Source: Stieleria bergensis (GTDB taxonomy: Bacteria > Planctomycetota > Planctomycetia > Pirellulales > Pirellulaceae). From it: a stretch of 64,000 bases of DNA. Shown in pieces: positions 1 through 64,000 of this stretch. The first letter of the stretch is position 1, and each line of letters starts with the position of its first letter. The stretch is taken from the NCBI GenBank assembly GCA_007745635.1, contig CP036272.1, forward strand, positions 5,788,816 through 5,852,815. Direction: 5' to 3'. Under the pieces are notes generated by a model, which saw only the letters and a program-made list of their open reading frames with translations, made no database searches and was not told the origin of the DNA. A program made the translations under genes and the position numbers.

Positions 1-504
1 AGGGCAAGGCAAGGAGAGCATAGCGCAGTGAGAAACCAGCTGCCCTGACACCTGCGACGCCCAACCGGACGCCGCCAGCAGAAACACGCCCCACTGCGTC
101 GACAAGAAACAAACGTCCGTCGCTTAAAGCGAGCAAGTCACAGAACGACCTCGCAGGTGCAACGGGCTTCTGCGTCCCGGTTTACTGTCGCTCCTTCGCA
201 ACGGGTGCTTCACCGGCAGCTAAGTGCTGCTGCCCCCTCCGAGGCCAAGAACTGATGCACCCTCGATCACAGAGCAGAGGATCGAAGGAACACTCAGCGC
301 CCGCTGAGTTCTTGGCCTGTAGTGTTTCTGGCCTGTAGTGTTTTGATCTTCCGCGCCACGCTAACGATTGATACCGAACGCACGGCCAGAACGGCCGATC
401 GAAACCGGGCCGCGAATGCTTGCACCCAATCCAGGAAAGCAGGGTCAATTGGAGTCACTTTCTGGCCATCGGGGCGGTGAAAGCGAGAGCACCTTAGAAA
501 CGAA
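1..504. other. Left-edge region without a supported gene
   Basis: No reading frame here has a convincing protein. The only structure seen is a 16-bp direct duplication at 313-344 (unit tggcctgtagtgtttc), of the kind found at many gene ends in this window. The region lies downstream of a minus-strand tRNA terminator. A gene truncated by the window edge cannot be excluded. Confidence 0.5.
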
Positions 505-539
505 GAAACCCCGCAAAACACTGAGTTTTACGGGGTTTC
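505..539 (-). terminator. Rho-independent terminator after tRNA-Val
   Basis: A near-perfect inverted repeat with arms about 507-519 and 525-537 (AAACCCCG and CGGGGTTT plus the inner CAAAAC/GTTTT pairing) has a five-base loop and is followed on the minus strand by a T-rich run. It begins 7 bases beyond the tRNA 3' end, in the right place and orientation to end the tRNA transcript. Confidence 0.75.
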
Positions 540-545
540 CGGAAG

Positions 546-619
<74 letters not shown>

Positions 620-1162
620 GATTTAAGGGTGGCGAGGTCAGGGGCTGACATGTAACCGAACCTTCCTACTCGCTGAGGGGCGATAGTTTGGTTGACCTCC
701 GTGGAATCGTCAAGGCGTGCGGGAAGTTTTCTTCCTAGGCTGGGAATCCTTTGGCAGGTGTCGCAACTCCCTTGCGGAATCCGCTGGCGTCGCTGCCGCT
801 CACGGTGAGGAAAGGGGCTAATCTTTCACTGGTCTGGCCGCCCAAACCGACCGACGTCAGCACAGTCACCCTGACCGTTAACGGTCAGCCGACCGGTGAT
901 TCTACCCTCCACAGGATAGGAATTTCCCGCCTGATTGTGCCAAGCGGCTTTTTGTGCGATCCGTGGACCCAACCGCCGAACTCGGCCGATAACAGAAACG
1001 TTGCACTGCCCACTCCATTGACTGAATGCCGCGTGGGGCAAGCAGCGTCGCACCGATTTCAAGCACAAATCAGATCAGAGACTTGTGCAGACTGTACAAA
1101 CCGTGGCCGCGTGACGCCTCCTGGATCGTCACTCCGCCTCCTTCAAATTCACACGCTGACCC
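620..1162. other. Intergenic region between tRNA-Val and small membrane protein gene
   Basis: A plus-strand open frame runs through 751-1257 but its product has no hydrophobic pattern, motif or family resemblance, and it overlaps the better-supported gene at 1163. I treat the region as non-coding; it presumably holds the tRNA promoter at its left end (minus strand) and the promoter of the 1163 gene at its right end. Confidence 0.45.
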
Positions 1163-1447
1163 ATGTCCTTCTATCGCAACCGCTACTTCCTGTTTGGCTT
1201 ATTGCTGATCCTGCTGGGACTGCAATTCCGACGCGTGGAATCGTTTGTCCTGAGTGAACCCGCCACTCGAATGGCCGCCAAAATCACCAAAACTCCGATC
1301 CCCGGAGAAGATGATGTGATTGTGCAATCACTCGATCCAGCAATCACCAAACGAGTCACACCACCCCGCTGGCTGGGCAGCTGCATGATCGCGGTCGGAA
1401 GCATTGTCACCTTGCACGCCTTGGCGATCCCCAAACATGGCGGCTAA
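1163..1447 (+). CDS. Small two-segment membrane protein, unknown function
   Basis: This encodes 94 residues. A hydrophobic segment near residues 7-22 is followed by RR, which suggests an N-terminal membrane anchor. A polar middle (about 30-70) leads to a second hydrophobic segment (about 73-88) near the C-terminus. The shape is of a short two-pass inner-membrane protein with a roughly 45-residue loop. No family was recognised. The gene stands alone and is followed by a good terminator at 1567. Its last codons and stop lie in a 17-bp tandem duplication. The hydrophobic pattern and downstream terminator favour a real gene; function is unknown. Confidence 0.6.
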   Translation: MSFYRNRYFLFGLLLILLGLQFRRVESFVLSEPATRMAAKITKTPIPGEDDVIVQSLDPAITKRVTPPRWLGSCMIAVGSIVTLHALAIPKHGG

Positions 1448-1480
1448 ACAAACTGGGCGGCTAAACAAACTGGGCGGCTC
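1438..1480 (+). repeat. 17-bp tandem duplication spanning a stop codon
   Basis: Two full copies (1438-1454 and 1455-1471, unit t/gggcggctaaacaaact) and half a third. The gene's TAA at 1445-1447 lies inside copy one and recurs 17 bases later, in a different frame. Confidence 0.9.
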
Positions 1481-1566
1481 ATCCAAATGAGTGAGGGCTG
1501 AACACACCACTGCGGACCGCTCTGCACCGACCCCTCCTATGCCCCCTCGTGCGACCCCAACACAAC

Positions 1567-1598
1567 GCCCAGGCTGATGATTCCAGCCTGGGCTTTTC
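1567..1598 (+). terminator. Rho-independent terminator
   Basis: A perfect 10-bp stem, GCCCAGGCTG (1567-1576) and CAGCCTGGGC (1584-1593), with a 7-base loop is followed by TTTT. It lies 120 bases after the stop of the small membrane protein and should end that transcript. Confidence 0.8.
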
Positions 1599-1599
1599 A

Positions 1600-1770
1600 A
1601 TTGGCCCCGCGTCTTTATTGGCCCCGCGTCGCCTCACAGCGCGTGCTCTCAGCGGGCTGATTCGCTCAACTCTGGACTCTCCATCGAACGCCGACTCCGG
1701 GCGTTTACCAGCAAGCACTCAGGACAGTGCCCCTGCCTGACAACCTTCAGTGCCCCTGTCTGACGACCTT
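1600..1770. repeat. Two short tandem duplications (17 bp and 23 bp)
   Basis: attggccccgcgtc recurs at 1600 and 1617 (17-bp period), and a 23-bp unit starting cagtgcccctg occupies 1725-1747 and 1748-1770 with two mismatches. Both are in the non-coding gap 1448-1977, in which nothing else was identified besides the terminator. Confidence 0.8.
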
Positions 1771-1977
1771 CAGTCGCGTCGATGCACGAAAACCTCACTA
1801 AACAGGAACTAGGGGACTCTGGGCACCGCTAGTGGAGAACTGATTTGCTAGCAACCTTCAAACTGGGTAAGCTCCAACTGCGGTCATCCTCACGGGGCAT
1901 TTGTAAATGGCTTGATCCGCTTTCTGGCTCGCACTGGATGCTGCGGCTCCTGCCTTACCTCCAACCACCACGTCAAC

Positions 1978-2400
1978 ATGCACCGGGACGACAAAACCGA
2001 CGATTTCGTCAGTTATCGAACGGAAGCCAATCGAATCACAGCGACCCCGAACCTGAGCCTCCTGGCACAGCCGTCGGAATCGGAGGCTTTTTCAAAGAGT
2101 GTTGACCGAGCGCTGTCCGATTGGCTTTCCGGCGGGCTCGCCGATGCCAATTCCTCCGATGCCAGCGTGATTGAGCCTTCCAGCGGGGTGCTAGAAATCG
2201 ACCTTCACCTGGTCTCTCGCATCAACAGCATGGGCTTGAACAGCCTGATCTCCGTCCAGACCCTCGCCAGACACGCGGGCGTGCGTCTGGAATTGAGCGG
2301 CGTGTGTACAGAAGTTCGCGAAGTCTTTCGCATCACGCGTCTGGAACGAATGTTTGAAATCGTCCCCAGTGACGTCAACGCCGGGCTGCAACCGGCCTGA
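1978..2400 (+). CDS. STAS-domain anti-sigma factor antagonist (RsbV/SpoIIAA-like)
   Basis: The 140-residue product has an N-terminal polar tail and a STAS fold from about residue 65 on: a beta strand VLEIDL, then INSMGLNSLISV, then VRLELSG and the closing helix. In RsbV and SpoIIAA the loop is D-S-x-G and its first serine is phosphorylated by the partner kinase; here it reads N83-S84-M85-G86, so Ser84 is the likely phosphosite although the preceding Asp is Asn. An RsbW-like kinase gene follows at 2747, so the two probably form a partner-switching pair controlling a sigma factor or another output. An upstream in-frame start at 1912 exists, but the extension does not resemble the family, so ATG 1978 is preferred. 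Confidence 0.8.
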   Translation: MHRDDKTDDFVSYRTEANRITATPNLSLLAQPSESEAFSKSVDRALSDWLSGGLADANSSDASVIEPSSGVLEIDLHLVSRINSMGLNSLISVQTLARHAGVRLELSGVCTEVREVFRITRLERMFEIVPSDVNAGLQPA

Positions 2401-2746
2401 TTGCCAACCAGCGCTGAGCTGGGAATGCAACTTCCGGTGACTTCAATCACGCTGTGCTTCTCATCACGACAGTGTTTCTTAACAACACAGCGATCCACCG
2501 AACGCAGTGACCGGTGCACACAATCCGGCCCAGCAATCCGGCCCCTCCATTCTGGCGACACCACTCAAATCGCCGCCGCTGCTGAGAGCCTGTTTCACGG
2601 CGTCCAAGAAACTGGTATCTTATAGGCCTGTTTCCGTCGCTTGATTCCCCTGGCAGACTGCGTGGGTTAGCTCCCATCGTAGAAGACGCGGCCATCTCCA
2701 TCGACGAACTTCATCACCTCTCTCACTTACCGTCACGGTCGATGGC
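2401..2746. other. Intergenic region before the RsbW-like gene
   Basis: No gene is supported. A weak promoter-like pair, TTCACG (2594-2599) and TATCTT (2616-2621) with 16-base spacing, lies about 125 bases before the kinase start; this is a guess from matching four of six consensus bases in each box. Confidence 0.35.
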
Positions 2747-3190
2747 ATGACATCGGACGCAGAAGTCTGGAAACTGCAGCAAGAGATCCCTAGCGATCCG
2801 AGCATCGGTAGTGGATTGATTCAGCCTCTGCTTGAGGCGATGACGCAATTTGAATGGGAAGATCTCGATCTCTTTCGCGTGCAACTTGCCTACGAAGAGG
2901 CGATCACCAACGCGATTCGCCACGGCAATCAACTCTCAGCCGACAAGACGGTTCAAGTTGGCATGCACGTCGATGGTGAACGGTTGGAAATTGAGATCGT
3001 TGACCAAGGTCCTGGCTTTGATCTGAGCAAAGTTCCGGACCCCCGCGACGAAGATCGTTTGGAATGCCCTGGCGGACGCGGCGTGCTACTGATCCACTCG
3101 GTGATGAATCAGGTGCACTACAGCGACCGAGGCAACAAAGTGCGGATGATCAAGATCAAAGGCCAACGCTGCAAAGCGGACGACGCCTAA
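2747..3190 (+). CDS. RsbW-like anti-sigma factor serine kinase
   Basis: This encodes 147 residues forming a GHKL-type (HATPase_c_2) ATP-binding fold. The N-box is EEAITNAIRHG (50-60) with Asn55, the G1 box DQGPGF (86-91) and the G2 box GGRGVLLI (109-116). Small free-standing kinases of this type phosphorylate a STAS antagonist on serine and bind a sigma factor or response-regulator output in the cytoplasm. The STAS gene 346 bases upstream is the obvious substrate. No sigma factor of the SigB/SigF type is adjacent, so the controlled target is probably elsewhere. The stop is touched by an imperfect 14-bp duplication (3189-3216). Confidence 0.88.
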   Translation: MTSDAEVWKLQQEIPSDPSIGSGLIQPLLEAMTQFEWEDLDLFRVQLAYEEAITNAIRHGNQLSADKTVQVGMHVDGERLEIEIVDQGPGFDLSKVPDPRDEDRLECPGGRGVLLIHSVMNQVHYSDRGNKVRMIKIKGQRCKADDA

Positions 3191-3209
3191 ATCTGCCAAG
3201 CGAAATCTG

Positions 3210-4568
3210 CTAGGCAGTTGTCGGCTCAAGTCCATTCATGGTTGTGGTTCCACTGCTGAAGCGATCAAGCGACAAGCCGGTTTGCTGCAGGATGGAAACA
3301 TAGAGATTCGCCAGCGGATAATTCTTGGTCTTACTGAATGCCAAGTGCTGCCCGTGACGGAATCCACCGCCACCGATCAAGACTGGCATGTTACGGTTAT
3401 CGTGACTCGATGCGTTGCCAAGATTACTGGTCAGCAGCACGCTCGTATGATCCAGCAGTGATCCATTGGGCTCATCAACGCCGCCGAGGTCACGCAGGAA
3501 GTCACCGTACGTGCCCACGATCTGCTCTTCGATCAACGACAACTGTTCCATCTTGTCTTCGTTGCGACCGTGGTGGCTGAGCGTGTGATAGCCTTCTTGA
3601 ACGCCTTCAATTGGAACCCGTGGATTGCCTCCAGGCACGTGCAAGGTGATGAACCGCGTAGAATCGGTTTGCAGGGCGAGCTTCATGACCTGCATCATCA
3701 TTGCTTGCCGACCGATCAAGTCATTCCCACCCGGCTGAACGGGCATCTTCATGTCGACCTTGGGCTTTGGCAACTTGGCCCATTGCTGGTTAGACGCCAT
3801 GAACCGTTCCAGCTCTCGCACACTGGTAAAGAACTCATCCAAGCGATTTCGGTCGCCTGCGCCAAGTTGCTGCTGCAACCGCTTCGCATCCTGACCCACG
3901 ACATCCATGATGCTGCGGCCTTCACTGATGCGACGAGCTTGCTGGGCTTGTTCGGTGGGCGACTGATCAACGAACAAACTGGTGAACAGTTTGGCTGGCG
4001 AACTCTCCGCCGAGATCATCGACCCGGTGTCGGTGTAGGACGGACTTTGCGATCCCGATAAACTGAGCACTAGCGCAGGGAACCGAGTCTCACGGCCGAG
4101 TTGCTTGGCCAACAATTGATCCAGCGAAACGGTGTTCTTGGCGCTGCCGCTGTTGCCGATCGGAGTCGCGGTCAAAATGCTGGCTTCGGCACGGTGTCCG
4201 TTGGTGACCTCAGGGTGACTGGAGCCACTGATGATGGTGTAGTCATCACGAATATCTTCTAGGGACTTCAAGTAGCGAGACGACTCATAGCCACGCCCCT
4301 CCTGCTCGGGATTCAGATTGCCAGACAACAATCCCAGCCCCAGAGTCATGGCCACAAAACGGCGCGGGTTGGCTTGTTTTTCGGCCACCTGATCGGCGTT
4401 GGCCTGGCCTGCTGGCTGCATTGCAGAAAGCCATGGCAGTGCCATCGCAACGCCCGAACCACGCAGCAAGGATCGTCTTCGCATGGCTGAACCCACCACC
4501 GCGGCGGCCTTGTTGGGCATGCTGGTCTGTGGGCCTTTATTTGAAGCTGGCTGATTCGTCTTAGTCAT
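3210..4568 (-). CDS. DUF1552 family exported protein
   Basis: The 452-residue protein carries an N-terminal twin-arginine-like leader ([10 protein letters not shown] at 31-40, then a hydrophobic stretch) and the family signature HxxSHH at 328-333 (HTLSHH). DUF1552 proteins, distantly related to the DUF1501 group and the alkaline-phosphatase-like fold, are abundant in planctomycetes and nearly always sit beside a DUF1592-type cytochrome protein, as here: the upstream gene ends 10 bases before this start. The two are surely one transcript. The biochemical role is not established; periplasmic or surface processing of a complex substrate is an inference from export and context. Confidence 0.88.
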
Positions 4569-4578
4569 CTTGAAAGGC

Positions 4579-7122
4579 TCACTTGTTAAGGAAAATTGGA
4601 CTGGTCACGGAAGCTTCGATGACCGAACGCAATCCGTACTGTTCGTCTGCTGTTTGAACAACAATCTGGTCCAACGCTTTGCGATCAGCAAACGTCATCT
4701 CACGTCCGGTCGCATAGGTTAGCAACTTGGCGGCAAAGTTCCTGGCCACTTGATCATCATTATCGGCGGCCAGCTCGCGAAACTGTTGAAAGCTTTCAAA
4801 CGGCCGTCCATCGGGCATCTGGTAGGCTGAATCAACTTTTGGACCGCTGCGGAACGAACCTCCTTTGCGAACCAAGTAATTGTCACGCCAGCGTCCAGCG
4901 GGGTCAAAGTGTTCTAAGGCAAAACCGGAGGGATCGATGCGAAGATGACAGGACGCGCACTCAGATTGCGAACGATGTTTTTCCAGAATCTCACGAACGG
5001 TTTTCGCACCGCGAATGTCTGGCTCAATCGCCGGGACACTTTCTGGCGGATCAGGAATCGGTACACCGAGAATCCGGTCGCACAACCAGACGCCGCGAAC
5101 CACTGGCGAGCTGTCTGTCCCATTTGCGGTGACTTTTAACACCGAACCATGGGTCAGCAGGCCGCCGCGATGTGGATGGTCACCCAAGGCCACTCGGCGC
5201 CACTGATCATCTTCGATCTTGTGATCCAGTTCGTAATAGTCCGCCAGTCGATTATTCAACCACGTGAACTTTGCGTCGATCAACTGATGCGCGGGCACAT
5301 TCTCACTGATCAAGGTCTTGATAAACCGCCGCGTCTCCTGAACCATCGATGACTGCACCGTCAAATCGAAGTGACGATACATGCGGCGATCGGGTTCCGT
5401 GAAAGCGATATCGGCCAAATCCAACCACTGGTCGGTAAAATCAGCGACAAAGTGATCGAGGTTGTCACCTTTTAGTAAACGGCGAGTGTGTTTGATCACT
5501 TCGGCCGGATCTTGCAACTTGCCTTCGTCAGCAGCCTTTTTTAGCGTCCAGTCCGGCCCGTGTCCCGTCAACAGGTAACTTAACCGTGTCGCGATCGCGT
5601 GATCATCTAGCCGACCACCGATGGCGTTTCCAGGCAATGCCTTTGCTGTCGAAGCCAGTGTCTGCTTGGCGTCGGCACCGACTTCAGTGAAGTAGATGAA
5701 CCGTGGTGAGCAGAGAATCGCTCGGCAACAATGATACAACACCTCCAGCGGCGGTTGTTTTTCCTCCAGGCCCTGCGAGATCATCGCAAAATAGGGCTTC
5801 ATCACTTGATCGTTTGCCGGTCGGCGAAAGGCACGACTGGCAAACTGGCGGGTGCGACGACGCAGGTCCTGGGCTGGTTGCTGGCTGACCAAAGCGAAGC
5901 GTGCCAGTGCATCGGTGACCGATTCACCACGTCGCGGTTTGGGTGCATCCTTATTTCCAGCCCACTTCACATTCAAGTCCCCGACCAAGGCCTTCCGGAC
6001 TCGATCTGGATCGCCACCGGGAAAGACTTGCGTCAGTGTCAGATGATACATCGCCACGCCGGGCAGGTCCTGTGGTTCGCCTTCACCAAACCCAACCTGT
6101 CCCCCATTGAATCGTCCCAGTTTCAATCGGCGATCTTGTGGACGGATTTCCAAGCGATGGCCGGCTTCCAACCAAGCTCTAAAGGTGTACTCGGAAGCCT
6201 CCGGTGTGGCTTCAAACTCACCAATCCAATTCAACAGCGGAGCACTGGATGTGCACTCACCCGATCGGACACTGCACCAAACACGCTGGCCTTGATCCTC
6301 TGGCCCCTTAATGGACGAGGCATTCAACGCAATGTCATACCAGCCGGACACCTTGACGGTGCTGTTGTTGATCCGTCCATAGAACGGCATCGATGACGAC
6401 CAGACGACGGCGGCGTCTTGGCGAAGTTCCGGTTCGCGGTTGCGCTGCCCTTTGCGTTTGGCAGCAATCCGAGTTGCCGGCAAGTCTAAACGGAACGGTT
6501 GCTCGGGCGAGAACGCTCGTACAAAGGCATAGTCCAAAGCCGCATCAACGATCCGCAAATGGTCTTCTAAGTGATAATACGACATTGACTGAGCTTGCGC
6601 TATGTTGCGAAAGCCATCGGTGCGCTCCTCTTCGGGCATGAGCTCGGCCACGGGAAGATCAACGGCCAGCAGATCATTCAGCGTCCACTCCAACTGATCG
6701 CGCGTCAATCGGCGCGATTGCACACGTCCAATTTGCCGATGCAACTGAGACTGAGATTGGTCGAGCGTTTGCCGCAGCCCCTTGACGAGCTGCGTGTGTT
6801 CACTGGCATCCATTTCACCGGCATCCGGCGGCGGCATTTCGCCATCGTGAATGCGATCAAACACTCGGATCCATTTGAACAGTTCTTTCTCGCTGGCCGG
6901 TCGCTTCAAGACATCCGCGTCCAATGAAGCGACATCGAAACCTCCTTCGCCGTCTTGTCCATCGTGACAGTCAATGCAGTTTTGCTGGACCAGTGCCAAC
7001 AATTGCTCGGGACGATCCGCGAACGCGATCGCTGCGAGACAGAGGCTCCCCAAAGCCAAGACGGAACGGAGTGGTGAAAGGTAAGGCATCATTTGATTGT
7101 GTTGCTGTGTTTGCTTCTTCAC
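4579..7122 (-). CDS. DUF1587/1592/1588/1585 planctomycete cytochrome-type protein
   Basis: The 847-residue product starts with a signal peptide and has a class I cytochrome c-like heme motif CIDCH at 49-53, the usual N-terminal part of this family. The rest matches the DUF1587-DUF1595-DUF1592-DUF1588-DUF1585 order by recognisable blocks: [16 protein letters not shown] near 137-152, RRPANDQV near 435, RLSYLLTG near 515, an LTHGSVL-type block near 660, [19 protein letters not shown] near 735 and the LLTYATGR block near 800. It is thus a periplasmic protein with a heme site. Start GTG 7122 abuts an eight-copy repeat array; a start at the ATG-ATG near 7089-7092 (giving MMPYLSPL) would keep the signal peptide and is a reasonable alternative. 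Confidence 0.88.
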
Positions 7123-7256
7123 TGAGGTCCTGGCTTCACTGAGGTCCTGGCTTCACTGAGGTCCTGGCTTCGCTGAGGTCCTGGCTTCGCTGAGGTCCTG
7201 GCTTCGCTGAGGTCCTGGCTTCGCTGAGGTCCTGGCTTCGCTGAGGTCCTGGCTTC
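7121..7256. repeat. Eight-copy 17-bp tandem array at a gene start
   Basis: Eight perfect-length copies of [a/g]ctgaggtcctggcttc run from 7121 to 7256. The first three begin with a, the other five with g; otherwise they are identical. The array directly abuts and overlaps by two bases the GTG start of the DUF1592 gene on the minus strand, so it lies exactly where its ribosome-binding site and promoter would be. An approximate inverted half-unit (gaagacctcaagg) follows at 7259. Confidence 0.97.
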
Positions 7257-7803
7257 ATGAAGACCTCAAGGAATGGAAATCAACCAAGCGCTGCGTCAAC
7301 GTTCTAGAACGGGTTCATTCCAGCATGCGATGCTAGGCCAGACGATTCGCCGATGCAAATGCATGGCGAGACAAGTCCAATCGGTGGGCAGGGAGGCGGG
7401 GACCGGCGGGGAAGCTCCGACTTCGCTCTGTGAACTGCAAGCCCTGAGGGACAACCGCCGAGTGCGACCCTCCACCATTATTACCAGTTGACCACCGTTA
7501 CGCTAGGTTTAATGGCAACTCGCCTTCAGCTGACGCGTCCCCAAGCGTGCCGGACTGCAGTTAGAACCGGTAAAATCGTACATCAATCCCGCAGATTGGC
7601 AGCGCTGCGCGACATCGCACGGTCCATTGGGCTTGGCCGCTCAGGCTTGCCGCCAGGAGTCACACCTGCATAGGGAAGCATGTGGCCGCTATATTAGTGC
7701 CACTGCGTGGCCACGCAGGCTGACGAACATTGCGATCGACAGGCCCAGCGAGTCGATTCACCGCCAAGCTGCCGTCTGCAGATTGCCATAAGAGATCCAC
7801 AAC
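7257..7803. other. Intergenic region between divergent genes
   Basis: This separates the minus-strand DUF1592 gene from the plus-strand M50 protease gene and should contain both promoters. Short open frames are present but none has a protein-like composition. No RNA gene or strong hairpin was identified. Confidence 0.4.
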
Positions 7804-8598
7804 ATGCTGCTTTCAGAACCCCAAGAATCCCCCTACGACCTGCGGTTCATACTCCTTGGTTTCCCCGTGCGGATTGCCTGGACGTTTTGGATCGCGGCCT
7901 TGGTGCTGGGCTATAACCTGTGCTATGCCTTCTCCGCTGGAAACCTGACGGTGCCGGCACTGCTGGTCATGTGGTCGGCTTGCATCTTCGCGTCGATCTT
8001 GATTCATGAACTAGGACATGCCTTGGCCTTCCGTCATTACGGCATCAACGCGTCGATTGTGCTGTACCATTTCGGTGGGCTGGCGATCCCCACTAGCTTT
8101 TCCTCGCTGGGTGGTTCGTCGATGCGACTGTCGCCTAAGCAGGACATCGTGATTTCGCTGGCGGGCCCCCTGCTGCAGATCGCCAGCGCGATGGTGATCT
8201 TCTTGTTGATCAGAGTTTCAGGGTACCAGTTTTTGGGGCTGCAACTGTTTCCACAGTTCATCGTAGATTTGCCCTGGATTTCCGAAGGTGAACCGATGCA
8301 GAACCGTGCCATCGATGCGTTGGTCACGTTCTATCTCTACCCCAGTATCATGTGGGCGGTCTTGAACCTGCTTCCGATTTGGCCATTGGATGGCGGACGC
8401 ATCGCCCGGTCGGTGTTTCTGCTCAACCGTGGAACGGAGATTCATTCGCTGTGGCTGAGTGTGATAACCGCTGGCGCCGTCGGCCTGTACTTCATGCGAC
8501 AGCAAGGCAACCAGATGACGGGTCTGTTTTTTCTGATGTTTGCCATCAGCAGTTTTCAAATGATCCAATCCGCCGGTGGCGGGCCGCGGCGGTGGTGA
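7804..8598 (+). CDS. M50 family (site-2 protease-like) intramembrane metalloprotease
   Basis: The 264-residue membrane protein has the zinc-binding HELGH at 68-72 within a hydrophobic segment and the second M50 motif NLLPIWPLDGG at 188-198, whose Asp196 should be the third zinc ligand. About six hydrophobic segments are visible. This matches the minimal site-2 protease core (no PDZ or CBS domain), which cleaves transmembrane helices. Two M16 peptidase genes follow on the same strand, suggesting a proteolysis-related cluster, although the 246-base gap argues for separate transcription. Substrate unknown. Confidence 0.9.
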   Translation: MLLSEPQESPYDLRFILLGFPVRIAWTFWIAALVLGYNLCYAFSAGNLTVPALLVMWSACIFASILIHELGHALAFRHYGINASIVLYHFGGLAIPTSFSSLGGSSMRLSPKQDIVISLAGPLLQIASAMVIFLLIRVSGYQFLGLQLFPQFIVDLPWISEGEPMQNRAIDALVTFYLYPSIMWAVLNLLPIWPLDGGRIARSVFLLNRGTEIHSLWLSVITAGAVGLYFMRQQGNQMTGLFFLMFAISSFQMIQSAGGGPRRW

Positions 8599-8844
8599 CG
8601 GGGTTGCCGTTCCGCCAATAGCTGTGCATCCGCTGGCCTGACAACGGGCCTGTCCCGCACACCGCAGAGTGAATCAGGCGGGCAGCGGTGGCTGGTGCTC
8701 AGTCGCTGGTGACCAATTTCCAGTGGCTCAAGCCCGTGATTTCCTACAGAAAGCGGCAAGATGCTGCTTCTAGCGGCGCCCCCTGTGCTGATTCTGTTTC
8801 TGTTGCGACAATTCAGGCTTCTTCGCTTAGGAAAGACAACACAC

Positions 8845-10107
8845 ATGACCACACCGCTCGCCTCTTCGGACATCCAATCAGAAATCGTGCTGCACCGCAT
8901 GAGCAACGGCATGACAGTGATCGTGCAGCCGATGCCTTGGTTGCGTTCGGCTGCCTTCACACTGTCCTTTCCCGCAGGCATTTGTCAGGAATCCGCCGAT
9001 CGAGCGGGCATTGCGTCCATGACTTGCGAAATGGTCCAGCGTGGGGCGGGCAGTTACAGCAGTCGAGACCTTGTCGCCGCGCAAGACAATTTGGGACTGG
9101 ACCGAAACAGCGGTGTGCTGACCAATGTAGTCTCCTATGGCGCGGCGATGCCTGCAGAATCGTTCGACCAAGCGTTGGGCGTCTACGCGGATATCTTGCG
9201 CCGGCCGCACCTGCCCGCCGACCAACTGGACGATGCGCGGATGATGATGATGCAAGAGCTGCGAGCCATCGAAGACGAACCCTCGCATCGAGTCATGCGC
9301 CGCATCAGACAAATGCGTTACGGCGACCGGCTTGGGCGAGGCCCACAAGGCACCATGGAATCTCTCCAGACCATCAGCCAAGACGATGTTCGCGAGTTCT
9401 TTCAAACCTATTACCAAGCCAACGGAGCCGTCCTGACGGTCGCTGGGAACGTACAACCCAAACAGATCATTGCCACAGCCGAGGCAGAGTTTGGTGATTG
9501 GAAAAGCGGTGACAAAGCAGTCCAGTACGAAGCGGAAAGTTGCCCCGGCTATGACTCGATCGAAATGGAAACAAGCCAGACGCACATCGCCTTTGGTTTC
9601 CCCTGCATCCCGTATGGACACGAGAGATATTTCAAGATGCGAGCGGGCATTGGAATCTTGAGCGATGGCATGAGCAGTCGCTTATTTGACCGAGTCCGCG
9701 AGCAACGTGGATTGTGCTACACCGTTTCGGCGAGCTGCCACTCGCTGCCCAATGCTGCCACCGTTTTTGGCTATGCCGGGACGACTCCCGAACGAGCTCA
9801 AGAAACCTTGGACGTGACGCTGCATGAAGTCAAACACTTGGTGGATGACTTGCAGCAGAGCGAGCTGGATCGCTGGAAAGTGCGTATCGAAAGCGCTCTG
9901 GTGATGGAACAGGAATCCAGCGCCTCTCGCGCGAGCTCACTGGCCAGTGATTTCTTTCAGCTCGGCCGCCCGCTGGAAACCAAAGCCTTAAGCGAGCTGA
10001 TCGAAGCGATCACACTAAAAGACGTGCAAGAGTACTGGACAGAGAATCCGCCCCAGGACTTTCACGTTGTGACGCTTGGACCTCAACCACTGACGGTCAA
10101 TCTGTAA
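8845..10107 (+). CDS. M16 peptidase-like protein lacking the zinc motif
   Basis: The 420-residue product has the two-lobed M16 (pitrilysin/processing-peptidase) layout, with N-terminal block MSNGMTVIVQ and C-terminal-lobe block FGFPCIPYGHERYFKM followed by GMSSRLFDRVREQRGLCYTV (about 275-320). Where active members have HxxEH, this sequence aligns as SMTCE within AGIASMTCEM (near 56-65), so both zinc histidines and the catalytic glutamate are missing. The next gene encodes a complete M16 subunit. That arrangement resembles the alpha/beta pair of mitochondrial processing peptidase and bacterial heteromeric M16 enzymes, in which one subunit only binds substrate. ATG 8845 is preferred over 8761 because homology begins just after it and AGGAAAG lies upstream at 8829. 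Confidence 0.88.
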   Translation: MTTPLASSDIQSEIVLHRMSNGMTVIVQPMPWLRSAAFTLSFPAGICQESADRAGIASMTCEMVQRGAGSYSSRDLVAAQDNLGLDRNSGVLTNVVSYGAAMPAESFDQALGVYADILRRPHLPADQLDDARMMMMQELRAIEDEPSHRVMRRIRQMRYGDRLGRGPQGTMESLQTISQDDVREFFQTYYQANGAVLTVAGNVQPKQIIATAEAEFGDWKSGDKAVQYEAESCPGYDSIEMETSQTHIAFGFPCIPYGHERYFKMRAGIGILSDGMSSRLFDRVREQRGLCYTVSASCHSLPNAATVFGYAGTTPERAQETLDVTLHEVKHLVDDLQQSELDRWKVRIESALVMEQESSASRASSLASDFFQLGRPLETKALSELIEAITLKDVQEYWTENPPQDFHVVTLGPQPLTVNL

Positions 10108-10183
10108 ATCGCCCAAGGCTCTCGGTCCGCCAGAGCCAAGTCTGTCCCTTTTCGAATCTAGCTTTGCGTTACCCGGCATCATT

Positions 10184-11464
10184 ATGTCAAACACTGCGAA
10201 CGTTTCCATTTTGACCGACCTACCTTCGGGTAAAGAGTTTCGCCAAGCGAAACTAAGCAATGGCTTGCAAGTCGTTGCCGAAGTGGACCCACGTAGCTAT
10301 TCCATGTCATTAGGCTACTTCGTCCGCGCTGGAGCTCGCAATGAACGTGATCCACAAAGCGGACTCAGCCACTTTCTTGAGCACATGATGTTCAAAGGCA
10401 CCGCGCGGCGTTCTGCTGCCGATGTCAATCGTGAACTGGACGAACTTGGCGGTAACAGCAATGCTTACACGTCAGAGGAACAAACGGTTTACTACGCGAC
10501 CGTGCTGCCGAAATTCCAGGATCGGATTGTTGACCTGCTATCCGACATGCTGTCACCAACACTTGACGCACAAGAATTCGAAACCGAGCGGCAGGTGATT
10601 TTAGAAGAGATCGCAAAGTACGAAGATCAGCCGCCATTCGGTGGTTTTGAACGAGCCTTTGAAATTCATTTTGGCCCTCGCGGGTTGGGCCGTCGAGTGC
10701 TGGGCACGAACGAATCGATCAAGGCCATGACGGCTCAGCAGATGCGTGATTACTTTTACCAACGTTACCGTGGCGAGAACATTGTCGTCGCCGCTTCGGG
10801 CAATGTTGACTTCGATGGCTTGGTCGCACAAGTCGAATCGATGACCGCGCACTGGGCGGACCGTCCGCAACCAACGGCACTTCCAGAGGACGACCCCAAC
10901 ACGCTGCCCGACGGCGTCGAACTGACACCGACCGTGGATTCACCGGACGCCAACCAAACCTATTGGATTGGTATCGGTGATGGCCCTTCGGCAGCCGATC
11001 CAGACCGACATGCCGCGCGAATGCTGGGATCGATCCTTGGTGATGAAGGCAGCAGTCGCTTGTTCTGGGAATTGATCGACACCGGCCGCGCTGAAGTGGC
11101 AACGTGCTGGCCTCAAGAGTTTAGCGACCAAGGCGCCTGGTTCACCTACCTGATCTGTGATCCGCAAAACCTGGCCAGCAACTTGCAGTCCATTCGGACG
11201 CTAAGCGATCAATTGGTCCAAGCAGCGCCCAACGAGAAGGAATTGCAGCAAGCGATCAACAAAAACACCGCGTCCTACATCATGCACAGTGAACGGCCAG
11301 GAAACCGACTCTTCGGCCTGGGCTCACGCTATTTGATGCATGGCGAATACCTGGATTTAGATCAGACCATCAGCGGCATGCGCGGCGTGACCACCGATGC
11401 CATCGCAAGGGTTGCGAAAAAATACTTGGCGGCAACGCCATCTGCGGTACAGGCTGGCAACTGA
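10184..11464 (+). CDS. M16 family zinc metallopeptidase, active subunit
   Basis: The 426-residue protein has HFLEH at 63-67, the inverted zinc motif of M16 enzymes, in the canonical context GLSHFLEHMMFKGT, and the downstream acidic stretch ETERQVILEEI that supplies the third zinc ligand. The C-terminal lobe block GDEGSSRLFWELIDTGRAEV is also clear. No signal peptide is seen, so action is likely cytoplasmic. It starts 76 bases after the zinc-less M16 gene, and the two products probably form a heterodimer. Its stop codon lies in a 16-bp tandem duplication. Confidence 0.92.
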   Translation: MSNTANVSILTDLPSGKEFRQAKLSNGLQVVAEVDPRSYSMSLGYFVRAGARNERDPQSGLSHFLEHMMFKGTARRSAADVNRELDELGGNSNAYTSEEQTVYYATVLPKFQDRIVDLLSDMLSPTLDAQEFETERQVILEEIAKYEDQPPFGGFERAFEIHFGPRGLGRRVLGTNESIKAMTAQQMRDYFYQRYRGENIVVAASGNVDFDGLVAQVESMTAHWADRPQPTALPEDDPNTLPDGVELTPTVDSPDANQTYWIGIGDGPSAADPDRHAARMLGSILGDEGSSRLFWELIDTGRAEVATCWPQEFSDQGAWFTYLICDPQNLASNLQSIRTLSDQLVQAAPNEKELQQAINKNTASYIMHSERPGNRLFGLGSRYLMHGEYLDLDQTISGMRGVTTDAIARVAKKYLAATPSAVQAGN

Positions 11465-11491
11465 GCAGGCTGGCAACTGAGCAGGCTGGCG
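11450..11491 (+). repeat. 16-bp tandem duplication spanning a stop codon
   Basis: Copies at 11450-11465 and 11466-11481 (unit caggctggcaactgag) and a partial third. The M16 gene's TGA (11462-11464) is in copy one; the duplicate TGA falls 16 bases later in another frame. The rest of the gap to 11721 holds no other recognised element apart from a TATGAT hexamer near 11669 that might be a -10 box. Confidence 0.9.
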
Positions 11492-11721
11492 GCAATCGCT
11501 AGCTGCCTCTTTGCCACGTCGCTCGACGTTGCCTCTTCGCGCAAGGTCGTGACCAGCCTGCATGCATTCTCCGCTCCCGCGACGGTGATTCAGATCACCC
11601 CACTGGACTGGCCAGGCAGGCCCGACGTGTGCTGGACGGCAAAGCGGCATTTGCTTGCAATTGCCGGTATGATAGTTAGGCTTACTTTGCTTCTTCCCCC
11701 TTACCTCACCGGACGATTCGA

Positions 11722-13164
11722 ATGACCTATCAATCCCGCCGTCAGTTTCTTGGCACCGTGGCTGCCGGAGCCGCATTGACGACCGCTTTGCCCGCACGAC
11801 AGTTGCAGGCAGCCAACGCAAATGATGAAATCAACCTGGGCTTCATCTCCTGCGGGGGACGCGCCGGCGGCTTGATGAAACAGTTCAGCAATGTAGAAGG
11901 CGTTAACATTGCTGGCTTGTGCGATGTCGATGAAGGACGCTTGGGGAGCGCAAAGAAAAGGTTCCCCAAGGCGCAAGGCTGGACCGACCTACGCGACCTG
12001 CTGGACGCACCGGGCATCGATGCCGTGGTGATTTCCACCTGCAACCACTGGCACTGCTTGGCTGCGATCTGGGCAATGGAAGCTGGCAAAGACGTTTACG
12101 TTGAAAAGCCACTTTCGCACAGCCAGTGGGAAGGCCGCCAAACCGTCAACGCTGCTCGCAAGTACAAACGCGTCTGCCAACTGGGAACGCAGCAGCGTAG
12201 CGACCCGATGCAAGCGCAGATCAAGGATTTCCTGCACAACGAAAAAGGCTTGGGCGAAGTCAAACTGGCGCGAGTCAATCGCTATGGCATTCGCTCTTCG
12301 ATTGGTAAACGCAGCACACCGCTGACCATTGATAAAAACGTCGCCTATGACCTGTGGCTCGGCCCCGCTCAGGACCAACCACTGTTCCGCAATAATTTGC
12401 ATTACGATTGGCACTGGGATTGGAACACCGGCAGTGGCGAAATGGGTAACTGGGGTGTGCACGTTCTGGATGACTGCCGCAACAATGTCTTCCAAGACAA
12501 AGTCGCTTTGCCAAACCGCATCATGGGTGGTGGCGCCCGCGTCGTTTATAACGATGCAGGCCAGACACCCAACGTTCACTTTGCTTACTTCGACACAGGC
12601 GCCGCACCTGTTTTGATCGGGCTCAGCAACCTGCCTGTGGCCCCAGGACAGCGGAAGAGCCCCTCACACCCCGGCCCATCAAGCGGCTACATCGCTTACT
12701 GCGAAGGCGGTCGACTCGAAGGCCAACGCGGTCGCGCCGTGGCCATCGATCAGGATGGCAACGTGATTAAAAAGTTCAGCGGCAGCGGCGATGTCAAACA
12801 CCAACAGAACTTCATTGATGCTGTTCGTGCACAAGACCGCTCAATGCTGAATTCAGAAGTCGAAGTCGGTAACGACAGCACCGGTTGGTGCAACTTGGCG
12901 AATATCGCTTTCCAAGCCGGCAAGCCCTATCAAGCGAGCACCGCCAACGTGATTGAATCACCTGAGTGGAAATCGCTGGTGTCTGACATGGATCAGCATC
13001 TCCAAGCACACGGGCTGAAACTGGACAGCTCGCAGGTTCGCTTGAGTGAAATGCTGGAACTGGATTCCAAGACGGAACAGTTCGTCGGCGCCGATGCCGC
13101 AGCGGCCAACAAGCTGCTCAAACGCGAATACCGCAAAGGCTACGAAGTACCCGAGATCGCGTAG
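11722..13164 (+). CDS. Tat-exported Gfo/Idh/MocA family oxidoreductase
   Basis: This encodes 480 residues with a twin-arginine leader (SRRQFLGTVAAGAALTTAL at 5-23). A Rossmann-type start follows (LGFISCGGRAGGLMK), then the family's VEKPLSH block around residue 130 carrying the conserved lysine, and the substrate-domain blocks HYDWHWDWNTGSGEMGNWGVH (about 228-248). Such exported planctomycete members are thought to oxidise sugars or cyclitols with a tightly bound NAD(P). A DUF1080 protein, whose family includes 3-keto-glycoside hydrolases, lies 7 kb downstream, so a 3-keto-sugar route is possible. The gene is monocistronic, with a terminator right after it. Confidence 0.9.
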   Translation: MTYQSRRQFLGTVAAGAALTTALPARQLQAANANDEINLGFISCGGRAGGLMKQFSNVEGVNIAGLCDVDEGRLGSAKKRFPKAQGWTDLRDLLDAPGIDAVVISTCNHWHCLAAIWAMEAGKDVYVEKPLSHSQWEGRQTVNAARKYKRVCQLGTQQRSDPMQAQIKDFLHNEKGLGEVKLARVNRYGIRSSIGKRSTPLTIDKNVAYDLWLGPAQDQPLFRNNLHYDWHWDWNTGSGEMGNWGVHVLDDCRNNVFQDKVALPNRIMGGGARVVYNDAGQTPNVHFAYFDTGAAPVLIGLSNLPVAPGQRKSPSHPGPSSGYIAYCEGGRLEGQRGRAVAIDQDGNVIKKFSGSGDVKHQQNFIDAVRAQDRSMLNSEVEVGNDSTGWCNLANIAFQAGKPYQASTANVIESPEWKSLVSDMDQHLQAHGLKLDSSQVRLSEMLELDSKTEQFVGADAAAANKLLKREYRKGYEVPEIA

Positions 13165-13190
13165 CGTCGGAGCCATCTCGCCGGCAAGCT

Positions 13191-13240
13191 GAAAAACGGT
13201 CCTGCCCCACTCGTCGCCGAGCGGGTAGGCCCGTTTTTTC
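13191..13240 (+). terminator. Rho-independent terminator after the Gfo/Idh/MocA gene
   Basis: AAAAACGGTCCTGCCC pairs with GGGTAGGCCCGTTTTTT around a loop at about 13208-13220, ending in a run of six T. It begins 27 bases after the stop codon. Confidence 0.8.
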
Positions 13241-13439
13241 GTATCGCCGCGTCCGTGCAAAAAACCGTGGCTAACGACAGCACGGCGGATGCCCGGTTTT
13301 TGGCCGGCTGCAGCCCGAATCTGATTTCGTTTTCAGATTTCTTCTTGAATCGTGTTAACTTTTTTCACTCGCGCGGCATTTATTAATGGCGTCCGTGTCA
13401 ACGGCCTGCCTTTTCCCAACCATCCAAGCGTCTCGTTCA

Positions 13440-14027
13440 ATGCCCAACGCACCGGCTCCATCCCCAAACGATCAGCCCGACGGCCAATCGCCCCATGACG
13501 GGCGGTTTGTGGCCTTGCTGACTGAATGCCAGACACAGCTGCGGATGTATGTTCGCGCGCTGATGCCAGGCGAACAGAACGCGGCGGATGTGATTCAACA
13601 AACCAATGCCACCATTTGGGAAAAGCGCAACTCCTTCGAATTCGGCACGAACTTCACTGCCTGGGCGTTTGCGATCGCTCGCTATGAAGTCTTGAATGAA
13701 CGAAAGCGTCAGGCCCGGTCCAACTCGCTACAGTTCTCGACCGAACTCGCTGAAACCATCGCAGCGGAACTTGATAGCGATCAATTCAGTTCCAAGGCCG
13801 AACAACTTCAGTACTCTAAACGCGAAGCGCTCAAACATTGCGTGGGTGCCTTGGACGAGCAACAGCAACAACTGCTGGAAGATCGCTATCGCAACGAACA
13901 GCGTTTAAGTGAGTTGGCTCAAACACTCCAACGCCCGGTGGGCAGCTTAAAAGTCTCCTTGCATCGAATCCGCCAGCGGTTGGCCAAATGCATTGAACTT
14001 CGCCTTGCCAACATGGGAGATCACTGA
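13440..14027 (+). CDS. ECF-like sigma-70 family RNA polymerase sigma factor
   Basis: The 195-residue product has sigma region 2 (FVALLTECQTQLRMYVRAL, then DVIQQTNATIWEKRNSFE and FTAWAFAIARYEVLNERKR, about 25-100) and region 4 (ALDEQQQQLLEDRY, then LSELAQTLQRPVGSLKVSLHRIRQRL, about 138-185) with no region 3, as in extracytoplasmic-function factors. It belongs to the type common in planctomycetes and verrucomicrobia. The stop TGA shares its last base with the ATG of the FecR/LamG gene, so the membrane protein is translationally coupled and is the probable anti-sigma factor. An upstream in-frame ATG at 13386 would add 18 residues that do not resemble the family; neither start has a clear Shine-Dalgarno. 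Confidence 0.9.
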   Translation: MPNAPAPSPNDQPDGQSPHDGRFVALLTECQTQLRMYVRALMPGEQNAADVIQQTNATIWEKRNSFEFGTNFTAWAFAIARYEVLNERKRQARSNSLQFSTELAETIAAELDSDQFSSKAEQLQYSKREALKHCVGALDEQQQQLLEDRYRNEQRLSELAQTLQRPVGSLKVSLHRIRQRLAKCIELRLANMGDH

Positions 14028-15739
14028 TGACTCCCCAACAATTACAGCAATCGATTGACGCCCTGCTGGACGGTCAATTGTCCGAAGCTGATTTCTTGAC
14101 GCTTGAAGCCGAATTGTCTGTCAATCCACAAGCGCGGCAGATTTATCTTCAACGTATCGAACTGGACCAACTGTTGTCCGACAACTACCGGTCAGATGCC
14201 GGCGACAAACGAGACCAGGAGACCACTCCAGCAACGCGCGTTGCCACCAGCGCAGGGCCGCCGCGAATGGTTTCCAGAACCCTGTTGCTAACCATCCTTG
14301 CAGCTGCCGCTTGCCTCCTGTTTGCCACCACCCTGGCGTGGCAGATCCTAGGCAATGGCTCGCAAGACCTTGCTGCTGGCATCCCAAGCACCGCCAGCGA
14401 AGAACGGTCCGCGATCGGGTTTGCGGTGTTAAGTGGACAAGCTCAAGCGGTTTGGAAAGACCAGTCTCTCAAAAAGGGGCAGCTCATTCCATCGGGCATC
14501 CAGCACCTGCAAGCAGGCTTGATTCAATTGGAACTGTTTAGCGGCGTGCAACTTGTGATCCAAGGTGATGCTTCGTTTGCGATCGAATCACCGATGCAAG
14601 TTCGCTTGCTGCATGGCAAGGCTCGCGCCTTGGTTCCCGAGGCGGCCCACGGTTTCCAGCTTTTGACCAGCGAAGGTCAAGTGGTTGACTTGGGAACTGA
14701 ATTTTCCGTCGAAGTCGATCACAGCGGGACGCAGGTCGAAGTCTTGGAAGGCGAAGTTGAATTGCACCCCAACGTCGGCGAGATGAAAAACCTGATCACC
14801 GGCCAACGCTTGCTTGTCGATCAGGCAGGCCAAGTCTCCAATCAACCGGGCCAACCGATTTCGGTCGTCGGTCCCAAAGAGATGCAAAACCGCTTGGCGA
14901 AGCAACAAAACCAGCGACTGGAACGTTGGCAAAACAGCGTCAACGAATTGCTGCAAGACCCGCGATTGCTGGGCCACTACAGCCTGGACGGTCAATTGGG
15001 TTACTCGCGTGTCCTGCCCAACGGCGTGCTAAACCAACAAGTCCGCCATGAGATCCCACCTATTGAAAAACTGTCCCGCAAGTCCGTGGCCAGCCAAGGC
15101 GCCATCGTTGCTGCCCAACGTGATGCAGATCGCTGGGGACGCGATCAGTCGTCGCTAGACTTTAGTCCCGTCGGCAGTCGCGTTCGCGTCCTGGTGCCGG
15201 GAGAACACAACGCATTGACTTTGATGTGCTGGGTCAAAATCAACAGTTTGGACCGCATGTACAACTCGTTGTTCTTAACCGATGGTCACGAGGTGGGTGA
15301 GCCACACTGGCAGATCCTAGCCGACGGCCGTTTGTTCTTTTCGATCAAGCCAGACGACCAGGACAAGATGACTCGTGATCAGCGGCAACAACAGATTTAT
15401 CATTCGCCACCGTTCTGGGACACCTCGCTTAGCGGCAAGTGGATCATGCTGTGTACCGTTTACGATCCAGATCAGCAACAAGTGACTCATTACTTCAATG
15501 GGGACGCGATTAGCCAACATCCAATCCCTGATCACTTGATCATCAAACAAATCAAAATCGGCGCCGCGTCGATCTGCAACTGGAGCGAGCCGATGTATCG
15601 CACCGACCCAACCTTTGTGGTTCGCAACTTGAATGGGTCGATTGACGAATTCGCGATCTTTGATGCTCCCTTGTCAGGACAAGAAGTCAAACAGCTTTAT
15701 CAATCAGGCAATCCCTACCTTCCCTTATCCAATGACTGA
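14027..15739 (+). CDS. FecR-like / LamG-domain membrane protein, putative anti-sigma factor
   Basis: The 570-residue protein has a short cytoplasmic N-terminus (1-80) rich in leucine heptads, one transmembrane segment (84-108), a FecR-like beta domain (about 120-265, with VVDLGTEFSVEVD and VLEGEVEL) and a C-terminal concanavalin/LamG domain (about 365-565, including ALTLMCWVKINSLDRMYNSLF and LNGSIDEFAIFDAPLS). FecR proteins relay an outside signal to an ECF sigma factor; the LamG domain could sense a carbohydrate. Coupling at both ends (TGATG at the start, an 8-base ATGACTGA overlap with the next gene) ties the sigma factor, sensor and cytochrome protein together. The signal sensed is unknown. 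Confidence 0.88.
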   Translation: MTPQQLQQSIDALLDGQLSEADFLTLEAELSVNPQARQIYLQRIELDQLLSDNYRSDAGDKRDQETTPATRVATSAGPPRMVSRTLLLTILAAAACLLFATTLAWQILGNGSQDLAAGIPSTASEERSAIGFAVLSGQAQAVWKDQSLKKGQLIPSGIQHLQAGLIQLELFSGVQLVIQGDASFAIESPMQVRLLHGKARALVPEAAHGFQLLTSEGQVVDLGTEFSVEVDHSGTQVEVLEGEVELHPNVGEMKNLITGQRLLVDQAGQVSNQPGQPISVVGPKEMQNRLAKQQNQRLERWQNSVNELLQDPRLLGHYSLDGQLGYSRVLPNGVLNQQVRHEIPPIEKLSRKSVASQGAIVAAQRDADRWGRDQSSLDFSPVGSRVRVLVPGEHNALTLMCWVKINSLDRMYNSLFLTDGHEVGEPHWQILADGRLFFSIKPDDQDKMTRDQRQQQIYHSPPFWDTSLSGKWIMLCTVYDPDQQQVTHYFNGDAISQHPIPDHLIIKQIKIGAASICNWSEPMYRTDPTFVVRNLNGSIDEFAIFDAPLSGQEVKQLYQSGNPYLPLSND

Positions 15740-18713
15740 ACTTATGGGCGGAACTCGGTTTTATCGAAGATGGTTGCTGGCGATGTTATGCGTTGTCACC
15801 GGATGGACAATCCAAGCCTCCGCGCAGCAGCAGCAGCAGCCTACGACCGCAGACAACTGGACGAAAGAGCATCGCAGCGCCGACGCCGATCGCTTGTTCA
15901 CGCTCAAGGTCTTGCCACTGCTGACGGAAAAGTGTTTTGGCTGCCACGGGAGTGACCCTGATGACATCAAGGGCGAGTACCTGATGCTCGATCGGGCGAG
16001 CCTGCTGCGTGGTGGTGAATCGGATGAAGTCGCAGTTCACCCCGGCAAAGCCGCAAAGGGAACGTTGCTGGAGGCGATTCGCTGGGACGGATTGGAAATG
16101 CCGCCCAAAGAGAACGATCGACTGAGTGATCAGCAAATCCAATGGGTCGAGCTTTGGATTGCCGCCGGTGCCCCCTGGCCCGACAAAGCCACTCAAGAAG
16201 CCATTCGCAAACAAGATCAAAAGAGTCAAGAGACCGCTGACGGAATCTTAATCAAGACCAGCGGCGGCACGTCCGACCAGTGGAGCAGTCGACGCTATCA
16301 GGCGGACAAGGTCTGGGCTTTCCAACCCGTCCGTCCAGCCAGCGAGCTGCTGCCCAAAGGCGTTGATGCAGCCCAAGCGATCGATCACTTCATCGATCGC
16401 CGATTGCAAGAGGCAAACCTAACACCCGCACCGCCTGCCAAGCCCGCAGCTCTCCTCCGCCGCGCTTGCCTGGACTTAACGGGTTTGCCACCAACCGACG
16501 AACAACGCAAACAGTTCATCACCGCGTGGGAGCAAGATTCCCAGCAAGCCTGGGAAAACCTGATCGATCAACTCCTAGCCAGCCCTCGATACGGTGAACG
16601 CTGGGGTCGCCACTGGCTGGATGTCACGCGATACGCCGACACCGGCGGCATGTCCAACGATTACGAACGCTCCAATCTATGGCGGTATCGCGATTACGTG
16701 ATCCGAAGCTTCAACGAAGACCGTCCGTATAACGAATTTATCGTCCAGCAACTCGCGGGCGACGAACTGGCCGACGAAAGCGTTGCCAAACGTCTGCAAA
16801 AAGAACTCGGCAACAAGGCCACGGCCCAAAAGATCCAACAACGGGTCCGGCAAGCTCAACAAACAGGTCAATACACTGCCCAAGAAGCCGAGTGGATTGT
16901 TGCCAGCGGATTCCTACGGCTTGGGCCTTGGGACAATGCCATGGTCAAAGCTGATGAGGCTCGGCAGATGTACCTGGACGACTTGGTCAACATCACCGGC
17001 CAGACCTTTCTCTCGACCACCATGCGATGTTGCAAATGCCACGATCACAAGTTTGATCCCATTCCAACGCGTGATTACTACCGCATGTATTCTGCCTTCA
17101 GCACGACGCAGATGGCAGAACGCACCGTCCCATTTACAGACAAGGAAAACCTCACAGGCATCGAGTCTGGCCGGGCCCATGTGCAGCGGATGCTGGATTA
17201 CGCTACTTCGAAAAAGAACGCGCTGATCAACAAGCAAGAGACTGCTGCCAAGCAATGGTACAAAGAGCACGACTTGCCCTACGTCGGATTGAATCAACGC
17301 AAGTCCATGCCTGACGAATCCAAGCCACCGCGCCATGTTGGTTTGGATTACGTTGATCAAGGCCGCTTAAAGGTTCGCGAACAAGACGTTTGGATTTGGA
17401 ATCGACGCTTGGAACGCTATCAACCGATGGCTCAGAGCGTCTTTAGTGATGCCTGGGTCAAGATCCCTGGCAACGCTGCTCGCAAGTTGCGGATTGTTCG
17501 CAATGGCGATGGCAAGGTGCGTCAGAATCACATTCTGATGGGCGGTGCTCTGACGGCACTCGGCGACGTCGTGACCCCCGGTGTGTTGAGCGCGATTGGA
17601 TTGCCCGTTCAATCAGCACTGACCGCGCCAGCGAATGACAACTTTCAAATCTCTGACAATGCTCAAGGCAGGCGTCTGGAACTGGCTCGCTGGATTGCCA
17701 ATCCAGAAAATGCATTGACCACTCGCTCGATCGTCAATCGCATTTGGCAGTATCACTTTGGGCGTGGTCTCGCAGCCAACTCGAATAATTTTGGCGTCTC
17801 CGGATCCGCTCCCACGCATCCGGAATTACTGGACTTCCTGGCCGATGACTTCATCGCTGGCGACTGGAAGATCAAACGACTGCATCGGCGAATGATGCTC
17901 TCCGAGGCGTATCAACGCTCGGCTGAAGCGTCTGATCCTGATCAGGTTGCCAACGTCGATCCCGACAACTTACTGCTAAGCCACTTCCAGCGCAGAAGAC
18001 TCAGCGCAGAAGAGATCCGGGACAGCGCCTTGATGGCTTCCGGAGAATTGGTGCATCAACTGGGAGGGCTACCGGTCAGTCCAGAGATCAACATGGAAGT
18101 CGCTCTGCAGCCACGGATGATTCAGTTCTCGTTGGCTCCCGCCTACCAACCTTCGCGGACTCCGGCAGAACGGAATCGTCGCAGCATTTATGCTTATCAA
18201 GTGCGTGGTCAGGCTGATCCGTTCATGGAACTGTTTAATTTGCCCAATCCCAACGAGTCCAGTGAACAACGTGAATCTGCCGCCGTGACCCCGCAGGTCT
18301 TTTCGCTGATGAATAGCGACATGATGACCGATCGTTCGATCGCCTTAGCTCTGCGAGCGGGCCAACACAGCGATCAAGTGGGCCAGCAAATCACGCAGGC
18401 ATTTCAATGGGTGTTAGGACGAACCCCATCGTCCACCGAACACGCCACGCTGGAGCAATACGTGCAAAGGATGACCCGCTACCATCAGTCGATGCCCGAA
18501 GACAGCGTCAATCGACGCGAGTACCCCAAGCAGATCACACGCTCGTTGGTGGAGGAGTTCTCCGGCAAGCCTTTTCAATACACCGAGATCCTGCCCGTGT
18601 TCAATGACTACGTTGCCGATCAGTCGGCAAGCGACGTCGGTCCCCAGGTCCGCGCATTGGCCGATGCCTGTTTGCTGCTGCTGAACACAAATGAGTTCAT
18701 GTACGTGGACTAG
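15732..18713 (+). CDS. PSCyt1-DUF1549-DUF1553 planctomycete cytochrome protein
   Basis: The 993-residue exported protein has a signal peptide (about 10-31, ending ASAQQQQ), an N-terminal cytochrome-like domain with CFGCH at 68-72, the DUF1549 domain (about 215-430, with LDLTGLPPT, RYGERWGRHWLDVTRYADT and CCKCHDHKFDPI) and the DUF1553 domain (about 640-980, with LARWIANPENALTTRSIVNR and HPELLDFLADDF). The family occurs in many copies per planctomycete genome, usually beside a DUF1501 gene, as here. ATG 15732 overlaps the preceding stop by 8 bases and precedes the signal peptide; a longer frame from 15633 only translates the previous gene in another frame. A role in polymer breakdown or oxidation is inferred, not proved. 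Confidence 0.92.
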   Translation: MTELMGGTRFYRRWLLAMLCVVTGWTIQASAQQQQQPTTADNWTKEHRSADADRLFTLKVLPLLTEKCFGCHGSDPDDIKGEYLMLDRASLLRGGESDEVAVHPGKAAKGTLLEAIRWDGLEMPPKENDRLSDQQIQWVELWIAAGAPWPDKATQEAIRKQDQKSQETADGILIKTSGGTSDQWSSRRYQADKVWAFQPVRPASELLPKGVDAAQAIDHFIDRRLQEANLTPAPPAKPAALLRRACLDLTGLPPTDEQRKQFITAWEQDSQQAWENLIDQLLASPRYGERWGRHWLDVTRYADTGGMSNDYERSNLWRYRDYVIRSFNEDRPYNEFIVQQLAGDELADESVAKRLQKELGNKATAQKIQQRVRQAQQTGQYTAQEAEWIVASGFLRLGPWDNAMVKADEARQMYLDDLVNITGQTFLSTTMRCCKCHDHKFDPIPTRDYYRMYSAFSTTQMAERTVPFTDKENLTGIESGRAHVQRMLDYATSKKNALINKQETAAKQWYKEHDLPYVGLNQRKSMPDESKPPRHVGLDYVDQGRLKVREQDVWIWNRRLERYQPMAQSVFSDAWVKIPGNAARKLRIVRNGDGKVRQNHILMGGALTALGDVVTPGVLSAIGLPVQSALTAPANDNFQISDNAQGRRLELARWIANPENALTTRSIVNRIWQYHFGRGLAANSNNFGVSGSAPTHPELLDFLADDFIAGDWKIKRLHRRMMLSEAYQRSAEASDPDQVANVDPDNLLLSHFQRRRLSAEEIRDSALMASGELVHQLGGLPVSPEINMEVALQPRMIQFSLAPAYQPSRTPAERNRRSIYAYQVRGQADPFMELFNLPNPNESSEQRESAAVTPQVFSLMNSDMMTDRSIALALRAGQHSDQVGQQITQAFQWVLGRTPSSTEHATLEQYVQRMTRYHQSMPEDSVNRREYPKQITRSLVEEFSGKPFQYTEILPVFNDYVADQSASDVGPQVRALADACLLLLNTNEFMYVD

Positions 18714-18742
18714 GCCGAGACGTGGACGAGACCGAGACGTCG
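18703..18742 (+). repeat. Imperfect 17-bp duplication spanning a stop codon
   Basis: acgtggactaggccgag (18703-18719) is repeated as acgtggacgagaccgag (18720-18736) and begins a third time. The DUF1553 stop TAG at 18711-18713 lies in copy one; in copy two the corresponding triplet is GAG. Confidence 0.8.
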
Positions 18743-18830
18743 GATATCTAGCCGACGTCACCAACAAGACCGCCGGCGGCTCGCGCCAAAGCCGCTCTGT
18801 ACCGATCGCTCATCACTGGAACGAAAACTC

Positions 18831-20237
18831 ATGACTACAAACTTCAACCGTCGACAAACCTTGTTCGGAATGGGTGCCTCGCTTGGATCAGTTGCTTTGG
18901 CAGGCATGCTGAGTGCAGACGCGGCGGCAACTGACCAACAGGCTCCCTCACTGGCCGTCAAACCGCCGATGCATCCTGCGAAGGCCAAGAATGTCATCAT
19001 GCTCTTCATGGAAGGTGGCCCGGGGCAGATGGATACCTTCGATCCCAAGCCAGCGCTGACCAAACTGCACAAGACCGAATCCAAGCTCACCGAAGGCCTG
19101 GCGTCAGGATTCAAGTTCTTTGTTGGCAGCCCGTTCAAGTTTCGCAAGGTGGGACAGAGCGGGATCGAAATGTGCGATCAGTGGCAGCACCTTGCTGATC
19201 CCTATGTGGCCGATGAACTCTGCAACTTCCGTGGCTGTCAAGCGGAATCATTGAATCACCCTGAAGCCTTGTTTCACATGAACACCGGCAGCCGCTTGGG
19301 CGGTGACCCGGCCTTCGGCGCGTGGGCAACCTACGGACTGGGGACCGAAAACCAGAACCTGCCCGGATACGTGGTCATGACCGAATTGGCTCTCCCGCAG
19401 GGCGGAGCGACCAACTGGAGCAACGGTTTCTTGCCGCCTCATTTTCAAGGCACTCGGCTACGGCCCAATGGCTCGCCCATCTTGGACCTCGCGCCACAGG
19501 GCTACAAGTCGCGCCAACACCAGCGGGATGCACTGGACACGCTGGCCAAGCTCAATTCACAGCACTTGCAATCGCTTTCCGTCGCCGACCAACAACTCGA
19601 AGCTCGCATCTCCAATTACGAACTTGCCTACCGCATGCAAGCTGACGTTCCCGGCGTGGTTGACTTGTCTCAGGAAACCGCAGCCACCCAAGAGATGTAC
19701 GGGATGGATCAGGACGAAACCAAAGTCTTTGGCCGCCAATGCCTGATGGCCAGACGCTTGGTTGAATCCGGAGTCCGGTTTGTGCAGATTTTCAGTGGTG
19801 GTTGGGACAGCCATGATTACCTTCAGCGGGGTCATTCATCGCGGATCAAGAGCGTGGACAAGCCCATGGCCGCGTTGATCCGCGATCTTAAACAACGCGG
19901 CATGCTGGAAGACACCTTGGTCATTTGGACGGGAGAATTTGGTCGCACACCCGACAACAACAAACGCGGCGGCGTTTACTCACTGGGTCGCGGGCACAAC
20001 AACAATGCAATGACCATGCTTCTGGCGGGCGGGGGTGTCAAAGCTGGCTCGATCGTTGGCGCCACCGATGAACTGGGCAATCATGCCGTCGAAAAGGCAC
20101 ATCCCATTCGCGATCTGCACGTCACGCTGCTGCACTTGCTGGGGCTAGACGACAATAAACTGACCTATTTCCACGGCGGGCGATTCAAACAGCTCAGTCA
20201 GTTCGGTGGTGAAGTCATTCCTGACTTGATTGCCTGA
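18831..20237 (+). CDS. DUF1501 family Tat-exported protein
   Basis: This encodes 468 residues with a twin-arginine-like leader (NRRQTLFGMGASLGSVALAG at 6-25), the family's opening block KNVIMLFMEGGPGQMDTFDPKP (53-74) and later blocks GVRFVQIFSGGWDSHD and LVIWTGEFGRTPDNN, GRGHNNNAM. DUF1501 proteins are related to sulfatase/alkaline-phosphatase folds and conserve Asp, His and Glu residues suited to metal binding. The pairing with the DUF1549/DUF1553 gene 117 bases upstream is the standard planctomycete arrangement, so they should share substrate and transcript. Substrate unknown; sulfated or complex polysaccharide is a common guess. Confidence 0.92.
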   Translation: MTTNFNRRQTLFGMGASLGSVALAGMLSADAAATDQQAPSLAVKPPMHPAKAKNVIMLFMEGGPGQMDTFDPKPALTKLHKTESKLTEGLASGFKFFVGSPFKFRKVGQSGIEMCDQWQHLADPYVADELCNFRGCQAESLNHPEALFHMNTGSRLGGDPAFGAWATYGLGTENQNLPGYVVMTELALPQGGATNWSNGFLPPHFQGTRLRPNGSPILDLAPQGYKSRQHQRDALDTLAKLNSQHLQSLSVADQQLEARISNYELAYRMQADVPGVVDLSQETAATQEMYGMDQDETKVFGRQCLMARRLVESGVRFVQIFSGGWDSHDYLQRGHSSRIKSVDKPMAALIRDLKQRGMLEDTLVIWTGEFGRTPDNNKRGGVYSLGRGHNNNAMTMLLAGGGVKAGSIVGATDELGNHAVEKAHPIRDLHVTLLHLLGLDDNKLTYFHGGRFKQLSQFGGEVIPDLIA

Positions 20238-20363
20238 TTGATGATTGGCATCTGTGTGATGTTGGCGTTAGGATAGTCCTGAGCAATCCGCCGCGATGTA
20301 AGCGGCGCGCTCCGGTCCATTTCTCTCAGTTTCACCTCCCAGGTCTCAATCCATAGCTTGCCA

Positions 20364-21089
20364 ATGTCTGTCACCTTTCGCCCTCTCGCCGCGTTCGCTT
20401 TCCTGGCTCTTTGCGCCCTTTCATCGCGCGCTGTCGCTGATCCGCCTGTTCATGCCTGGATCGACGACACCGCCCCCGGTTGGCAATCCTTGAGCGAAGA
20501 TGATTTTGCCAAGGTCAACAGTGCCGATGACACTTGGTCCTGGAAAGACGGTGTGCTGCACTGCACCGGGCAACCGGTCAGCGTCCTGGCCACCAAACAG
20601 CACTTTGAAAACGTAGAAATCATCGTTGAATGGATGCACGAAAAGGCTGCTGGTAATAGCGGCATGTTCGTTTGGGTGTCCCCGGAATCGCTCGACCAAC
20701 TTCGCAAAGCTGGCAAGCCAGGCCTGCCCGATGGCGTCGAAGTTCAAATGCTCGATCATGGCTACACCGACATGATTGCCAAACGAGGCGGTAAGACCGA
20801 TTGGTTTGGTACCAATGGCGACCTCTTTGGCGTCCGCAAACCCTTCAAGCCCTTCCCACCCACATCGCCCAACGGCTCACGCAGTTTTCCACGCAAACAC
20901 CTCTGCAATGGCCACGGCGAATGGAACCACTATTACATTCGAGCGATTAACGGCGAAGTTCGCCTCTGGGTCAATGGCGAAGAGGTCTCTGGAGGCAACG
21001 GTGTGACTCCCGCCAACGGCCACCTCTGCTTGGAAAGCGAAGGCTCACCGATTCAGTTTCGCAAAATCAAAGTTCGCCAACTGCCATAG
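20364..21089 (+). CDS. DUF1080 (3-keto-disaccharide hydrolase-like) exported protein
   Basis: The 241-residue protein starts with a signal peptide (about 3-25, ending SRAVADPP) followed by a LamG-like beta-jelly-roll: WQSLSEDDFAKVN, DGVLHCTGQPVSVL, GNSGMFVWV, GVEVQMLDH, and WNHYYIRAINGEVRLWVNG near the end. DUF1080 (PF06439) includes enzymes that hydrolyse 3-keto-glycosides. Its place at the end of the DUF1553-DUF1501 cluster, with an exported Gfo/Idh/MocA oxidoreductase nearby, fits carbohydrate degradation in the periplasm. ATG 20364 is chosen over TTG 20358. Confidence 0.88.
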   Translation: MSVTFRPLAAFAFLALCALSSRAVADPPVHAWIDDTAPGWQSLSEDDFAKVNSADDTWSWKDGVLHCTGQPVSVLATKQHFENVEIIVEWMHEKAAGNSGMFVWVSPESLDQLRKAGKPGLPDGVEVQMLDHGYTDMIAKRGGKTDWFGTNGDLFGVRKPFKPFPPTSPNGSRSFPRKHLCNGHGEWNHYYIRAINGEVRLWVNGEEVSGGNGVTPANGHLCLESEGSPIQFRKIKVRQLP

Positions 21090-21147
21090 CCCCATTCGGT
21101 AACGCCTAGTCGATCACGCCCATTCGATACGAGGCAGCGTCACCAGT

Positions 21148-21190
21148 GGCGCTGTCTTTCGTGGCACTGTCTTTCGTAACGCTGTCTGAC
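21148..21190. repeat. 15-bp tandem duplication between convergent genes
   Basis: ggcgctgtctttcgt (21148-21162), ggcactgtctttcgt (21163-21177) and a degenerate third copy. It is flanked by CCAGTGG (21143) and CCACTGG (21195), which could pair around it as a large hairpin in the gap between the DUF1080 and symporter stops. Confidence 0.75.
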
Positions 21191-21225
21191 TCTCCCACTG
21201 GCGGGCGAGTCACCGAGGCGGCCTG

Positions 21226-23826
21226 CTACTGACGCTTATAAATGGTCAAACCATCGACAGCGACGGGCGGTGTTCCGATCACTTTGCTGGCCAACCAACC
21301 GATGATTGCACAGCTACTGATTCCCGCGGTGGTATACAAATAGCCGTTGACGCTGGTGTAATTCCACAGGCCAAACATCACCAGGGCTCCACCGACGGCA
21401 CCGACCAAGGCGCCCGATCCATTGGCGGTTCGAGAGAGAGCTCCCAGCAGGAACAAACCACCAAGCACGCCCATGAACAGCCCGATGACCTGAATCGAGG
21501 TATCAAACAGCGACTTGATGCTGGGATCAACGAACAGCAACCCAATCGCTGTGCCCAGCACTCCCATCAATAAGGTGACAAGGCGAGCTGCATTGAGGTA
21601 CCCCTTCTCGCTTTTGCACACCTTCATCGGCCGCAAAAAGTCAGTCACCAACGTCGTTGCCGTCGAATTCATGCTGGTAGAAACCGTTGATTGGGCCGCA
21701 GCAAAAATCCCGGCGACGATCAAGCCCGCCAGTCCAACAGGCATCTCGCGAGCAATGAACAAGGGGAAGATTTGATCGGTCGTGATGCTGGGATCCAACC
21801 GCTCGGGGTGCGATTGGTAAAACGCAAACAACGCTGTTCCAATGCCAAAGAACAGTAGGGTTGCAGGAATCGCCATCACAGCATTCGTCCAGATACTGCG
21901 GCGGGCCAAGGTTTCCGAGGGAGTGGTCATGTATCGCTGCACCACCGCTTGATCAGCCGTGTAGGAGGACAAGTTTTGGCCGAGCCCGCCGACGATCACC
22001 ACCCACAGGGCAATCCGTGCGGAGGTTGGATCGGCCGTCCAGTTGGCCAGGTTAAACTTGCCCGCAGATGATGCTGTGTCCCAGTAACCATCAAACCCTC
22101 CATCGGTGCCGCTGGTCAGCAAAGCGATCGCAATCACGGCCCCACCAAGCAGCACCACGGTCTGAATGGTATCGGTCCAAATCACGGCCTCCACGCCTCC
22201 CATCGTGCAGTACAGGATGCTCAAGACTCCCATCAGCAGCACGCTTTGCGTCGGCGTCATCGGCGTGGCGACCGCCAGTGCAAGGCCGGTCAGCGACATC
22301 ACGACCGCCATCCGAAAGGCATGAAACAGCGTGAAGCTTAAACTGGCAAACCGACGGACAGAAACATTGAATCGTCGCTCTAGATATTCGTAAGCACTGC
22401 TGGAATCAATGCGACGGAAGAAAGGCAGGGCAACGTAAGCGGCCACGATCGCAACCAAGGGGATCATAAAATTCCCTATCGCGTACACACAATCTTGGGC
22501 AAACGTCTTGGATGGCAACCCAGTGAACGTCAATGAGCTCAGCATGGTCGCAAAGATACTGCAACCGGCGGCCCACCAGGGGATGTGACGACCGCCGCGG
22601 AAGAAATCCTCGGTGTTCTTGTTCTTGGCTGCAAAGTAAACCCCCACCCCCACCATCGAAGCCAAGTACAAGAACAGCACTATGTAATTGATGGTGCCAA
22701 AGGCTGGCGTTGTATCAGGGACAGTCACCTGCATCACCTGAGGCGTCCGCACGCGTGGGCGAATCTCACCACTGGGCACCAGGATTCGACCACCCATTTG
22801 CACAGCCTGAGTCGTGACTTGGTTCAGCGGAGTCTCGCCAGCTGGAATCCAAGTGTCGGTGATCGTGTGGTAGGCGAACGACCGCTTGGGGAATCCTGGG
22901 TGAGCGTCCTTCAATTCCTCGGCCCGCCCGAAGAGTGATCCGTCGGCACCACTGAGCACAAACACATGACTCTGCCCGTACGCGATGCCAACTCCAGCCA
23001 TCATGCAATGAGGCAGATCAGCGCAACGCTTCCATTGCTGCTTGGACGGAATGTAACGCCAGCTGTCGGTCAGGAACTCGACTTCTTGATCGGCCTGCCG
23101 CCTGCCGCTGATCACATAAACACAGTCTTCAAAGCCATCGTGCTGAGCAATGGTCAAGTTCAGTGCTCGTGTCGGTCCAGGACAATCAGCGAGCTGCTGC
23201 CAATGAAAATCCTGATCACTGCCGCGCTGCGAGAGATCCAAGGACCATAACTGATTGCTGGCAGTCTCTAGCGAGCCGCCATGCTGACCGCCGCACAGAT
23301 AGATTCGCTGCCCAATCCGAGTGGCTGATCCGAATGCAAGCGGCTGTGGTAACGCGGGCAACGCCTCACGCACGATGGCTTCCTTGACCGGATCCCAACG
23401 CATGATGAAACACTCGGCAAAGGATTCTTGGGAATCATTGCCACCAATACAAACAACTCCCTCGTCGGTGGACACCGATGCGCCATAGGCGACCGCTCGA
23501 TCGAGCAACCCCGCGTCGCGCCACACCAGTTCGCCCTGCTGCAGCGTGGCAACGTAAATCGCTTTGTGCCACTGCTTGTCAGATTCCCAAACGGGCTTGG
23601 GAAAGTTTGCTCCGCCGGCGAGCAGCAGATACTCCGTTTCCTGGCCGTCTGCGGCCTTGGCTTTGTGAACACCGACAAAGGGTGACGCCACCCCCAACGC
23701 ATCGGGAATGTCCGTCTGTTGAGACCACTCGAGTTGCAAACCTTGAGAGGATGCGGGCTGAATCGCATTTGGCCAGACCAGACCGACCACAAACGCCAAC
23801 GCAAGACACAATCGTGAAGACAGCAT
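21226..23826 (-). CDS. Kelch beta-propeller fused to a sodium:solute symporter
   Basis: The 866-residue product has a signal peptide (1-27), a kelch propeller (about 30-370) with repeated beta-Gly-Gly/Ser-Gly turns at LLLAGG (67-72), VVCIGG (124-129), IYLCGG (175-180), VYVISG (236-241), VFVLSG (288-293) and ILVPSG (348-353), then an SSS/SLC5 sodium symporter from about 378 with roughly a dozen membrane segments, the [14 protein letters not shown] start and the [21 protein letters not shown] block. The propeller resembles the NanM-type sialic acid mutarotase group, so it may convert a sugar anomer in the periplasm before uptake; that is inference. ATG 23826 is chosen because the signal peptide follows directly; the frame extends to 23919. 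Confidence 0.88.
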
Positions 23827-24144
23827 ATGATTTCGCAAGCAGATGTGAACGGGCACGACCACGCCTTCGTCCGAAGCGTCGGCAATTGCACCGGTCCTGG
23901 GGAATTGAGAAACGGCCATTCTATCCGCATTGCGGTTTACTGGGCAGATTCAGTTGCCTAGAGTCCGTCGGGATTTCCCGCCAGTTGTCGGCTAGTCGCT
24001 GCCAAACAAACCGGACCAACGCATTGGGGGCGGCTCACCGTAGTCTGCTGATGCGTCGAAGCGCAGCACGCGAGCAGGTCGCCGCCTGGGCAGCCAGAAT
24101 CCCTCAGTAACTTTAAAACGCGACCTCCAGTCATCGAGATCAAC
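23827..24144. other. Intergenic region between divergent symporter and folP
   Basis: The gap should carry both promoters. No clear -10/-35 pair, hairpin or open frame of interest was recognised. Confidence 0.4.
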
Positions 24145-24978
24145 ATGAGCAAGACTTGGAACCTTGGAACGAGATCACTGTCACTGGAGCAAACGCCACT
24201 GGTGATGGGGATCCTAAACACCACCCCGGACAGCTTCTCCGATGGCGGAAAACACTTCGATCCCCAAGTGGCCATCGATGTGGCGCTGCAGATGCAAGCC
24301 GATGGCGCAGCGATCATTGATGTCGGCGGCGAAAGCACGCGGCCCTACAGCGATCCGGTCGGCGTGGACGAAGAACTGCAGCGAGTCATTCCGGTTCTCG
24401 ATGGATTACGCGGCCAGCTTTCCATCCCCATCAGCATCGATACCAGCAAGTCACAGGTCGCCCGCGCGGCCATCGATGCCGGGGCGGAGATCATTAATGA
24501 TGTCACCGGCTTAGAAGGCGATCCCGAGATGGCCGGCGTCGCAACCGCCACCGGGGTCGGAGTCTGTGTGATGCACATGCAAGGCACGCCACAGACGATG
24601 CAAGACCAGCCAAGCTACGCCAATGTGGTCGAGGAAATCTACGACTACCTGATGCAGCGCTACCAAACCTGTCGCCAGCTTGGCATTCAAGCCGATCGCA
24701 TCTGCCTAGACCCCGGGATCGGCTTTGGAAAAACACACGAGCACAATCTGACCTTGCTGCAAAATACAAAGCGGTTCTGCCAGCTGCCTGCGCCGCTTCT
24801 GATCGGCCACTCACGCAAAGGATTCATTGGCAAAGTCCTGGGCGACAAGCAAGCCGATCGAACCGCAGGCACGCTGGGTGTCTCGCTGGCAGTTGCTGCC
24901 GCCGGAGCCCACGTGGTCCGAGTTCACGATGTCAAACCAACCGTTGACGCGCTGAAACTCTTTCAAGCCTCTCGATAA
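24145..24978 (+). CDS. folP: Dihydropteroate synthase
   Basis: The 277-residue protein is a full-length TIM-barrel DHPS. It carries the pterin-site and loop-1 motif MGILNTTPDSFSDGG (20-34), loop-2 motif DVGGESTRP (54-62), SIDTSK (99-104), INDVTG (117-122), the DPGIGFGKTHEHNL block (192-205) and the closing GHSRKGF (220-226) and VRVHDV (258-263) motifs. It condenses 6-hydroxymethyl-dihydropterin diphosphate with p-aminobenzoate in folate synthesis, in the cytoplasm. No other folate gene is adjacent. A seven-copy repeat array and then a terminator follow. Confidence 0.97.
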   Translation: MSKTWNLGTRSLSLEQTPLVMGILNTTPDSFSDGGKHFDPQVAIDVALQMQADGAAIIDVGGESTRPYSDPVGVDEELQRVIPVLDGLRGQLSIPISIDTSKSQVARAAIDAGAEIINDVTGLEGDPEMAGVATATGVGVCVMHMQGTPQTMQDQPSYANVVEEIYDYLMQRYQTCRQLGIQADRICLDPGIGFGKTHEHNLTLLQNTKRFCQLPAPLLIGHSRKGFIGKVLGDKQADRTAGTLGVSLAVAAAGAHVVRVHDVKPTVDALKLFQASR

Positions 24979-24990
24979 GCAGCGACCTGA

Positions 24991-25095
24991 GCCCGATCAA
25001 AACAAGCCCGATCAAAACAAGCCCGATCAAAACAAGCCCGATCAAAACAAGCCCGATCAAAACAAGCCCGATCAAAACAAGCCCGATCAAAACGG
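24991..25095. repeat. Seven-copy 15-bp tandem array after folP
   Basis: Seven head-to-tail copies of gcccgatcaaaacaa, perfect except for the last two bases of the seventh, start 12 bases after the folP stop. A minus-strand open frame across it only translates the repeat (LIGLV units) and is not a gene. Confidence 0.97.
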
Positions 25096-25141
25096 GCCGA
25101 ACGAAACGGCCTGCAACCAACGTCTCATGGCACGGGAAACG

Positions 25142-25180
25142 AAAAAAACCCCGGCATCCATTCGATACCGGGGTCTTTTG
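25142..25180. terminator. Bidirectional Rho-independent terminator
   Basis: ACCCCGG (25148-25154) and CCGGGGT (25168-25174) form a stem with A-run before and TCTTTT after, so it can act for folP on the plus strand and for the Cys-rich gene on the minus strand. A second small hairpin, TCAGAGC-gtt-GCTCTGA (25201-25217), lies next to the minus-strand gene's stop. Confidence 0.8.
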
Positions 25181-25225
25181 CTAATTTTGAAGCTTAGTTC
25201 TCAGAGCGTTGCTCTGAAGATCCGA

Positions 25226-25648
25226 TTAGGCTTCGTCGCTGGCGCTTGCAGCTTCTGCAGGAGCAGCTTCTGGAGCAGCTTCTACGGGAGCACAGCAGCT
25301 TGGCTCAGGAGCACAGCAGCTACGACGAGCTTCGATGCAAGCCCTCAGGCGTGCGAACAACTTTGGACGGCTTGAGCCACAGCATGGCTCAGGCTCGCAG
25401 CAGCTTGGAGCTGGAGCTGGTTCGCAAGCAGGTGCTTCTTCGCAGCAAGGCTCTGCTTCGCAGCAACTAGCCATTTTAGCTTTCAAGCGAGTCAGCAGAG
25501 TTGGGCCGCAGCAAGCTTTACGCTGATGCAGTTTGCTCAACAAGTTGCCGCCGCAGCTACCAGCGTCTGCTGAGGTGCCGTTGACGCAGAGTGCTGCGCC
25601 GATGAGCAATGCGAATGCGGCAATACCGCTGATCACGTTACGTTTCAT
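25226..25648 (-). CDS. Cysteine-pair-rich secreted small protein
   Basis: The 140-residue product has a signal peptide (MKRNVISGIAAFALLIGAAL, cleavage near ADAG at about 29) and a mature part full of CC pairs in Pro/Glu/Ala context (KACCGP, ASCCEAEPCCEEAP, PSCCEPEPCCG, RSCCAPEPSCCAP), ending in an Ala/Pro/Glu-rich tail. Two similar Leu-x-Arg-Leu/Arg-Ala-Cys segments (LLTRLKAKMASCC and LFARLRACIEARRSCC) suggest an internal duplication. Exported proteins with disulfide or metal-binding Cys clusters of this kind occur in planctomycetes, but I know of no assigned function. ATG 25648 is chosen over an upstream frame start because GGGAG lies about 10 bases before it and the signal peptide follows. 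Confidence 0.8.
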   Translation of the reverse strand: MKRNVISGIAAFALLIGAALCVNGTSADAGSCGGNLLSKLHQRKACCGPTLLTRLKAKMASCCEAEPCCEEAPACEPAPAPSCCEPEPCCGSSRPKLFARLRACIEARRSCCAPEPSCCAPVEAAPEAAPAEAASASDEA

Positions 25649-25679
25649 GGTGTTTTCTCCCAAGTGCATTGGAGGGTCG

Positions 25680-25740
25680 GGTGCGCCATAAAACGCACCG
25701 GGTTCAAAACAGGATCCCGGCTAACAGCTGCCGGGGATCC
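25680..25740 (-). promoter_or_regulatory. Two hairpins in the leader of the Cys-rich gene
   Basis: GGTGCG/CGCACC (about 25680-25699, 8-base loop) and GGATCCCGGC/GCCGGGGATCC (25712-25740, one-base bulge) lie 32-92 bases upstream of the start codon. They could be leader structures or the end of an older transcription unit. No match to a known riboswitch class was recognised. Confidence 0.35.
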
Positions 25741-26879
25741 ACGTAGGCTTAAGGTGGGCGATAGGAGCCTAAGTTTAACGCTTGCGCAGTTTGCGCGAGC
25801 TGCAGAACCTATGCGGCCTACGCGGTTGCCTCCGATAAACTACCCATCTTGCGCGGACTGTCAACGTCCCTTTACCAAAGGGAACCCCTTTCAGCACGCA
25901 ACCGCAGGAATTGACCCCCAGCGCATTGCCGCGATTGCTGCATCACGGCTCCGCTGGCCTGTTACCAAAACCCTGGAAATCCGCAGTAAAAACTGCGTTT
26001 TTCTTGGCTTTTCTTCAATTCATCCACGCGTTGCCCGGCTCGTACCAACCTGCAGCAGGGTGCGTCATTTTGGCCTCCTGAGGGAATTCACGAACGTTAG
26101 AAAATTTGCCGGAAACTTTGACTATTTTTTCCAAGCTACCAAAGACGAGGCATTGCAGACCCGTTCTCGGACGCTGGCAAACCGTCCAGCGACCACTCTG
26201 ATCACGGGTCCTGCTTGCTGAACCTCAATCTCTTGCCTTGCAATTCGCGGCACAACGCCCTGGAATCCTTACCAATAACCTTGGTTGCCAAACGAACAGC
26301 TACCTAACATCCCACCGGTTGTCTGGATGCATCGAATGCCGCCCTGTACGGCGCAGCGAGCCCTGTGCGGCGCAGCGAACCCTGTACGGCGCAGCGAGCC
26401 TTGGGAGTCGTAAAGAGCCAGGGGCGTGATCAATCGAATGCATTGGGCTGATTGGCGACCACGACGATGCCCCTTTAAGTGCCAGCCATCGCGGCAAGCG
26501 TGGATTCAGGAATCGCGTTAGCGTCGTGGCTGGAGGGCCCTGGGAGAGCTGGCCGATCAACCTACCGATCAACCCTCCGGCCAGACAATGACCTAACCTT
26601 GCTTGGGACGTTGGAAGCGGGTTGCTACAATCCACAGACTTGCCAGGCAACGCAGCTTGAGTCACAGCATCAATTTCACCAGATCCGATAGATGCCAATC
26701 ACCAGCCGGGGTTGCCTGCCACGGCATCGACGTCTGGGATCAACCACGCAGTGGGCTGCGAAAGCCGCGCCCACCTATCGCAACCGAGCAACCTTTCCCA
26801 AAATAGTCATCCCAGACAAAATCAATCCGTCCGGTCGCGAGGCATTGCGACGCACCATAACCTTGGTTTGTAGCCCTTC
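25741..26879. other. Gene-poor 1.1-kb region
   Basis: Open frames such as 25664-26221 (plus) and 26300-26698 (minus) exist but show no domain, signal peptide or periodicity typical of the neighbouring proteins. Apart from the 19-bp repeats at 26342-26398 and a small CCCTTT/AAAGGG dyad at about 25869, I see nothing assignable. An unrecognised RNA gene is possible. Confidence 0.4.
26342..26398. repeat. Three-copy 19-bp tandem repeat
   Basis: ccctgtacggcgcagcgag at 26342-26360, with copies at 26361-26379 (two substitutions) and 26380-26398 (identical to the first). Confidence 0.9.
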
Positions 26880-27503
26880 ATGTCAACAGTACGCAATGTG
26901 ATCGAAGTCGACTCTGAAAAAGTTGACTTAAAGAGTCGTTCCTTGGCAGCTTTCCTAGCGTGGCTGATTCCAGGCGCGGGACACTACTATCAAGGTCGAA
27001 CAATCAAAGCCGGTCTGTTTTTTGTTTGCATCATGAGCACCTGGTTGTTGGGCTTTGCCTTAGGTGGGTTCAACGTGGTCTACGCCTCTTGGCAGCCCGG
27101 TGACCGACGCTGGCAATATCCACTGCAAGCTGGTGTGGGTTTGGCGGCGATGCCGGCGATCGTGCAGAGCCTGCATGCCAAATCCAACACGATCGATAAC
27201 CAAACCAAACCCGGATTCCAGCCTTTTTTCAAGGGGTTCATGGCTCCACCGAATCGACCTGTTCTGGACAACGAAGTGGATGAAGTTTCCGCGTACTACG
27301 CACGCTATGGTGCTGGCTACGAAATGGGGACGCTGTACACGATCATTGCTGGTCTGCTGAACATTCTGGTGATTTACGATGCCTACAGTGGACCATTAAG
27401 TGTTCCGATCAGCGGTCGCCGACCCAAAGACGACGAAGACGAAGAGCAGGCTTCCGAGAATACCGAGAAACAAGCCGAACCAGCATCGCCTGCTGAAGTT
27501 TGA
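26880..27503 (+). CDS. DUF6677-type planctomycete membrane protein
   Basis: The 207-residue protein begins with a cytoplasmic segment, then AAFLAWLIPGAGHYYQGRTIKAGLFFV (about 23-49), the TM2-like Pro-Gly-x-Gly-His-x-Tyr-x-Gly arrangement seen in DUF6677 and similar families. Further hydrophobic segments are near 49-68, 82-96 and 157-170, and the C-terminal 35 residues are acidic (DDEDEEQ). Function is unknown. It lies 52 bases before a 62-residue membrane peptide that is coupled to trkA, so it may belong to a potassium-related operon. Confidence 0.8.
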   Translation: MSTVRNVIEVDSEKVDLKSRSLAAFLAWLIPGAGHYYQGRTIKAGLFFVCIMSTWLLGFALGGFNVVYASWQPGDRRWQYPLQAGVGLAAMPAIVQSLHAKSNTIDNQTKPGFQPFFKGFMAPPNRPVLDNEVDEVSAYYARYGAGYEMGTLYTIIAGLLNILVIYDAYSGPLSVPISGRRPKDDEDEEQASENTEKQAEPASPAEV

Positions 27504-27555
27504 ATGCACCGCCAATGATTCCTTCGACGAGTGAATCCTTCAGAAAAGAGCACCG

Positions 27556-27744
27556 ATGTCAATCACCTTTACTTACCTGCTGTATTACGTGCCGCTGATC
27601 GTGGCTGTCTCGCTGGTGTTTGGAGCAACGCGCCATGAGAACCTGCAGTTGATCATCAGGCACTCCCTGGGAACAGCGCGTTGGATCACCGGATTCATGC
27701 TGATCTTAATGGTCGTCTTGTTTTTCTTTGACTGGGTACTGTAG
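27556..27744 (+). CDS. 62-residue two-pass membrane protein coupled to trkA
   Basis: Two hydrophobic segments (about 5-23 and 42-60) flank a polar, basic centre (TRHENLQLIIRHSLGTARW), the shape of a small two-pass membrane protein. The stop TAG shares its last base with the GTG start of trkA, so translation is coupled and the gene is unlikely to be accidental. No trkH-type channel gene is near; this peptide is far too short to be one. A modulator or anchor for TrkA is a possible role. Confidence 0.78.
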   Translation: MSITFTYLLYYVPLIVAVSLVFGATRHENLQLIIRHSLGTARWITGFMLILMVVLFFFDWVL

Positions 27745-29090
27745 TGCGAGTCCTCACGCTAGGTGCCGGAACGGTCGGACACTGGATTGCTGAATTGCTT
27801 TGTGGCAAACGCCACGATGTGACGGTGATTGACATTGACCCTGAACGCGTTCGCCAGATCAATAGCGAACTTGACGTCCAGGCCATTCAGGGAAATGCCG
27901 CACATAGCGCTGTGCTGTTTCAAGCCAACGCAGCCGGAGCAGATATCTGCTTGGCCGTGACCGGGAATGATGAAGCCAATATCTTGGCAGCCAGCATGGC
28001 CAAAGCCATGGGGGTTCGCCGCAGCATCGCGCGGACATATTCACCGGTGTACCATGACAGCAGCACCTTCGATTACCAACGTCATTATGGAATCGATTCA
28101 CTGCTGAGTTTGGAACATCTTTCGGCTTTGGAACTGGTGCGTTCGATCCGCAACCCCGAAGCCATCCCGCTGGAGCACTTTGCTCGCGGCATGCTAGAAG
28201 TCTACGACACCGAAGTCAGCCCACAGTGTTCTTCCGTTGGCCAACGCCTGCGTGAAATCCAGCTGCCTGCCGGGGTACGGATCGGTTCGATCGAACGCGA
28301 CGATGAGGTTTGGCTAGCAAGCGGCGAGGATGAAATTCAAGCGGGCGACCATATCAGCTTGATTGGAATTCCCGCGGAGGTGACTAAAGCACGTTCGCGC
28401 TTTCATACCGCGAGCAAACGCAGCAAACGTCAAAACGTGTTGATTGCCGGTGGCGGCCAGACCGGATTACACGTGGCCCGATCCTTGCCTCATGGTGAGT
28501 TCCGAATCACGTTGCTGGAACGGAACCGCAAACGCTGTGAACTGTTGTCGAAACTTCTGCCCGATGTCACGGTGGTCCATGCCAACGCGAATCGCCGCAG
28601 CGTGCTAGAAGACGAAGGCGGTGGCGCGACGGACTACTTCGTCGCCTGCACGGGACAAGATGAAAACAACATCATGGCAGGTGTCGAAGCGCGTGAACTA
28701 GGCGCCCGCCGCGTGCTAGGCGTTGTGGGCAGACCCGACTATGCGAATGTGGTGGGCAAACTGGGCATCGATCAGGTCGTCAGTGAACGAGACGTGGCCG
28801 CCAGACAGATTCTGGGCTTCATGAATGACGGTGCGGTGATCAGTTATCGCCCGATGCCAAAAGGCAAGATCGGCATTTATGAACTCGAAGTCTTTCCCGA
28901 TTCACGCGTCACCAGCGCCACGTTAACGGACCTGCCTCTCGCGGGACGATGCTTGATCACGGCGATTGAAAGCAACGGTTTTGTTCGCGGTCCCAAAGCG
29001 AACGACCAGCTGCGTGCCGGAGACATTGTCGTGGCGTTGATTGATCACGAGTCTCGCGACGAATGCGTCGCGCTGTTTAAGAACCCCTAA
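27744..29090 (+). CDS. trkA: Trk potassium uptake regulator TrkA
   Basis: This encodes 448 residues with the duplicated RCK architecture of TrkA: RCK_N 1 from residue 1 (RVLTLGAGTVGHWIAELL, then DVTVIDIDPER), RCK_C 1 about 140-215, RCK_N 2 from about 232 (NVLIAGGGQTGLHVARSL) and RCK_C 2 about 365-445. TrkA is the cytoplasmic nucleotide-binding subunit gating a TrkH/TrkG/Ktr-type potassium channel. The first dinucleotide site GAGTVG fits NAD binding. The GTG start overlaps the preceding stop by one base. The partner channel gene is not in this window. Confidence 0.93.
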   Translation: MRVLTLGAGTVGHWIAELLCGKRHDVTVIDIDPERVRQINSELDVQAIQGNAAHSAVLFQANAAGADICLAVTGNDEANILAASMAKAMGVRRSIARTYSPVYHDSSTFDYQRHYGIDSLLSLEHLSALELVRSIRNPEAIPLEHFARGMLEVYDTEVSPQCSSVGQRLREIQLPAGVRIGSIERDDEVWLASGEDEIQAGDHISLIGIPAEVTKARSRFHTASKRSKRQNVLIAGGGQTGLHVARSLPHGEFRITLLERNRKRCELLSKLLPDVTVVHANANRRSVLEDEGGGATDYFVACTGQDENNIMAGVEARELGARRVLGVVGRPDYANVVGKLGIDQVVSERDVAARQILGFMNDGAVISYRPMPKGKIGIYELEVFPDSRVTSATLTDLPLAGRCLITAIESNGFVRGPKANDQLRAGDIVVALIDHESRDECVALFKNP

Positions 29091-29116
29091 ACTGCAATGC
29101 TGCTGCGGTCTTGCCG

Positions 29117-32100
29117 ATGCCTACCTGCACTGTTTCCGCTGATGTCGGTGGAACGTTTACCGATTGCCTGATTGACTCTGTCGATGCCACAGGCCAGCAA
29201 CAGGTTGGCTGTATCAAGGTGCTCTCCAGTGGGATCATTCGGGCGCGAGCGATCCAACAAGCGTCGCCCCAACAATTTCAGCTACAGCTCCCGCCCGAGT
29301 TGCTTTCAAGTTTACCCGGCAACACGCTGCCCGATGGATTCTTTGTGGGCGCACGGGTTTGCCTGCTAGCTGGCGTTGACGCAGAACCCTTAGGATCGAT
29401 CGTTGAGTTTGCTGGCGACACGCATCGCTTGACACTCGATGGCAGCCCAACAGCAACCGCGTCCCCAAATGAATCGGATGACTGTTTACTAGAAATTGAT
29501 TGCCAGCTGGAATCCCCCGTCTTGGCAACGCATCTTCTGTTAGGCATTCCGATCGGCAGTGCCTTACCAGCGATCGAAGCGCGGATCGGGACGACAAAGG
29601 GCACCAATGCGCTGCTCACGCGCGGCGGTGCTGACACCGCATTGATCACAACGGCTGGATTCAAAGACGTCTTGCGGATTGGGAACCAGGATCGCTCGGA
29701 CCTGTTTGAGCTAACCGTTCGCAACCATCAACCCCTAGCAGACCAGGTCGTTGAGATCTCCGCACGTCGCGACTCAGACGGCGAAGTGTTGCAAGAGCTC
29801 GATCGTGATCAAGTCCAATCATTGCTGGAACAGCTCAAACAAGACGGCATCCAATCGGTCGCCATCAGCCTTTTGCACGCGCATGTGAATGCTGCTGACG
29901 AGATCGAAGTCCAGCGTTTGGCGCAGTCGATGGGTTTCGCACAAGTCTGTCGCTCAAGTGAAGTCAGCCCGCTGATCCATTTGGTCTCGCGCAGCCAGAC
30001 AACTTGTTTGGATGCTTACCTGGGTCCCATTCTGACGCACTACGTCCAACGTGTTCAGAATCAATTCGGTGGCGACCGTTGCCAACTGGAATTGATGACA
30101 AGCAGTGGAAACTTGGTCCCTGCGTCCCAGTTCCGTGGGCGTGACAGCGTGTTAAGCGGGCCAGCTGGCGGAGTCGTTGGATTGTCACATGTTGCCTTGG
30201 AACATGATCAGCCATTGGCAATTGGACTCGATATGGGTGGCACCAGCACGGACGTCAGTCGCTATGACGGACAGGTCGGCCGGCGTTACGAAACCAAAAT
30301 CGCCGATATTCGCCTGATGACTCCGATGATGGACATTCACACCGTGGCCGCCGGTGGTGGCTCGGTCTGTGACTATGTCGATGGACGCTTGCTGGTTGGC
30401 CCCGGCAGTGCAGGTGCCGCGCCAGGTCCAGCCTGCTACGGCGCGGGAGGCCCGCTAACGATCACGGATATCAATCTGATTTTAGGACGCATCGCCGTCG
30501 ATCGATTCCCGTTTCCTCTGGACATTCAAGCCGCTCAGAGCCGGCTGCAGCATGTCACCGAGAAGATGCCACAGCCGCCCGCATCGATCGAATCACTGGC
30601 CGAAGGCTTTATCGAGATTGCGGTGACTCATATGGCTGAGGCCGTGCGGGCCATCACGACAGCGCGCGGCCGTGACGCTCGAGATCACGCCTTGATTGGC
30701 TTCGGTGGTGCGGCCGCTCAGCACCTCTGCCGCGTGGCCGATGCCTTGCAAATGAAAACCATCATTGACCATCCACGAGCCAGCGTCTTAAGCGCTTTGG
30801 GGATCGGCGTTGCACCCACCGGGACGATCCAAACCACCGGCATTTATCAAACACTCAGCCAACTGGATGATCAGCAACTCCACGACGCGGTGACACGGTT
30901 GGTCGCCCAGACAGAAACGCAACCCGCAGTCGCGTCCGAACTGACGTGCCGCGTCAACGCACAAGTTGATTGCCGCTATGTTGGCACCGAAGCAACCATT
31001 GCACTGCCGTACGCTGAGGAGACCCGAGTCGCCTTAGCGTCGATCGCCAAGGCGTTCCACCAAGAACATCAATCACGCTACGGATACCAACGCGAAGACG
31101 CCGAGATCGAAGTCGTCAGCATCCGCGTCGAGAGAACCGCCTGGGACTTGGGACGACTCGATCGGTTAAGTCTGTCACAACAGAGCGGCCCCGAGCATCC
31201 CGCCGCACCTGAGCTCCGGGAGGTCTTTTATCAGGGACAGTGGAGAGCGTTCCAGTCCATTGATCGCAACAGTTTATCCCCGGGTGACTCCATCCCAAGC
31301 TGTTCGCTCGTGGTCAGCGACCAATCAACGTTGATCGTCGAAGCCGACTGGTCAGGAACTGTCACCGCCGACGGATCCATCGTGCTGCGCGCACAGCAGC
31401 AACCACGGCAACAAGCGGAGCATGGCAACAAGACACAATCGCATCAGCAGACGTCCACAAATCGCGTCATTCGCATGGAGATTATCGCCCGGCGCATGCA
31501 GAGCATTGCCGATGCGATGGGACAGGTTTTGCAACGCACGGCGATCAGCGTCAATGTGAAAGAACGCTTGGACTTTAGCTGCGCCGTCTTTCAAGCAGAC
31601 GGAACGTTGATCGCCAATGCGCCTCATGTCCCGGTTCACCTTGGTGCGATGGGGCATACCGTCCGAGCCTTGCAGGCACAGTTCCCCACGATGTATCGGG
31701 GCGACTGCTATGTCTCCAACGACCCGTATCGCGGCGGATCCCATCTCCCCGATGTCACCGTCGTCACTCCGGTCTTTCGTCCTGATTCCCAGGAACCTGA
31801 TTTCTTTGTCGCCAGCCGAGCTCATCATGCAGAGATCGGTGGCATCACCCCGGGCTCCATGCCTCCTGCGGCGACCCATTTAGCCGAAGAAGGCGTCCTC
31901 ATCTCGGGATTTGCTTTGGTGCGTCAAGCGAAAACCTATGAATCAGAGTTGGCCAGTCAATTGGCTGGCGCAGCCTATCCAAGTCGTAACGTTGCCGAAA
32001 ACCTGGCCGACATTCGCGCTCAAGTCGCCGCTGGACAAGAAGGCGTCAAACTGATCAGTGAGTTGATGGCTGAAACGCCAATCGCAGAACTCAATGATTC

Positions 32101-33058
32101 CGTCAACCAGTTACTTCGTGTCGCGGATGCCTCAGTACGGCGTTGGATTCAAACGCTGCCGCACACGCCGTTGACGTTTGCCGATCAATTGGATGATGGC
32201 TGGCCAATCTGCGTGACCTTGCAGCGTCAAGGCGATCGGCTGCACATTGACTTTACCGGAACCGGTGATGTTCACCCGGGTGCCTTTAATGCCACGCCAT
32301 CGATCGTGGGATCGGCCGTCCTGTATGTCCTGCGTTGCCACTGCGATTCGAATTTGCCGCTGTGTGAAGGTGCTCTGTGGCCGATTGATTTGAACATCCC
32401 CACGGGCTTGTTGCACCCACCAAGTGCTCCAGATCCGACCCACTGTGCTGCGGTGGTTGCTGGCAATGTCGAAACCAGTCAACGCGTGGTGGATGTGCTG
32501 CTGGGCGCTATCGGGACGGCATCAGACGGGCAGCATGCAGTGGCAGCCAGCCAAGGCACGATGAACAACGTGCTCATCGGTGACGAATCTTTTGGGTATT
32601 ATGAAACGATTGGTGGTGGCTGTGGCGCGACGGCTCGGGGCCCCGGCGCCAACGGGATTCATTCACACATGACCAACACTCGGATTACCGATGCAGAAGT
32701 CCTAGAGTCCCGATTGCCGATTCGCTTGATTCGATTTGCCTTGCGTGAGAACAGCGCAGGGCAGGGCGAGCATCCCGGCGGCCAAGGATTGGTCCGCGAG
32801 TTTGAATTCCTGCGTCCGCTGACCGTTTCGCTTCTGACCGGACGACGACTGACCGCGCCGTACGGGGTCGCAGGCGGCCAGAACGGGCAACCCGGCCGCA
32901 ATTCTCTTGCCGACCGCGACGGCGAAATGCGATCACTGCCGCCCTGCACGACGCTGGCAGTCAAGACAGGCGATCGATTGATCATCGAAACGCCTGGAGG
33001 AGGCGGCTGGTCGGCGCCTCAAAGCACGTTGATGAACAGCAAACACCATCAACCGTGA
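29117..33058 (+). CDS. 5-oxoprolinase (fused HyuA-HyuB, ATP-hydrolysing)
   Basis: The 1313-residue protein fuses both halves of the hydantoinase/oxoprolinase family. The A half (about 1-740) starts CTVSADVGGTFTDCLIDS and has IGTTKGTNALLTRGG, LDMGGTSTDVSRYDG and GPGSAGAAPGPACYGAGG, the actin-like ATP-binding layout. The B half (about 785-1300) has EIIARRMQSIADAMGQVLQRTAIS, NDPYRGGSHLPD and the C-terminal RLIIETPGGGGW. This length and order match eukaryotic and bacterial 5-oxoprolinases, which open 5-oxo-L-proline to glutamate at the cost of ATP; hydantoin substrates remain possible. It starts 26 bases after trkA, so is probably cotranscribed. ATG 29117 is preferred over TTG 29111. Confidence 0.92.
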   Translation: MPTCTVSADVGGTFTDCLIDSVDATGQQQVGCIKVLSSGIIRARAIQQASPQQFQLQLPPELLSSLPGNTLPDGFFVGARVCLLAGVDAEPLGSIVEFAGDTHRLTLDGSPTATASPNESDDCLLEIDCQLESPVLATHLLLGIPIGSALPAIEARIGTTKGTNALLTRGGADTALITTAGFKDVLRIGNQDRSDLFELTVRNHQPLADQVVEISARRDSDGEVLQELDRDQVQSLLEQLKQDGIQSVAISLLHAHVNAADEIEVQRLAQSMGFAQVCRSSEVSPLIHLVSRSQTTCLDAYLGPILTHYVQRVQNQFGGDRCQLELMTSSGNLVPASQFRGRDSVLSGPAGGVVGLSHVALEHDQPLAIGLDMGGTSTDVSRYDGQVGRRYETKIADIRLMTPMMDIHTVAAGGGSVCDYVDGRLLVGPGSAGAAPGPACYGAGGPLTITDINLILGRIAVDRFPFPLDIQAAQSRLQHVTEKMPQPPASIESLAEGFIEIAVTHMAEAVRAITTARGRDARDHALIGFGGAAAQHLCRVADALQMKTIIDHPRASVLSALGIGVAPTGTIQTTGIYQTLSQLDDQQLHDAVTRLVAQTETQPAVASELTCRVNAQVDCRYVGTEATIALPYAEETRVALASIAKAFHQEHQSRYGYQREDAEIEVVSIRVERTAWDLGRLDRLSLSQQSGPEHPAAPELREVFYQGQWRAFQSIDRNSLSPGDSIPSCSLVVSDQSTLIVEADWSGTVTADGSIVLRAQQQPRQQAEHGNKTQSHQQTSTNRVIRMEIIARRMQSIADAMGQVLQRTAISVNVKERLDFSCAVFQADGTLIANAPHVPVHLGAMGHTVRALQAQFPTMYRGDCYVSNDPYRGGSHLPDVTVVTPVFRPDSQEPDFFVASRAHHAEIGGITPGSMPPAATHLAEEGVLISGFALVRQAKTYESELASQLAGAAYPSRNVAENLADIRAQVAAGQEGVKLISELMAETPIAELNDSVNQLLRVADASVRRWIQTLPHTPLTFADQLDDGWPICVTLQRQGDRLHIDFTGTGDVHPGAFNATPSIVGSAVLYVLRCHCDSNLPLCEGALWPIDLNIPTGLLHPPSAPDPTHCAAVVAGNVETSQRVVDVLLGAIGTASDGQHAVAASQGTMNNVLIGDESFGYYETIGGGCGATARGPGANGIHSHMTNTRITDAEVLESRLPIRLIRFALRENSAGQGEHPGGQGLVREFEFLRPLTVSLLTGRRLTAPYGVAGGQNGQPGRNSLADRDGEMRSLPPCTTLAVKTGDRLIIETPGGGGWSAPQSTLMNSKHHQP

Positions 33059-33107
33059 CACCACTCAGTTTTCCGTGGCCCCACTGATCACTCGCTTCCT
33101 TTGCTTC

Positions 33108-34577
33108 TCAGGATACAGTGCAGCCCATCGAATCCTGTGCCTTGCGGGCGACACTGCAGTTGCGACCGTTTTTCTTTGCCTCATACAGACAAGCATCCGC
33201 CTGTTTAAAAATTTGTTCGACGTCGGTTAACTTGGCCGAGTCGATCCAGCAGACGCCCATGCTGATCGTCACTTTCAACAGATCCTCGTTGTAACCGACA
33301 CGCATCTGTTCAACACCTTTGCGAAAACGTTCCGCGATCGTAGCTGCGGCGGCGTAGTCACATTCACCGATCATCAGCACAAACTCTTCGCCTCCGAAAC
33401 GATACACATGATCGTGTTTGCGACAGAGCTCGGTCAGTTTAGCAGCTACGCCACACAAGACGTTATCGCCAGCGGCATGACCATAGCGGTCGTTGAATTG
33501 CTTGAAGTAATCGATGTCCGCGACGATCATCCCAACCGATTCGCTGCGTTCCTGATAGCCTTTCATCAACGGCCCAATGTCCTGATCAAAGGCCGTGCGA
33601 TTGAGCAGTCCTGTCAGGTTATCGGTTCGGGCCAGATCACGAAGTTCTTCTTGTTCGGTATGCATCTCGCGAATGGTTTGCTCCATTCCTAAGGAGAGCC
33701 TCACCATGGACTCGCGGGCTTTGGCTTCCATGTCTTCGATCGAGGCATGCTTGAGTGATTTAAAGTCAAATAGTCCTTGATAGCCGTACCACTGCTGAAC
33801 CATGTTGTCGAACATTTCGTCAAACTGATCCTTGGAAAGATCAAGATACCGCTTGGCGGAATCACGCACCTTCAGGATTTGGCCTTCGGTACTTTCGGCA
33901 GCCAGCAGCAGGTCGCTGAATTGCTGGGCGACGAACAATCCCATGTGATCTTGCGTGAGCCTGTTCGGATCGTAGCTCTCCACGATTTGAATCATGCGAT
34001 CGGGGAAATGCCAACGTTCCAATAATCGTGCGCCGACAAAGTAGCGGTCGTGGCCGCACAACTCATACTCTAACTCAGTGGTCAGTTTCTCTAGGAATTC
34101 ATCGGCGTCGAACTGTTGCACCAAGCGATCAAAGAAAGCAATCCCGATCGCCATGACACCGACATTGAAGATCAGGCCCAACAAGAAGCTCTCGTCGTCG
34201 TCTTGATCGCCGGCACTGCTTAACACCTTGGCAGCAATTGCGATCCCCAAAGAACGTCGCCAAAAGTTCTCGTTGGGAAACGCTCGTCCACTGCGGGTAT
34301 CCATCACTGAAAACGACAGCGCCAACAACTTCAGCGTGCGAATCCCCAACAGCGTGACCGCTTGCTGAAGCGTCGTGACCTTTTTCACAGGAGCAATCAA
34401 CGGCGAATTGCAATAGGCAATCGTCTTGGCCGTCAACTTGGGATCGACACTGATCACCCGACTGATGTCGTTGAGTCCCGTGTCGGGATTGTCGACCAGT
34501 TCCAGCAGTTTTGCCGCCACCGTCGGTGGCGAAGGCATGTTTTCACCGTCGATAATGCGCGCCAATTCGGGATTCAT
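33108..34577 (-). CDS. HDOD-GGDEF diguanylate cyclase
   Basis: The 489-residue protein has an HDOD domain at about 1-220 (MPSPPTVAAKLLELV, ISVDPKLTAKTIAYCNS, LQQAVTLLGIRTLKLLAL), a helical linker, and a GGDEF domain from about 315 to 475. The active-site motif is GGEEF (395-399), and RKHD at 386-389, five residues before it, is a textbook RxxD inhibitory site, so cyclic di-GMP feedback is expected. DIDYFKQFNDRYGH provides the metal and substrate loop. No membrane segment is seen. The gene is single and convergent with the oxoprolinase gene. ATG 34577 is chosen because the HDOD fold begins there; the frame continues to 34628. Confidence 0.92.
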   Translation of the reverse strand: MNPELARIIDGENMPSPPTVAAKLLELVDNPDTGLNDISRVISVDPKLTAKTIAYCNSPLIAPVKKVTTLQQAVTLLGIRTLKLLALSFSVMDTRSGRAFPNENFWRRSLGIAIAAKVLSSAGDQDDDESFLLGLIFNVGVMAIGIAFFDRLVQQFDADEFLEKLTTELEYELCGHDRYFVGARLLERWHFPDRMIQIVESYDPNRLTQDHMGLFVAQQFSDLLLAAESTEGQILKVRDSAKRYLDLSKDQFDEMFDNMVQQWYGYQGLFDFKSLKHASIEDMEAKARESMVRLSLGMEQTIREMHTEQEELRDLARTDNLTGLLNRTAFDQDIGPLMKGYQERSESVGMIVADIDYFKQFNDRYGHAAGDNVLCGVAAKLTELCRKHDHVYRFGGEEFVLMIGECDYAAAATIAERFRKGVEQMRVGYNEDLLKVTISMGVCWIDSAKLTDVEQIFKQADACLYEAKKNGRNCSVARKAQDSMGCTVS

Positions 34578-34891
34578 AAGATGATTAATGCGCAACGACG
34601 GTGGGCGATGAAAGTTGCTTAAGTTCAAACCGCTGCAACTTACCGATTGGCATTGGATGACTCAGCAGGAACGGCCCTTTAGTATGGGTGCTGATTTCAG
34701 ACACTGCACAGCAAAGGTTTCTCAAATGAGGGAAACTGCTCGGACCGAGAGCGAAACGTGCATAAAGACATCTAGGAAACCGCGAGTTCAGCGGTCTGTT
34801 GGCTGTCGAAGCTGAACCGCGGCAGCTCTTAGCTGAGTTTGGCAGATCGCAACCCCAAACGATGCCACCGGCGAGCGGCGTGACGCTGTTT
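34578..34891. other. Intergenic region between minus-strand operons
   Basis: This holds the presumed promoter of the HDOD-GGDEF gene at the left and the end of the Lgt-like operon at the right. I see no strong terminator or open frame with protein-like character. Confidence 0.4.
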
Positions 34892-35590
34892 CTAATTGCG
34901 TTTGATCAACAGCAGACCGCTTGCAATGGCGATCACGATTGAACTGAGTTGATAGAAAGTCATTCCCCAGGCGTACACTGGCTCTTCGCGCCATGATTCA
35001 CTGATCAAACGAAACACGGCGTACGACAGCAAGTACAACAGCATCCAACGATCTTTCAGATACCCCCAGGCAATCCCCCAGGCAGCCAGTCCAGCGAACC
35101 CGGCGTGGAACACCAACTCATACAACGGTGCCGGATGACGCAGCAAAGTGGCACCGTCGGCAGGATAGGACCACACGCCCCAGTCCTGGTTGGTCGGTTG
35201 ACCATAACAGCAACCGAAGCCCAAACATCCCAACCGGCCAATGGCCACCGCCAGCGCGATCGGGACGACAAAGCTGTCTCCGGTTCGACCGCGAACATGC
35301 AGCGACCACTTGGCAACTTCTACACCCAGGTAGCCTCCAGCGAGTCCCCATAGAATCGTCTTGCCGTCGCTCAGCCATGCAGCGACCACGCCAGTATCCG
35401 GATTCGCACCCAAAATGAAAGGTAACTTCGCCGCGAAGGTAGCGCCGACCAATCCGCCGATCGCAATTCCAAACCGCTGTGTTGATTCAAGCCGTAATCC
35501 ACGCTGTCGACGTGGCAACAACAACGCGACAACAATTGAAGCCAATACCATCGACAGACTGTACGCAAGACGCCCATGGTGTTCTAACAC
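34892..35590 (-). CDS. Divergent Lgt-like (prolipoprotein diacylglyceryl transferase family) membrane protein
   Basis: The 232-residue multi-pass protein shows the Lgt family core: GRLGCLGFGCCYGQPT at 118-133, corresponding to the GRxxNFxNxE region of Lgt, then RHPAPLYE (151-158) and a C-terminal GMTFYQLSS block. It differs from E. coli-type Lgt: the Asn of GRxxN is Cys, and the FHGG histidine region reads ILWGLAGG, so residues considered essential for lipoprotein modification are absent. It therefore probably acts on another substrate or is a lipid-binding relative. GTG start overlaps the radical SAM stop by 7 bases (GTGTTAG), indicating translational coupling. Confidence 0.82.
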   Translation of the reverse strand: MLEHHGRLAYSLSMVLASIVVALLLPRRQRGLRLESTQRFGIAIGGLVGATFAAKLPFILGANPDTGVVAAWLSDGKTILWGLAGGYLGVEVAKWSLHVRGRTGDSFVVPIALAVAIGRLGCLGFGCCYGQPTNQDWGVWSYPADGATLLRHPAPLYELVFHAGFAGLAAWGIAWGYLKDRWMLLYLLSYAVFRLISESWREEPVYAWGMTFYQLSSIVIAIASGLLLIKRN

Positions 35591-37116
35591 GATGTGGAAT
35601 CCGACTTCAATTCAGGCAACTTCAAATAGCCTGGTCGATACAAGGTATTGTAGGCGCAAAACGGCACGACATGCCCGGAGGGTAACACATGATGCGTACA
35701 GCACTTCATCAATTGACGCACATCAAAATTGTAGGCATCTAGGAAGCTTGTAATCGTCACACGAAGCATGTCTTGCGCTGAAGCTTGCCCCGTTAGCACG
35801 CGGGTTAGGAAACGTTGCAGAATTGGATTGCTTGACAAGTCCGATTCAAACGAGTCCGACGAGGCAGGGGAGTTCTGCTGACTTTCCAGTCCAAGTGGAA
35901 CCACCTCGTGACAACCACAGTCACTGCCACAGTGACTACTGCGTGCCAAGAACACTTCCATCAGCAACTTGGCACGCTCCGGTGTAAAACTGATTCCGCC
36001 AGCCATCAGATCCAGGTTCTCTGCCACCGGGGCTAACTGATTCAAGGGGGCCAATTGATCGCCATCACGTGCGGCCAGCATGATTTGATGGCAGTTCGGG
36101 TGTGCACAAGGCAGCGGCGAAAAATCTTGCTCGGCGACCATGCCGCCCGATGCCTTGGCAAGCCCCTTGATGACGTCGGGAAAGGTGACTCGCGTTTCCA
36201 GATCCTCGGGAGTGTAAAAGCGACCACTATACGTTGCCGGTTGCAAACTCAAGCCGGTCACATTGGGCCTGGACAACGCCTCCTGCCACAGCGATTCGTA
36301 AAAGCCTTCAGGAAGCGGTGACGTCATCGTGGCAACCAACGTGACATTCAAATTCGCTTCCGCCAAACGATCCAGCGTTCGACGTTTGATGTCAACCAGA
36401 TCCTCGCCTCTGAGTTGCCGCACGGTCTCGCGGTCACTGCCATCCCACTGCAAATAGATTTCAACACGCTCGCGACGCTCCGCCAAGAATGCCACCATTT
36501 CAGGATCACGGGCCAAGCGAATTCCATTGGTATTGACCATCACATAATCGATCGGCCTGGCCAACGCTTCATCAACCACACGATTGAACTCAGGATGCAG
36601 CGTTGGCTCGCCGCCCGATAGCTGACAGACCTCGGCGTGCCCTTCGCATTCGATCAGTCGATCCAGGGACTTAATGATCTCTGAAAGGTCATGGTCGCGT
36701 CCCTTGGGACCACTGCCTGCGAAGCACATGGGACAAGACAGATTGCAGCGATCAGTCAGTTCAACCAAGCCAATGCAAGTGTGTTGCTCGTGCTCTTCAC
36801 ACAGACCACAGTCATGCGGGCAACCTTTGTTGCTTGCTTCCGTCGAACGCACTTGCGGCAAGACCGAGGCAGTGTGTCCTTCGCCACGATCCCACCAATC
36901 CAAATCACTACACACAAAGTCTTCGCGCACGCCGTGTTCGGGACATCGTTTGCGAAAATACACCCTCCCACGCCGAGTGATGATTTTTGCTGGAACGACT
37001 TCCATACACTGCGGGCACAGCGAATCAGTTGTGCCCAACATCACGTGATCGGCACGTCGACGCGGATCAGCCACTGCTGTAAAGGTTGGTGCAACAGGTT
37101 TTGTGGGATGATTCAT
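35584..37116 (-). CDS. Radical SAM enzyme of the Tes/MJ0619 (class D-like) type
   Basis: The 510-residue protein has an N-terminal zinc- or iron-binding-like section (C34-C37, C58), a CPHDCGLC motif (C99, C103, C106), the radical SAM CNLSCPMC (C124, C128, C131), the SAM-binding GGE (168-170), and further Cys at 337/342, 396/400/402, 472/473 and 487. The order CPxC - DCGLCxxH - TDRCNLxCPxC - MKCC - GHVVPFCAYN matches the family of archaeal tetraether synthase Tes and MJ0619 as I know it, enzymes with several iron-sulfur clusters that join or methylate unactivated carbons. Coupling to an Lgt-like lipid protein and two membrane proteins suggests a lipid substrate. The precise reaction is not shown by sequence. 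Confidence 0.85.
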   Translation of the reverse strand: MNHPTKPVAPTFTAVADPRRRADHVMLGTTDSLCPQCMEVVPAKIITRRGRVYFRKRCPEHGVREDFVCSDLDWWDRGEGHTASVLPQVRSTEASNKGCPHDCGLCEEHEQHTCIGLVELTDRCNLSCPMCFAGSGPKGRDHDLSEIIKSLDRLIECEGHAEVCQLSGGEPTLHPEFNRVVDEALARPIDYVMVNTNGIRLARDPEMVAFLAERRERVEIYLQWDGSDRETVRQLRGEDLVDIKRRTLDRLAEANLNVTLVATMTSPLPEGFYESLWQEALSRPNVTGLSLQPATYSGRFYTPEDLETRVTFPDVIKGLAKASGGMVAEQDFSPLPCAHPNCHQIMLAARDGDQLAPLNQLAPVAENLDLMAGGISFTPERAKLLMEVFLARSSHCGSDCGCHEVVPLGLESQQNSPASSDSFESDLSSNPILQRFLTRVLTGQASAQDMLRVTITSFLDAYNFDVRQLMKCCTHHVLPSGHVVPFCAYNTLYRPGYLKLPELKSDSTSC

Positions 37117-37127
37117 CGGTTCAGTTA

Positions 37128-37667
37128 CTAATGAGAGTCAGGTGGGATCGCGTCGAGCCTGGTTTGCTCGATCTGCACAAGTTTCAGTTTTCTAGTTTCT
37201 CGACCACGGACAGATTGGCGGGCGTAGACCCCCATGACCCCGAATGTAAAGGGAAAGGCCAACGGCGCGCCAATGCCGGCTGGACTCAGCACAGCTGCGG
37301 CCGCGCAAGTGGGCACAAGAATGACGGGCGAGACAACCGCCGCCATTGCCACGACCACACCAACTCGCATCCGCTCGCTAAATGTTCCCGGCAACACAGC
37401 ACCGATGATGAAGCCACACAACACATACGAGACTGCGAATCCGACCAACCAATCACCCGACGCACCCCTTCGTTCTGCCACTTCAGCGACCATGTAAAAA
37501 CAGACCGGCTGCAGGACTCCTAGACTGATCGGAAACAACAAACCCAAAGGAAAATTAACGGTGGATGGATCCAATGGCGCGGCCGCTGGTTCATCCTCGA
37601 CTGCCAAAACTTCGTAGGGATTCGGCGGCAGAAGGTTGTCTTCGGCATCGGATGTCGAACCCAGCAA
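37128..37667 (-). CDS. Multi-pass membrane protein in the radical SAM operon
   Basis: The 179-residue protein has an acidic, proline-containing N-terminus with a PNPYEVL element (15-21), and about four hydrophobic segments (about 40-62, 75-95, 103-120 and 128-147), ending in a basic tail (RGRETRKLKLVQ). No family was recognised. It ends 11 bases before the radical SAM start and starts 12 bases after the preceding gene, so it belongs to the same transcript. An NPY element near the N-terminus is shared with the neighbouring membrane protein. Confidence 0.7.
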   Translation of the reverse strand: MLGSTSDAEDNLLPPNPYEVLAVEDEPAAAPLDPSTVNFPLGLLFPISLGVLQPVCFYMVAEVAERRGASGDWLVGFAVSYVLCGFIIGAVLPGTFSERMRVGVVVAMAAVVSPVILVPTCAAAAVLSPAGIGAPLAFPFTFGVMGVYARQSVRGRETRKLKLVQIEQTRLDAIPPDSH

Positions 37668-37679
37668 CCAACCGTCCCC

Positions 37680-38246
37680 TTATTCAGAAAAGCCCGTGGG
37701 ATGCTGCGGCGTTTCTAGCACGCTGTCCAGCGCGTCGCGTCGCCGCGCTGTCCGCCGAATCACTAACGCAAAAATCGCCATCACCGCGACTGCGGCGATC
37801 ACGCTGGCAACAATCGGCCCCAGGGACTCGAGCCCTCTGCCGCCGCTCAGTACGATCGGCGTTGCAATCACCACACAGACCGGTACATACAACACCAGTG
37901 CTGGAACCGAACAACACATCATGATCACGGCATACTGCCAGCGCAGTCGGTGCGGAAGCATCAAGCCAATCAATCCAAAGCCAATCGCCCAGATGCCAGC
38001 CCCCAATACCCAACCAATCTCGTCACCGGTACTTGGATTAAACATCCCCGAAAACATTGGCAGAATGCCAATCACTCCGGTGGCCGCGGCCAAGACGCAG
38101 ACGCCAAACATTCCGCCGATGAAATTCAACTCAGACTTTGGCAAACTCTGAGCACTCACCGAATCGGTCGTCGGACTGCTATAGGGATTGATCGCTTGAT
38201 CGCTATCAAAATCAGGCGGACGATCATCCGTTGAATCATTCATCAC
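37680..38246 (-). CDS. Multi-pass membrane protein with NPYSSP N-terminal motif
   Basis: The 188-residue protein begins with a polar tail containing INPYSSPTT (about 19-27), a short motif that recurs near the N-termini of planctomycete membrane proteins, followed by four hydrophobic segments (about 43-68, 80-97, 104-128 and 143-163) and a basic C-terminus (RRTARRRDA). It is the first gene of the four-gene minus-strand operon ending with the Lgt-like gene. Function unknown; a membrane platform for the radical SAM enzyme is conceivable. Confidence 0.7.
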   Translation of the reverse strand: MMNDSTDDRPPDFDSDQAINPYSSPTTDSVSAQSLPKSELNFIGGMFGVCVLAAATGVIGILPMFSGMFNPSTGDEIGWVLGAGIWAIGFGLIGLMLPHRLRWQYAVIMMCCSVPALVLYVPVCVVIATPIVLSGGRGLESLGPIVASVIAAVAVMAIFALVIRRTARRRDALDSVLETPQHPTGFSE

Positions 38247-38418
38247 CGAGAGACCATAAAAGGGAAAGCCTGGACGCGAACCACATTGTAGCTTTTACTA
38301 GGGCCCGCCTGTCTGTCAGGCGCGCGCGGAAAAGGTCAGCATTCTGAGAATTCGCGCGATGCCACAGAGAAACGGCCGCGGAAGTGTCTGACCCTAACCC
38401 CAGCAGCACACAGCTTGC

Positions 38419-39192
38419 CTACGTGCGTTGCAAGCGTCGCTGAACAGCTTTGGCCACCGACTCGGTGGGCCCCAGATAGTCGCCGCAAATGAACCGGACC
38501 TCGGGATGTCGACTCGCTGCCTGGCTGACTTGCCCGGCAATTGCATCGTACAAGCGACCTTGAAAGAGCAAATGAGGTTGCACGATGACTGTGCTTGGCC
38601 GATCCGTTTGACTGGCCACCTGATCCAACACGGCAGGCAACTTGGGCTCGGCCATCGCGTAGAAACTGACCGCATGCTGGCCGATCGGCAAACGATTCGC
38701 CACGACCTCAGTCAATATCTTCATATCGGCCTGGGCACAGGGATCGTAACTGCCGCGTCCCACCATGACGAGCGACACCGAGTCGTCCAGCGGCCAATCG
38801 GCTCCGCTGGCTTCTTGTTCGGCTCCGCTGGCTGCCTGCTCGATCCGCTGAACCAGCAGATCAACCATCTCAGGAGCCCGAGACAAAGGGCCGCATTGCC
38901 AATGACGGATGTCTGGATTTCGGAGGGAACATTCCTGAATGATCGTCGGAATGTCCTGACGAGCGTGACCGGCGGCAAACAGCAGAAGCGGCGCGACACG
39001 AATCTCGGTCACGCCACGATCAACCAGCCGCTGCCAGCCGGACGCGATGTCTGGCTGTTGGAACTCTAGCAAGCATCCTTCGACGGGCCACTGTGGAAGA
39101 CATTGCTGCAGTTGAGCCGTTAATTCAAAGAACTGATCCGTCCCCGTGGCATCACGCGTGCCATGACCGACCAGCAAGACCCCCGAACTCAC
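38419..39192 (-). CDS. CbiX-like sirohydrochlorin chelatase family protein (two domains)
   Basis: The 257-residue protein contains two CbiX-like halves. The first opens with GVLLVGHGTRD (4-14), whose His is a metal ligand in the family, and has VAPLLLFAAGHARQDIP (66-82) with a second His. The second half opens SLVMVGRGSYDP (139-150), where the His is replaced by Arg, and has VIVQPHLLFQGRLYDAI (195-211). So each half keeps part of the site. Enzymes of this type insert cobalt, nickel or iron into sirohydrochlorin. The ATG overlaps the stop of the upstream HMA-like gene by 4 bases (ATGA). Two near-identical ASGAE/ASGAD segments (near 120-130) come from a DNA duplication. Confidence 0.85.
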   Translation of the reverse strand: MSSGVLLVGHGTRDATGTDQFFELTAQLQQCLPQWPVEGCLLEFQQPDIASGWQRLVDRGVTEIRVAPLLLFAAGHARQDIPTIIQECSLRNPDIRHWQCGPLSRAPEMVDLLVQRIEQAASGAEQEASGADWPLDDSVSLVMVGRGSYDPCAQADMKILTEVVANRLPIGQHAVSFYAMAEPKLPAVLDQVASQTDRPSTVIVQPHLLFQGRLYDAIAGQVSQAASRHPEVRFICGDYLGPTESVAKAVQRRLQRT

Positions 39193-39545
39193 TCGACCAC
39201 AGAGCTGTTTGGGAAGCCTTCTTTCTCTAGCGAAGCCACGGCATCATCGACATCGAACTCAGCGCTGTAAGTGACAATCACATTGGGAGTGTCGATTGGC
39301 CCCTCTTCCTTTTGCTTGACCAGTTCAACCGAAATCACGTCTTCACGGCTTTCCAAGTTCTCTTTGACACTCGGGAAACAAGCGTAAATGCAGTGCATTT
39401 CGGGGACATTCAACGTCAGGGACGCTGGTTCGGCTTGCACCGCGGCCGCGTTGGTCTGCGGGGGGTTGGATGGTTCTTGAAAGGCGATCAAGTAAACCAT
39501 TCCGGCAGCGACTAACACGGCGATTGCGTAAGAGATTCCACGCAT
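39189..39545 (-). CDS. Membrane-anchored HMA-like protein with CxxxC
   Basis: The 118-residue product has an N-terminal membrane anchor or signal (about 5-24) and a ferredoxin-like HMA fold from about 41 on: LTLNVPEMHCIYACFPSVKENLESREDVISVEL. In normal HMA domains the metal motif is MxCxxC; here it is M-H-C-I-Y-A-C, with three residues between the cysteines. A GAGGA element seven bases before the ATG supports this start. It is coupled by ATGA to the CbiX-like chelatase gene, so delivery of a metal to or from the chelatase is a reasonable idea. The fold call is by pattern only. Confidence 0.75.
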   Translation of the reverse strand: MRGISYAIAVLVAAGMVYLIAFQEPSNPPQTNAAAVQAEPASLTLNVPEMHCIYACFPSVKENLESREDVISVELVKQKEEGPIDTPNVIVTYSAEFDVDDAVASLEKEGFPNSSVVE

Positions 39546-39600
39546 GATTCGTTCCTCAGCAAGTCTTTCGAAAGTAAATGATGGTTTGATTTCGTTCCGC

Positions 39601-39648
39601 GATCAACATCGGCGTTGATTGCCGGAAACGTCATGGCAATCGCCATGA
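39601..39648. promoter_or_regulatory. Two dyads upstream of the HMA-CbiX operon
   Basis: ATCAAC-atcggc-GTTGAT (39602-39619) and TCATGGC-aatc-GCCATGA (39631-39648) lie 57-103 bases before the HMA-like start on the minus strand. Perfect arms without T-runs suit an operator more than a terminator, but they also lie just after the pyrophosphatase gene and could end its transcript. Confidence 0.35.
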
Positions 39649-39688
39649 TCAGTAATTGACGTTTCTACGTCTCAACCCGCCACGAAAC

Positions 39689-41344
39689 TCAGCCGGCAAC
39701 CGTCGGTGATTCCAGGAGGCTGGAAATCAGTGGCAATAACTGTTTTTTTCGACTCACGACGCCGTTCAGCTCGTACAGTCGATCTTCGAGTTCAGGATAA
39801 TTAATGTCCTCCCAGCCGTCGGGTTCACGGCTTAGCATCAACAAACTGCCGTTGCTGGAGATATCAGTAATCAGCAGGGCGCTAAATTCTAAACGCTGTG
39901 AATCCGCCATCTGTTCTAACGCCGTGAACAATTCTGACTTGCGTTGCCAGAACAAATCAAAGCCGATCTCTTCGATCTGGGAGATTGAAAACGCTTGTCC
40001 AGATTCTTCAAAATGCTTGCAATCTTCGCGGACCACTTCATCCGGAGAACAGGTTCGCAGAGCGGAACCGACCTGAAAGAAGTTAGCCGCAAACTCTTCG
40101 AGCGAAACGGTACAGAACTGCTGTAACCATTTGAGAATCTGGCGATCCTTTTCAGTCGTCGTTGGCGAACGCAAAAACAGCGTATCGCTGATCATTCCCG
40201 AAGCCATGCACAGGGCCATGCTTGGTTCCGGATCAATACCGGCTTCTTGAAACTTGCTGGCCACCAGCGTGCACGTTGAACCGACCGGTTCCATCGTCAA
40301 TCGAATCGGCTCGGTCGACTTCAATGACCCACCAAGGCGGTGGTGGTCCAGAACCTCGACGATATTGGAATCTTCCGCTCCGGCGACCGCCTGTCCCATT
40401 TCATTGTGATCGACCAACACTAATTCTTGAGCGGGCGGATCGACCAAATCACTTTTACTGAGCACCCCCACCAGTTCGCCATCTTCGAGAACGGGGAACA
40501 TTGATTGGGCCGATCGAGAGACTTCGCGTCTGGCTTCTTCGACCGGCATTCTTGCCGGCAATGACTTAAAGTTTGTATCAACGACTGCACCAATCATCTG
40601 TGCCGCCTTGATCCGCATGGTTGTCGTGGCGGTATCAAAGGGACTGCGAATCACCGCAATGCCGCGAACTTGAGCCAACTGCAGCAGCCCGTCAGAGAGC
40701 TCATAACCGCCGGTGACCACCAGGGCACGCACGCCTCGTTCCAAGGCCGGCAATTGAATGGTTGGACGGTCACCACTGACGACAAGCAATTTCTCAGCTG
40801 GGAACTGTCCCATGTGTTGGACGAACCCCGCAGCACTCATCGCCCCCACGCTGACAATGAACTCTTCGGCTTCCTCTGGACGAACTTCGTTCTGGAAACC
40901 GCCGCCGAGGACGGAGACAATCTTGTTCAAGCTGGTTCTGACCTTGCGAGCTTTCAGCGGATCGACACCACTGTTCAAGACCAGTTCCAGCAAATCCAGC
41001 AAGGTCACAATGCCATGCAACTGCTGATCCTCAGTGACGATCGGAATGCTCCGCAGACCTCGCTCATCCATCAATCGATACACGTCGTAAAACACGTCTT
41101 CGCAGACCGCTTTACTGACATCGGATTGACAAACGTCTTCGACCACCGGACGGACGTCCATCACAATCCGAGGCGGCGAGAGACCAGCGATCTTCAGTGC
41201 ATATTCGGTCCGCTGGTTAGGTGGTCCGCAACTGGCCGCCACCGCGTCTGGACGAGTGGTGCGCCGCAAGAAATCTGCATAAGCAATCGCTGAACAGATC
41301 GCATCGGTGTCGGGGTTGCGATGGCCAAAAACAAGCAAAGGCAT
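39689..41344 (-). CDS. Manganese-dependent inorganic pyrophosphatase with CBS and DRTGG domains
   Basis: This encodes 551 residues. The DHH-family catalytic part has GHRNPDTDAICSA (7-19; His8, Asp12, Asp14 as metal ligands), VDHNE (311-315) and DHHRLGG (333-339), then the DHHA2 part to the C-terminus. Between the N-terminal motif and VDHNE lie a CBS motif (about 70-125), a DRTGG-like domain (about 150-245) and a second CBS motif (about 250-300), the layout of regulatory family II pyrophosphatases controlled by adenine nucleotides. It hydrolyses pyrophosphate in the cytoplasm. ATG 41344 is chosen because MPLLVFGHRNPD is the family start; the frame extends to 41419. Confidence 0.93.
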   Translation of the reverse strand: MPLLVFGHRNPDTDAICSAIAYADFLRRTTRPDAVAASCGPPNQRTEYALKIAGLSPPRIVMDVRPVVEDVCQSDVSKAVCEDVFYDVYRLMDERGLRSIPIVTEDQQLHGIVTLLDLLELVLNSGVDPLKARKVRTSLNKIVSVLGGGFQNEVRPEEAEEFIVSVGAMSAAGFVQHMGQFPAEKLLVVSGDRPTIQLPALERGVRALVVTGGYELSDGLLQLAQVRGIAVIRSPFDTATTTMRIKAAQMIGAVVDTNFKSLPARMPVEEARREVSRSAQSMFPVLEDGELVGVLSKSDLVDPPAQELVLVDHNEMGQAVAGAEDSNIVEVLDHHRLGGSLKSTEPIRLTMEPVGSTCTLVASKFQEAGIDPEPSMALCMASGMISDTLFLRSPTTTEKDRQILKWLQQFCTVSLEEFAANFFQVGSALRTCSPDEVVREDCKHFEESGQAFSISQIEEIGFDLFWQRKSELFTALEQMADSQRLEFSALLITDISSNGSLLMLSREPDGWEDINYPELEDRLYELNGVVSRKKQLLPLISSLLESPTVAG

Positions 41345-41481
41345 AAACGTGGTCTTCTGCGAGGATGTAAGTTGGACGCTTGCTGGTAGAAAAGTTGTGG
41401 TGAGAGACGAACCAATCAAACGTCAACGGCTGAACAAATGGTCCGGGTTCGGTTCGGAAAATGAATCATCATTGCCTGGCA

Positions 41482-42048
41482 TTATTTTTTGGCATCATTC
41501 ATCGAAAGGATCTGCTCGATTCGCTCCAGAATGCTTTCTGGTTCACTCATTCTACCCTGACCGAGAACACGGCAAGACAACCAACCCGATTCTGGACCAA
41601 TGGTGTGGCAACCGTCTTGCTGCAACTGCTGGATGTTTCGCTGCACGCTGGGCTGCGACCACATCGGATCACTCATTGCCGGAGCGACCAAAACGGGGGC
41701 TTGATTCTGCAGATACAGCGTGCTGGCCAGAGAGTCAGCAATTCCGTAGGCAAATTTGCCAATCAAGTTGGCCGTTGCCGGGGCAACGACTAACAAATCT
41801 ACCTCACGCGCAAGCTCAATGTGCGCTCCCAGGGGGTGCTGAGCGGCAAAACTGCCGTCCAAACCGACCGGACGCCCGGACAGTGCGGCCAACGTCGCCG
41901 GACCGAGAAACTCCGTCGCGCTGCGAGTCATCACCGTCTGAACCTGATGACCGCTTTGCGCCAACCGACTGCAAACCGTCGCCGCCTTATACGCGGCAAT
42001 GCCACCACCAACGATTAATAAGACGCGGTGTGAACGAGATGCAGACAT
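41482..42048 (-). CDS. coaC: CoaC-type phosphopantothenoylcysteine decarboxylase (no CoaB domain)
   Basis: The 188-residue protein is the flavoprotein half only. It has VLLIVGGGIAAYKA (9-22), His76 in GAHIELA, APATANLIGKFA (89-100) with Asn94, the active-site segment APAMSDPMW (122-130), and the substrate clamp GWLSCRVLGQGRM with its Cys. In Dfp/CoaBC and HAL3 proteins the segment is PAMNxxMW and that Asn is needed for decarboxylation; here it is Ser126. Either the enzyme tolerates Ser or it uses a different substrate. Its place after gmk and rpoZ matches the usual yicC-gmk-rpoZ-coaBC order, which supports the CoaC identity. CoaB is not found nearby. Confidence 0.85.
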   Translation of the reverse strand: MSASRSHRVLLIVGGGIAAYKAATVCSRLAQSGHQVQTVMTRSATEFLGPATLAALSGRPVGLDGSFAAQHPLGAHIELAREVDLLVVAPATANLIGKFAYGIADSLASTLYLQNQAPVLVAPAMSDPMWSQPSVQRNIQQLQQDGCHTIGPESGWLSCRVLGQGRMSEPESILERIEQILSMNDAKK

Positions 42049-42144
42049 GAGAATACGTAGCTACTGACTGGTTGCGAGACTCACAACTTTGAACGTAAGT
42101 GTCGTCGGCCTAGCCCCCAAGGACGAGGCCTCCGACACTCCATC

Positions 42145-42423
42145 CTACAGGTCGGCGATATCAACGTCGGGCGTTTCAACCGCAGCGATGGTCTGATCCA
42201 AGTCAAGCGGTTTGACTTCCTCGACTTCGTTTTCCATGTTCAGGATGATTTTATCCTGCATGATTTCTTGCAAGACGATGGACATCTTGTCATGGGTGTC
42301 GGCATTGACGAGCGCTCGGCTACCCTGATTGAGTTGCACCAGTCGCTTTTGAATCAACGTGCTCAGCTTAAAACGGCCGCCAACTTTGTTGACAGTTTCT
42401 TCGTCTTTGAGTTCTTCTAACAT
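42145..42423 (-). CDS. rpoZ: DNA-directed RNA polymerase omega subunit
   Basis: The 92-residue protein has the omega core [28 protein letters not shown] (12-39), the [10 protein letters not shown] spacing of RpoZ, and a C-terminal acidic tail. Omega assists assembly of the RNA polymerase core. Its ATG lies within the last codons of gmk (7-base overlap), and yicC lies before gmk, which is the conserved gene order for rpoZ. Confidence 0.92.
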
Positions 42424-43010
42424 GCGTGAAGCTCCCGATGGTCACTAAGGATTTGGCAAACTTGGGCCACGGTATTGGGCACCGCGCCATTAACAATTTC
42501 GTATTGGTAGCGATCAACGTAACGCATCTCGCTGGCAGCTGTTTCCAGGCGGCTCTGAATGGCTTGTTCGTTTTCCGTGCCGCGAGCACGAAGGCGTTTT
42601 TCGAGTTCCTTCATCCCGCCCGGATGAATGAACATCGTGATTGGATCCAAGTCCGTGTGTCGCATGACGTCCAATGCTCCTTGAACATCAATCTCTAGGA
42701 TCACCCACTGGCCGTTCTGCAGCCCCGCGGTGACTTCGCTTTTCAACGTGCCATACCAATGCCCCAACCCGAACACTTCTTTGCATTCTAAGAAGGCATC
42801 GTCCTGCCGCAGCGTTTGAAAACGATCGTGGTCCAAAAAGTGATAGTCCTTGCCGTCTTGCTCTCCAGGCCGCGGAGCACGCGTCGTCGCGGAAACACTC
42901 ATGCGGAGCGGCAGCGAACACTCAGCGAGCAACTCGCGCGTCACCGTCGATTTCCCGGCCCCACTGGGACCTGAAATAATGACCAATCGTGCTGCTGAGG
43001 GTTCAACCAT
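42417..43010 (-). CDS. gmk: Guanylate kinase
   Basis: The 197-residue protein has the P-loop [11 protein letters not shown] (12-22), [19 protein letters not shown] (about 40-58) that binds [18 protein letters not shown] (about 74-88) and EIDVQGA (about 105-111). It phosphorylates GMP to GDP with ATP. It is 21 bases after yicC and overlaps rpoZ by 7 bases. Confidence 0.96.
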
Positions 43011-43031
43011 CCTGCTGAATCCAATGAGTGT

Positions 43032-44048
43032 TTATTCGATGTTTTGGACCAATTCACGCATCCGTTCAATACCACACTTTAGGTCAACGACTAAGGCCGC
43101 GATCTGTGCGTCGGATCCTTTGGAACCAATGGTATTGGTTTCCCGAAACATCTCTTGAATGATAAAGTCCAGTCGCCGGCCGGTCGGTTCGGTCGCGCCG
43201 CTCTTGCCCACCGACTCCGGCCCGTTGCAAACCACGGCGTCAAAGAGTTCAAAGTGACTGTCCAGACGCGTCAGCTCTTCACTAATGTCCGTTTTATCAG
43301 CGTAAATTTGCACTTCGCGGAGCAGATCTAACGGATCGATCTCCAAGCCTTGTTCGGCCAGAGCACGCTTGACCTTGCCTTCAAGTCGCTGACGGTAATG
43401 ATCGGAGATACGCGGTGCCAACTGAGCGATTGCCGCCACACTGTTTCGCATACCCTGGGTCTCGGCCAGCAAGACCTGCCCCATGTTTCGACCTTCCTGA
43501 GAACGCATTTGAGCCAGTCCAGCAACAGCGTCCAGCAGCGCGGGCTGCATCTGAGCGAACAGTTGCTCGCTCTGCTTGCCGGATCCCCACTGACCACTTT
43601 GCACCCCCGGCAGATTAAGCAATGAACCAACGTCGACATTTGCCTCCGTCCCCCATTCTAACCCAGCCTGTTCAGCGGCATCCTTAAACTGTCGCAAATA
43701 GCCCACCAAGACATCCTGATTGACCCGTCCAGCGACCGCCTCGGGACGCGTCTCCAGATGCACGCTCAAGTTGATCGAACCGCGATGCAAGTGATTGCGA
43801 GCGACAGCCTCGATCCGGCCTTCAAATCCGCTCAGTATCTCCGGGAGACGCATCGAACACTTGAAGCCGCGATGATTGACCGAGCGGAGTTCAACCTTGA
43901 CCATGCCAAACTCAGTCACCACCGATGCGGAGCCTTGGCCGGTCATGCTATGCACCGCAAAACGCTCCACAGAGCTGGAAACGGTCGGTGCAAGTTCGCC
44001 ACCCGTTTGTACGTCAGCAGGTTCGATGGTGGCTTCAGATTCAGGCAT
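43032..44048 (-). CDS. YicC family protein
   Basis: The 338-residue protein has the YicC N-terminal block HSMTGQGSASVVTEFGMVKVELRSVNHRGF (about 34-63), which in most members is right at the start, and the DUF1813-type C-terminal block FIIQEMFRETNTIGSKGSDAQIAALVVDLKCGIERMRELVQNIE that closes the protein. YicC proteins are endoribonuclease-type factors linked to RNA turnover. An N-terminal extension of about 30 residues (rich in Glu, Ser and Thr) precedes the block; ATG 44048 is assumed, though the frame continues to 44099. It heads the gmk-rpoZ-coaC run. Confidence 0.9.
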   Translation of the reverse strand: MPESEATIEPADVQTGGELAPTVSSSVERFAVHSMTGQGSASVVTEFGMVKVELRSVNHRGFKCSMRLPEILSGFEGRIEAVARNHLHRGSINLSVHLETRPEAVAGRVNQDVLVGYLRQFKDAAEQAGLEWGTEANVDVGSLLNLPGVQSGQWGSGKQSEQLFAQMQPALLDAVAGLAQMRSQEGRNMGQVLLAETQGMRNSVAAIAQLAPRISDHYRQRLEGKVKRALAEQGLEIDPLDLLREVQIYADKTDISEELTRLDSHFELFDAVVCNGPESVGKSGATEPTGRRLDFIIQEMFRETNTIGSKGSDAQIAALVVDLKCGIERMRELVQNIE

Positions 44049-44140
44049 AACGTCGGGGTTCACACAGTGGTGAAAAGATCGCAGCGACAGCATTGTCACT
44101 GCGCGAGCAGCAGCACACAGCCAGCTTATGGTGCGGGCGT

Positions 44141-44713
44141 TCAGCCTTCAGTCGATTCTGCTTCAGTCGCGTCAGCGGGCTTTTCTTCAGCAGGCTTTTC
44201 TTCAGCAGGCTTTTCTTCAGCAGGCTTTTCTGCGTCGTCTGTGCTGGTTTCTTCTGCGACTGGCTTCGCTTCGCCAGTGTCCTCTGCAGGGGTCATTTCC
44301 GAATCGTCGATTGCACCGCCACTGGACTCATTACCACCACCGAGGATATTTTCCAAAGTGCCCGTCTCGACCCCCTCTTGTCCGGGATCATTAACCTGGG
44401 CGACTGGCTCCGCTGGTTTGAACTCGTCACCACTTCCCGCTGGGGACTCACCTAGGCTGTACATTGCGATCGCACAGACCAGGCCCCAAACGACGGCCAG
44501 TCCGGCGGTCACCATTGTGATTGTATCGCCAGCTTTGCTGCCAAAGGCGCTTTGCCCGCCGGGGCCACCCAAGGCGCCTGCAAGACCACCGCCTTTGCCT
44601 CGCTGAATCAAGATCAGCAAAATCAAAAACAGCGACAGCACAAACATCAAGGTGCCGATCAGGAAACCGAAAACGGTTGCGAACAACGCTGGGACAGCGG
44701 GAAGGAAACTCAT
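44141..44713 (-). CDS. secG: SecG preprotein translocase subunit with acidic tail
   Basis: The 190-residue product has a SecG core (1-75): hydrophobic segment [33 protein letters not shown], then [15 protein letters not shown], then a second transmembrane segment [21 protein letters not shown]. The SecG signature is IQRGKGGG and SAFG. A tail of some 110 acidic residues follows, ending with EEKPA repeats (15-bp DNA period), far longer than in the usual about 75-residue SecG. SecG assists SecYE-dependent export. ATG 44713 is chosen since the membrane segment follows directly. It lies downstream of tpiA, a common linkage. Confidence 0.93.
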
Positions 44714-45062
44714 GGCTTCAAACCGTAATCTCCGCCTGCTGGAACGAGCGTTACCGGGCAAAACCGGCTCAACTCTCGCGCCACCAAAGCGGTAAAAAGG
44801 AAGTGATTGATAGTTAGATTTGTCTTTTCAACGCTGACCCCGGATCCGCTCCGGCATCAGTGATGGAGTTCTCAGCAAGCGATCTGGCGTGGGCACAGCC
44901 CGCTGAAACCCTTATTGGAACATCCCAACCCAATTGAGTGCTAGCCCATTTCCCGCCTTGACAGGGCAGTCACAGCGGAAATCCGGCTGCGACCAGGAAT
45001 GGGCGGTCGATCGATACCATTTGATTGGGCGTTCAGATCGACAAGCATCAGGCTAGCTGTGA
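44714..45062. other. Intergenic region between tpiA and secG
   Basis: The 349-base gap on the minus strand shows no open frame of interest, no RNA motif and no strong hairpin. A promoter for secG-yicC-gmk-rpoZ is expected here. Confidence 0.4.
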
Positions 45063-45818
45063 TCAGCCGGCTTTGATGATGGCTTGGAAATCATCTGCTT
45101 TCAGGCTGGCTCCACCGACCAGGGCACCGTCGATATTGGGCTGGCCTAGCAACTCGTTGGCATTGCCGGGCTTCACGCTACCGCCGTATTGAATTCGAAT
45201 TTGGTCAGCGATTTCAGCGGTAAACAATTCGGCCAGCAACTTGCGGATGAAGGCATGGACTTCTTCAGCTTGTTCTGGAGTGGCCGTTTTGCCAGTTCCG
45301 ATCGCCCAAACGGGTTCGTAGGCAACCACAACGCCAGCGGCGCGGGTTTCGTCGAGTCCAGCCAGCGAGCCACGAATTTGCGTTTCCACGACAGCTTCGG
45401 TGCGGTTGGCTTCGCGATCTTCCAGCGTCTCGCCGACACAGACGATCGGGACCAAGTTGCCAGCCAAGGCTGCGGCCAACTTTTCGCTAACCTGCTGGTC
45501 AGTCTCACCCAGCAAAGCGCGTCGCTCGCTGTGGCCAAGAATGACGTAGCGGCAACCGACATCACTCAGCATCGCTGCGTTGACTTCGCCGGTGTACGCA
45601 CCGTCTTCAGCGGCATACAAGTTTTGGGCTCCCAGCCCAACGTTTGAACCCGCCAGGACTTCGCCGACTCGGCTCAAATAGACTGACGGCGGGCAGACCG
45701 CGACTTCGACGGCGGGCGTTTGCCCAGCAGCGTCGGCGACGGCCTTGGCCAATTCAGCAGCGCCATCGGCGCGGGTGTTCATCTTCCAGTTTCCGGCAAT
45801 GATCGTTCGGCGTGTCAC
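45063..45818 (-). CDS. tpiA: Triosephosphate isomerase
   Basis: The 251-residue protein has the N-terminal IIAGNWKMN (5-13; catalytic Lys12), ILGHSERR (93-100; His95), the loop [14 protein letters not shown] (about 166-179; catalytic Glu) and the C-terminal [10 protein letters not shown] and [10 protein letters not shown]. It interconverts glyceraldehyde 3-phosphate and dihydroxyacetone phosphate. It overlaps the DAHP synthase stop by 4 bases. Confidence 0.97.
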
Positions 45819-46852
45819 GCGGTTTTCTCCGGCAAGGGCGAAACAGTTTTTCCAAGGAGTTCTGCCAGCGACTTCATTTGACTGGCAAGTTCATCGTATT
45901 GTTCGGGAAGCAACGCCTGCGGGCCGTCGCTTTTGGCAACTTCCGGGCAGTCGTGGACTTCGACATGAACACCGTCAGCGCCAGCGGCCAAGCCAGCCAT
46001 CGCACACGGTGGAATCAAATCGGGTTTGCCGGTCGCGTGAGACGGATCGACAATGATCGGCAAGTGGCTCAATTGATGCACCAACGGCACTGCGGCGACG
46101 TCGTAAACGTTGCGTGTTGCGGGATCAAACCCCTTGATGCCACGCTCGCACAGCACGACGTTGGGATTGCCTTTGGACAGGATGTATTCGGCACACATCA
46201 ACAAATCCGTCACCGTCGCCGACATGCCTCGTTTCAAGAGCACCGGCCGTTTGCTGGCGCCAACTTCGTTCAGCAGGGCAAAGTTCTGCATATTGCGAGC
46301 ACCGACCTGCAACATGTCAGCATACTCGGCAACCAATTCGACCAAACGTGGATCGGTGACCTCGGTGACGACCGGAACACCATACGCTTGGCCGACATCT
46401 CTCAGACGACGCAGACCTTCTTCACCCAGACCTTGAAACGCATAAGGACTGGTGCGTGGCTTGAAGGCTCCGCCGCGGAAAATGTTCGCACCAGCAGAGA
46501 CGACACTCTCTGCGATCCGGTGCATGCGATCTTCTTCTTCAACACTGCAGGGACCAGCGATCAGCGCCACATTTCCGCCGCCAATTTTCACGCCACTGAC
46601 GTCAACGACGCTCGCATCGGGATGAGCTTCGCGCGAAGCAAGTTTATACGGTGGCAACACGGGCACTACTTTGGCCACAGCTGGAATGGCGCGAATCGAT
46701 TCGACAACGATCTGGGTTTCATCACCAATGATACCGATGATGGTTCGAAATGTGCCCCGGCTAAGGTGAGCTTGCAGGCCCATCGCTTCAACACGCTCGA
46801 TGACATGATCGATCTGGTCGTCGGTGGCACCGCCTTTAAGTATCAGAATCAC
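45815..46852 (-). CDS. aroF: 3-deoxy-7-phosphoheptulonate synthase (type I-beta, with regulatory N-terminus)
   Basis: The 345-residue protein has an N-terminal ferredoxin-like regulatory domain (about 1-75, [25 protein letters not shown]) as in Thermotoga-type enzymes, and the catalytic barrel with [43 protein letters not shown] and [14 protein letters not shown]. It makes DAHP from erythrose 4-phosphate and phosphoenolpyruvate, the first step to aromatic amino acids. The start is GTG 46852. It is the first gene in the minus-strand run leading to tpiA. The regulatory domain suggests tyrosine or phenylalanine feedback. Confidence 0.95.
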
Positions 46853-47707
46853 GGCTGGTCACTGGGGCCTTTTCAAGGGCCGATCTGGGGGAAATGGATG
46901 GAATTTCCGTTGGGAAGCCCGCAAGTGTAGCCGTCACAGGTAGGTTTCGTCGAGGCCTAAGGAAAAACGAAGCTGCGACTTCACTCGAACCACATCCATT
47001 TCCCCCCGCCACCGCCGCCGAGACGCGTCAAACCGCCGCCGCCAGCGGCTGACAAAGCGGGGAAAAGTCACCGCACTGAGCAACCACAGCGTGCCTGGCC
47101 ACGGGAATCGCTAAAATCCAGAGTGAAGCTGCCCCAGCGCCGATCAACTCCAACGCAACAAAACACCCCACCCAGAGAGACATCGCACCACCCACACGAC
47201 CCCCCCCCAGCTCACACCTTCTCGGCCCGAGTGACCCACCAGACCATGCGGCCCGTCGCGCTGAACGCCGAAGATGCTCCACAATCGTTCCCTGACGAGA
47301 GGCCGATGACCTGGGGAACTTGTTCAACCGCTTCAGAGTAGAGTGCTGCGTTTGCTGGCTTTCCCTCCGTGATGGAACGCCTTGGGCGTTCGGATAAGAC
47401 TTGCCTGACGGGTGGGATTTGGGGGACGGTTCACGGTGCACAACGAATGGGACAGGGTGGAGATTGCGACGGGGGGCGGGACGCGACCACACACAGAAAC
47501 TCACAATCCTGGTAAACTGGAGGCACTGCGTGGAGACAATTGCTTGGAGGCTTTGCGTGGGGACACTGCGTGGCCCTGTCAACTGCCAGACTCCGCCAGC
47601 TTGTCGCATCCACGCTGTCATCTGCAGGCCGATCGACGCGTTCGAAGGGCAAGGATTGCAAGCAGCCTGAACTGACACCATGATCATCCGGCCCCAGGAG
47701 CACCTCT
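46853..47707. other. Divergent intergenic region, 855 bases
   Basis: Between aroF (minus) and the ABC-export operon (plus). Long minus-strand frames (47028-47729) look non-coding in composition. A run of about ten C near 47200 and loosely repeated gcgtgg/ggaggc segments near 47519-47575 are visible. AGGAG at 47696-47700 is the ribosome-binding site of the next gene. No RNA gene was recognised. Confidence 0.4.
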
Positions 47708-48313
47708 GTGAAGGACTCGGAAACTTCACCCGAAGACACGACTCAGCCCGGCGAATTCAGTTTGCCCCCCAAGGCTGACGATCGCCCCACCACACCGGTC
47801 ACGTCGCGCCGAGTGCAACGCACATTCAACGCCGCACCGACGGTGACTCATCAGCCGGTTTTACCCAGCCGACTGCTGCCTCGGGTTTCGTTCCGGATGA
47901 TGCTAATTCTGACCACGTTATCAGCGCCCGTGATCGCGATGGTTTCGGCGGCCGACGAAGGAGCCACCTATGCGATTGGCGTCTCTGCAGGACTGGCCGC
48001 CGCGCTGGCTCTGCTGGTCATCGCTTGGCTGGCGTTTCTGGCCGCCTGGGCGTTTGACAAAGGGTTGCTGGCATTTGCCGGGCTAATCGGCGGCTTGGGA
48101 ACGCTTGCAAGTGCAGGCATGCTTGTCCTGTGGCTAACGACCAACGAAGGCAGCCTGTTTACCAGCTGGATCGTCTTTCGCTCCAGCATGCTCATTGGAT
48201 TCTTCCTGCTGCTACTGTCTTGGCAAGCAAGCAAGCCCAGCGACCAAACCAGCCCTTTTGCCGAAGACCAATTGCCGCCCCAGCAAATCGCCCCTCGGGA
48301 GCAAGCTCAATGA
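47708..48313 (+). CDS. Membrane protein opening the ABC-export operon
   Basis: The 201-residue protein has a polar Pro/Thr-rich N-terminus (1-58) and four or five hydrophobic segments (about 65-82, 88-115, 119-140 and 152-170), ending in a polar tail. Start GTG 47708 is supported by a strong AGGAG seven bases upstream. Its stop overlaps the next gene's ATG (ATGA), and ABC ATPase and permease genes follow, so it is likely an accessory membrane subunit. No family was recognised. Confidence 0.72.
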   Translation: MKDSETSPEDTTQPGEFSLPPKADDRPTTPVTSRRVQRTFNAAPTVTHQPVLPSRLLPRVSFRMMLILTTLSAPVIAMVSAADEGATYAIGVSAGLAAALALLVIAWLAFLAAWAFDKGLLAFAGLIGGLGTLASAGMLVLWLTTNEGSLFTSWIVFRSSMLIGFFLLLLSWQASKPSDQTSPFAEDQLPPQQIAPREQAQ

Positions 48314-50886
48314 GTGCCTTGACCATCATCCATCATCGCCCACCCGAATCTGCGTCCCACTTTCTGACAATGATTCGCCTGGCAGGATTCATCAGCTTCG
48401 CGTTCCTGTTTTCCAGCCGACTTGCAATTGCTCAGGATTCCCCCATTGGCGACACATCACAGGGAACAGCGACCGCACGAGCGAACCTCTCGCCGAATCA
48501 AATCATTGCCCCAGGACGCGCACTAAACTTCAGCTTTCCAAGTGCCCCAGCCAAACCCGGCGAATTAGACATTCGCATTGGCGGCACGCTTTCCAGTTTC
48601 GTCGAGCCTGGCTATCAGGGCTTGCTGTTTACAGCACGTTCACCAACGGGAGTGCTCACTGCCGATGAAAACCTGACACTGCGTCTGACCGACACCGAGC
48701 GACAGAGCAGCGTCGGAAACGAGCTGCAAATTGACATCCCGTTTACGATCGCACAGGGCAAGTCCTCTGTCACCGTTGAGCGCATGCTCCCCAAGTGGAC
48801 TCTCGGCGAAGGGATCAAGATCCAGGTCCTGCGAAATGGGCAACCTCAGGATCGTTACAGCAAAACGCTTCAGCTGGGAAATCGGTTTCGTTCAACAGGA
48901 CGGATCATGACGGAATACTATGCAGAGACGCTAAGCAATGAACGAACCATCAACATGCTGATCGTTGATGCTCAGCCAGTCGAGAATCGCCCCGACCTGG
49001 AATTGTTGATTGAGCGTGCGCGAACGGTCCCCGAGAACCAAGCCAGCTATGAAGACGCCTTCGCGACCATCACGGCTGCGTCCCTGGCATCGCTGCCGAT
49101 CGACTGGCGTGCCCTGGCACAGCATGATGCCATCTTGATCAGACGCAGCACATTGACGGCGTTAAAAACCAGCAACCCCGAACAGTTGGCCTGTCTGCGT
49201 GAATGGACTCAGATGGGCGGCATTCTGGGCGTGATGAATGATGAGTCCACCATCGACTCAGGCTCTTCAACGAATAATCTGCCCAAACAAATCAGCATCG
49301 TTCCCGGCGGCGGAGAACTTCTTGATCTCCTTGAGCTTCAATCGTACCAGCGACTGGACCCAGACGATTCCCAACAGTTGCTGACGGTGTCCGCAGATCG
49401 GTATCGATCAGCCATCATCGCCTCGGTGTCGGCCCGGCAAATAACGGACCGTCTCGTTGAAGCAACCACGCAGCTTAACTTTAGCTCCCGCCGCTGGAGC
49501 AACGTTCAAGTTGCCAGCAGCTACCTTGATCTGACCAGCCCCACCCGTGCCGTTCTGGAGACAAGCGAACTGAGCAACACACGCATGCAGATCCAAAACT
49601 GGCGAGATGAATTACGGATTGTCTTTGGCAACGATTTAAAGGTCTACCCGGTTGGCATGGGCATGGTGCTGGATTTGCCGACCGATCAGTTTCCCAAGAA
49701 TTGGTTGATTCCTGGGTTGCGATCATTTGGCAGCGACCAGAATTCTCCGTTACTTCGTCGAGGCATTGACCCGGCGACTGGCACAGCGGGATTCGGCAAA
49801 TGGCTGATCCCTGGAATCGCCGAACCGCCTGTGTACACCTTTATGGCGATCATGATTTGCTTTGCGATCGTGGTCGGCCCAGTGTCGTATCGCTGGACCC
49901 GCAAGGTGCACCGCGCTTACCTGATGTTTCTCATTGCACCGGTGCTTGCGTTTGGGACGACGATTGCCATGTTCACCTACAGCTTTGTTTCCGATGGGAT
50001 TGGCACGCGGGCGAGACTTCGCCAACTCACTTGGATTGACGGGGCCAGCGGCGACGCGGTGGAGCGGAATCGCATGACACTTTACAATGGCGTCAGTGTC
50101 CGCAGCGGGTTGCAATTCGACGAAGGAGCCACCGTGATGCCGCTTCATCGCCTGGGTCCGTTACTCGATCAGCCAACGGAAACGGCTCCCCAAATCCGCG
50201 TCACCCTTGATGGGCAGTCGCAGTCGTTTTCTTCTCAGGCCTTTCCCGCGCGTGCTCAAACGCAGTTTGTCACTCACCAGTCTCATCGCCAAATGGGGAC
50301 GCTTTCCCTGACCGCCTTTGCCGACAGCCAGCGACTGCAGACACTGTCCGATGACAGCGAACGCCCGTTCTCGGCAAGTGACGACAGCATGAACGAACGG
50401 CTAGACGTTGAAAAAGCAAACCTGACCGAACTGACCAGCACATTGCCCTTCAAGATTGACCGACTGATTGTCCGAGACCGAAATGGTATCTATGGAATCG
50501 CCGAAGACATTGACGCCGACTCCACGACCAGCGTGACGTTCCTGATCGGGCGCAGCGCCCGTTACCAATTGTCTAAACTCTATCGCGACTTCCCGCTGCA
50601 AGCTCGTGTCAATTACGCCAGCGAAGGCAACAGCGTGAAGGGGGATCTGCTGCAACAGATCAGTAACAAGATTCTGCAAAGCTCGATACAAAGTTCACTG
50701 ATTCTGGGACGCACATCGAAACAGGAGGGCTTGTTTGAAAACTGGCTCAACCGACATGCATTCACGCTCAATGCGTTGCCTCCGGGAACCTTCCTAGGAG
50801 TTGCCGAAGCCGATCCTGATGCCTTACCGATCGGCGGTGCCAAACTGGAAGCAAGCGTTCGCTTTGTGATGGGGACTTTCGAATGA
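48310..50886 (+). CDS. Large periplasmic/membrane accessory protein of the ABC exporter
   Basis: The 858-residue protein has a signal or anchor near residues 17-37 (MIRLAGFISFAFLFSSRLAIA), a long extracytoplasmic part, a glutamine-amidotransferase-like or vWA-like alpha/beta stretch (about 210-360, including LACLREWTQMGGILGVM), and two adjacent membrane segments near 510-560 (VYTFMAIMICFAIVVGPVSY and YLMFLIAPVLAFGTTIAMF), then a further beta-rich domain. It resembles the accessory subunits beside gliding-type ABC-2 exporters (GldG-like) in architecture only. It overlaps both neighbours by ATGA, so the subunits are made together. The start is at 48310 because of that overlap; the frame reads back to 48130. 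Confidence 0.75.
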   Translation: MSALTIIHHRPPESASHFLTMIRLAGFISFAFLFSSRLAIAQDSPIGDTSQGTATARANLSPNQIIAPGRALNFSFPSAPAKPGELDIRIGGTLSSFVEPGYQGLLFTARSPTGVLTADENLTLRLTDTERQSSVGNELQIDIPFTIAQGKSSVTVERMLPKWTLGEGIKIQVLRNGQPQDRYSKTLQLGNRFRSTGRIMTEYYAETLSNERTINMLIVDAQPVENRPDLELLIERARTVPENQASYEDAFATITAASLASLPIDWRALAQHDAILIRRSTLTALKTSNPEQLACLREWTQMGGILGVMNDESTIDSGSSTNNLPKQISIVPGGGELLDLLELQSYQRLDPDDSQQLLTVSADRYRSAIIASVSARQITDRLVEATTQLNFSSRRWSNVQVASSYLDLTSPTRAVLETSELSNTRMQIQNWRDELRIVFGNDLKVYPVGMGMVLDLPTDQFPKNWLIPGLRSFGSDQNSPLLRRGIDPATGTAGFGKWLIPGIAEPPVYTFMAIMICFAIVVGPVSYRWTRKVHRAYLMFLIAPVLAFGTTIAMFTYSFVSDGIGTRARLRQLTWIDGASGDAVERNRMTLYNGVSVRSGLQFDEGATVMPLHRLGPLLDQPTETAPQIRVTLDGQSQSFSSQAFPARAQTQFVTHQSHRQMGTLSLTAFADSQRLQTLSDDSERPFSASDDSMNERLDVEKANLTELTSTLPFKIDRLIVRDRNGIYGIAEDIDADSTTSVTFLIGRSARYQLSKLYRDFPLQARVNYASEGNSVKGDLLQQISNKILQSSIQSSLILGRTSKQEGLFENWLNRHAFTLNALPPGTFLGVAEADPDALPIGGAKLEASVRFVMGTFE

Positions 50887-51983
50887 CACACTTTGATGAT
50901 TCATCCACCGCACCTGCGTTAAGCGAAATAGATTCTGCACAGGAGAGCGAAACCTCACCACCGTTGGCTTCTGCGGAGAGGCTGGCTAGTTTGACCACGA
51001 CGGCCAGTTCCAGTGGCCCACCCGCCGTTCACAGTGAAACCGCAGCCACGATCGAGCTTCGCCGACTGCACCGATTCTTTGACAAAACCAAAGCCGTCGA
51101 CGACATCAGTTTCTCTGTGGGACCGGGACAGGTGTTTGGCTACATCGGTCCCAACGGCGCTGGCAAAACCACCTCCATGCGGATCTTGGCAACATTGGAT
51201 TTGCCAACGTATGGAGATGCTTATGTGAACGGATTCTCGGTCATCAATGATCCTGAACTCGTGCGTCGTGAATTGGGCTTTATGCCCGATGCGTTCGGCA
51301 CGTATCGGAACGTCAATTGTCGCGAGTACCTGGACTTCTTTGCTCGGGCCTACGGATTGATCGGCCGCGAACGGCATGAGCGACTGAAATGGGTGCTGGG
51401 CTTCACAGGTGCCGAAGGGATGGCCAACAAGCCCATTCGCGGACTCAGCAAAGGCATGAAGCAACGTCTATGCATGGGACGTGCGTTGATCCACGACCCG
51501 GCGGTTCTGATCTTGGACGAGCCAGCGGCCGGACTGGACCCACGGGCTCGCATCCAACTCCGACAGATGATCAGCGAGCTTGCTGAACGAGGCAAGACGA
51601 TCTTGATCAGCAGCCATATTCTGACCGAACTGGCTGAAATCTGTGACGCGGTCGGCATCATTGAACAAGGCCGCCTGCTTGCCACCGGCAGTGTTGATGA
51701 AATCCAGGCCGAACAACAAAACCTTGGCGAACTCAAGCTGCGTGTGCTGAATCGTTTGGACGAAGTTGCCAGTGCTCTGCAGCAACTGCATGACAAATTG
51801 GACCTGGACAATCTCCTGATCGATGGGCAACTTGTTCGCGTTGGGTTTAGCGGACTGCTGGAAGATCAGGCAACCGTGGTGACTCACTTGGTTTCCCAGG
51901 GCTTCCAGATTGCCGAAGTCAACGCCAGTAAAAAGAGCTTGGAAGATGTGTTCTTGCAAGTCACCGAAGGATTGGTTCAGTAA
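50883..51983 (+). CDS. ABC transporter ATP-binding protein
   Basis: The 366-residue protein has an N-terminal polar extension (1-55) and a complete ABC-2-type ATPase: Walker A GPNGAGKTT (89-97), signature LSKGMKQ (188-194), Walker B VLILDEP (208-214), then DPRARIQLRQMI and the switch His in ISSH. The last about 75 residues form a small accessory domain typical of ABC-2 drug/lipid/GldA-like exporters. The partners are the upstream coupled accessory gene and the permease 74 bases downstream. Confidence 0.92.
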   Translation: MTHFDDSSTAPALSEIDSAQESETSPPLASAERLASLTTTASSSGPPAVHSETAATIELRRLHRFFDKTKAVDDISFSVGPGQVFGYIGPNGAGKTTSMRILATLDLPTYGDAYVNGFSVINDPELVRRELGFMPDAFGTYRNVNCREYLDFFARAYGLIGRERHERLKWVLGFTGAEGMANKPIRGLSKGMKQRLCMGRALIHDPAVLILDEPAAGLDPRARIQLRQMISELAERGKTILISSHILTELAEICDAVGIIEQGRLLATGSVDEIQAEQQNLGELKLRVLNRLDEVASALQQLHDKLDLDNLLIDGQLVRVGFSGLLEDQATVVTHLVSQGFQIAEVNASKKSLEDVFLQVTEGLVQ

Positions 51984-52057
51984 GTCATAAGCTGTCCGGA
52001 TTCATTTCCTCGCGCCGTCGTCTCCACCAAGCGTTCCCACCTCTGTTTGCCAGCATC

Positions 52058-53686
52058 ATGTCCACGATTGAACTTTCCAGCGACAGTGACGATCAGATTT
52101 TGCCAGAGCTCCGGCACCCCTACTTGCAAAAGTTTGACCGTTGGTGTGATTCGGTAGGCGATCGCATCAACCCTATTTTGGTCAAGGAAACTCGGCAGGC
52201 CTTACAGAGCCGCCAGTTCTTGCTGACATTTTCATTGATCTTGCTTGCAGCGGTTGGCTGGACGATTGGCGGCAGCCTGTCGTTGATGCCGAACATCTAC
52301 TACCAACCTTCGGCACCACGGATGATGCTGGGCTTTTACCTAGTGCTGGCCTTGCCGATGATCCTGGTGGTTCCCGTCGCCGCATTTCGTTCCATGGAGA
52401 GCGAAATGGAGGACGGCACGATGGAACTACTGTCAATCAGCGTGCTTTCACCGTGGCAGATTGTGCTAGGAAAACTGGGCAGCGCGCTGTTGCAGATGAT
52501 GCTTTACTTGTTGATTCTGTTTCCCTGCATGGCTTATGCGTACACGTTGCGCGGCGTTGAAATGTCGTTGGTCATGGGACTGATTAGCAGTCTCTTTTTG
52601 GGTGCCCTGCAGTTAACGGTACTGGGGATTTTTTTAGCGACCGTGGCACGATCACGAGCATTACGGACGCTGAATCTACTGGCCCTGGTGGCAACGGTGT
52701 TCGGTTCCGCGTGGGGATTTAGCCTCGCGGCCTTTGAGTTGCTGTTCTATGGATTCAACACCTCGGCTGAAGAAATTGCGTTTATTGCCTACACCTCGAT
52801 CGGTGGTGTGGTCGTCATCTCGATTCTCTTGCTGACGGTTGCTGCGGCCCTGTTAAAGCCAGAATCGGAGAACCGCTCGACCTCCATCCGCCTGGCGCTG
52901 TTGGTCATGACAGGCTTTGTGCTTTCGGCGATGGTGATCGGTGTTTACAACTTCACATCCGATTTAGATGTCCCGATGGTCTCCTACGTCAGTGGCACGC
53001 TGTTCCTGACGGTGCTCTGGACGATTGCAAGTTCAATGATCGTGGCCGAAGGCAATCACATGACGGCACGAATTCGCCGCGAATTGCCCAGCAGTTTTGC
53101 TGGCCGACTGTGCTTAACCTGGCTCACACCGGGGCCCACTTCGGGACTTGTGTTTGTGACCAGCGTGATCTGGCTGCTGGCCGGGATCCATTATCTGGGG
53201 CTATCATGGATCGAAGAAAATGTGCGTGGCCTGTCCATGGGCGGCAGTGCATCATGGATGATTGCTAGAATTTCGTTGCTGGTGCCAAGCTACATCATCT
53301 GTGGCCTGGTACTCTCGCGCGGCTTGATGCACTTGATTCGCCTGTCACACAACCCGCGTCCGATCTTTGGTATCGCGATGTTAGCGATTGTGGCCATCTT
53401 TTCGTCGCTGATTCCTTACTCCATGCAGTTGCACTTCAATGAGTACCGCCAGATCAACTATGACGCGACCTGGCAGAAGTCGAATTGGATCTTCACCATG
53501 ATGTACGCTGACAATGAACGTCTGGTGACATCGGATGTGATTCTATCGATCACCGCGGCGGCCGTGTCCGGAACAATCATTGCTTGGGCTGCCGCAGCAC
53601 GCTTGACTCGGCCGGGAAAGATCGCGACCCCGGAGAACGTCTTGAAGGCTCAGAAGTTGCGTGCTCAGGATCTCGTGGTGGCTTAA
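52058..53686 (+). CDS. ABC-2 type transporter permease
   Basis: The 542-residue protein has about a dozen hydrophobic segments, among them FLLTFSLILLAAVGWTIGGSL and GFYLVLALPMILVVPVAAF near the N-terminus, the latter followed by RSMESEMEDGTMELLSISVLSPWQIVLGKLGSALLQ, which is the conserved ABC-2 permease coupling block (about 108-143). It should pair with the ATPase just upstream. Substrate unknown; lipids, polysaccharides or gliding-type machinery are the usual choices for this class. Confidence 0.88.
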   Translation: MSTIELSSDSDDQILPELRHPYLQKFDRWCDSVGDRINPILVKETRQALQSRQFLLTFSLILLAAVGWTIGGSLSLMPNIYYQPSAPRMMLGFYLVLALPMILVVPVAAFRSMESEMEDGTMELLSISVLSPWQIVLGKLGSALLQMMLYLLILFPCMAYAYTLRGVEMSLVMGLISSLFLGALQLTVLGIFLATVARSRALRTLNLLALVATVFGSAWGFSLAAFELLFYGFNTSAEEIAFIAYTSIGGVVVISILLLTVAAALLKPESENRSTSIRLALLVMTGFVLSAMVIGVYNFTSDLDVPMVSYVSGTLFLTVLWTIASSMIVAEGNHMTARIRRELPSSFAGRLCLTWLTPGPTSGLVFVTSVIWLLAGIHYLGLSWIEENVRGLSMGGSASWMIARISLLVPSYIICGLVLSRGLMHLIRLSHNPRPIFGIAMLAIVAIFSSLIPYSMQLHFNEYRQINYDATWQKSNWIFTMMYADNERLVTSDVILSITAAAVSGTIIAWAAAARLTRPGKIATPENVLKAQKLRAQDLVVA

Positions 53687-53779
53687 AGCTGGCAAACAAT
53701 CACGCGCTGCGAGAACTCCTTGATGACGCCACGTTCCAGCGAGGCAGGGTGGCGATTGCATTGCTTCTAGGGCACGGGC

Positions 53780-54880
53780 TTAACTGACCCAGACGGGATC
53801 ACCCAAAACGTCAAACTTTGGTGTGACACCGAGGCCGGGCTGGGTCGAGGCCGCCATCCGGCCGTTTTCGCGCTGCGGAGCTCCATCAGCGATGCTTTGC
53901 GTTACGTAACTGTTGAAGTCCGTGCTGGTGAACAGGTATTCGGTTGGCGTGCTGTGAGCCAAGTGTGAAATGGCAGCGGTGATAATGTCTCCGCCCCAGC
54001 TGTCTTCCAACGTCATGGCGACTCCCAATGACACGCACAGATCACGGGCCTGCCTGGCCTTGGTCAAGCCACCGAACTTACTGATTTTGATATTCACCAC
54101 ATCCATCGCTCGATCGGCGGCTGCGGTCAAGATCGCATCCACTGAGTCGATGACTTCATCGAGGATAAATGGCAATTGGGTATGCTGGCGAATGGTCAAG
54201 CATTGCTGATAACTTGCACAGGGTTGTTCAATGTAAACGTCCAAGTCAGCAACGGCGCCGGCGACTCGCATGGCGTCGTGCATCAACCAGCCGGTGTTCG
54301 CATCGGCAACTAACTTATCACCGGGCTGCAGGATTTCGCGTACAGCGCGAATCCGTTCGATGTCTTCGTTGGCATCACCACCCACTTTGAGCTGAAACCG
54401 CTGGTAACCTTCACTGCGGTAGTCAGCCACGTTCTGTGCCATCTCAGCAGCAGGCCGTTGCGAGATCGCGCGGTACAGGACAACGTCATCACCGTAGCGT
54501 CCACCAAGCAGACTGCAGACCGGCATTCCGGCGGCTTTGCCAAGGATATCCCAGCAGGCCATATCGATTGCGGACTTCACATAGGGATGTCCTTTCATGA
54601 TCCGATCCATTTCCCGATTCAGCTTGACCAGCTCAGTGGGATCGGCGCCGATCAGCTGCGGAGCGAGTTCGGCGATGCCAGCGCGAGCCCCGGCGGCATA
54701 GGCGGGCAAGTAAACCGGCCCCAGCGGACAAACTTCACCGTAACCACTGATTCCGGCATCGGTTTCGACAACCACCACGGTTGAATCGAAAACGTCAACG
54801 CTCTTGCCTTCCGACCAGCTATAATTGCCTTCCTTCAACGGCAAGTCGACTTGATAGACTTTGAATCCTGTGATTTTCAT
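53780..54880 (-). CDS. Enolase-superfamily dehydratase (cis-3-hydroxy-L-proline dehydratase-like)
   Basis: The 366-residue protein belongs to the mandelate racemase/muconate lactonizing family. The N-terminal capping domain (1-125) is followed by the barrel with FQLKVGGD (about 162-169; catalytic Lys), ADANTGW (Asp ligand), YIEQPC (Glu), LDEVIDS (Asp), KISKFGG (second catalytic Lys) and EDSWGGDI. This set and overall sequence resemble cis-3-hydroxy-L-proline dehydratases, but other hydroxyacid or amino-acid substrates are possible. It is divergent from a sulfatase gene 178 bases away and likely shares its regulatory region. Confidence 0.85.
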
Positions 54881-55058
54881 TGCAGTAAAAACAGCTAGAG
54901 TAAAATGGCCTGCCGATCGAGCGCGTCATTGTCGGCGTTGCAGTGGCTGCGCGAGTGACGAATGTAGCACTTTCCCGGCTGGCTTCGTAGCCCCGCGCCT
55001 CGGGCAACCTTTTGACTGGTTTCCCCGACCAAACCTCCTCCTCATTCATAACGGCGTC

Positions 55059-56456
55059 ATGTTTCGCAAACCAGTCCTCTCTACAACCGTGCTTCCCAAA
55101 ACAGTCTTTTTGTTGATGGGTTTGCTGGTGGCGTTCCATGCAACTCCGGCCCCGGCTGCCGATCGCCCCAATGTGCTCATGATCGCGGTGGACGACTTGA
55201 ATCACTGGGTTGGGCATTTGAACCGCAATCCGCAAGCTCGGACGCCAAACTTTGATCGCTTGGCGGCACGTGGTATCAGCTTCACCAATGCACACACCAT
55301 CGTGCCAGCCTGCGAACCATCGCGAGCAGCGTTGATGGGTGGTCGTCGTCCCTGGCAAACGGGTTGCTACAAAAACGGCCACTTTTGGAAAAAGCACCAA
55401 CCGGTCGGCGAAGGGCTGAGTGCGCAGTTCTTGCAGGCCGGCTATCGAGTCAGCGGGGCAGGGAAGATCTACCACAGCATGGAATATCATCCTGCCGAGT
55501 GGTCCGATTACATGCGCCGTAAGGACATCAGCAATGATGGCCCGAACGTGAAAAAATATGATGGCTACCATGATGATGTTGTGCATCCCAACCTGCAGGA
55601 CCAAGACCTCAAGGACTGGCACACCGTCGACTACTGCATCAAGCGATTGAATCAGAAAACCGATCAGCCGTTCTTCATTGCCTGTGGACTCTATAAACCG
55701 CACCTGCCCTTCGTGGTCCCGCGCAAGTATTACGACGCGTTTCCGCTGGAAGACATTCAGTTACCGCCGCATCTGGAAAACGACCTGGATGACCTTCCCA
55801 AAGCCGGCGTGAACATGGCCAAGCCGAACGCGGATCACGCTAAATTCTTGAAGTCTGGACGCTGGAAAGCAGCCATTCAGTCCTACCTGGCGACGTGCAG
55901 CTATACCGACATGAACCTCGGTCGCTTACTGGACGCTTTGGACGCCAGCCCGAACGCGGACAACACCATCATCTGCTTGTGGAGCGATCACGGCTGGTCG
56001 TTGGGCGAAAAGCAGCACTGGCGCAAGTTCGCACTCTGGGAAGAGACCACTCGTGTAGTGAACCTTTGGGTGGTACCCGGCGTGAGCGAACCTGGACAGC
56101 TCTGTCATGCTCCGGTTGACCTGAGCAGCGTTTATCCGACCCTTTGCGAGCTCGCCGGACTGGAGACTCCTGACTTTGTTGCCGGAACCAGCCTCGTGCC
56201 GCTGCTCAAGGACACTCAGAGCGAATGGACGCAACCGGCGATCACCACTCATGGCCAGGGAAACCACAGTGTCAAGACTCGCACGCACCGCTACATCCGC
56301 TACGCCGACGGCAGCGAAGAGCTGTACGACGTGGTTCAGGATCCCTACGAATGGAAGAACTTGGCGGGCCAAAGCGAGACCCAGGCCTTGCGCCAGCAGC
56401 TCGCTCGCTGGTTGCCCAAACAAGAGAAAAAAGAAGGCGCCAAGACGCGAAAGTAG
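55059..56456 (+). CDS. Exported sulfatase (formylglycine-dependent, family S1)
   Basis: The 465-residue protein has a signal peptide (about 14-34, ending APAAD), the metal-binding DD (45-46), and the active-site motif CEPSR (85-89), whose Cys85 is converted to formylglycine. LWSDHGWSLGEKQHW carries further metal ligands. The overall sequence is like iduronate-2-sulfatase-type enzymes. It removes sulfate from a sulfated sugar outside the cytoplasm, consistent with marine polysaccharide use. The ATG 55059 is chosen since the signal peptide begins there. A CCCGGG-based tandem array follows 68 bases after the stop. Confidence 0.93.
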   Translation: MFRKPVLSTTVLPKTVFLLMGLLVAFHATPAPAADRPNVLMIAVDDLNHWVGHLNRNPQARTPNFDRLAARGISFTNAHTIVPACEPSRAALMGGRRPWQTGCYKNGHFWKKHQPVGEGLSAQFLQAGYRVSGAGKIYHSMEYHPAEWSDYMRRKDISNDGPNVKKYDGYHDDVVHPNLQDQDLKDWHTVDYCIKRLNQKTDQPFFIACGLYKPHLPFVVPRKYYDAFPLEDIQLPPHLENDLDDLPKAGVNMAKPNADHAKFLKSGRWKAAIQSYLATCSYTDMNLGRLLDALDASPNADNTIICLWSDHGWSLGEKQHWRKFALWEETTRVVNLWVVPGVSEPGQLCHAPVDLSSVYPTLCELAGLETPDFVAGTSLVPLLKDTQSEWTQPAITTHGQGNHSVKTRTHRYIRYADGSEELYDVVQDPYEWKNLAGQSETQALRQQLARWLPKQEKKEGAKTRK

Positions 56457-56524
56457 CGGCCAGCCGGGTAATGTCAGGCAGGACTGCTTTGCACAGGTTT
56501 GCATTCTGGCTGATTAGGCGTTTC

Positions 56525-56637
56525 CCCGGGTTTTCTCCCGGGTTTTCTCCCGGGTTTTCTCCCGGGTTTTCTCCCGGGTTTTCTCCCGGGTTTTCTCCCG
56601 GGTTTTCTCCCGGGTTTTCTCCCGGTTTTCTCCCGGG
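56525..56637. repeat. 12-bp tandem array (eight perfect copies plus decayed ends)
   Basis: Unit cccgggttttct repeats exactly from 56525 to 56620, then one copy missing a base (56621-56631) and a terminal cccggg. Each copy holds the palindrome CCCGGG. The array opens the same frame on both strands, giving spurious repeat peptides (PGFS and PGEN units); I do not call these genes. Confidence 0.97.
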
Positions 56638-57139
56638 CAATCGCGATTCCATCGCACCGGGGCTGGGTTTTGTAGGGTGCCGTGCTGCTTGCACGCACTA
56701 AAAACAGAAACAATGCGATTGATGCGGTGAGCCGGGTGATGGATGCCTTTGCCATGCCGCCAGATTTCTGATTCAAGCGGGATCACCGGGGTAACCCCAA
56801 TGACCCTCATGGCTGTTTTTTCTTGTAAATTGAGAGTTCTTTACTAAGAAAGACACGCTTCTCTCGTCTCCACACGCAGCGAGATGATTTCGCTGCGTCG
56901 CCGTCCCGATCCAAGGGGTGTGCTGGAAGGGCCATGCAGAAACACCGCGGTGACTGCCAGCACCACCACATCTCTGGGCAGGGAACCGCTCGCTCGATGG
57001 CTGCGTCGCTCGATGGCGCTATTGAGCACTCGTCTAATGGACTCTGATTCCGAACTACCTCCGAACTACCTTTGTGTAGCGGCTCCAGATCACAAGAAGC
57101 TGCCGCTGGCACAACCGTTGCTGCCAAACCACTTTGTTA
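56638..57139. other. Intergenic region before the giant secreted protein gene
   Basis: No supported gene. An AT-rich stretch (about 56813-56860) may hold a promoter. The small frames that cross the region have no family features. Confidence 0.4.
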
Positions 57140-60100
57140 ATGAAAGGTTGGACCATGTTTCACGCTCACGATCACCGACTGCGAGTGCCTTGCACCCGAA
57201 CAGTCTCCGTTTACCAGCGTTTTCGCGCCTCGGTAAGTCTCCTGACGGCGGCGTTGTCGCTGCTGCTGGTTACCACAGCAACCGCGGAACCGATTGGCTT
57301 CATGGAACGCTTTGCGTTAGCCAAAGATCGCGAGGCCGTGCTGGCAGAGCTGATCCCTGGCAGTGAGGACCATTTTTTCTATCACTGCCTGCATCATCAG
57401 ACCAGCGGTCGCATTGATTTGGCCCAAGACGTGATCAATCGGTGGTCGGCGACACCTCAGTTTCGTAATTCATCGCGACTCCGAGCGATGACCGAGCGTC
57501 AGCACCTGCTGACCTACGATCGTGCTCCTCAGCCCAGCATCGACTACTTCCAGCGGCAACTGGGCGTTCGCACCAATCATCCGTCTCCAGTGCAGAAGGG
57601 ACAACGGCGTTACCCCAGCGTGTTGCCTCAAGACGTTATCAATCCCGAGCAATGGGTGCGAACCGGATTGCGAAGCAACCAGCAACTTTCGCCACTGGGC
57701 ATGCAACTGGCTGCGGACCTGTTTCTCAAAAGCAAAGGCAAGAACGTTGAGATCTCGTTGAAGGATTTTCTCAAACGCGTCAACGGCCCCTACCTCAAGG
57801 GTTTGGACCAGTTGGTGATTTTGGAAATGCAATCGCGTCAGCAACGTGACCGCCGATTCGGCGACCTCGCCGCCCATCGACACTTGACCAAGAGCGAACT
57901 GCAACGTGTCGGTCAAGCTGTCAAAGACGTGACTGACGACGACCAATACGTTAATGCCGTGCTGCAAACGCTGCGTCCTTCAGCCGACATTGACCTGAGC
58001 CAGCAGCCCGGTCAACGGTTGCAATACTTGCAACAAGTTCGTGACTACGTAAAAACGCTGCCAGCGGCATACAACTCGATGAAGGCCGCATCGTACTACC
58101 GCCTACTAGAGGCCAACCTAAGCGAAGCGATTTGGGACGAAGATCTTTTCATCGACTACCTCAAGCTTCCTCGTCAAAGCGGCCTAGTGCGTGAAGAGGT
58201 CCGCCGCCAAAGCTCGCCAGCAAACCTGAACGCTGACTATTCGAAAGTTGCGATCCTGCCACCGATTCGAAACGAAGCTCCCCTTGTCGAGACTTACCTC
58301 GAACACTTCTTGGTTGATGCGCCAAACATGGAGCGTTATCAGCCTTACTTGCAAGACAGCTTCCTACGCCGCGTCTTTGCTCGCACGAAGCTGATGTCGG
58401 GTGTTGGCAATCAACAACCTTATTTTGACATGCTGTCTGCAGCCGAGCGTCGGGCATTGCGTGATCGCATCTTGCTGACCTTCGCAGCGACAAACCCCGT
58501 GCGTTATGACGCCGACGATCGGGCTCAATTGCAAGTTGATATCAAGAATATCGACAAGTTGGTTGTTCGCGTTTATGAAATGAACCCCTTGGCATTCTAT
58601 CGAGCCAACCAGGGTCGCTTGGACAGTGACGTGGATTTGGACGGCCTGATTGCGACTCACGAACGCACCATTGAATACGATCGCCCCAGCATTGTTCGCC
58701 ACCGAGAAACGGTTGAGATCCCAGAAGCCAAGGGCCGCGGCGTTTGGGTGGTGGACCTGGTTGGCGACGGCCGTCGAGCTCGCACCATCATCCGTCGTGG
58801 TGATCTGCAAACCGTTCAATCTGAAACGGCAAACGGTGTGGAGATCACGGTTGTTGACGAAGCGCGCAAGCCGCTCAAGGACGCCAAAATTTATGTCGGT
58901 GCGCAAGAGTTTGCCGCCGATAAGAACGGTCGCATTCTGTTGCCAATGGTCAACCAAAGTGTGCAACGCAATGCCATCGTCAGCGCTGGCAATGTCGCCA
59001 AGCGAGTGAACTTCCGTCAACCTGCAGAAACCTACCGACTGGATGCCGGATTCTTCATCGACGAATCACTGCTGCAATCCGGACGGCTGGCCACGCTGTT
59101 GGTTCGCCCCCGCTTGCTGCTCAATGACATCGCGATTGATCCAGCGATCGTGAAAAAGGCAAACGTCAAAATCGTTGCCGTCGACCTCGATGGAATTGAA
59201 ACCACCAAGCAGTTTGATGGCTTGGAACTGGATCAGGTCAGCGAAATCAGCTTGCCGTTCCGAGTGCCTGCTCGGGTCAGCGATTTGAAGTTCACGCTTT
59301 CCGGGTTGGTGGTCGGACTTTCCGATCGTCGTCAGCGTCCCGTTTCCGCACAACGATCCGTTCGCATCGCCGGGATTCGCAAATCAGTCCTGACTCTGGA
59401 CACCATGCTGTCTCGCAACGGTGACGACTACATCGTCGAAACTCGGGGTCGCAATGGCGAGGCGGTTCCTGCCGCCACGGTTGCGATTCGAATGGAGACC
59501 GACATCAGCAACAACAACCTCTCGCAAACCTTGCAAAGCGATGAGGCTGGCCGAGTCAACCTGGGCCCCTTGAAAAACATCCGTCGCTTGCATTATGGCA
59601 TCGCTGGTCAAGGGCAACACACCATCGACTTGTCATTGAACCAGCAAGTCTGGCCTGGCAGCGTCAACCTTGCCGCCGGTCAATCGCTTCGTCTGCCTTT
59701 GATCGATGGCAAAACGGAACAACAATTCCGCTTGCTGGAAACCACGCGAGGCAACGGTGCACGCTTTGACCGCAGCGAACGCCTGAAGTTCGAAAACGGC
59801 TTCTTGACCGCCAGTGAATTGACAGCAGGTGACTACTACCTAGTCGACCGTGAAAGCGGACGGCAAACGCCAATCAATGTGGTTGCTGGCGAAGTTCGCA
59901 ATCAAGTGGTCGTTGGCAAAGTCCGTCACCGCCAGCAAAGTGTTCAAGTTCCGATCTCGATCGCAGACATCACACGTCAAGACGACGGCGGCTTGAAGAT
60001 TCAACTGACCGGTGATTCCAAAGCCAGTCGAGTGCACTTGATTGCCTCGCGATACCTGACCGGCAGCTCGCCGGTCGGAGCGTTGTCCCTGGGGATGCCT

Positions 60101-63100
60101 TCGCTACGCGGCCGCCAACTGTCACTCGAACGCTGCGGTTATGTTAGCGACCTGCGTCTGGGCGACGAATACGAGTACGTTCTGCGTCGTCAGTACGCTG
60201 CCAAGTACCCCGGCGTGATGCTGCCTCAACCAGGCGTTCTGCTGAATCCCTGGGAGACCGAAGTCACCAGCAACCAGAGCCAAAGTGCCAAATCGGGCGA
60301 CCGTCCGATGGCCTCGTCAGCGCCGCAGGCGGAAGCTGACTTTGCAGCACCGAACGCCGCTCGCGGTGGGATGCGTGCATCGGCAGATGGCTCGGACTTT
60401 GACTACCTGGCTGATCCCGGATTGATCGTTGCCAACCTGACCGCGGATGACAACGGCCAAATCACCGTCGACGCTGAATTGATCGGCGGCATGCCAATCA
60501 TCCAAGTTGTCTTGACGGATCCAACGACGGTCATGCGTCGCACGATCACGGCAAAGCATTCCAAAGTGGAAACAGAGGACCTGCGACTGCCCAATGCCTT
60601 GGCAGCCGACAAGAACTACACCTTCGAACGTGAAGTCACCGTCGTCACCCCGGACAAGCCACTTGATTTAGCGACGCTTGGGTCCGCTCAAGTGCAGGTC
60701 TATGCCGATGTTGCATCGGTTTTGAAACTGTACCAGACCCTGATCAATGACGCTCGACTGGGCGACTTTGAAGTCGTCGGTCGTTGGCACAATCTGTCAC
60801 GCGCAGAAAAGCTGACACAGTACTCCAAACTGGCCAGCCATGAACTGCACCTGTTCATTCGCATGCACGACCTGGACTTTTTCAACGAAGTGGTTGAGCC
60901 CTACTTGCGAAACAAAAAGGAAAAGCAGCTGATCGATCACTGGTTGCTGGGCAATGACCTGTCGGGTTCCACCGAGCTGTGGCGTTATCGCAAACTGTCC
61001 GCAGCGGAACAAGCCTTGTTGGCCTTGCGATTGCCAGCTCTGCGAAGCTCGATCCGCCGTGACTTGGCTGAAAAGGTCGATATTTTGAAGCCAGATCACT
61101 CACTGGATCGCCGCCGGATTGAAAGTGCCTTGCGTGCCAATCGCATGCTAGGAGAAGACCTGGAGGACGAAGCACTGGCTGAAGTGGGCGACGGCATCAG
61201 CCGCTTCTCGCGATCTGCTCGACCGCAGATGCTTCGCAAGAGTGCCTCCAACGGCCCCGAGGCAGCAGCCTTTGGCCTAGCCATGCCTGGAAGCCGCGCC
61301 GCACAAAGCAATTCCGACAGCCTGCGACGCCGACAACTGGGTCGCGAAATGCAAGCGGACAAAGCAAAGTCAGAGTCCCCGATGGATCGACTGGACTCGG
61401 CGCAACAATTGGCTCAAGGCAGCTTTGGCGGATTCGCCGGACGAGCCATGGGCATGATGGGCGGCGGCGGTGCGTTTTACCAGCCTCTCGATGCAACCAA
61501 GCAATGGGCAGAAAGCCACTTTGATCGCGTGCGAGTGGTCGGCGGAACCCCCGCGTCCCTGATTCCCGTCAACCGCTTCTGGCGTGACCTGGCGAACAAC
61601 GAAGTCAAGGGCAACGACTGGTCGCCGACGGTTTCGAAGTACCTGCTAGACAGCACCGAAAATCGTCACAGTGCTTTGATCGCTTTGGCGATGAGCGGAT
61701 TGCCTCTGCAAGCTGGCAAGGTCGCACTTCCAGCTCACCCAGAGACCCTGTACCGTCCCGAGCATGCCGTCGCATTGATCACCAAGCGACTGCGTCAACT
61801 GGAAGCTGCAGACAAAGAATCCAGCATCCTGATCGGACAACTGTTCTCGCAGGTCGGCGTCACCAATCCCGACGACGGTGGCTCGGTGGAACTGAACCGC
61901 TTCGTCACGGGACAAGCTTATCAAGGGAAAGTGGTTGTCTCTAACCCAACGGCTGTCAAACAAACCATCGAATTGTTCTGGCAAATCCCGGCGGGCAGTA
62001 TCGCTTTGTCTGGCGGTCAAACCACCGACAGCAAAACCGTGACCTTGGAACCGTTCCAAGTGTCTTCGATTCAGTACACGTTCTACTTCCCCCAAGCGGG
62101 CGAGTTCGCTCAGTACCCAGCCACCGTTTCCAGCGAAGATCAACTGCTGGCCATGGCCTCCAGCAAAACCTTCAAGGTCGCTGACCAATGGGAAGACGAC
62201 TCGGTGACCTGGCAGTCCATCGCTCGTAGCGGTACCGCCAAGGAAATTAATGAGTTCCTAAAGACTGCCAACCTGAATCAAATTCAGTGGCCAGCAGTGT
62301 ACCACCGCCTGCGTGATGCGGATGTCTACCAGGTCATCACCAAAGTGGTTGGCGACGCTCGCTTGCCACTGGCCGATGTGTGGGCTTACGGGTTCTATCA
62401 CAAAGATGCCGATGCCATTGGACGCTTCCTGTCACTACGAACGGATTTGATCAGCCGCGTCGGACCTCAACTGGAAAGCAGCTTGCTGACCGTTGATGCA
62501 ATCGACCAAACCAGATACGAACACCTGGAGTACGCTCCACTGGTACGAGCACGAATTCACCGCTTGGGTGACGAAGACGAAATCCTGAACCCTAAATTTA
62601 TGGGACAGTACAGCGCCTTTGTGACTCGCCTGGGCTACCAAAGCCAGATGAGCCAGGAATCGAAGTTAGCGTTGACCTACTATCTGTTGCTGCAAAACCG
62701 GATCGAGGAAGCCATCAATTGGTTCAGCGAAATTGATTCCAAGGAATTGACGACCGACCTGCAGTACAACTACATGGCGGGCTACCTGGCCTTGCATGAA
62801 GGCCGCTACGAAGATGCCCTGGAGATCGCTCAGCCCTACCTCAAGCACCCTGTGCCTCGCTGGGCTGGCCGTTTCAATGAAATGCGACTGAACGTCCTGC
62901 AGCGTTCTCAGTTAATGGACTCTGGCCAACTGGTCGCTGCTGACGCTGGCAAGGACAACGAAAACGGCATCAGTCAAGAAGCCGCTGACCTGGCCATGGC
63001 AGATCGTGATCGAGCCAACAGCGCAGCCGCTGCCGACGTTCCAGAAGCAATGGTGAAAGTCGAAGACGACCAAGTTCGCATCGACTATCGCAACACCGAT

Positions 63101-63610
63101 CAAGTTGAAATCAACCTGTATGGTGTCGATTTGGAACTGTTGTTCAGCAAAGCTCCGTTCGCACGAAACGACTTGCAGCGAATCGCGATGGTTCGTCCAA
63201 CTCAATCGGACACCATTGGCCTGCCGCAAACAACGGGCACCGCTCGCTATGCGATTCCAGACAGCCTGCGTAGCAAGACCTTGCTGGTGGAAAGCCATGT
63301 TGGCGCGTCACGCAACACCACGCTGTATTACGGTGGACAACTGACCACCTATGTCAGCGAAGGTTTCGGACAGTTGCAAACGACGGACGCCACCACGCAT
63401 CAGCCGGTCGCGAAGGCCTACGTCAAAGTGTACGCTCGCTATCCCGATGGCCGAGTGAAGTTCTACAAAGACGGTTACACCGATGGCCGAGGCCGATTCG
63501 ATTACGTCAGCGTGAGTGCTGCGGATGCCGCTGGTGCACAGCGTTACGCCATCTTGGTGCTGAGCGAAAACAAGGGTGCAACCTTGCACGACGTCGCAGC
63601 ACCGAACTGA
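57140..63610 (+). CDS. Giant secreted protein of unknown function, 2156 residues
   Basis: A signal peptide lies near 31-50 (SVSLLTAALSLLLVTTATAEP). The first 400 residues are alpha-helical and Arg/Gln-rich. From about 580 come many beta-rich units with carboxypeptidase-regulatory or macroglobulin-like looks (VEITVVDEARKPLKDAKIYVG near 572; WQIPAGSIALSGGQTTDSKTV near 1620). A Gly/Met-rich linker (about 1433-1450) and a TPR-like helical stretch (about 1838-1910) follow, then a closing beta domain ending VRYPDGRVKFYKDG-type sequence (about 2100). No thioester CGEQ and no membrane segment after the signal were seen. ATG 57140 and 57155 both fit; TTG 57134 also opens the frame. A strong terminator follows, so it is monocistronic. 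Confidence 0.85.
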   Translation: MKGWTMFHAHDHRLRVPCTRTVSVYQRFRASVSLLTAALSLLLVTTATAEPIGFMERFALAKDREAVLAELIPGSEDHFFYHCLHHQTSGRIDLAQDVINRWSATPQFRNSSRLRAMTERQHLLTYDRAPQPSIDYFQRQLGVRTNHPSPVQKGQRRYPSVLPQDVINPEQWVRTGLRSNQQLSPLGMQLAADLFLKSKGKNVEISLKDFLKRVNGPYLKGLDQLVILEMQSRQQRDRRFGDLAAHRHLTKSELQRVGQAVKDVTDDDQYVNAVLQTLRPSADIDLSQQPGQRLQYLQQVRDYVKTLPAAYNSMKAASYYRLLEANLSEAIWDEDLFIDYLKLPRQSGLVREEVRRQSSPANLNADYSKVAILPPIRNEAPLVETYLEHFLVDAPNMERYQPYLQDSFLRRVFARTKLMSGVGNQQPYFDMLSAAERRALRDRILLTFAATNPVRYDADDRAQLQVDIKNIDKLVVRVYEMNPLAFYRANQGRLDSDVDLDGLIATHERTIEYDRPSIVRHRETVEIPEAKGRGVWVVDLVGDGRRARTIIRRGDLQTVQSETANGVEITVVDEARKPLKDAKIYVGAQEFAADKNGRILLPMVNQSVQRNAIVSAGNVAKRVNFRQPAETYRLDAGFFIDESLLQSGRLATLLVRPRLLLNDIAIDPAIVKKANVKIVAVDLDGIETTKQFDGLELDQVSEISLPFRVPARVSDLKFTLSGLVVGLSDRRQRPVSAQRSVRIAGIRKSVLTLDTMLSRNGDDYIVETRGRNGEAVPAATVAIRMETDISNNNLSQTLQSDEAGRVNLGPLKNIRRLHYGIAGQGQHTIDLSLNQQVWPGSVNLAAGQSLRLPLIDGKTEQQFRLLETTRGNGARFDRSERLKFENGFLTASELTAGDYYLVDRESGRQTPINVVAGEVRNQVVVGKVRHRQQSVQVPISIADITRQDDGGLKIQLTGDSKASRVHLIASRYLTGSSPVGALSLGMPSLRGRQLSLERCGYVSDLRLGDEYEYVLRRQYAAKYPGVMLPQPGVLLNPWETEVTSNQSQSAKSGDRPMASSAPQAEADFAAPNAARGGMRASADGSDFDYLADPGLIVANLTADDNGQITVDAELIGGMPIIQVVLTDPTTVMRRTITAKHSKVETEDLRLPNALAADKNYTFEREVTVVTPDKPLDLATLGSAQVQVYADVASVLKLYQTLINDARLGDFEVVGRWHNLSRAEKLTQYSKLASHELHLFIRMHDLDFFNEVVEPYLRNKKEKQLIDHWLLGNDLSGSTELWRYRKLSAAEQALLALRLPALRSSIRRDLAEKVDILKPDHSLDRRRIESALRANRMLGEDLEDEALAEVGDGISRFSRSARPQMLRKSASNGPEAAAFGLAMPGSRAAQSNSDSLRRRQLGREMQADKAKSESPMDRLDSAQQLAQGSFGGFAGRAMGMMGGGGAFYQPLDATKQWAESHFDRVRVVGGTPASLIPVNRFWRDLANNEVKGNDWSPTVSKYLLDSTENRHSALIALAMSGLPLQAGKVALPAHPETLYRPEHAVALITKRLRQLEAADKESSILIGQLFSQVGVTNPDDGGSVELNRFVTGQAYQGKVVVSNPTAVKQTIELFWQIPAGSIALSGGQTTDSKTVTLEPFQVSSIQYTFYFPQAGEFAQYPATVSSEDQLLAMASSKTFKVADQWEDDSVTWQSIARSGTAKEINEFLKTANLNQIQWPAVYHRLRDADVYQVITKVVGDARLPLADVWAYGFYHKDADAIGRFLSLRTDLISRVGPQLESSLLTVDAIDQTRYEHLEYAPLVRARIHRLGDEDEILNPKFMGQYSAFVTRLGYQSQMSQESKLALTYYLLLQNRIEEAINWFSEIDSKELTTDLQYNYMAGYLALHEGRYEDALEIAQPYLKHPVPRWAGRFNEMRLNVLQRSQLMDSGQLVAADAGKDNENGISQEAADLAMADRDRANSAAAADVPEAMVKVEDDQVRIDYRNTDQVEINLYGVDLELLFSKAPFARNDLQRIAMVRPTQSDTIGLPQTTGTARYAIPDSLRSKTLLVESHVGASRNTTLYYGGQLTTYVSEGFGQLQTTDATTHQPVAKAYVKVYARYPDGRVKFYKDGYTDGRGRFDYVSVSAADAAGAQRYAILVLSENKGATLHDVAAPN

Positions 63611-63633
63611 TTGGTGAATCCATGATCGAACCT

Positions 63634-63696
63634 GCGTGCTGGCACGCAGGACGAAAACGCCAAGGGAGGATGCAAACAAGCGTCCTCCCTTTTTTT
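63634..63696 (+). terminator. Rho-independent terminator after the giant gene
   Basis: GGGAGGA-tgc...gcg-TCCTCCC (63664-63689) followed by TTTTTTT (63690-63696) is a strong terminator. A preceding hairpin, CCTGCGTGC-tg-GCACGCAGG (63631-63650), may assist. Confidence 0.88.
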
Positions 63697-63775
63697 AGGT
63701 GCCTCTGGCAACAAGCCTGGGAAGTCACATCAGAGAGGCCAGCGGCAATCTAGCCGCGGCCGAGCTCGCAGAGTG

Positions 63776-63801
63776 GCCGAGCTCACTTGCCGAGCTCACT
63801 T
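63776..63801 (-). repeat. 13-bp tandem duplication spanning the trpE stop
   Basis: gccgagctcactt occurs at 63776-63788 and 63789-63801, with a degenerate partial unit upstream. On the minus strand the trpE TGA (63796-63798) recurs 13 bases later in another frame (63783-63785). Confidence 0.88.
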
Positions 63802-64000
63802 GCCTTCTGGCTTCATTCGTTGCTCGGTCAATTCGATGGCCGTGATCAGCGCCCGCGCTTTATTGATCGTTTCGTCGTATTCAGAATTGGGATCGCTGTC
63901 GGCCACGACACCGCAACCGGCTTGGACGTAGACCATGCCATCTTTGGCGACCATGGTTCGCAGTGCGATGCAGGTATCCATGTTGCCGCGGTAATCGATC
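63796..64000 (-). CDS. trpE: Anthranilate synthase component I, C-terminal fragment (partial)
   Basis: The visible 67 residues at the window edge read [17 protein letters not shown], then [35 protein letters not shown], the closing chorismate-binding part of TrpE: the D-x-R/Q-G-N-M-D-T-C-I-x-R-T block, the QAGxGxVADS block and the final EYxET-NKARAL helix. In family members these come from the active-site C-terminal domain, and anthranilate synthase (rather than isochorismate or aminodeoxychorismate synthase) is favoured by this exact wording. The N-terminus is beyond the window. The stop sits in a 13-bp tandem duplication. Confidence 0.9.

Follow-up and report, generated by a model that had tools for sequence, protein, structure and literature searches.

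A radical SAM protein and an Lgt-fold membrane protein as a candidate two-part lipid-modifying system in Stieleria bergensis and other bacteria

Judged from sequence and gene neighbourhood, a radical SAM protein (rSAM) and an Lgt-like membrane protein of Stieleria bergensis are, on balance, probably two parts of one membrane-bound, undescribed lipid-modifying system, other than the archaeal tetraether synthase Tes. Their genes lie in a 64,000-nt stretch of contig CP036272.1 (GCA_007745635.1), here called the window, whose positions serve as coordinates (Table 1). The four-gene operon proposed in the initial annotation is borne out by four open reading frames spaced by gaps of 12 and 11 bases and then a 7-base overlap. 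A promoter scan, a weak test in a planctomycete, found no sigma-70-like site. Relatives of all four proteins sit upstream of, in or beside similar loci elsewhere, which places the locus beyond chance.

Table 1. Genes of the operon and metal-site or family residues of the rSAM
Feature	Window position (nt)	Strand	Residues	Evidence and remarks
Small membrane protein MP1, 188 aa	37680-38246	minus		ORF; NPY motif, 4 hydrophobic segments
Small membrane protein MP2, 179 aa	37128-37667	minus		ORF; NPY motif, 3 hydrophobic segments
TrsS/Tes-superfamily radical SAM protein (rSAM), 510 aa	35584-37116	minus		ORF, Pfam, residues
Lgt-fold membrane protein (Lgt-like), 232 aa	34892-35590	minus		ORF, Pfam LGT, residues
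rSAM, rubredoxin-like zinc-ribbon site			C34 C37 C58 H61	
rSAM, N-cluster site			C99 C103 C106, probably H109	
rSAM, radical SAM site (CX3CX2C)			C124 C128 C131	
rSAM, family triad			C114 C337 C473	
rSAM, putative Tes-type C-cluster site			C342 C472 C487	

The pairing of rSAM and Lgt-like genes in related genomes, set beforehand as a refutation test, recurs widely. Within the Pirellulaceae, the family of the window, the two genes are retained and lost jointly and are usually adjacent; outside it they occur in either order, and one genome encodes both as a single polypeptide. This locus (L068) is the sole one with both profile matches in one frame; L041, L270 and L275, long stop-to-stop reading frames in GC-rich loci, were not counted as fusions. 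Adjacency was counted from profile matches only, the gene calls being noisy (first-start or stop-to-stop reading frames, and clustering that merged rSAM with Lgt). The pair is spread over several bacterial phyla, including planctomycetes, some Bacteroidota, actinomycetes and probably myxobacteria; among its planctomycete carriers are a strain of Rhodopirellula baltica and one of Blastopirellula marina. No constant third partner was seen among the neighbours, read by eye, of seven unlinked Lgt-like copies. Two of these copies, from one genus, are followed by a gene that by eye resembles an ABC transporter; the other five differ. Among the papers searched, none mentions tetraether together with both radical SAM and prolipoprotein diacylglyceryl transferase; the three that join the latter two terms appear unrelated.

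One or two small membrane proteins are usually encoded upstream of the pair. In the window, a simple hydropathy scan agrees with the earlier description of MP1 and MP2 as multi-pass proteins, and a family profile search placed neither in a family above cut-off. Both match the same Rhodopirellula baltica gene directly upstream of rSAM (E 2.8e-10 for MP1, 5e-8 for MP2), and they therefore look like a tandem duplication. By a crude scan, 80 of 119 clade A members have an upstream candidate with at least two hydrophobic segments, many of them with CPxC...CWLC; the translations of MP1 and MP2 lack the CWLC segment.

The rSAM matches the Pfam models Radical_SAM (73 bits) and Zn_ribbon_HMPTM (69 bits), and its translation contains every cysteine motif on which the initial annotation had based an assignment to the Tes/MJ0619 group (CPxC, CPHDCGLC, CNLSCPMC, MKCC and PFCAYN). 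The ligands of the rubredoxin-like, N-cluster, radical SAM and C-terminal metal sites are kept, with positions taken from passages of PMC9433317 or from alignment; the C-cluster cysteines are assigned by conservation, the cited passages naming only Met439 there. C396 was rejected as a fourth invariant cysteine, two alignment methods disagreeing on its placement. An MJ0619-like cysteine layout with its ligand positions thus stands; membership of the Tes group does not. Against the Tes model NF045702 of NCBIfam the rSAM scores 261 bits, below the cut-off of 450 bits, as do ten tested relatives, and in the tree it falls outside the branch holding MJ0619 and bacterial Tes-like sequences. At the positions of Met439 and Tyr459, residues completely conserved in 1000 archaeal homologues according to a legend in PMC9433317, it carries T456 and H476, respectively; the same paper reports that the Tes variant M439A retained activity. 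On cut-off and residues, filing the protein as Tes was rejected. Methionine is present at the 439 site in 32/43 clade B sequences, and an outer Tes-like group has Met439 in 13/17, Tyr459 in 12/17 and Lgt linkage in 0/17.

In the rSAM tree the two Lgt-linked clades, A and B, do not group as sisters, and the putative C-cluster ligands are lost in 73 of their 160 members, by parsimony in two events. Loss extends to all 43 clade B sequences, 30 of which have an Lgt-like gene near, and to 30 of 103 in the clade A core, 26 of these 30 having such a gene near; the remaining 73 core members and the window protein keep all ligands. Because the rSAM falls outside the Tes group and its Lgt-linked clades show these losses, membrane-spanning lipids, a product suggested earlier, are unlikely for the family, while the window rSAM itself, to go by its complete ligand set, may perform Tes-like chemistry. 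The triad (Table 1) is invariant in the family and is also present in two methyltransferase-linked relatives, L187 and L188. The top NCBIfam model for the window rSAM and the Lgt-linked members tested is TrsS (NF045646), at 312 bits for the window protein against 490 required, a cut-off exceeded in none of 294 genomes of the phylum; filing as TrsS was rejected on this score. The TrsS family is defined by a TrsM-like methyltransferase partner. Reading frames and Pfam matches reveal none in the window operon; L187 and L188 have one alongside.

The Lgt-like identity of the partner is upheld by its Pfam LGT match (78 bits, cut-off 24.9), and its best two NCBIfam Lgt equivalog scores stay below their cut-offs (54 of 334 and 30 of 118.9 bits). 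In Lgt, Arg143 and Arg239 are placed at the lipid, and His103 is essential in the E. coli enzyme, of which none of the variants H103A/N/Q/R/Y complements. The window protein keeps both arginines (R119 and R194, respectively) and has L80 at the His103 site. Across the Lgt-like sequences, Arg143, Arg239, Tyr235, Glu202 and Gly154 are kept in nearly all; the Arg239 column is retained in 91/91 and the Arg246 column holds R in 68 and K in 22 of 91 (columns numbered by counting from Tyr235 and Glu243). The His103 site is V, L, M, T or I in 90/91, never His or Tyr. It is no strict test of Lgt function, since planctomycete housekeeping Lgt has Tyr there (13/15 of the housekeeping-type sequences compared). 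The Lgt-like sequences form a clade separate from housekeeping Lgt, which is also encoded elsewhere in the S. bergensis genome, and are marked by K77, T78, E91, K94, T103 and G104, of which the last four lie at the end of TM3 and start of TM4, on what should be the cytosolic side. GCCYG was rejected as a distinctive motif, the genome's own housekeeping Lgt having GRIGCLMNGCCYG. No Lgt-like residue switches along with C-cluster loss at 75%/75%.

Modification of a membrane lipid or lipid-linked substrate in general, as the initial annotation had it, is plausible for the operon. The Lgt-like protein would take a glycerophospholipid from the bilayer and either position it for the cytosolic rSAM or pass on its diacylglyceryl part; the rSAM would cleave SAM at the CX3CX2C cluster and remove hydrogen from an unactivated carbon of the lipid or of a lipid-linked partner. 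The outcome would differ from the tail-to-tail coupling by Tes, because the cluster presumed to carry the carbon-sulfur intermediate appears lost in two lineages while the triad is invariant. Adjacency is evidence of coupling, not of lipid chemistry. Since the active site of Lgt opens to the periplasm and the cytosol is the expected place of a radical SAM enzyme, any substrate used by both would need to bridge the membrane. Also weighing against the reading are the lack of a constant third partner around unlinked copies, the separate positions of clades A and B in the tree and the complete C-cluster ligand set of the window rSAM. The occurrence of the triad in L187 and L188, candidates for functions other than lipid, counts against the lipid reading. 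The superfamily may also act on other small molecules, since non-Lgt tandem clade relatives of the rSAM adjoin SDR, aminotransferase and nitroreductase genes.

Among the alternatives, maturation of a lipopeptide or lipoprotein, in which the Lgt-like protein puts diacylglyceryl on an acceptor thiol (perhaps of the small upstream membrane protein) and the rSAM modifies the acceptor or makes the thiol, seems unlikely. It would account for an Lgt fold with Arg143 and Arg239, for the frequent upstream membrane genes with their CPxC...CWLC segments and for the thiolated lipid intermediate observed with Tes in the cited part of PMC9433317, but it is opposed by MP1 and MP2 lacking CWLC and by the replaced His103 site, given the failing E. 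coli variants, a test weakened by the housekeeping tyrosine. A bacterial tetraether or macrocycle synthase, with the rSAM joining a pair of fatty-acyl tails in the manner of Tes while the phospholipids are held by the Lgt-like protein, agrees with published proposals of brGDGT synthesis by bacterial Tes homologues; the sub-threshold Tes score, T456/H476, the C-cluster losses in clade B and the clade A core, and an outer Tes-like group that mostly keeps Met439/Tyr459 yet is never Lgt-linked make it quite improbable. We likewise consider it very doubtful that the Lgt-like protein serves only to anchor or dock the rSAM at the membrane, with the enzyme acting on a non-lipid metabolite as the methyltransferase-linked and tandem relatives may do: E91, K94, T103 and G104 at the presumed cytosolic TM3/TM4 junction and the metabolic neighbours of the non-Lgt relatives would suit it, whereas the retained lipid-site residues Arg143, Arg239, Tyr235 and Glu202 would be superfluous.

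The preferred two-part lipid-modifying system could, in a bolder form that we offer as speculative, represent a further type of radical chemistry on lipid tails, the third after those of Tes and the bacterial membrane-spanning lipid synthase Mss, in which a TrsS-like rSAM and a catalytically rewired Lgt work successively on a single phospholipid. The rSAM would functionalise an unactivated carbon, for instance by sulfur insertion or cross-linking via the triad site, and the Lgt-like protein would move or join the diacylglyceryl group; the result would be a new bacterial lipid, perhaps a phospholipid linked internally or through a thioether.

Our findings have importance for lipid proxies. In the parts of PMC8941075 and PMC11868695 considered here, bacterial Tes homologues are counted as candidate makers of branched GDGT, and a Black Sea study places putative ones in 110/684 Planctomycetota MAGs, some representatives of the class Phycisphaerae. 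Since all 41 Pirellulaceae rSAM sequences in our tree belong to Lgt-linked clade A, away from Tes (the Black Sea MAGs lying outside the sample), a tally of homologues should not be taken for a tally of lipid-proxy producers until the Lgt-linked clades are separated, which the triad together with the neighbour gene now allows. The pair also offers a defined two-gene system for probing the products of such enzymes, including an Lgt relative with the lipid arginines kept but the His103 site lost.

Compared with known systems, the rSAM resembles Tes (GDGT-MAS; MJ0619, PDB 7TOL/7TOM) in its rubredoxin-like ribbon and its N-cluster, radical SAM and C-terminal parts, with 29% identity to MJ0619 across 416 aligned residues; it differs in the Met439 and Tyr459 replacements, in the extra invariant C114 and C337 of its family, in the putative C-cluster cysteines missing from two lineages and in the tie to an Lgt-like protein. 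With TrsS it has the triad in common, as seen in the two methyltransferase-linked sequences, and it has an Lgt-like partner in place of the methyltransferase. The Lgt-like protein has the fold of Lgt (PDB 5AZB) and its conserved lipid-site residues, and is set apart by the absence of His or Tyr at 103, by its K77/T78/E91/K94/T103/G104 set and by a clade of its own.

The radical SAM protein (rSAM) and the Lgt-like membrane protein encoded in the window form a real, strongly coupled two-protein system, and represent a new subfamily on both the rSAM and the Lgt side. The four-gene operon proposed by the initial annotation stands, its minus-strand reading frames separated by 12 and 11 bases and then overlapping by 7, in a genome of 7.1 Mb on one contig. 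Family searches placed a Radical_SAM domain and an MJ0619-group zinc ribbon (MJ0619 being an archaeal tetraether synthase, Tes) in the 510-aa protein and an LGT domain in the 232-aa protein, and gave nothing above a cut-off for the two small membrane proteins MP1 and MP2. The best named matches of the rSAM are from Rhodopirellula and other planctomycetes. MP1 and MP2 both match one Rhodopirellula baltica gene directly upstream of rSAM (E 2.8e-10 and 5e-8, respectively), MP1 additionally matching genes in L034, L035 and L075. Other loci of the same rSAM clade (A, below) have different small membrane proteins in this place, many of them bearing a CPxC...CWLC segment. Another small membrane protein, of ~220 aa, occurs in 18/47 loci (one genome contributing two of the 18) and follows the Lgt-like gene in L053. 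A small membrane gene is thus a usual companion, though one of varying sequence. The MerP-like and CbiX genes preceding the operon found no match in the family loci searched.

Coordinates of the operon, its upstream neighbours and selected Lgt-like or Lgt genes elsewhere
Feature	Location	Strand	Description
MP1	window 37680-38246	minus	small membrane protein, 188 aa
MP2	window 37128-37667	minus	small membrane protein, 179 aa
rSAM	window 35584-37116	minus	radical SAM protein
Lgt-like	window 34892-35590	minus	Lgt-fold membrane protein
MerP-like	window 39189-39545		small protein, weak MerP match; overlaps CbiX gene; directly upstream of operon
CbiX	window 38419-39192		chelatase; directly upstream of operon
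Fusion	L068 7684-9852 (genome G024)		single 722-aa ORF, Lgt-like then rSAM domain; natural fusion
Lgt-like pair	L270 3218-4800		consecutive Lgt-like reading frames that overlap, ahead of rSAM gene
Unlinked Lgt-like and following gene	L337 6445-8439		Lgt-like gene followed by long ABC-transporter-looking gene (lipid-flippase type, by eye)
Unlinked Lgt-like and following gene	L340 6579-8573		as in L337
Housekeeping Lgt	L071 1189-2526		from the planctomycete that carries the window, long (445 aa); Tyr and Cys at sites of E. coli Lgt His103, Asn146, Glu151

Among 149 genomes of the Pirellulaceae, rSAM (E 1e-40) and the Lgt-like protein (E 1e-20) were each matched in 60, with both in 55, each one alone in five and neither in 84 (Fisher p 8e-29, uncorrected for relatedness). 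The rSAM-only genomes comprise three with partial matches (G016, G063, G136) and two (G067, G144) whose divergent rSAM adjoins a gene clustering with the methyltransferase of plasmid locus L187; of the Lgt-like-only genomes (G047, G049, G052, G120, G148), the last has a divergent rSAM (361 bits) adjoining the Lgt-like gene. The expectation that the two genes are neighbours in related genomes is borne out by 40 of the 55 genomes, in which they are adjacent on one strand, the Lgt-like gene lying downstream in 39 and upstream in the fusion; the remaining pairs are far apart on one contig (3) or on separate contigs (12), some at contig ends. Seven rSAM genes (L035, L037, L038, L044, L045, L049, L059), all flanked by 7 kb or more in both directions, lack a nearby Lgt-like gene, and their genomes encode one elsewhere (250-333 bits). 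In seven genomes without rSAM (G001, G002, G003, G006, G011, G111, G138), the Lgt-like search gave scores of 29-51 bits, in keeping with housekeeping Lgt.

Assignment of the rSAM to the Tes/MJ0619 group, as initially suggested, is not upheld by the phylogeny (FastTree, midpoint rooted, 209 sequences), which sets MJ0619 and 13 bacterial companions (support 0.99; one haloarchaeal sequence joins more loosely, 0.13) outside a group (0.96) containing two Lgt-linked clades: A, with 119 members including the window rSAM (0.999) and all 41 placed Pirellulaceae sequences, and B, with 43 (1.0). Also within this group, 29 copies lacking Lgt, often in tandem, form a clade (1.0) that joins A (0.84), A and B thus not being sisters; the Lgt link therefore either predates the tandem clade and was lost there, or was gained twice. 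In a de-duplicated set, an Lgt-like gene lies within 1.1 kb of rSAM in 78/104 clade A core, 11/15 other clade A and 30/43 clade B members, misses including contig ends, and in 0/29 tandem and 0/17 outer sequences. It is downstream in all 78 core pairs, and downstream in 6 and upstream in 5 of the other 11 clade A pairs. Of the 30 clade B pairs, 4 have it on the opposite strand; where the strand is shared, it lies upstream in 21 and downstream in 5. The window-type Lgt-like protein was matched in four of 72,556 plasmid records, from Persicobacter (Bacteroidota), Nonomuraea and two Mycobacterium species (Actinomycetota), all carrying rSAM alongside it, with two small genes in between in the mycobacteria; the remaining six records with an rSAM match lacked a match to the Lgt-like protein, and in both of those inspected (L187, L188) a methyltransferase adjoins rSAM. 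Two metagenome-assembled genomes (Polyangia bacterium, uncultured proteobacterium) from one phylum sample, probably Myxococcota, have window-type loci with a related upstream membrane gene, possibly on contaminating contigs; two overlapping samples of that phylum gave rSAM matches (E 1e-40) in 32/188 and 39/235 genomes, several being clade B pairs. Elsewhere, two or three Tes/TrsS-superfamily rSAM genes lie close together without Lgt (L209, L211, L212, L213, L281, L282), with SDR, class-III aminotransferase and nitroreductase genes present in such clusters among loci sampled by Pfam; these may be a separate biosynthetic cluster.

The cysteine signatures, counted over sequences having all six positions, bear on where the chemistry might occur. 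The triad C114/C337/C473 (window rSAM numbering) is complete in 103/103 clade A core, 14/14 other clade A and 43/43 clade B sequences, in 14/29 of the tandem clade and in 2/15 outer sequences, these two being the methyltransferase-neighboured L187 and L188. Within the tandem clade C114 and C337 covary (both 14, neither 13, discordant 2; p 3e-6, phylogeny-uncorrected). C342/C472/C487, the putative holders of a Tes-type C-cluster, are complete in 73/103, 14/14 and 0/43 sequences of these Lgt-linked sets, respectively, and in 29/29 tandem and 15/15 outer sequences; parsimony gives two losses, and an Lgt-like gene is near 26/30 losers in the clade A core and 30/43 in clade B. The window rSAM retains all three. 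N-cluster cysteines are incomplete in 10/14 other clade A members.

Lipid chemistry is the likeliest reading of the pair. Its sequences show two co-occurring proteins, one with an intact radical SAM site and another with an Lgt-type lipid site devoid of His103. The two would share a lipid substrate, from which rSAM would abstract hydrogen at an unactivated carbon, and the cysteine triad, not the Tes C-cluster, would be where the chemistry takes place. In the fusion, rSAM follows the last Lgt helix and would be cytosolic if the topology matches that of E. coli Lgt. Searches of mainly open-access literature returned no description of an Lgt-linked rSAM; TrsS appears in a table of a selenoproteome review (PMC13188914). 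The Tes C-cluster is the presumed site of carbon-sulfur intermediate formation, and since its putative cysteines are lost in part of the Lgt-linked family, this step seems not to be a general requirement there. A Tes-type membrane-spanning product, as initially envisaged, is judged unlikely for the family. Bacterial sequences nearer to Tes (L214, L216, L217, L251-L258) keep the putative C-cluster cysteines and mostly Met439/Tyr459 of archaeal Tes, with N-cluster cysteines absent. That bacterial Tes homologues make brGDGTs has been put forward, and called untested, by Zeng et al. (PMC8941075) and by a Black Sea study (PMC11868695). As candidate bacterial tetraether synthases, the Tes-proximal sequences rank ahead of the Lgt-linked ones.
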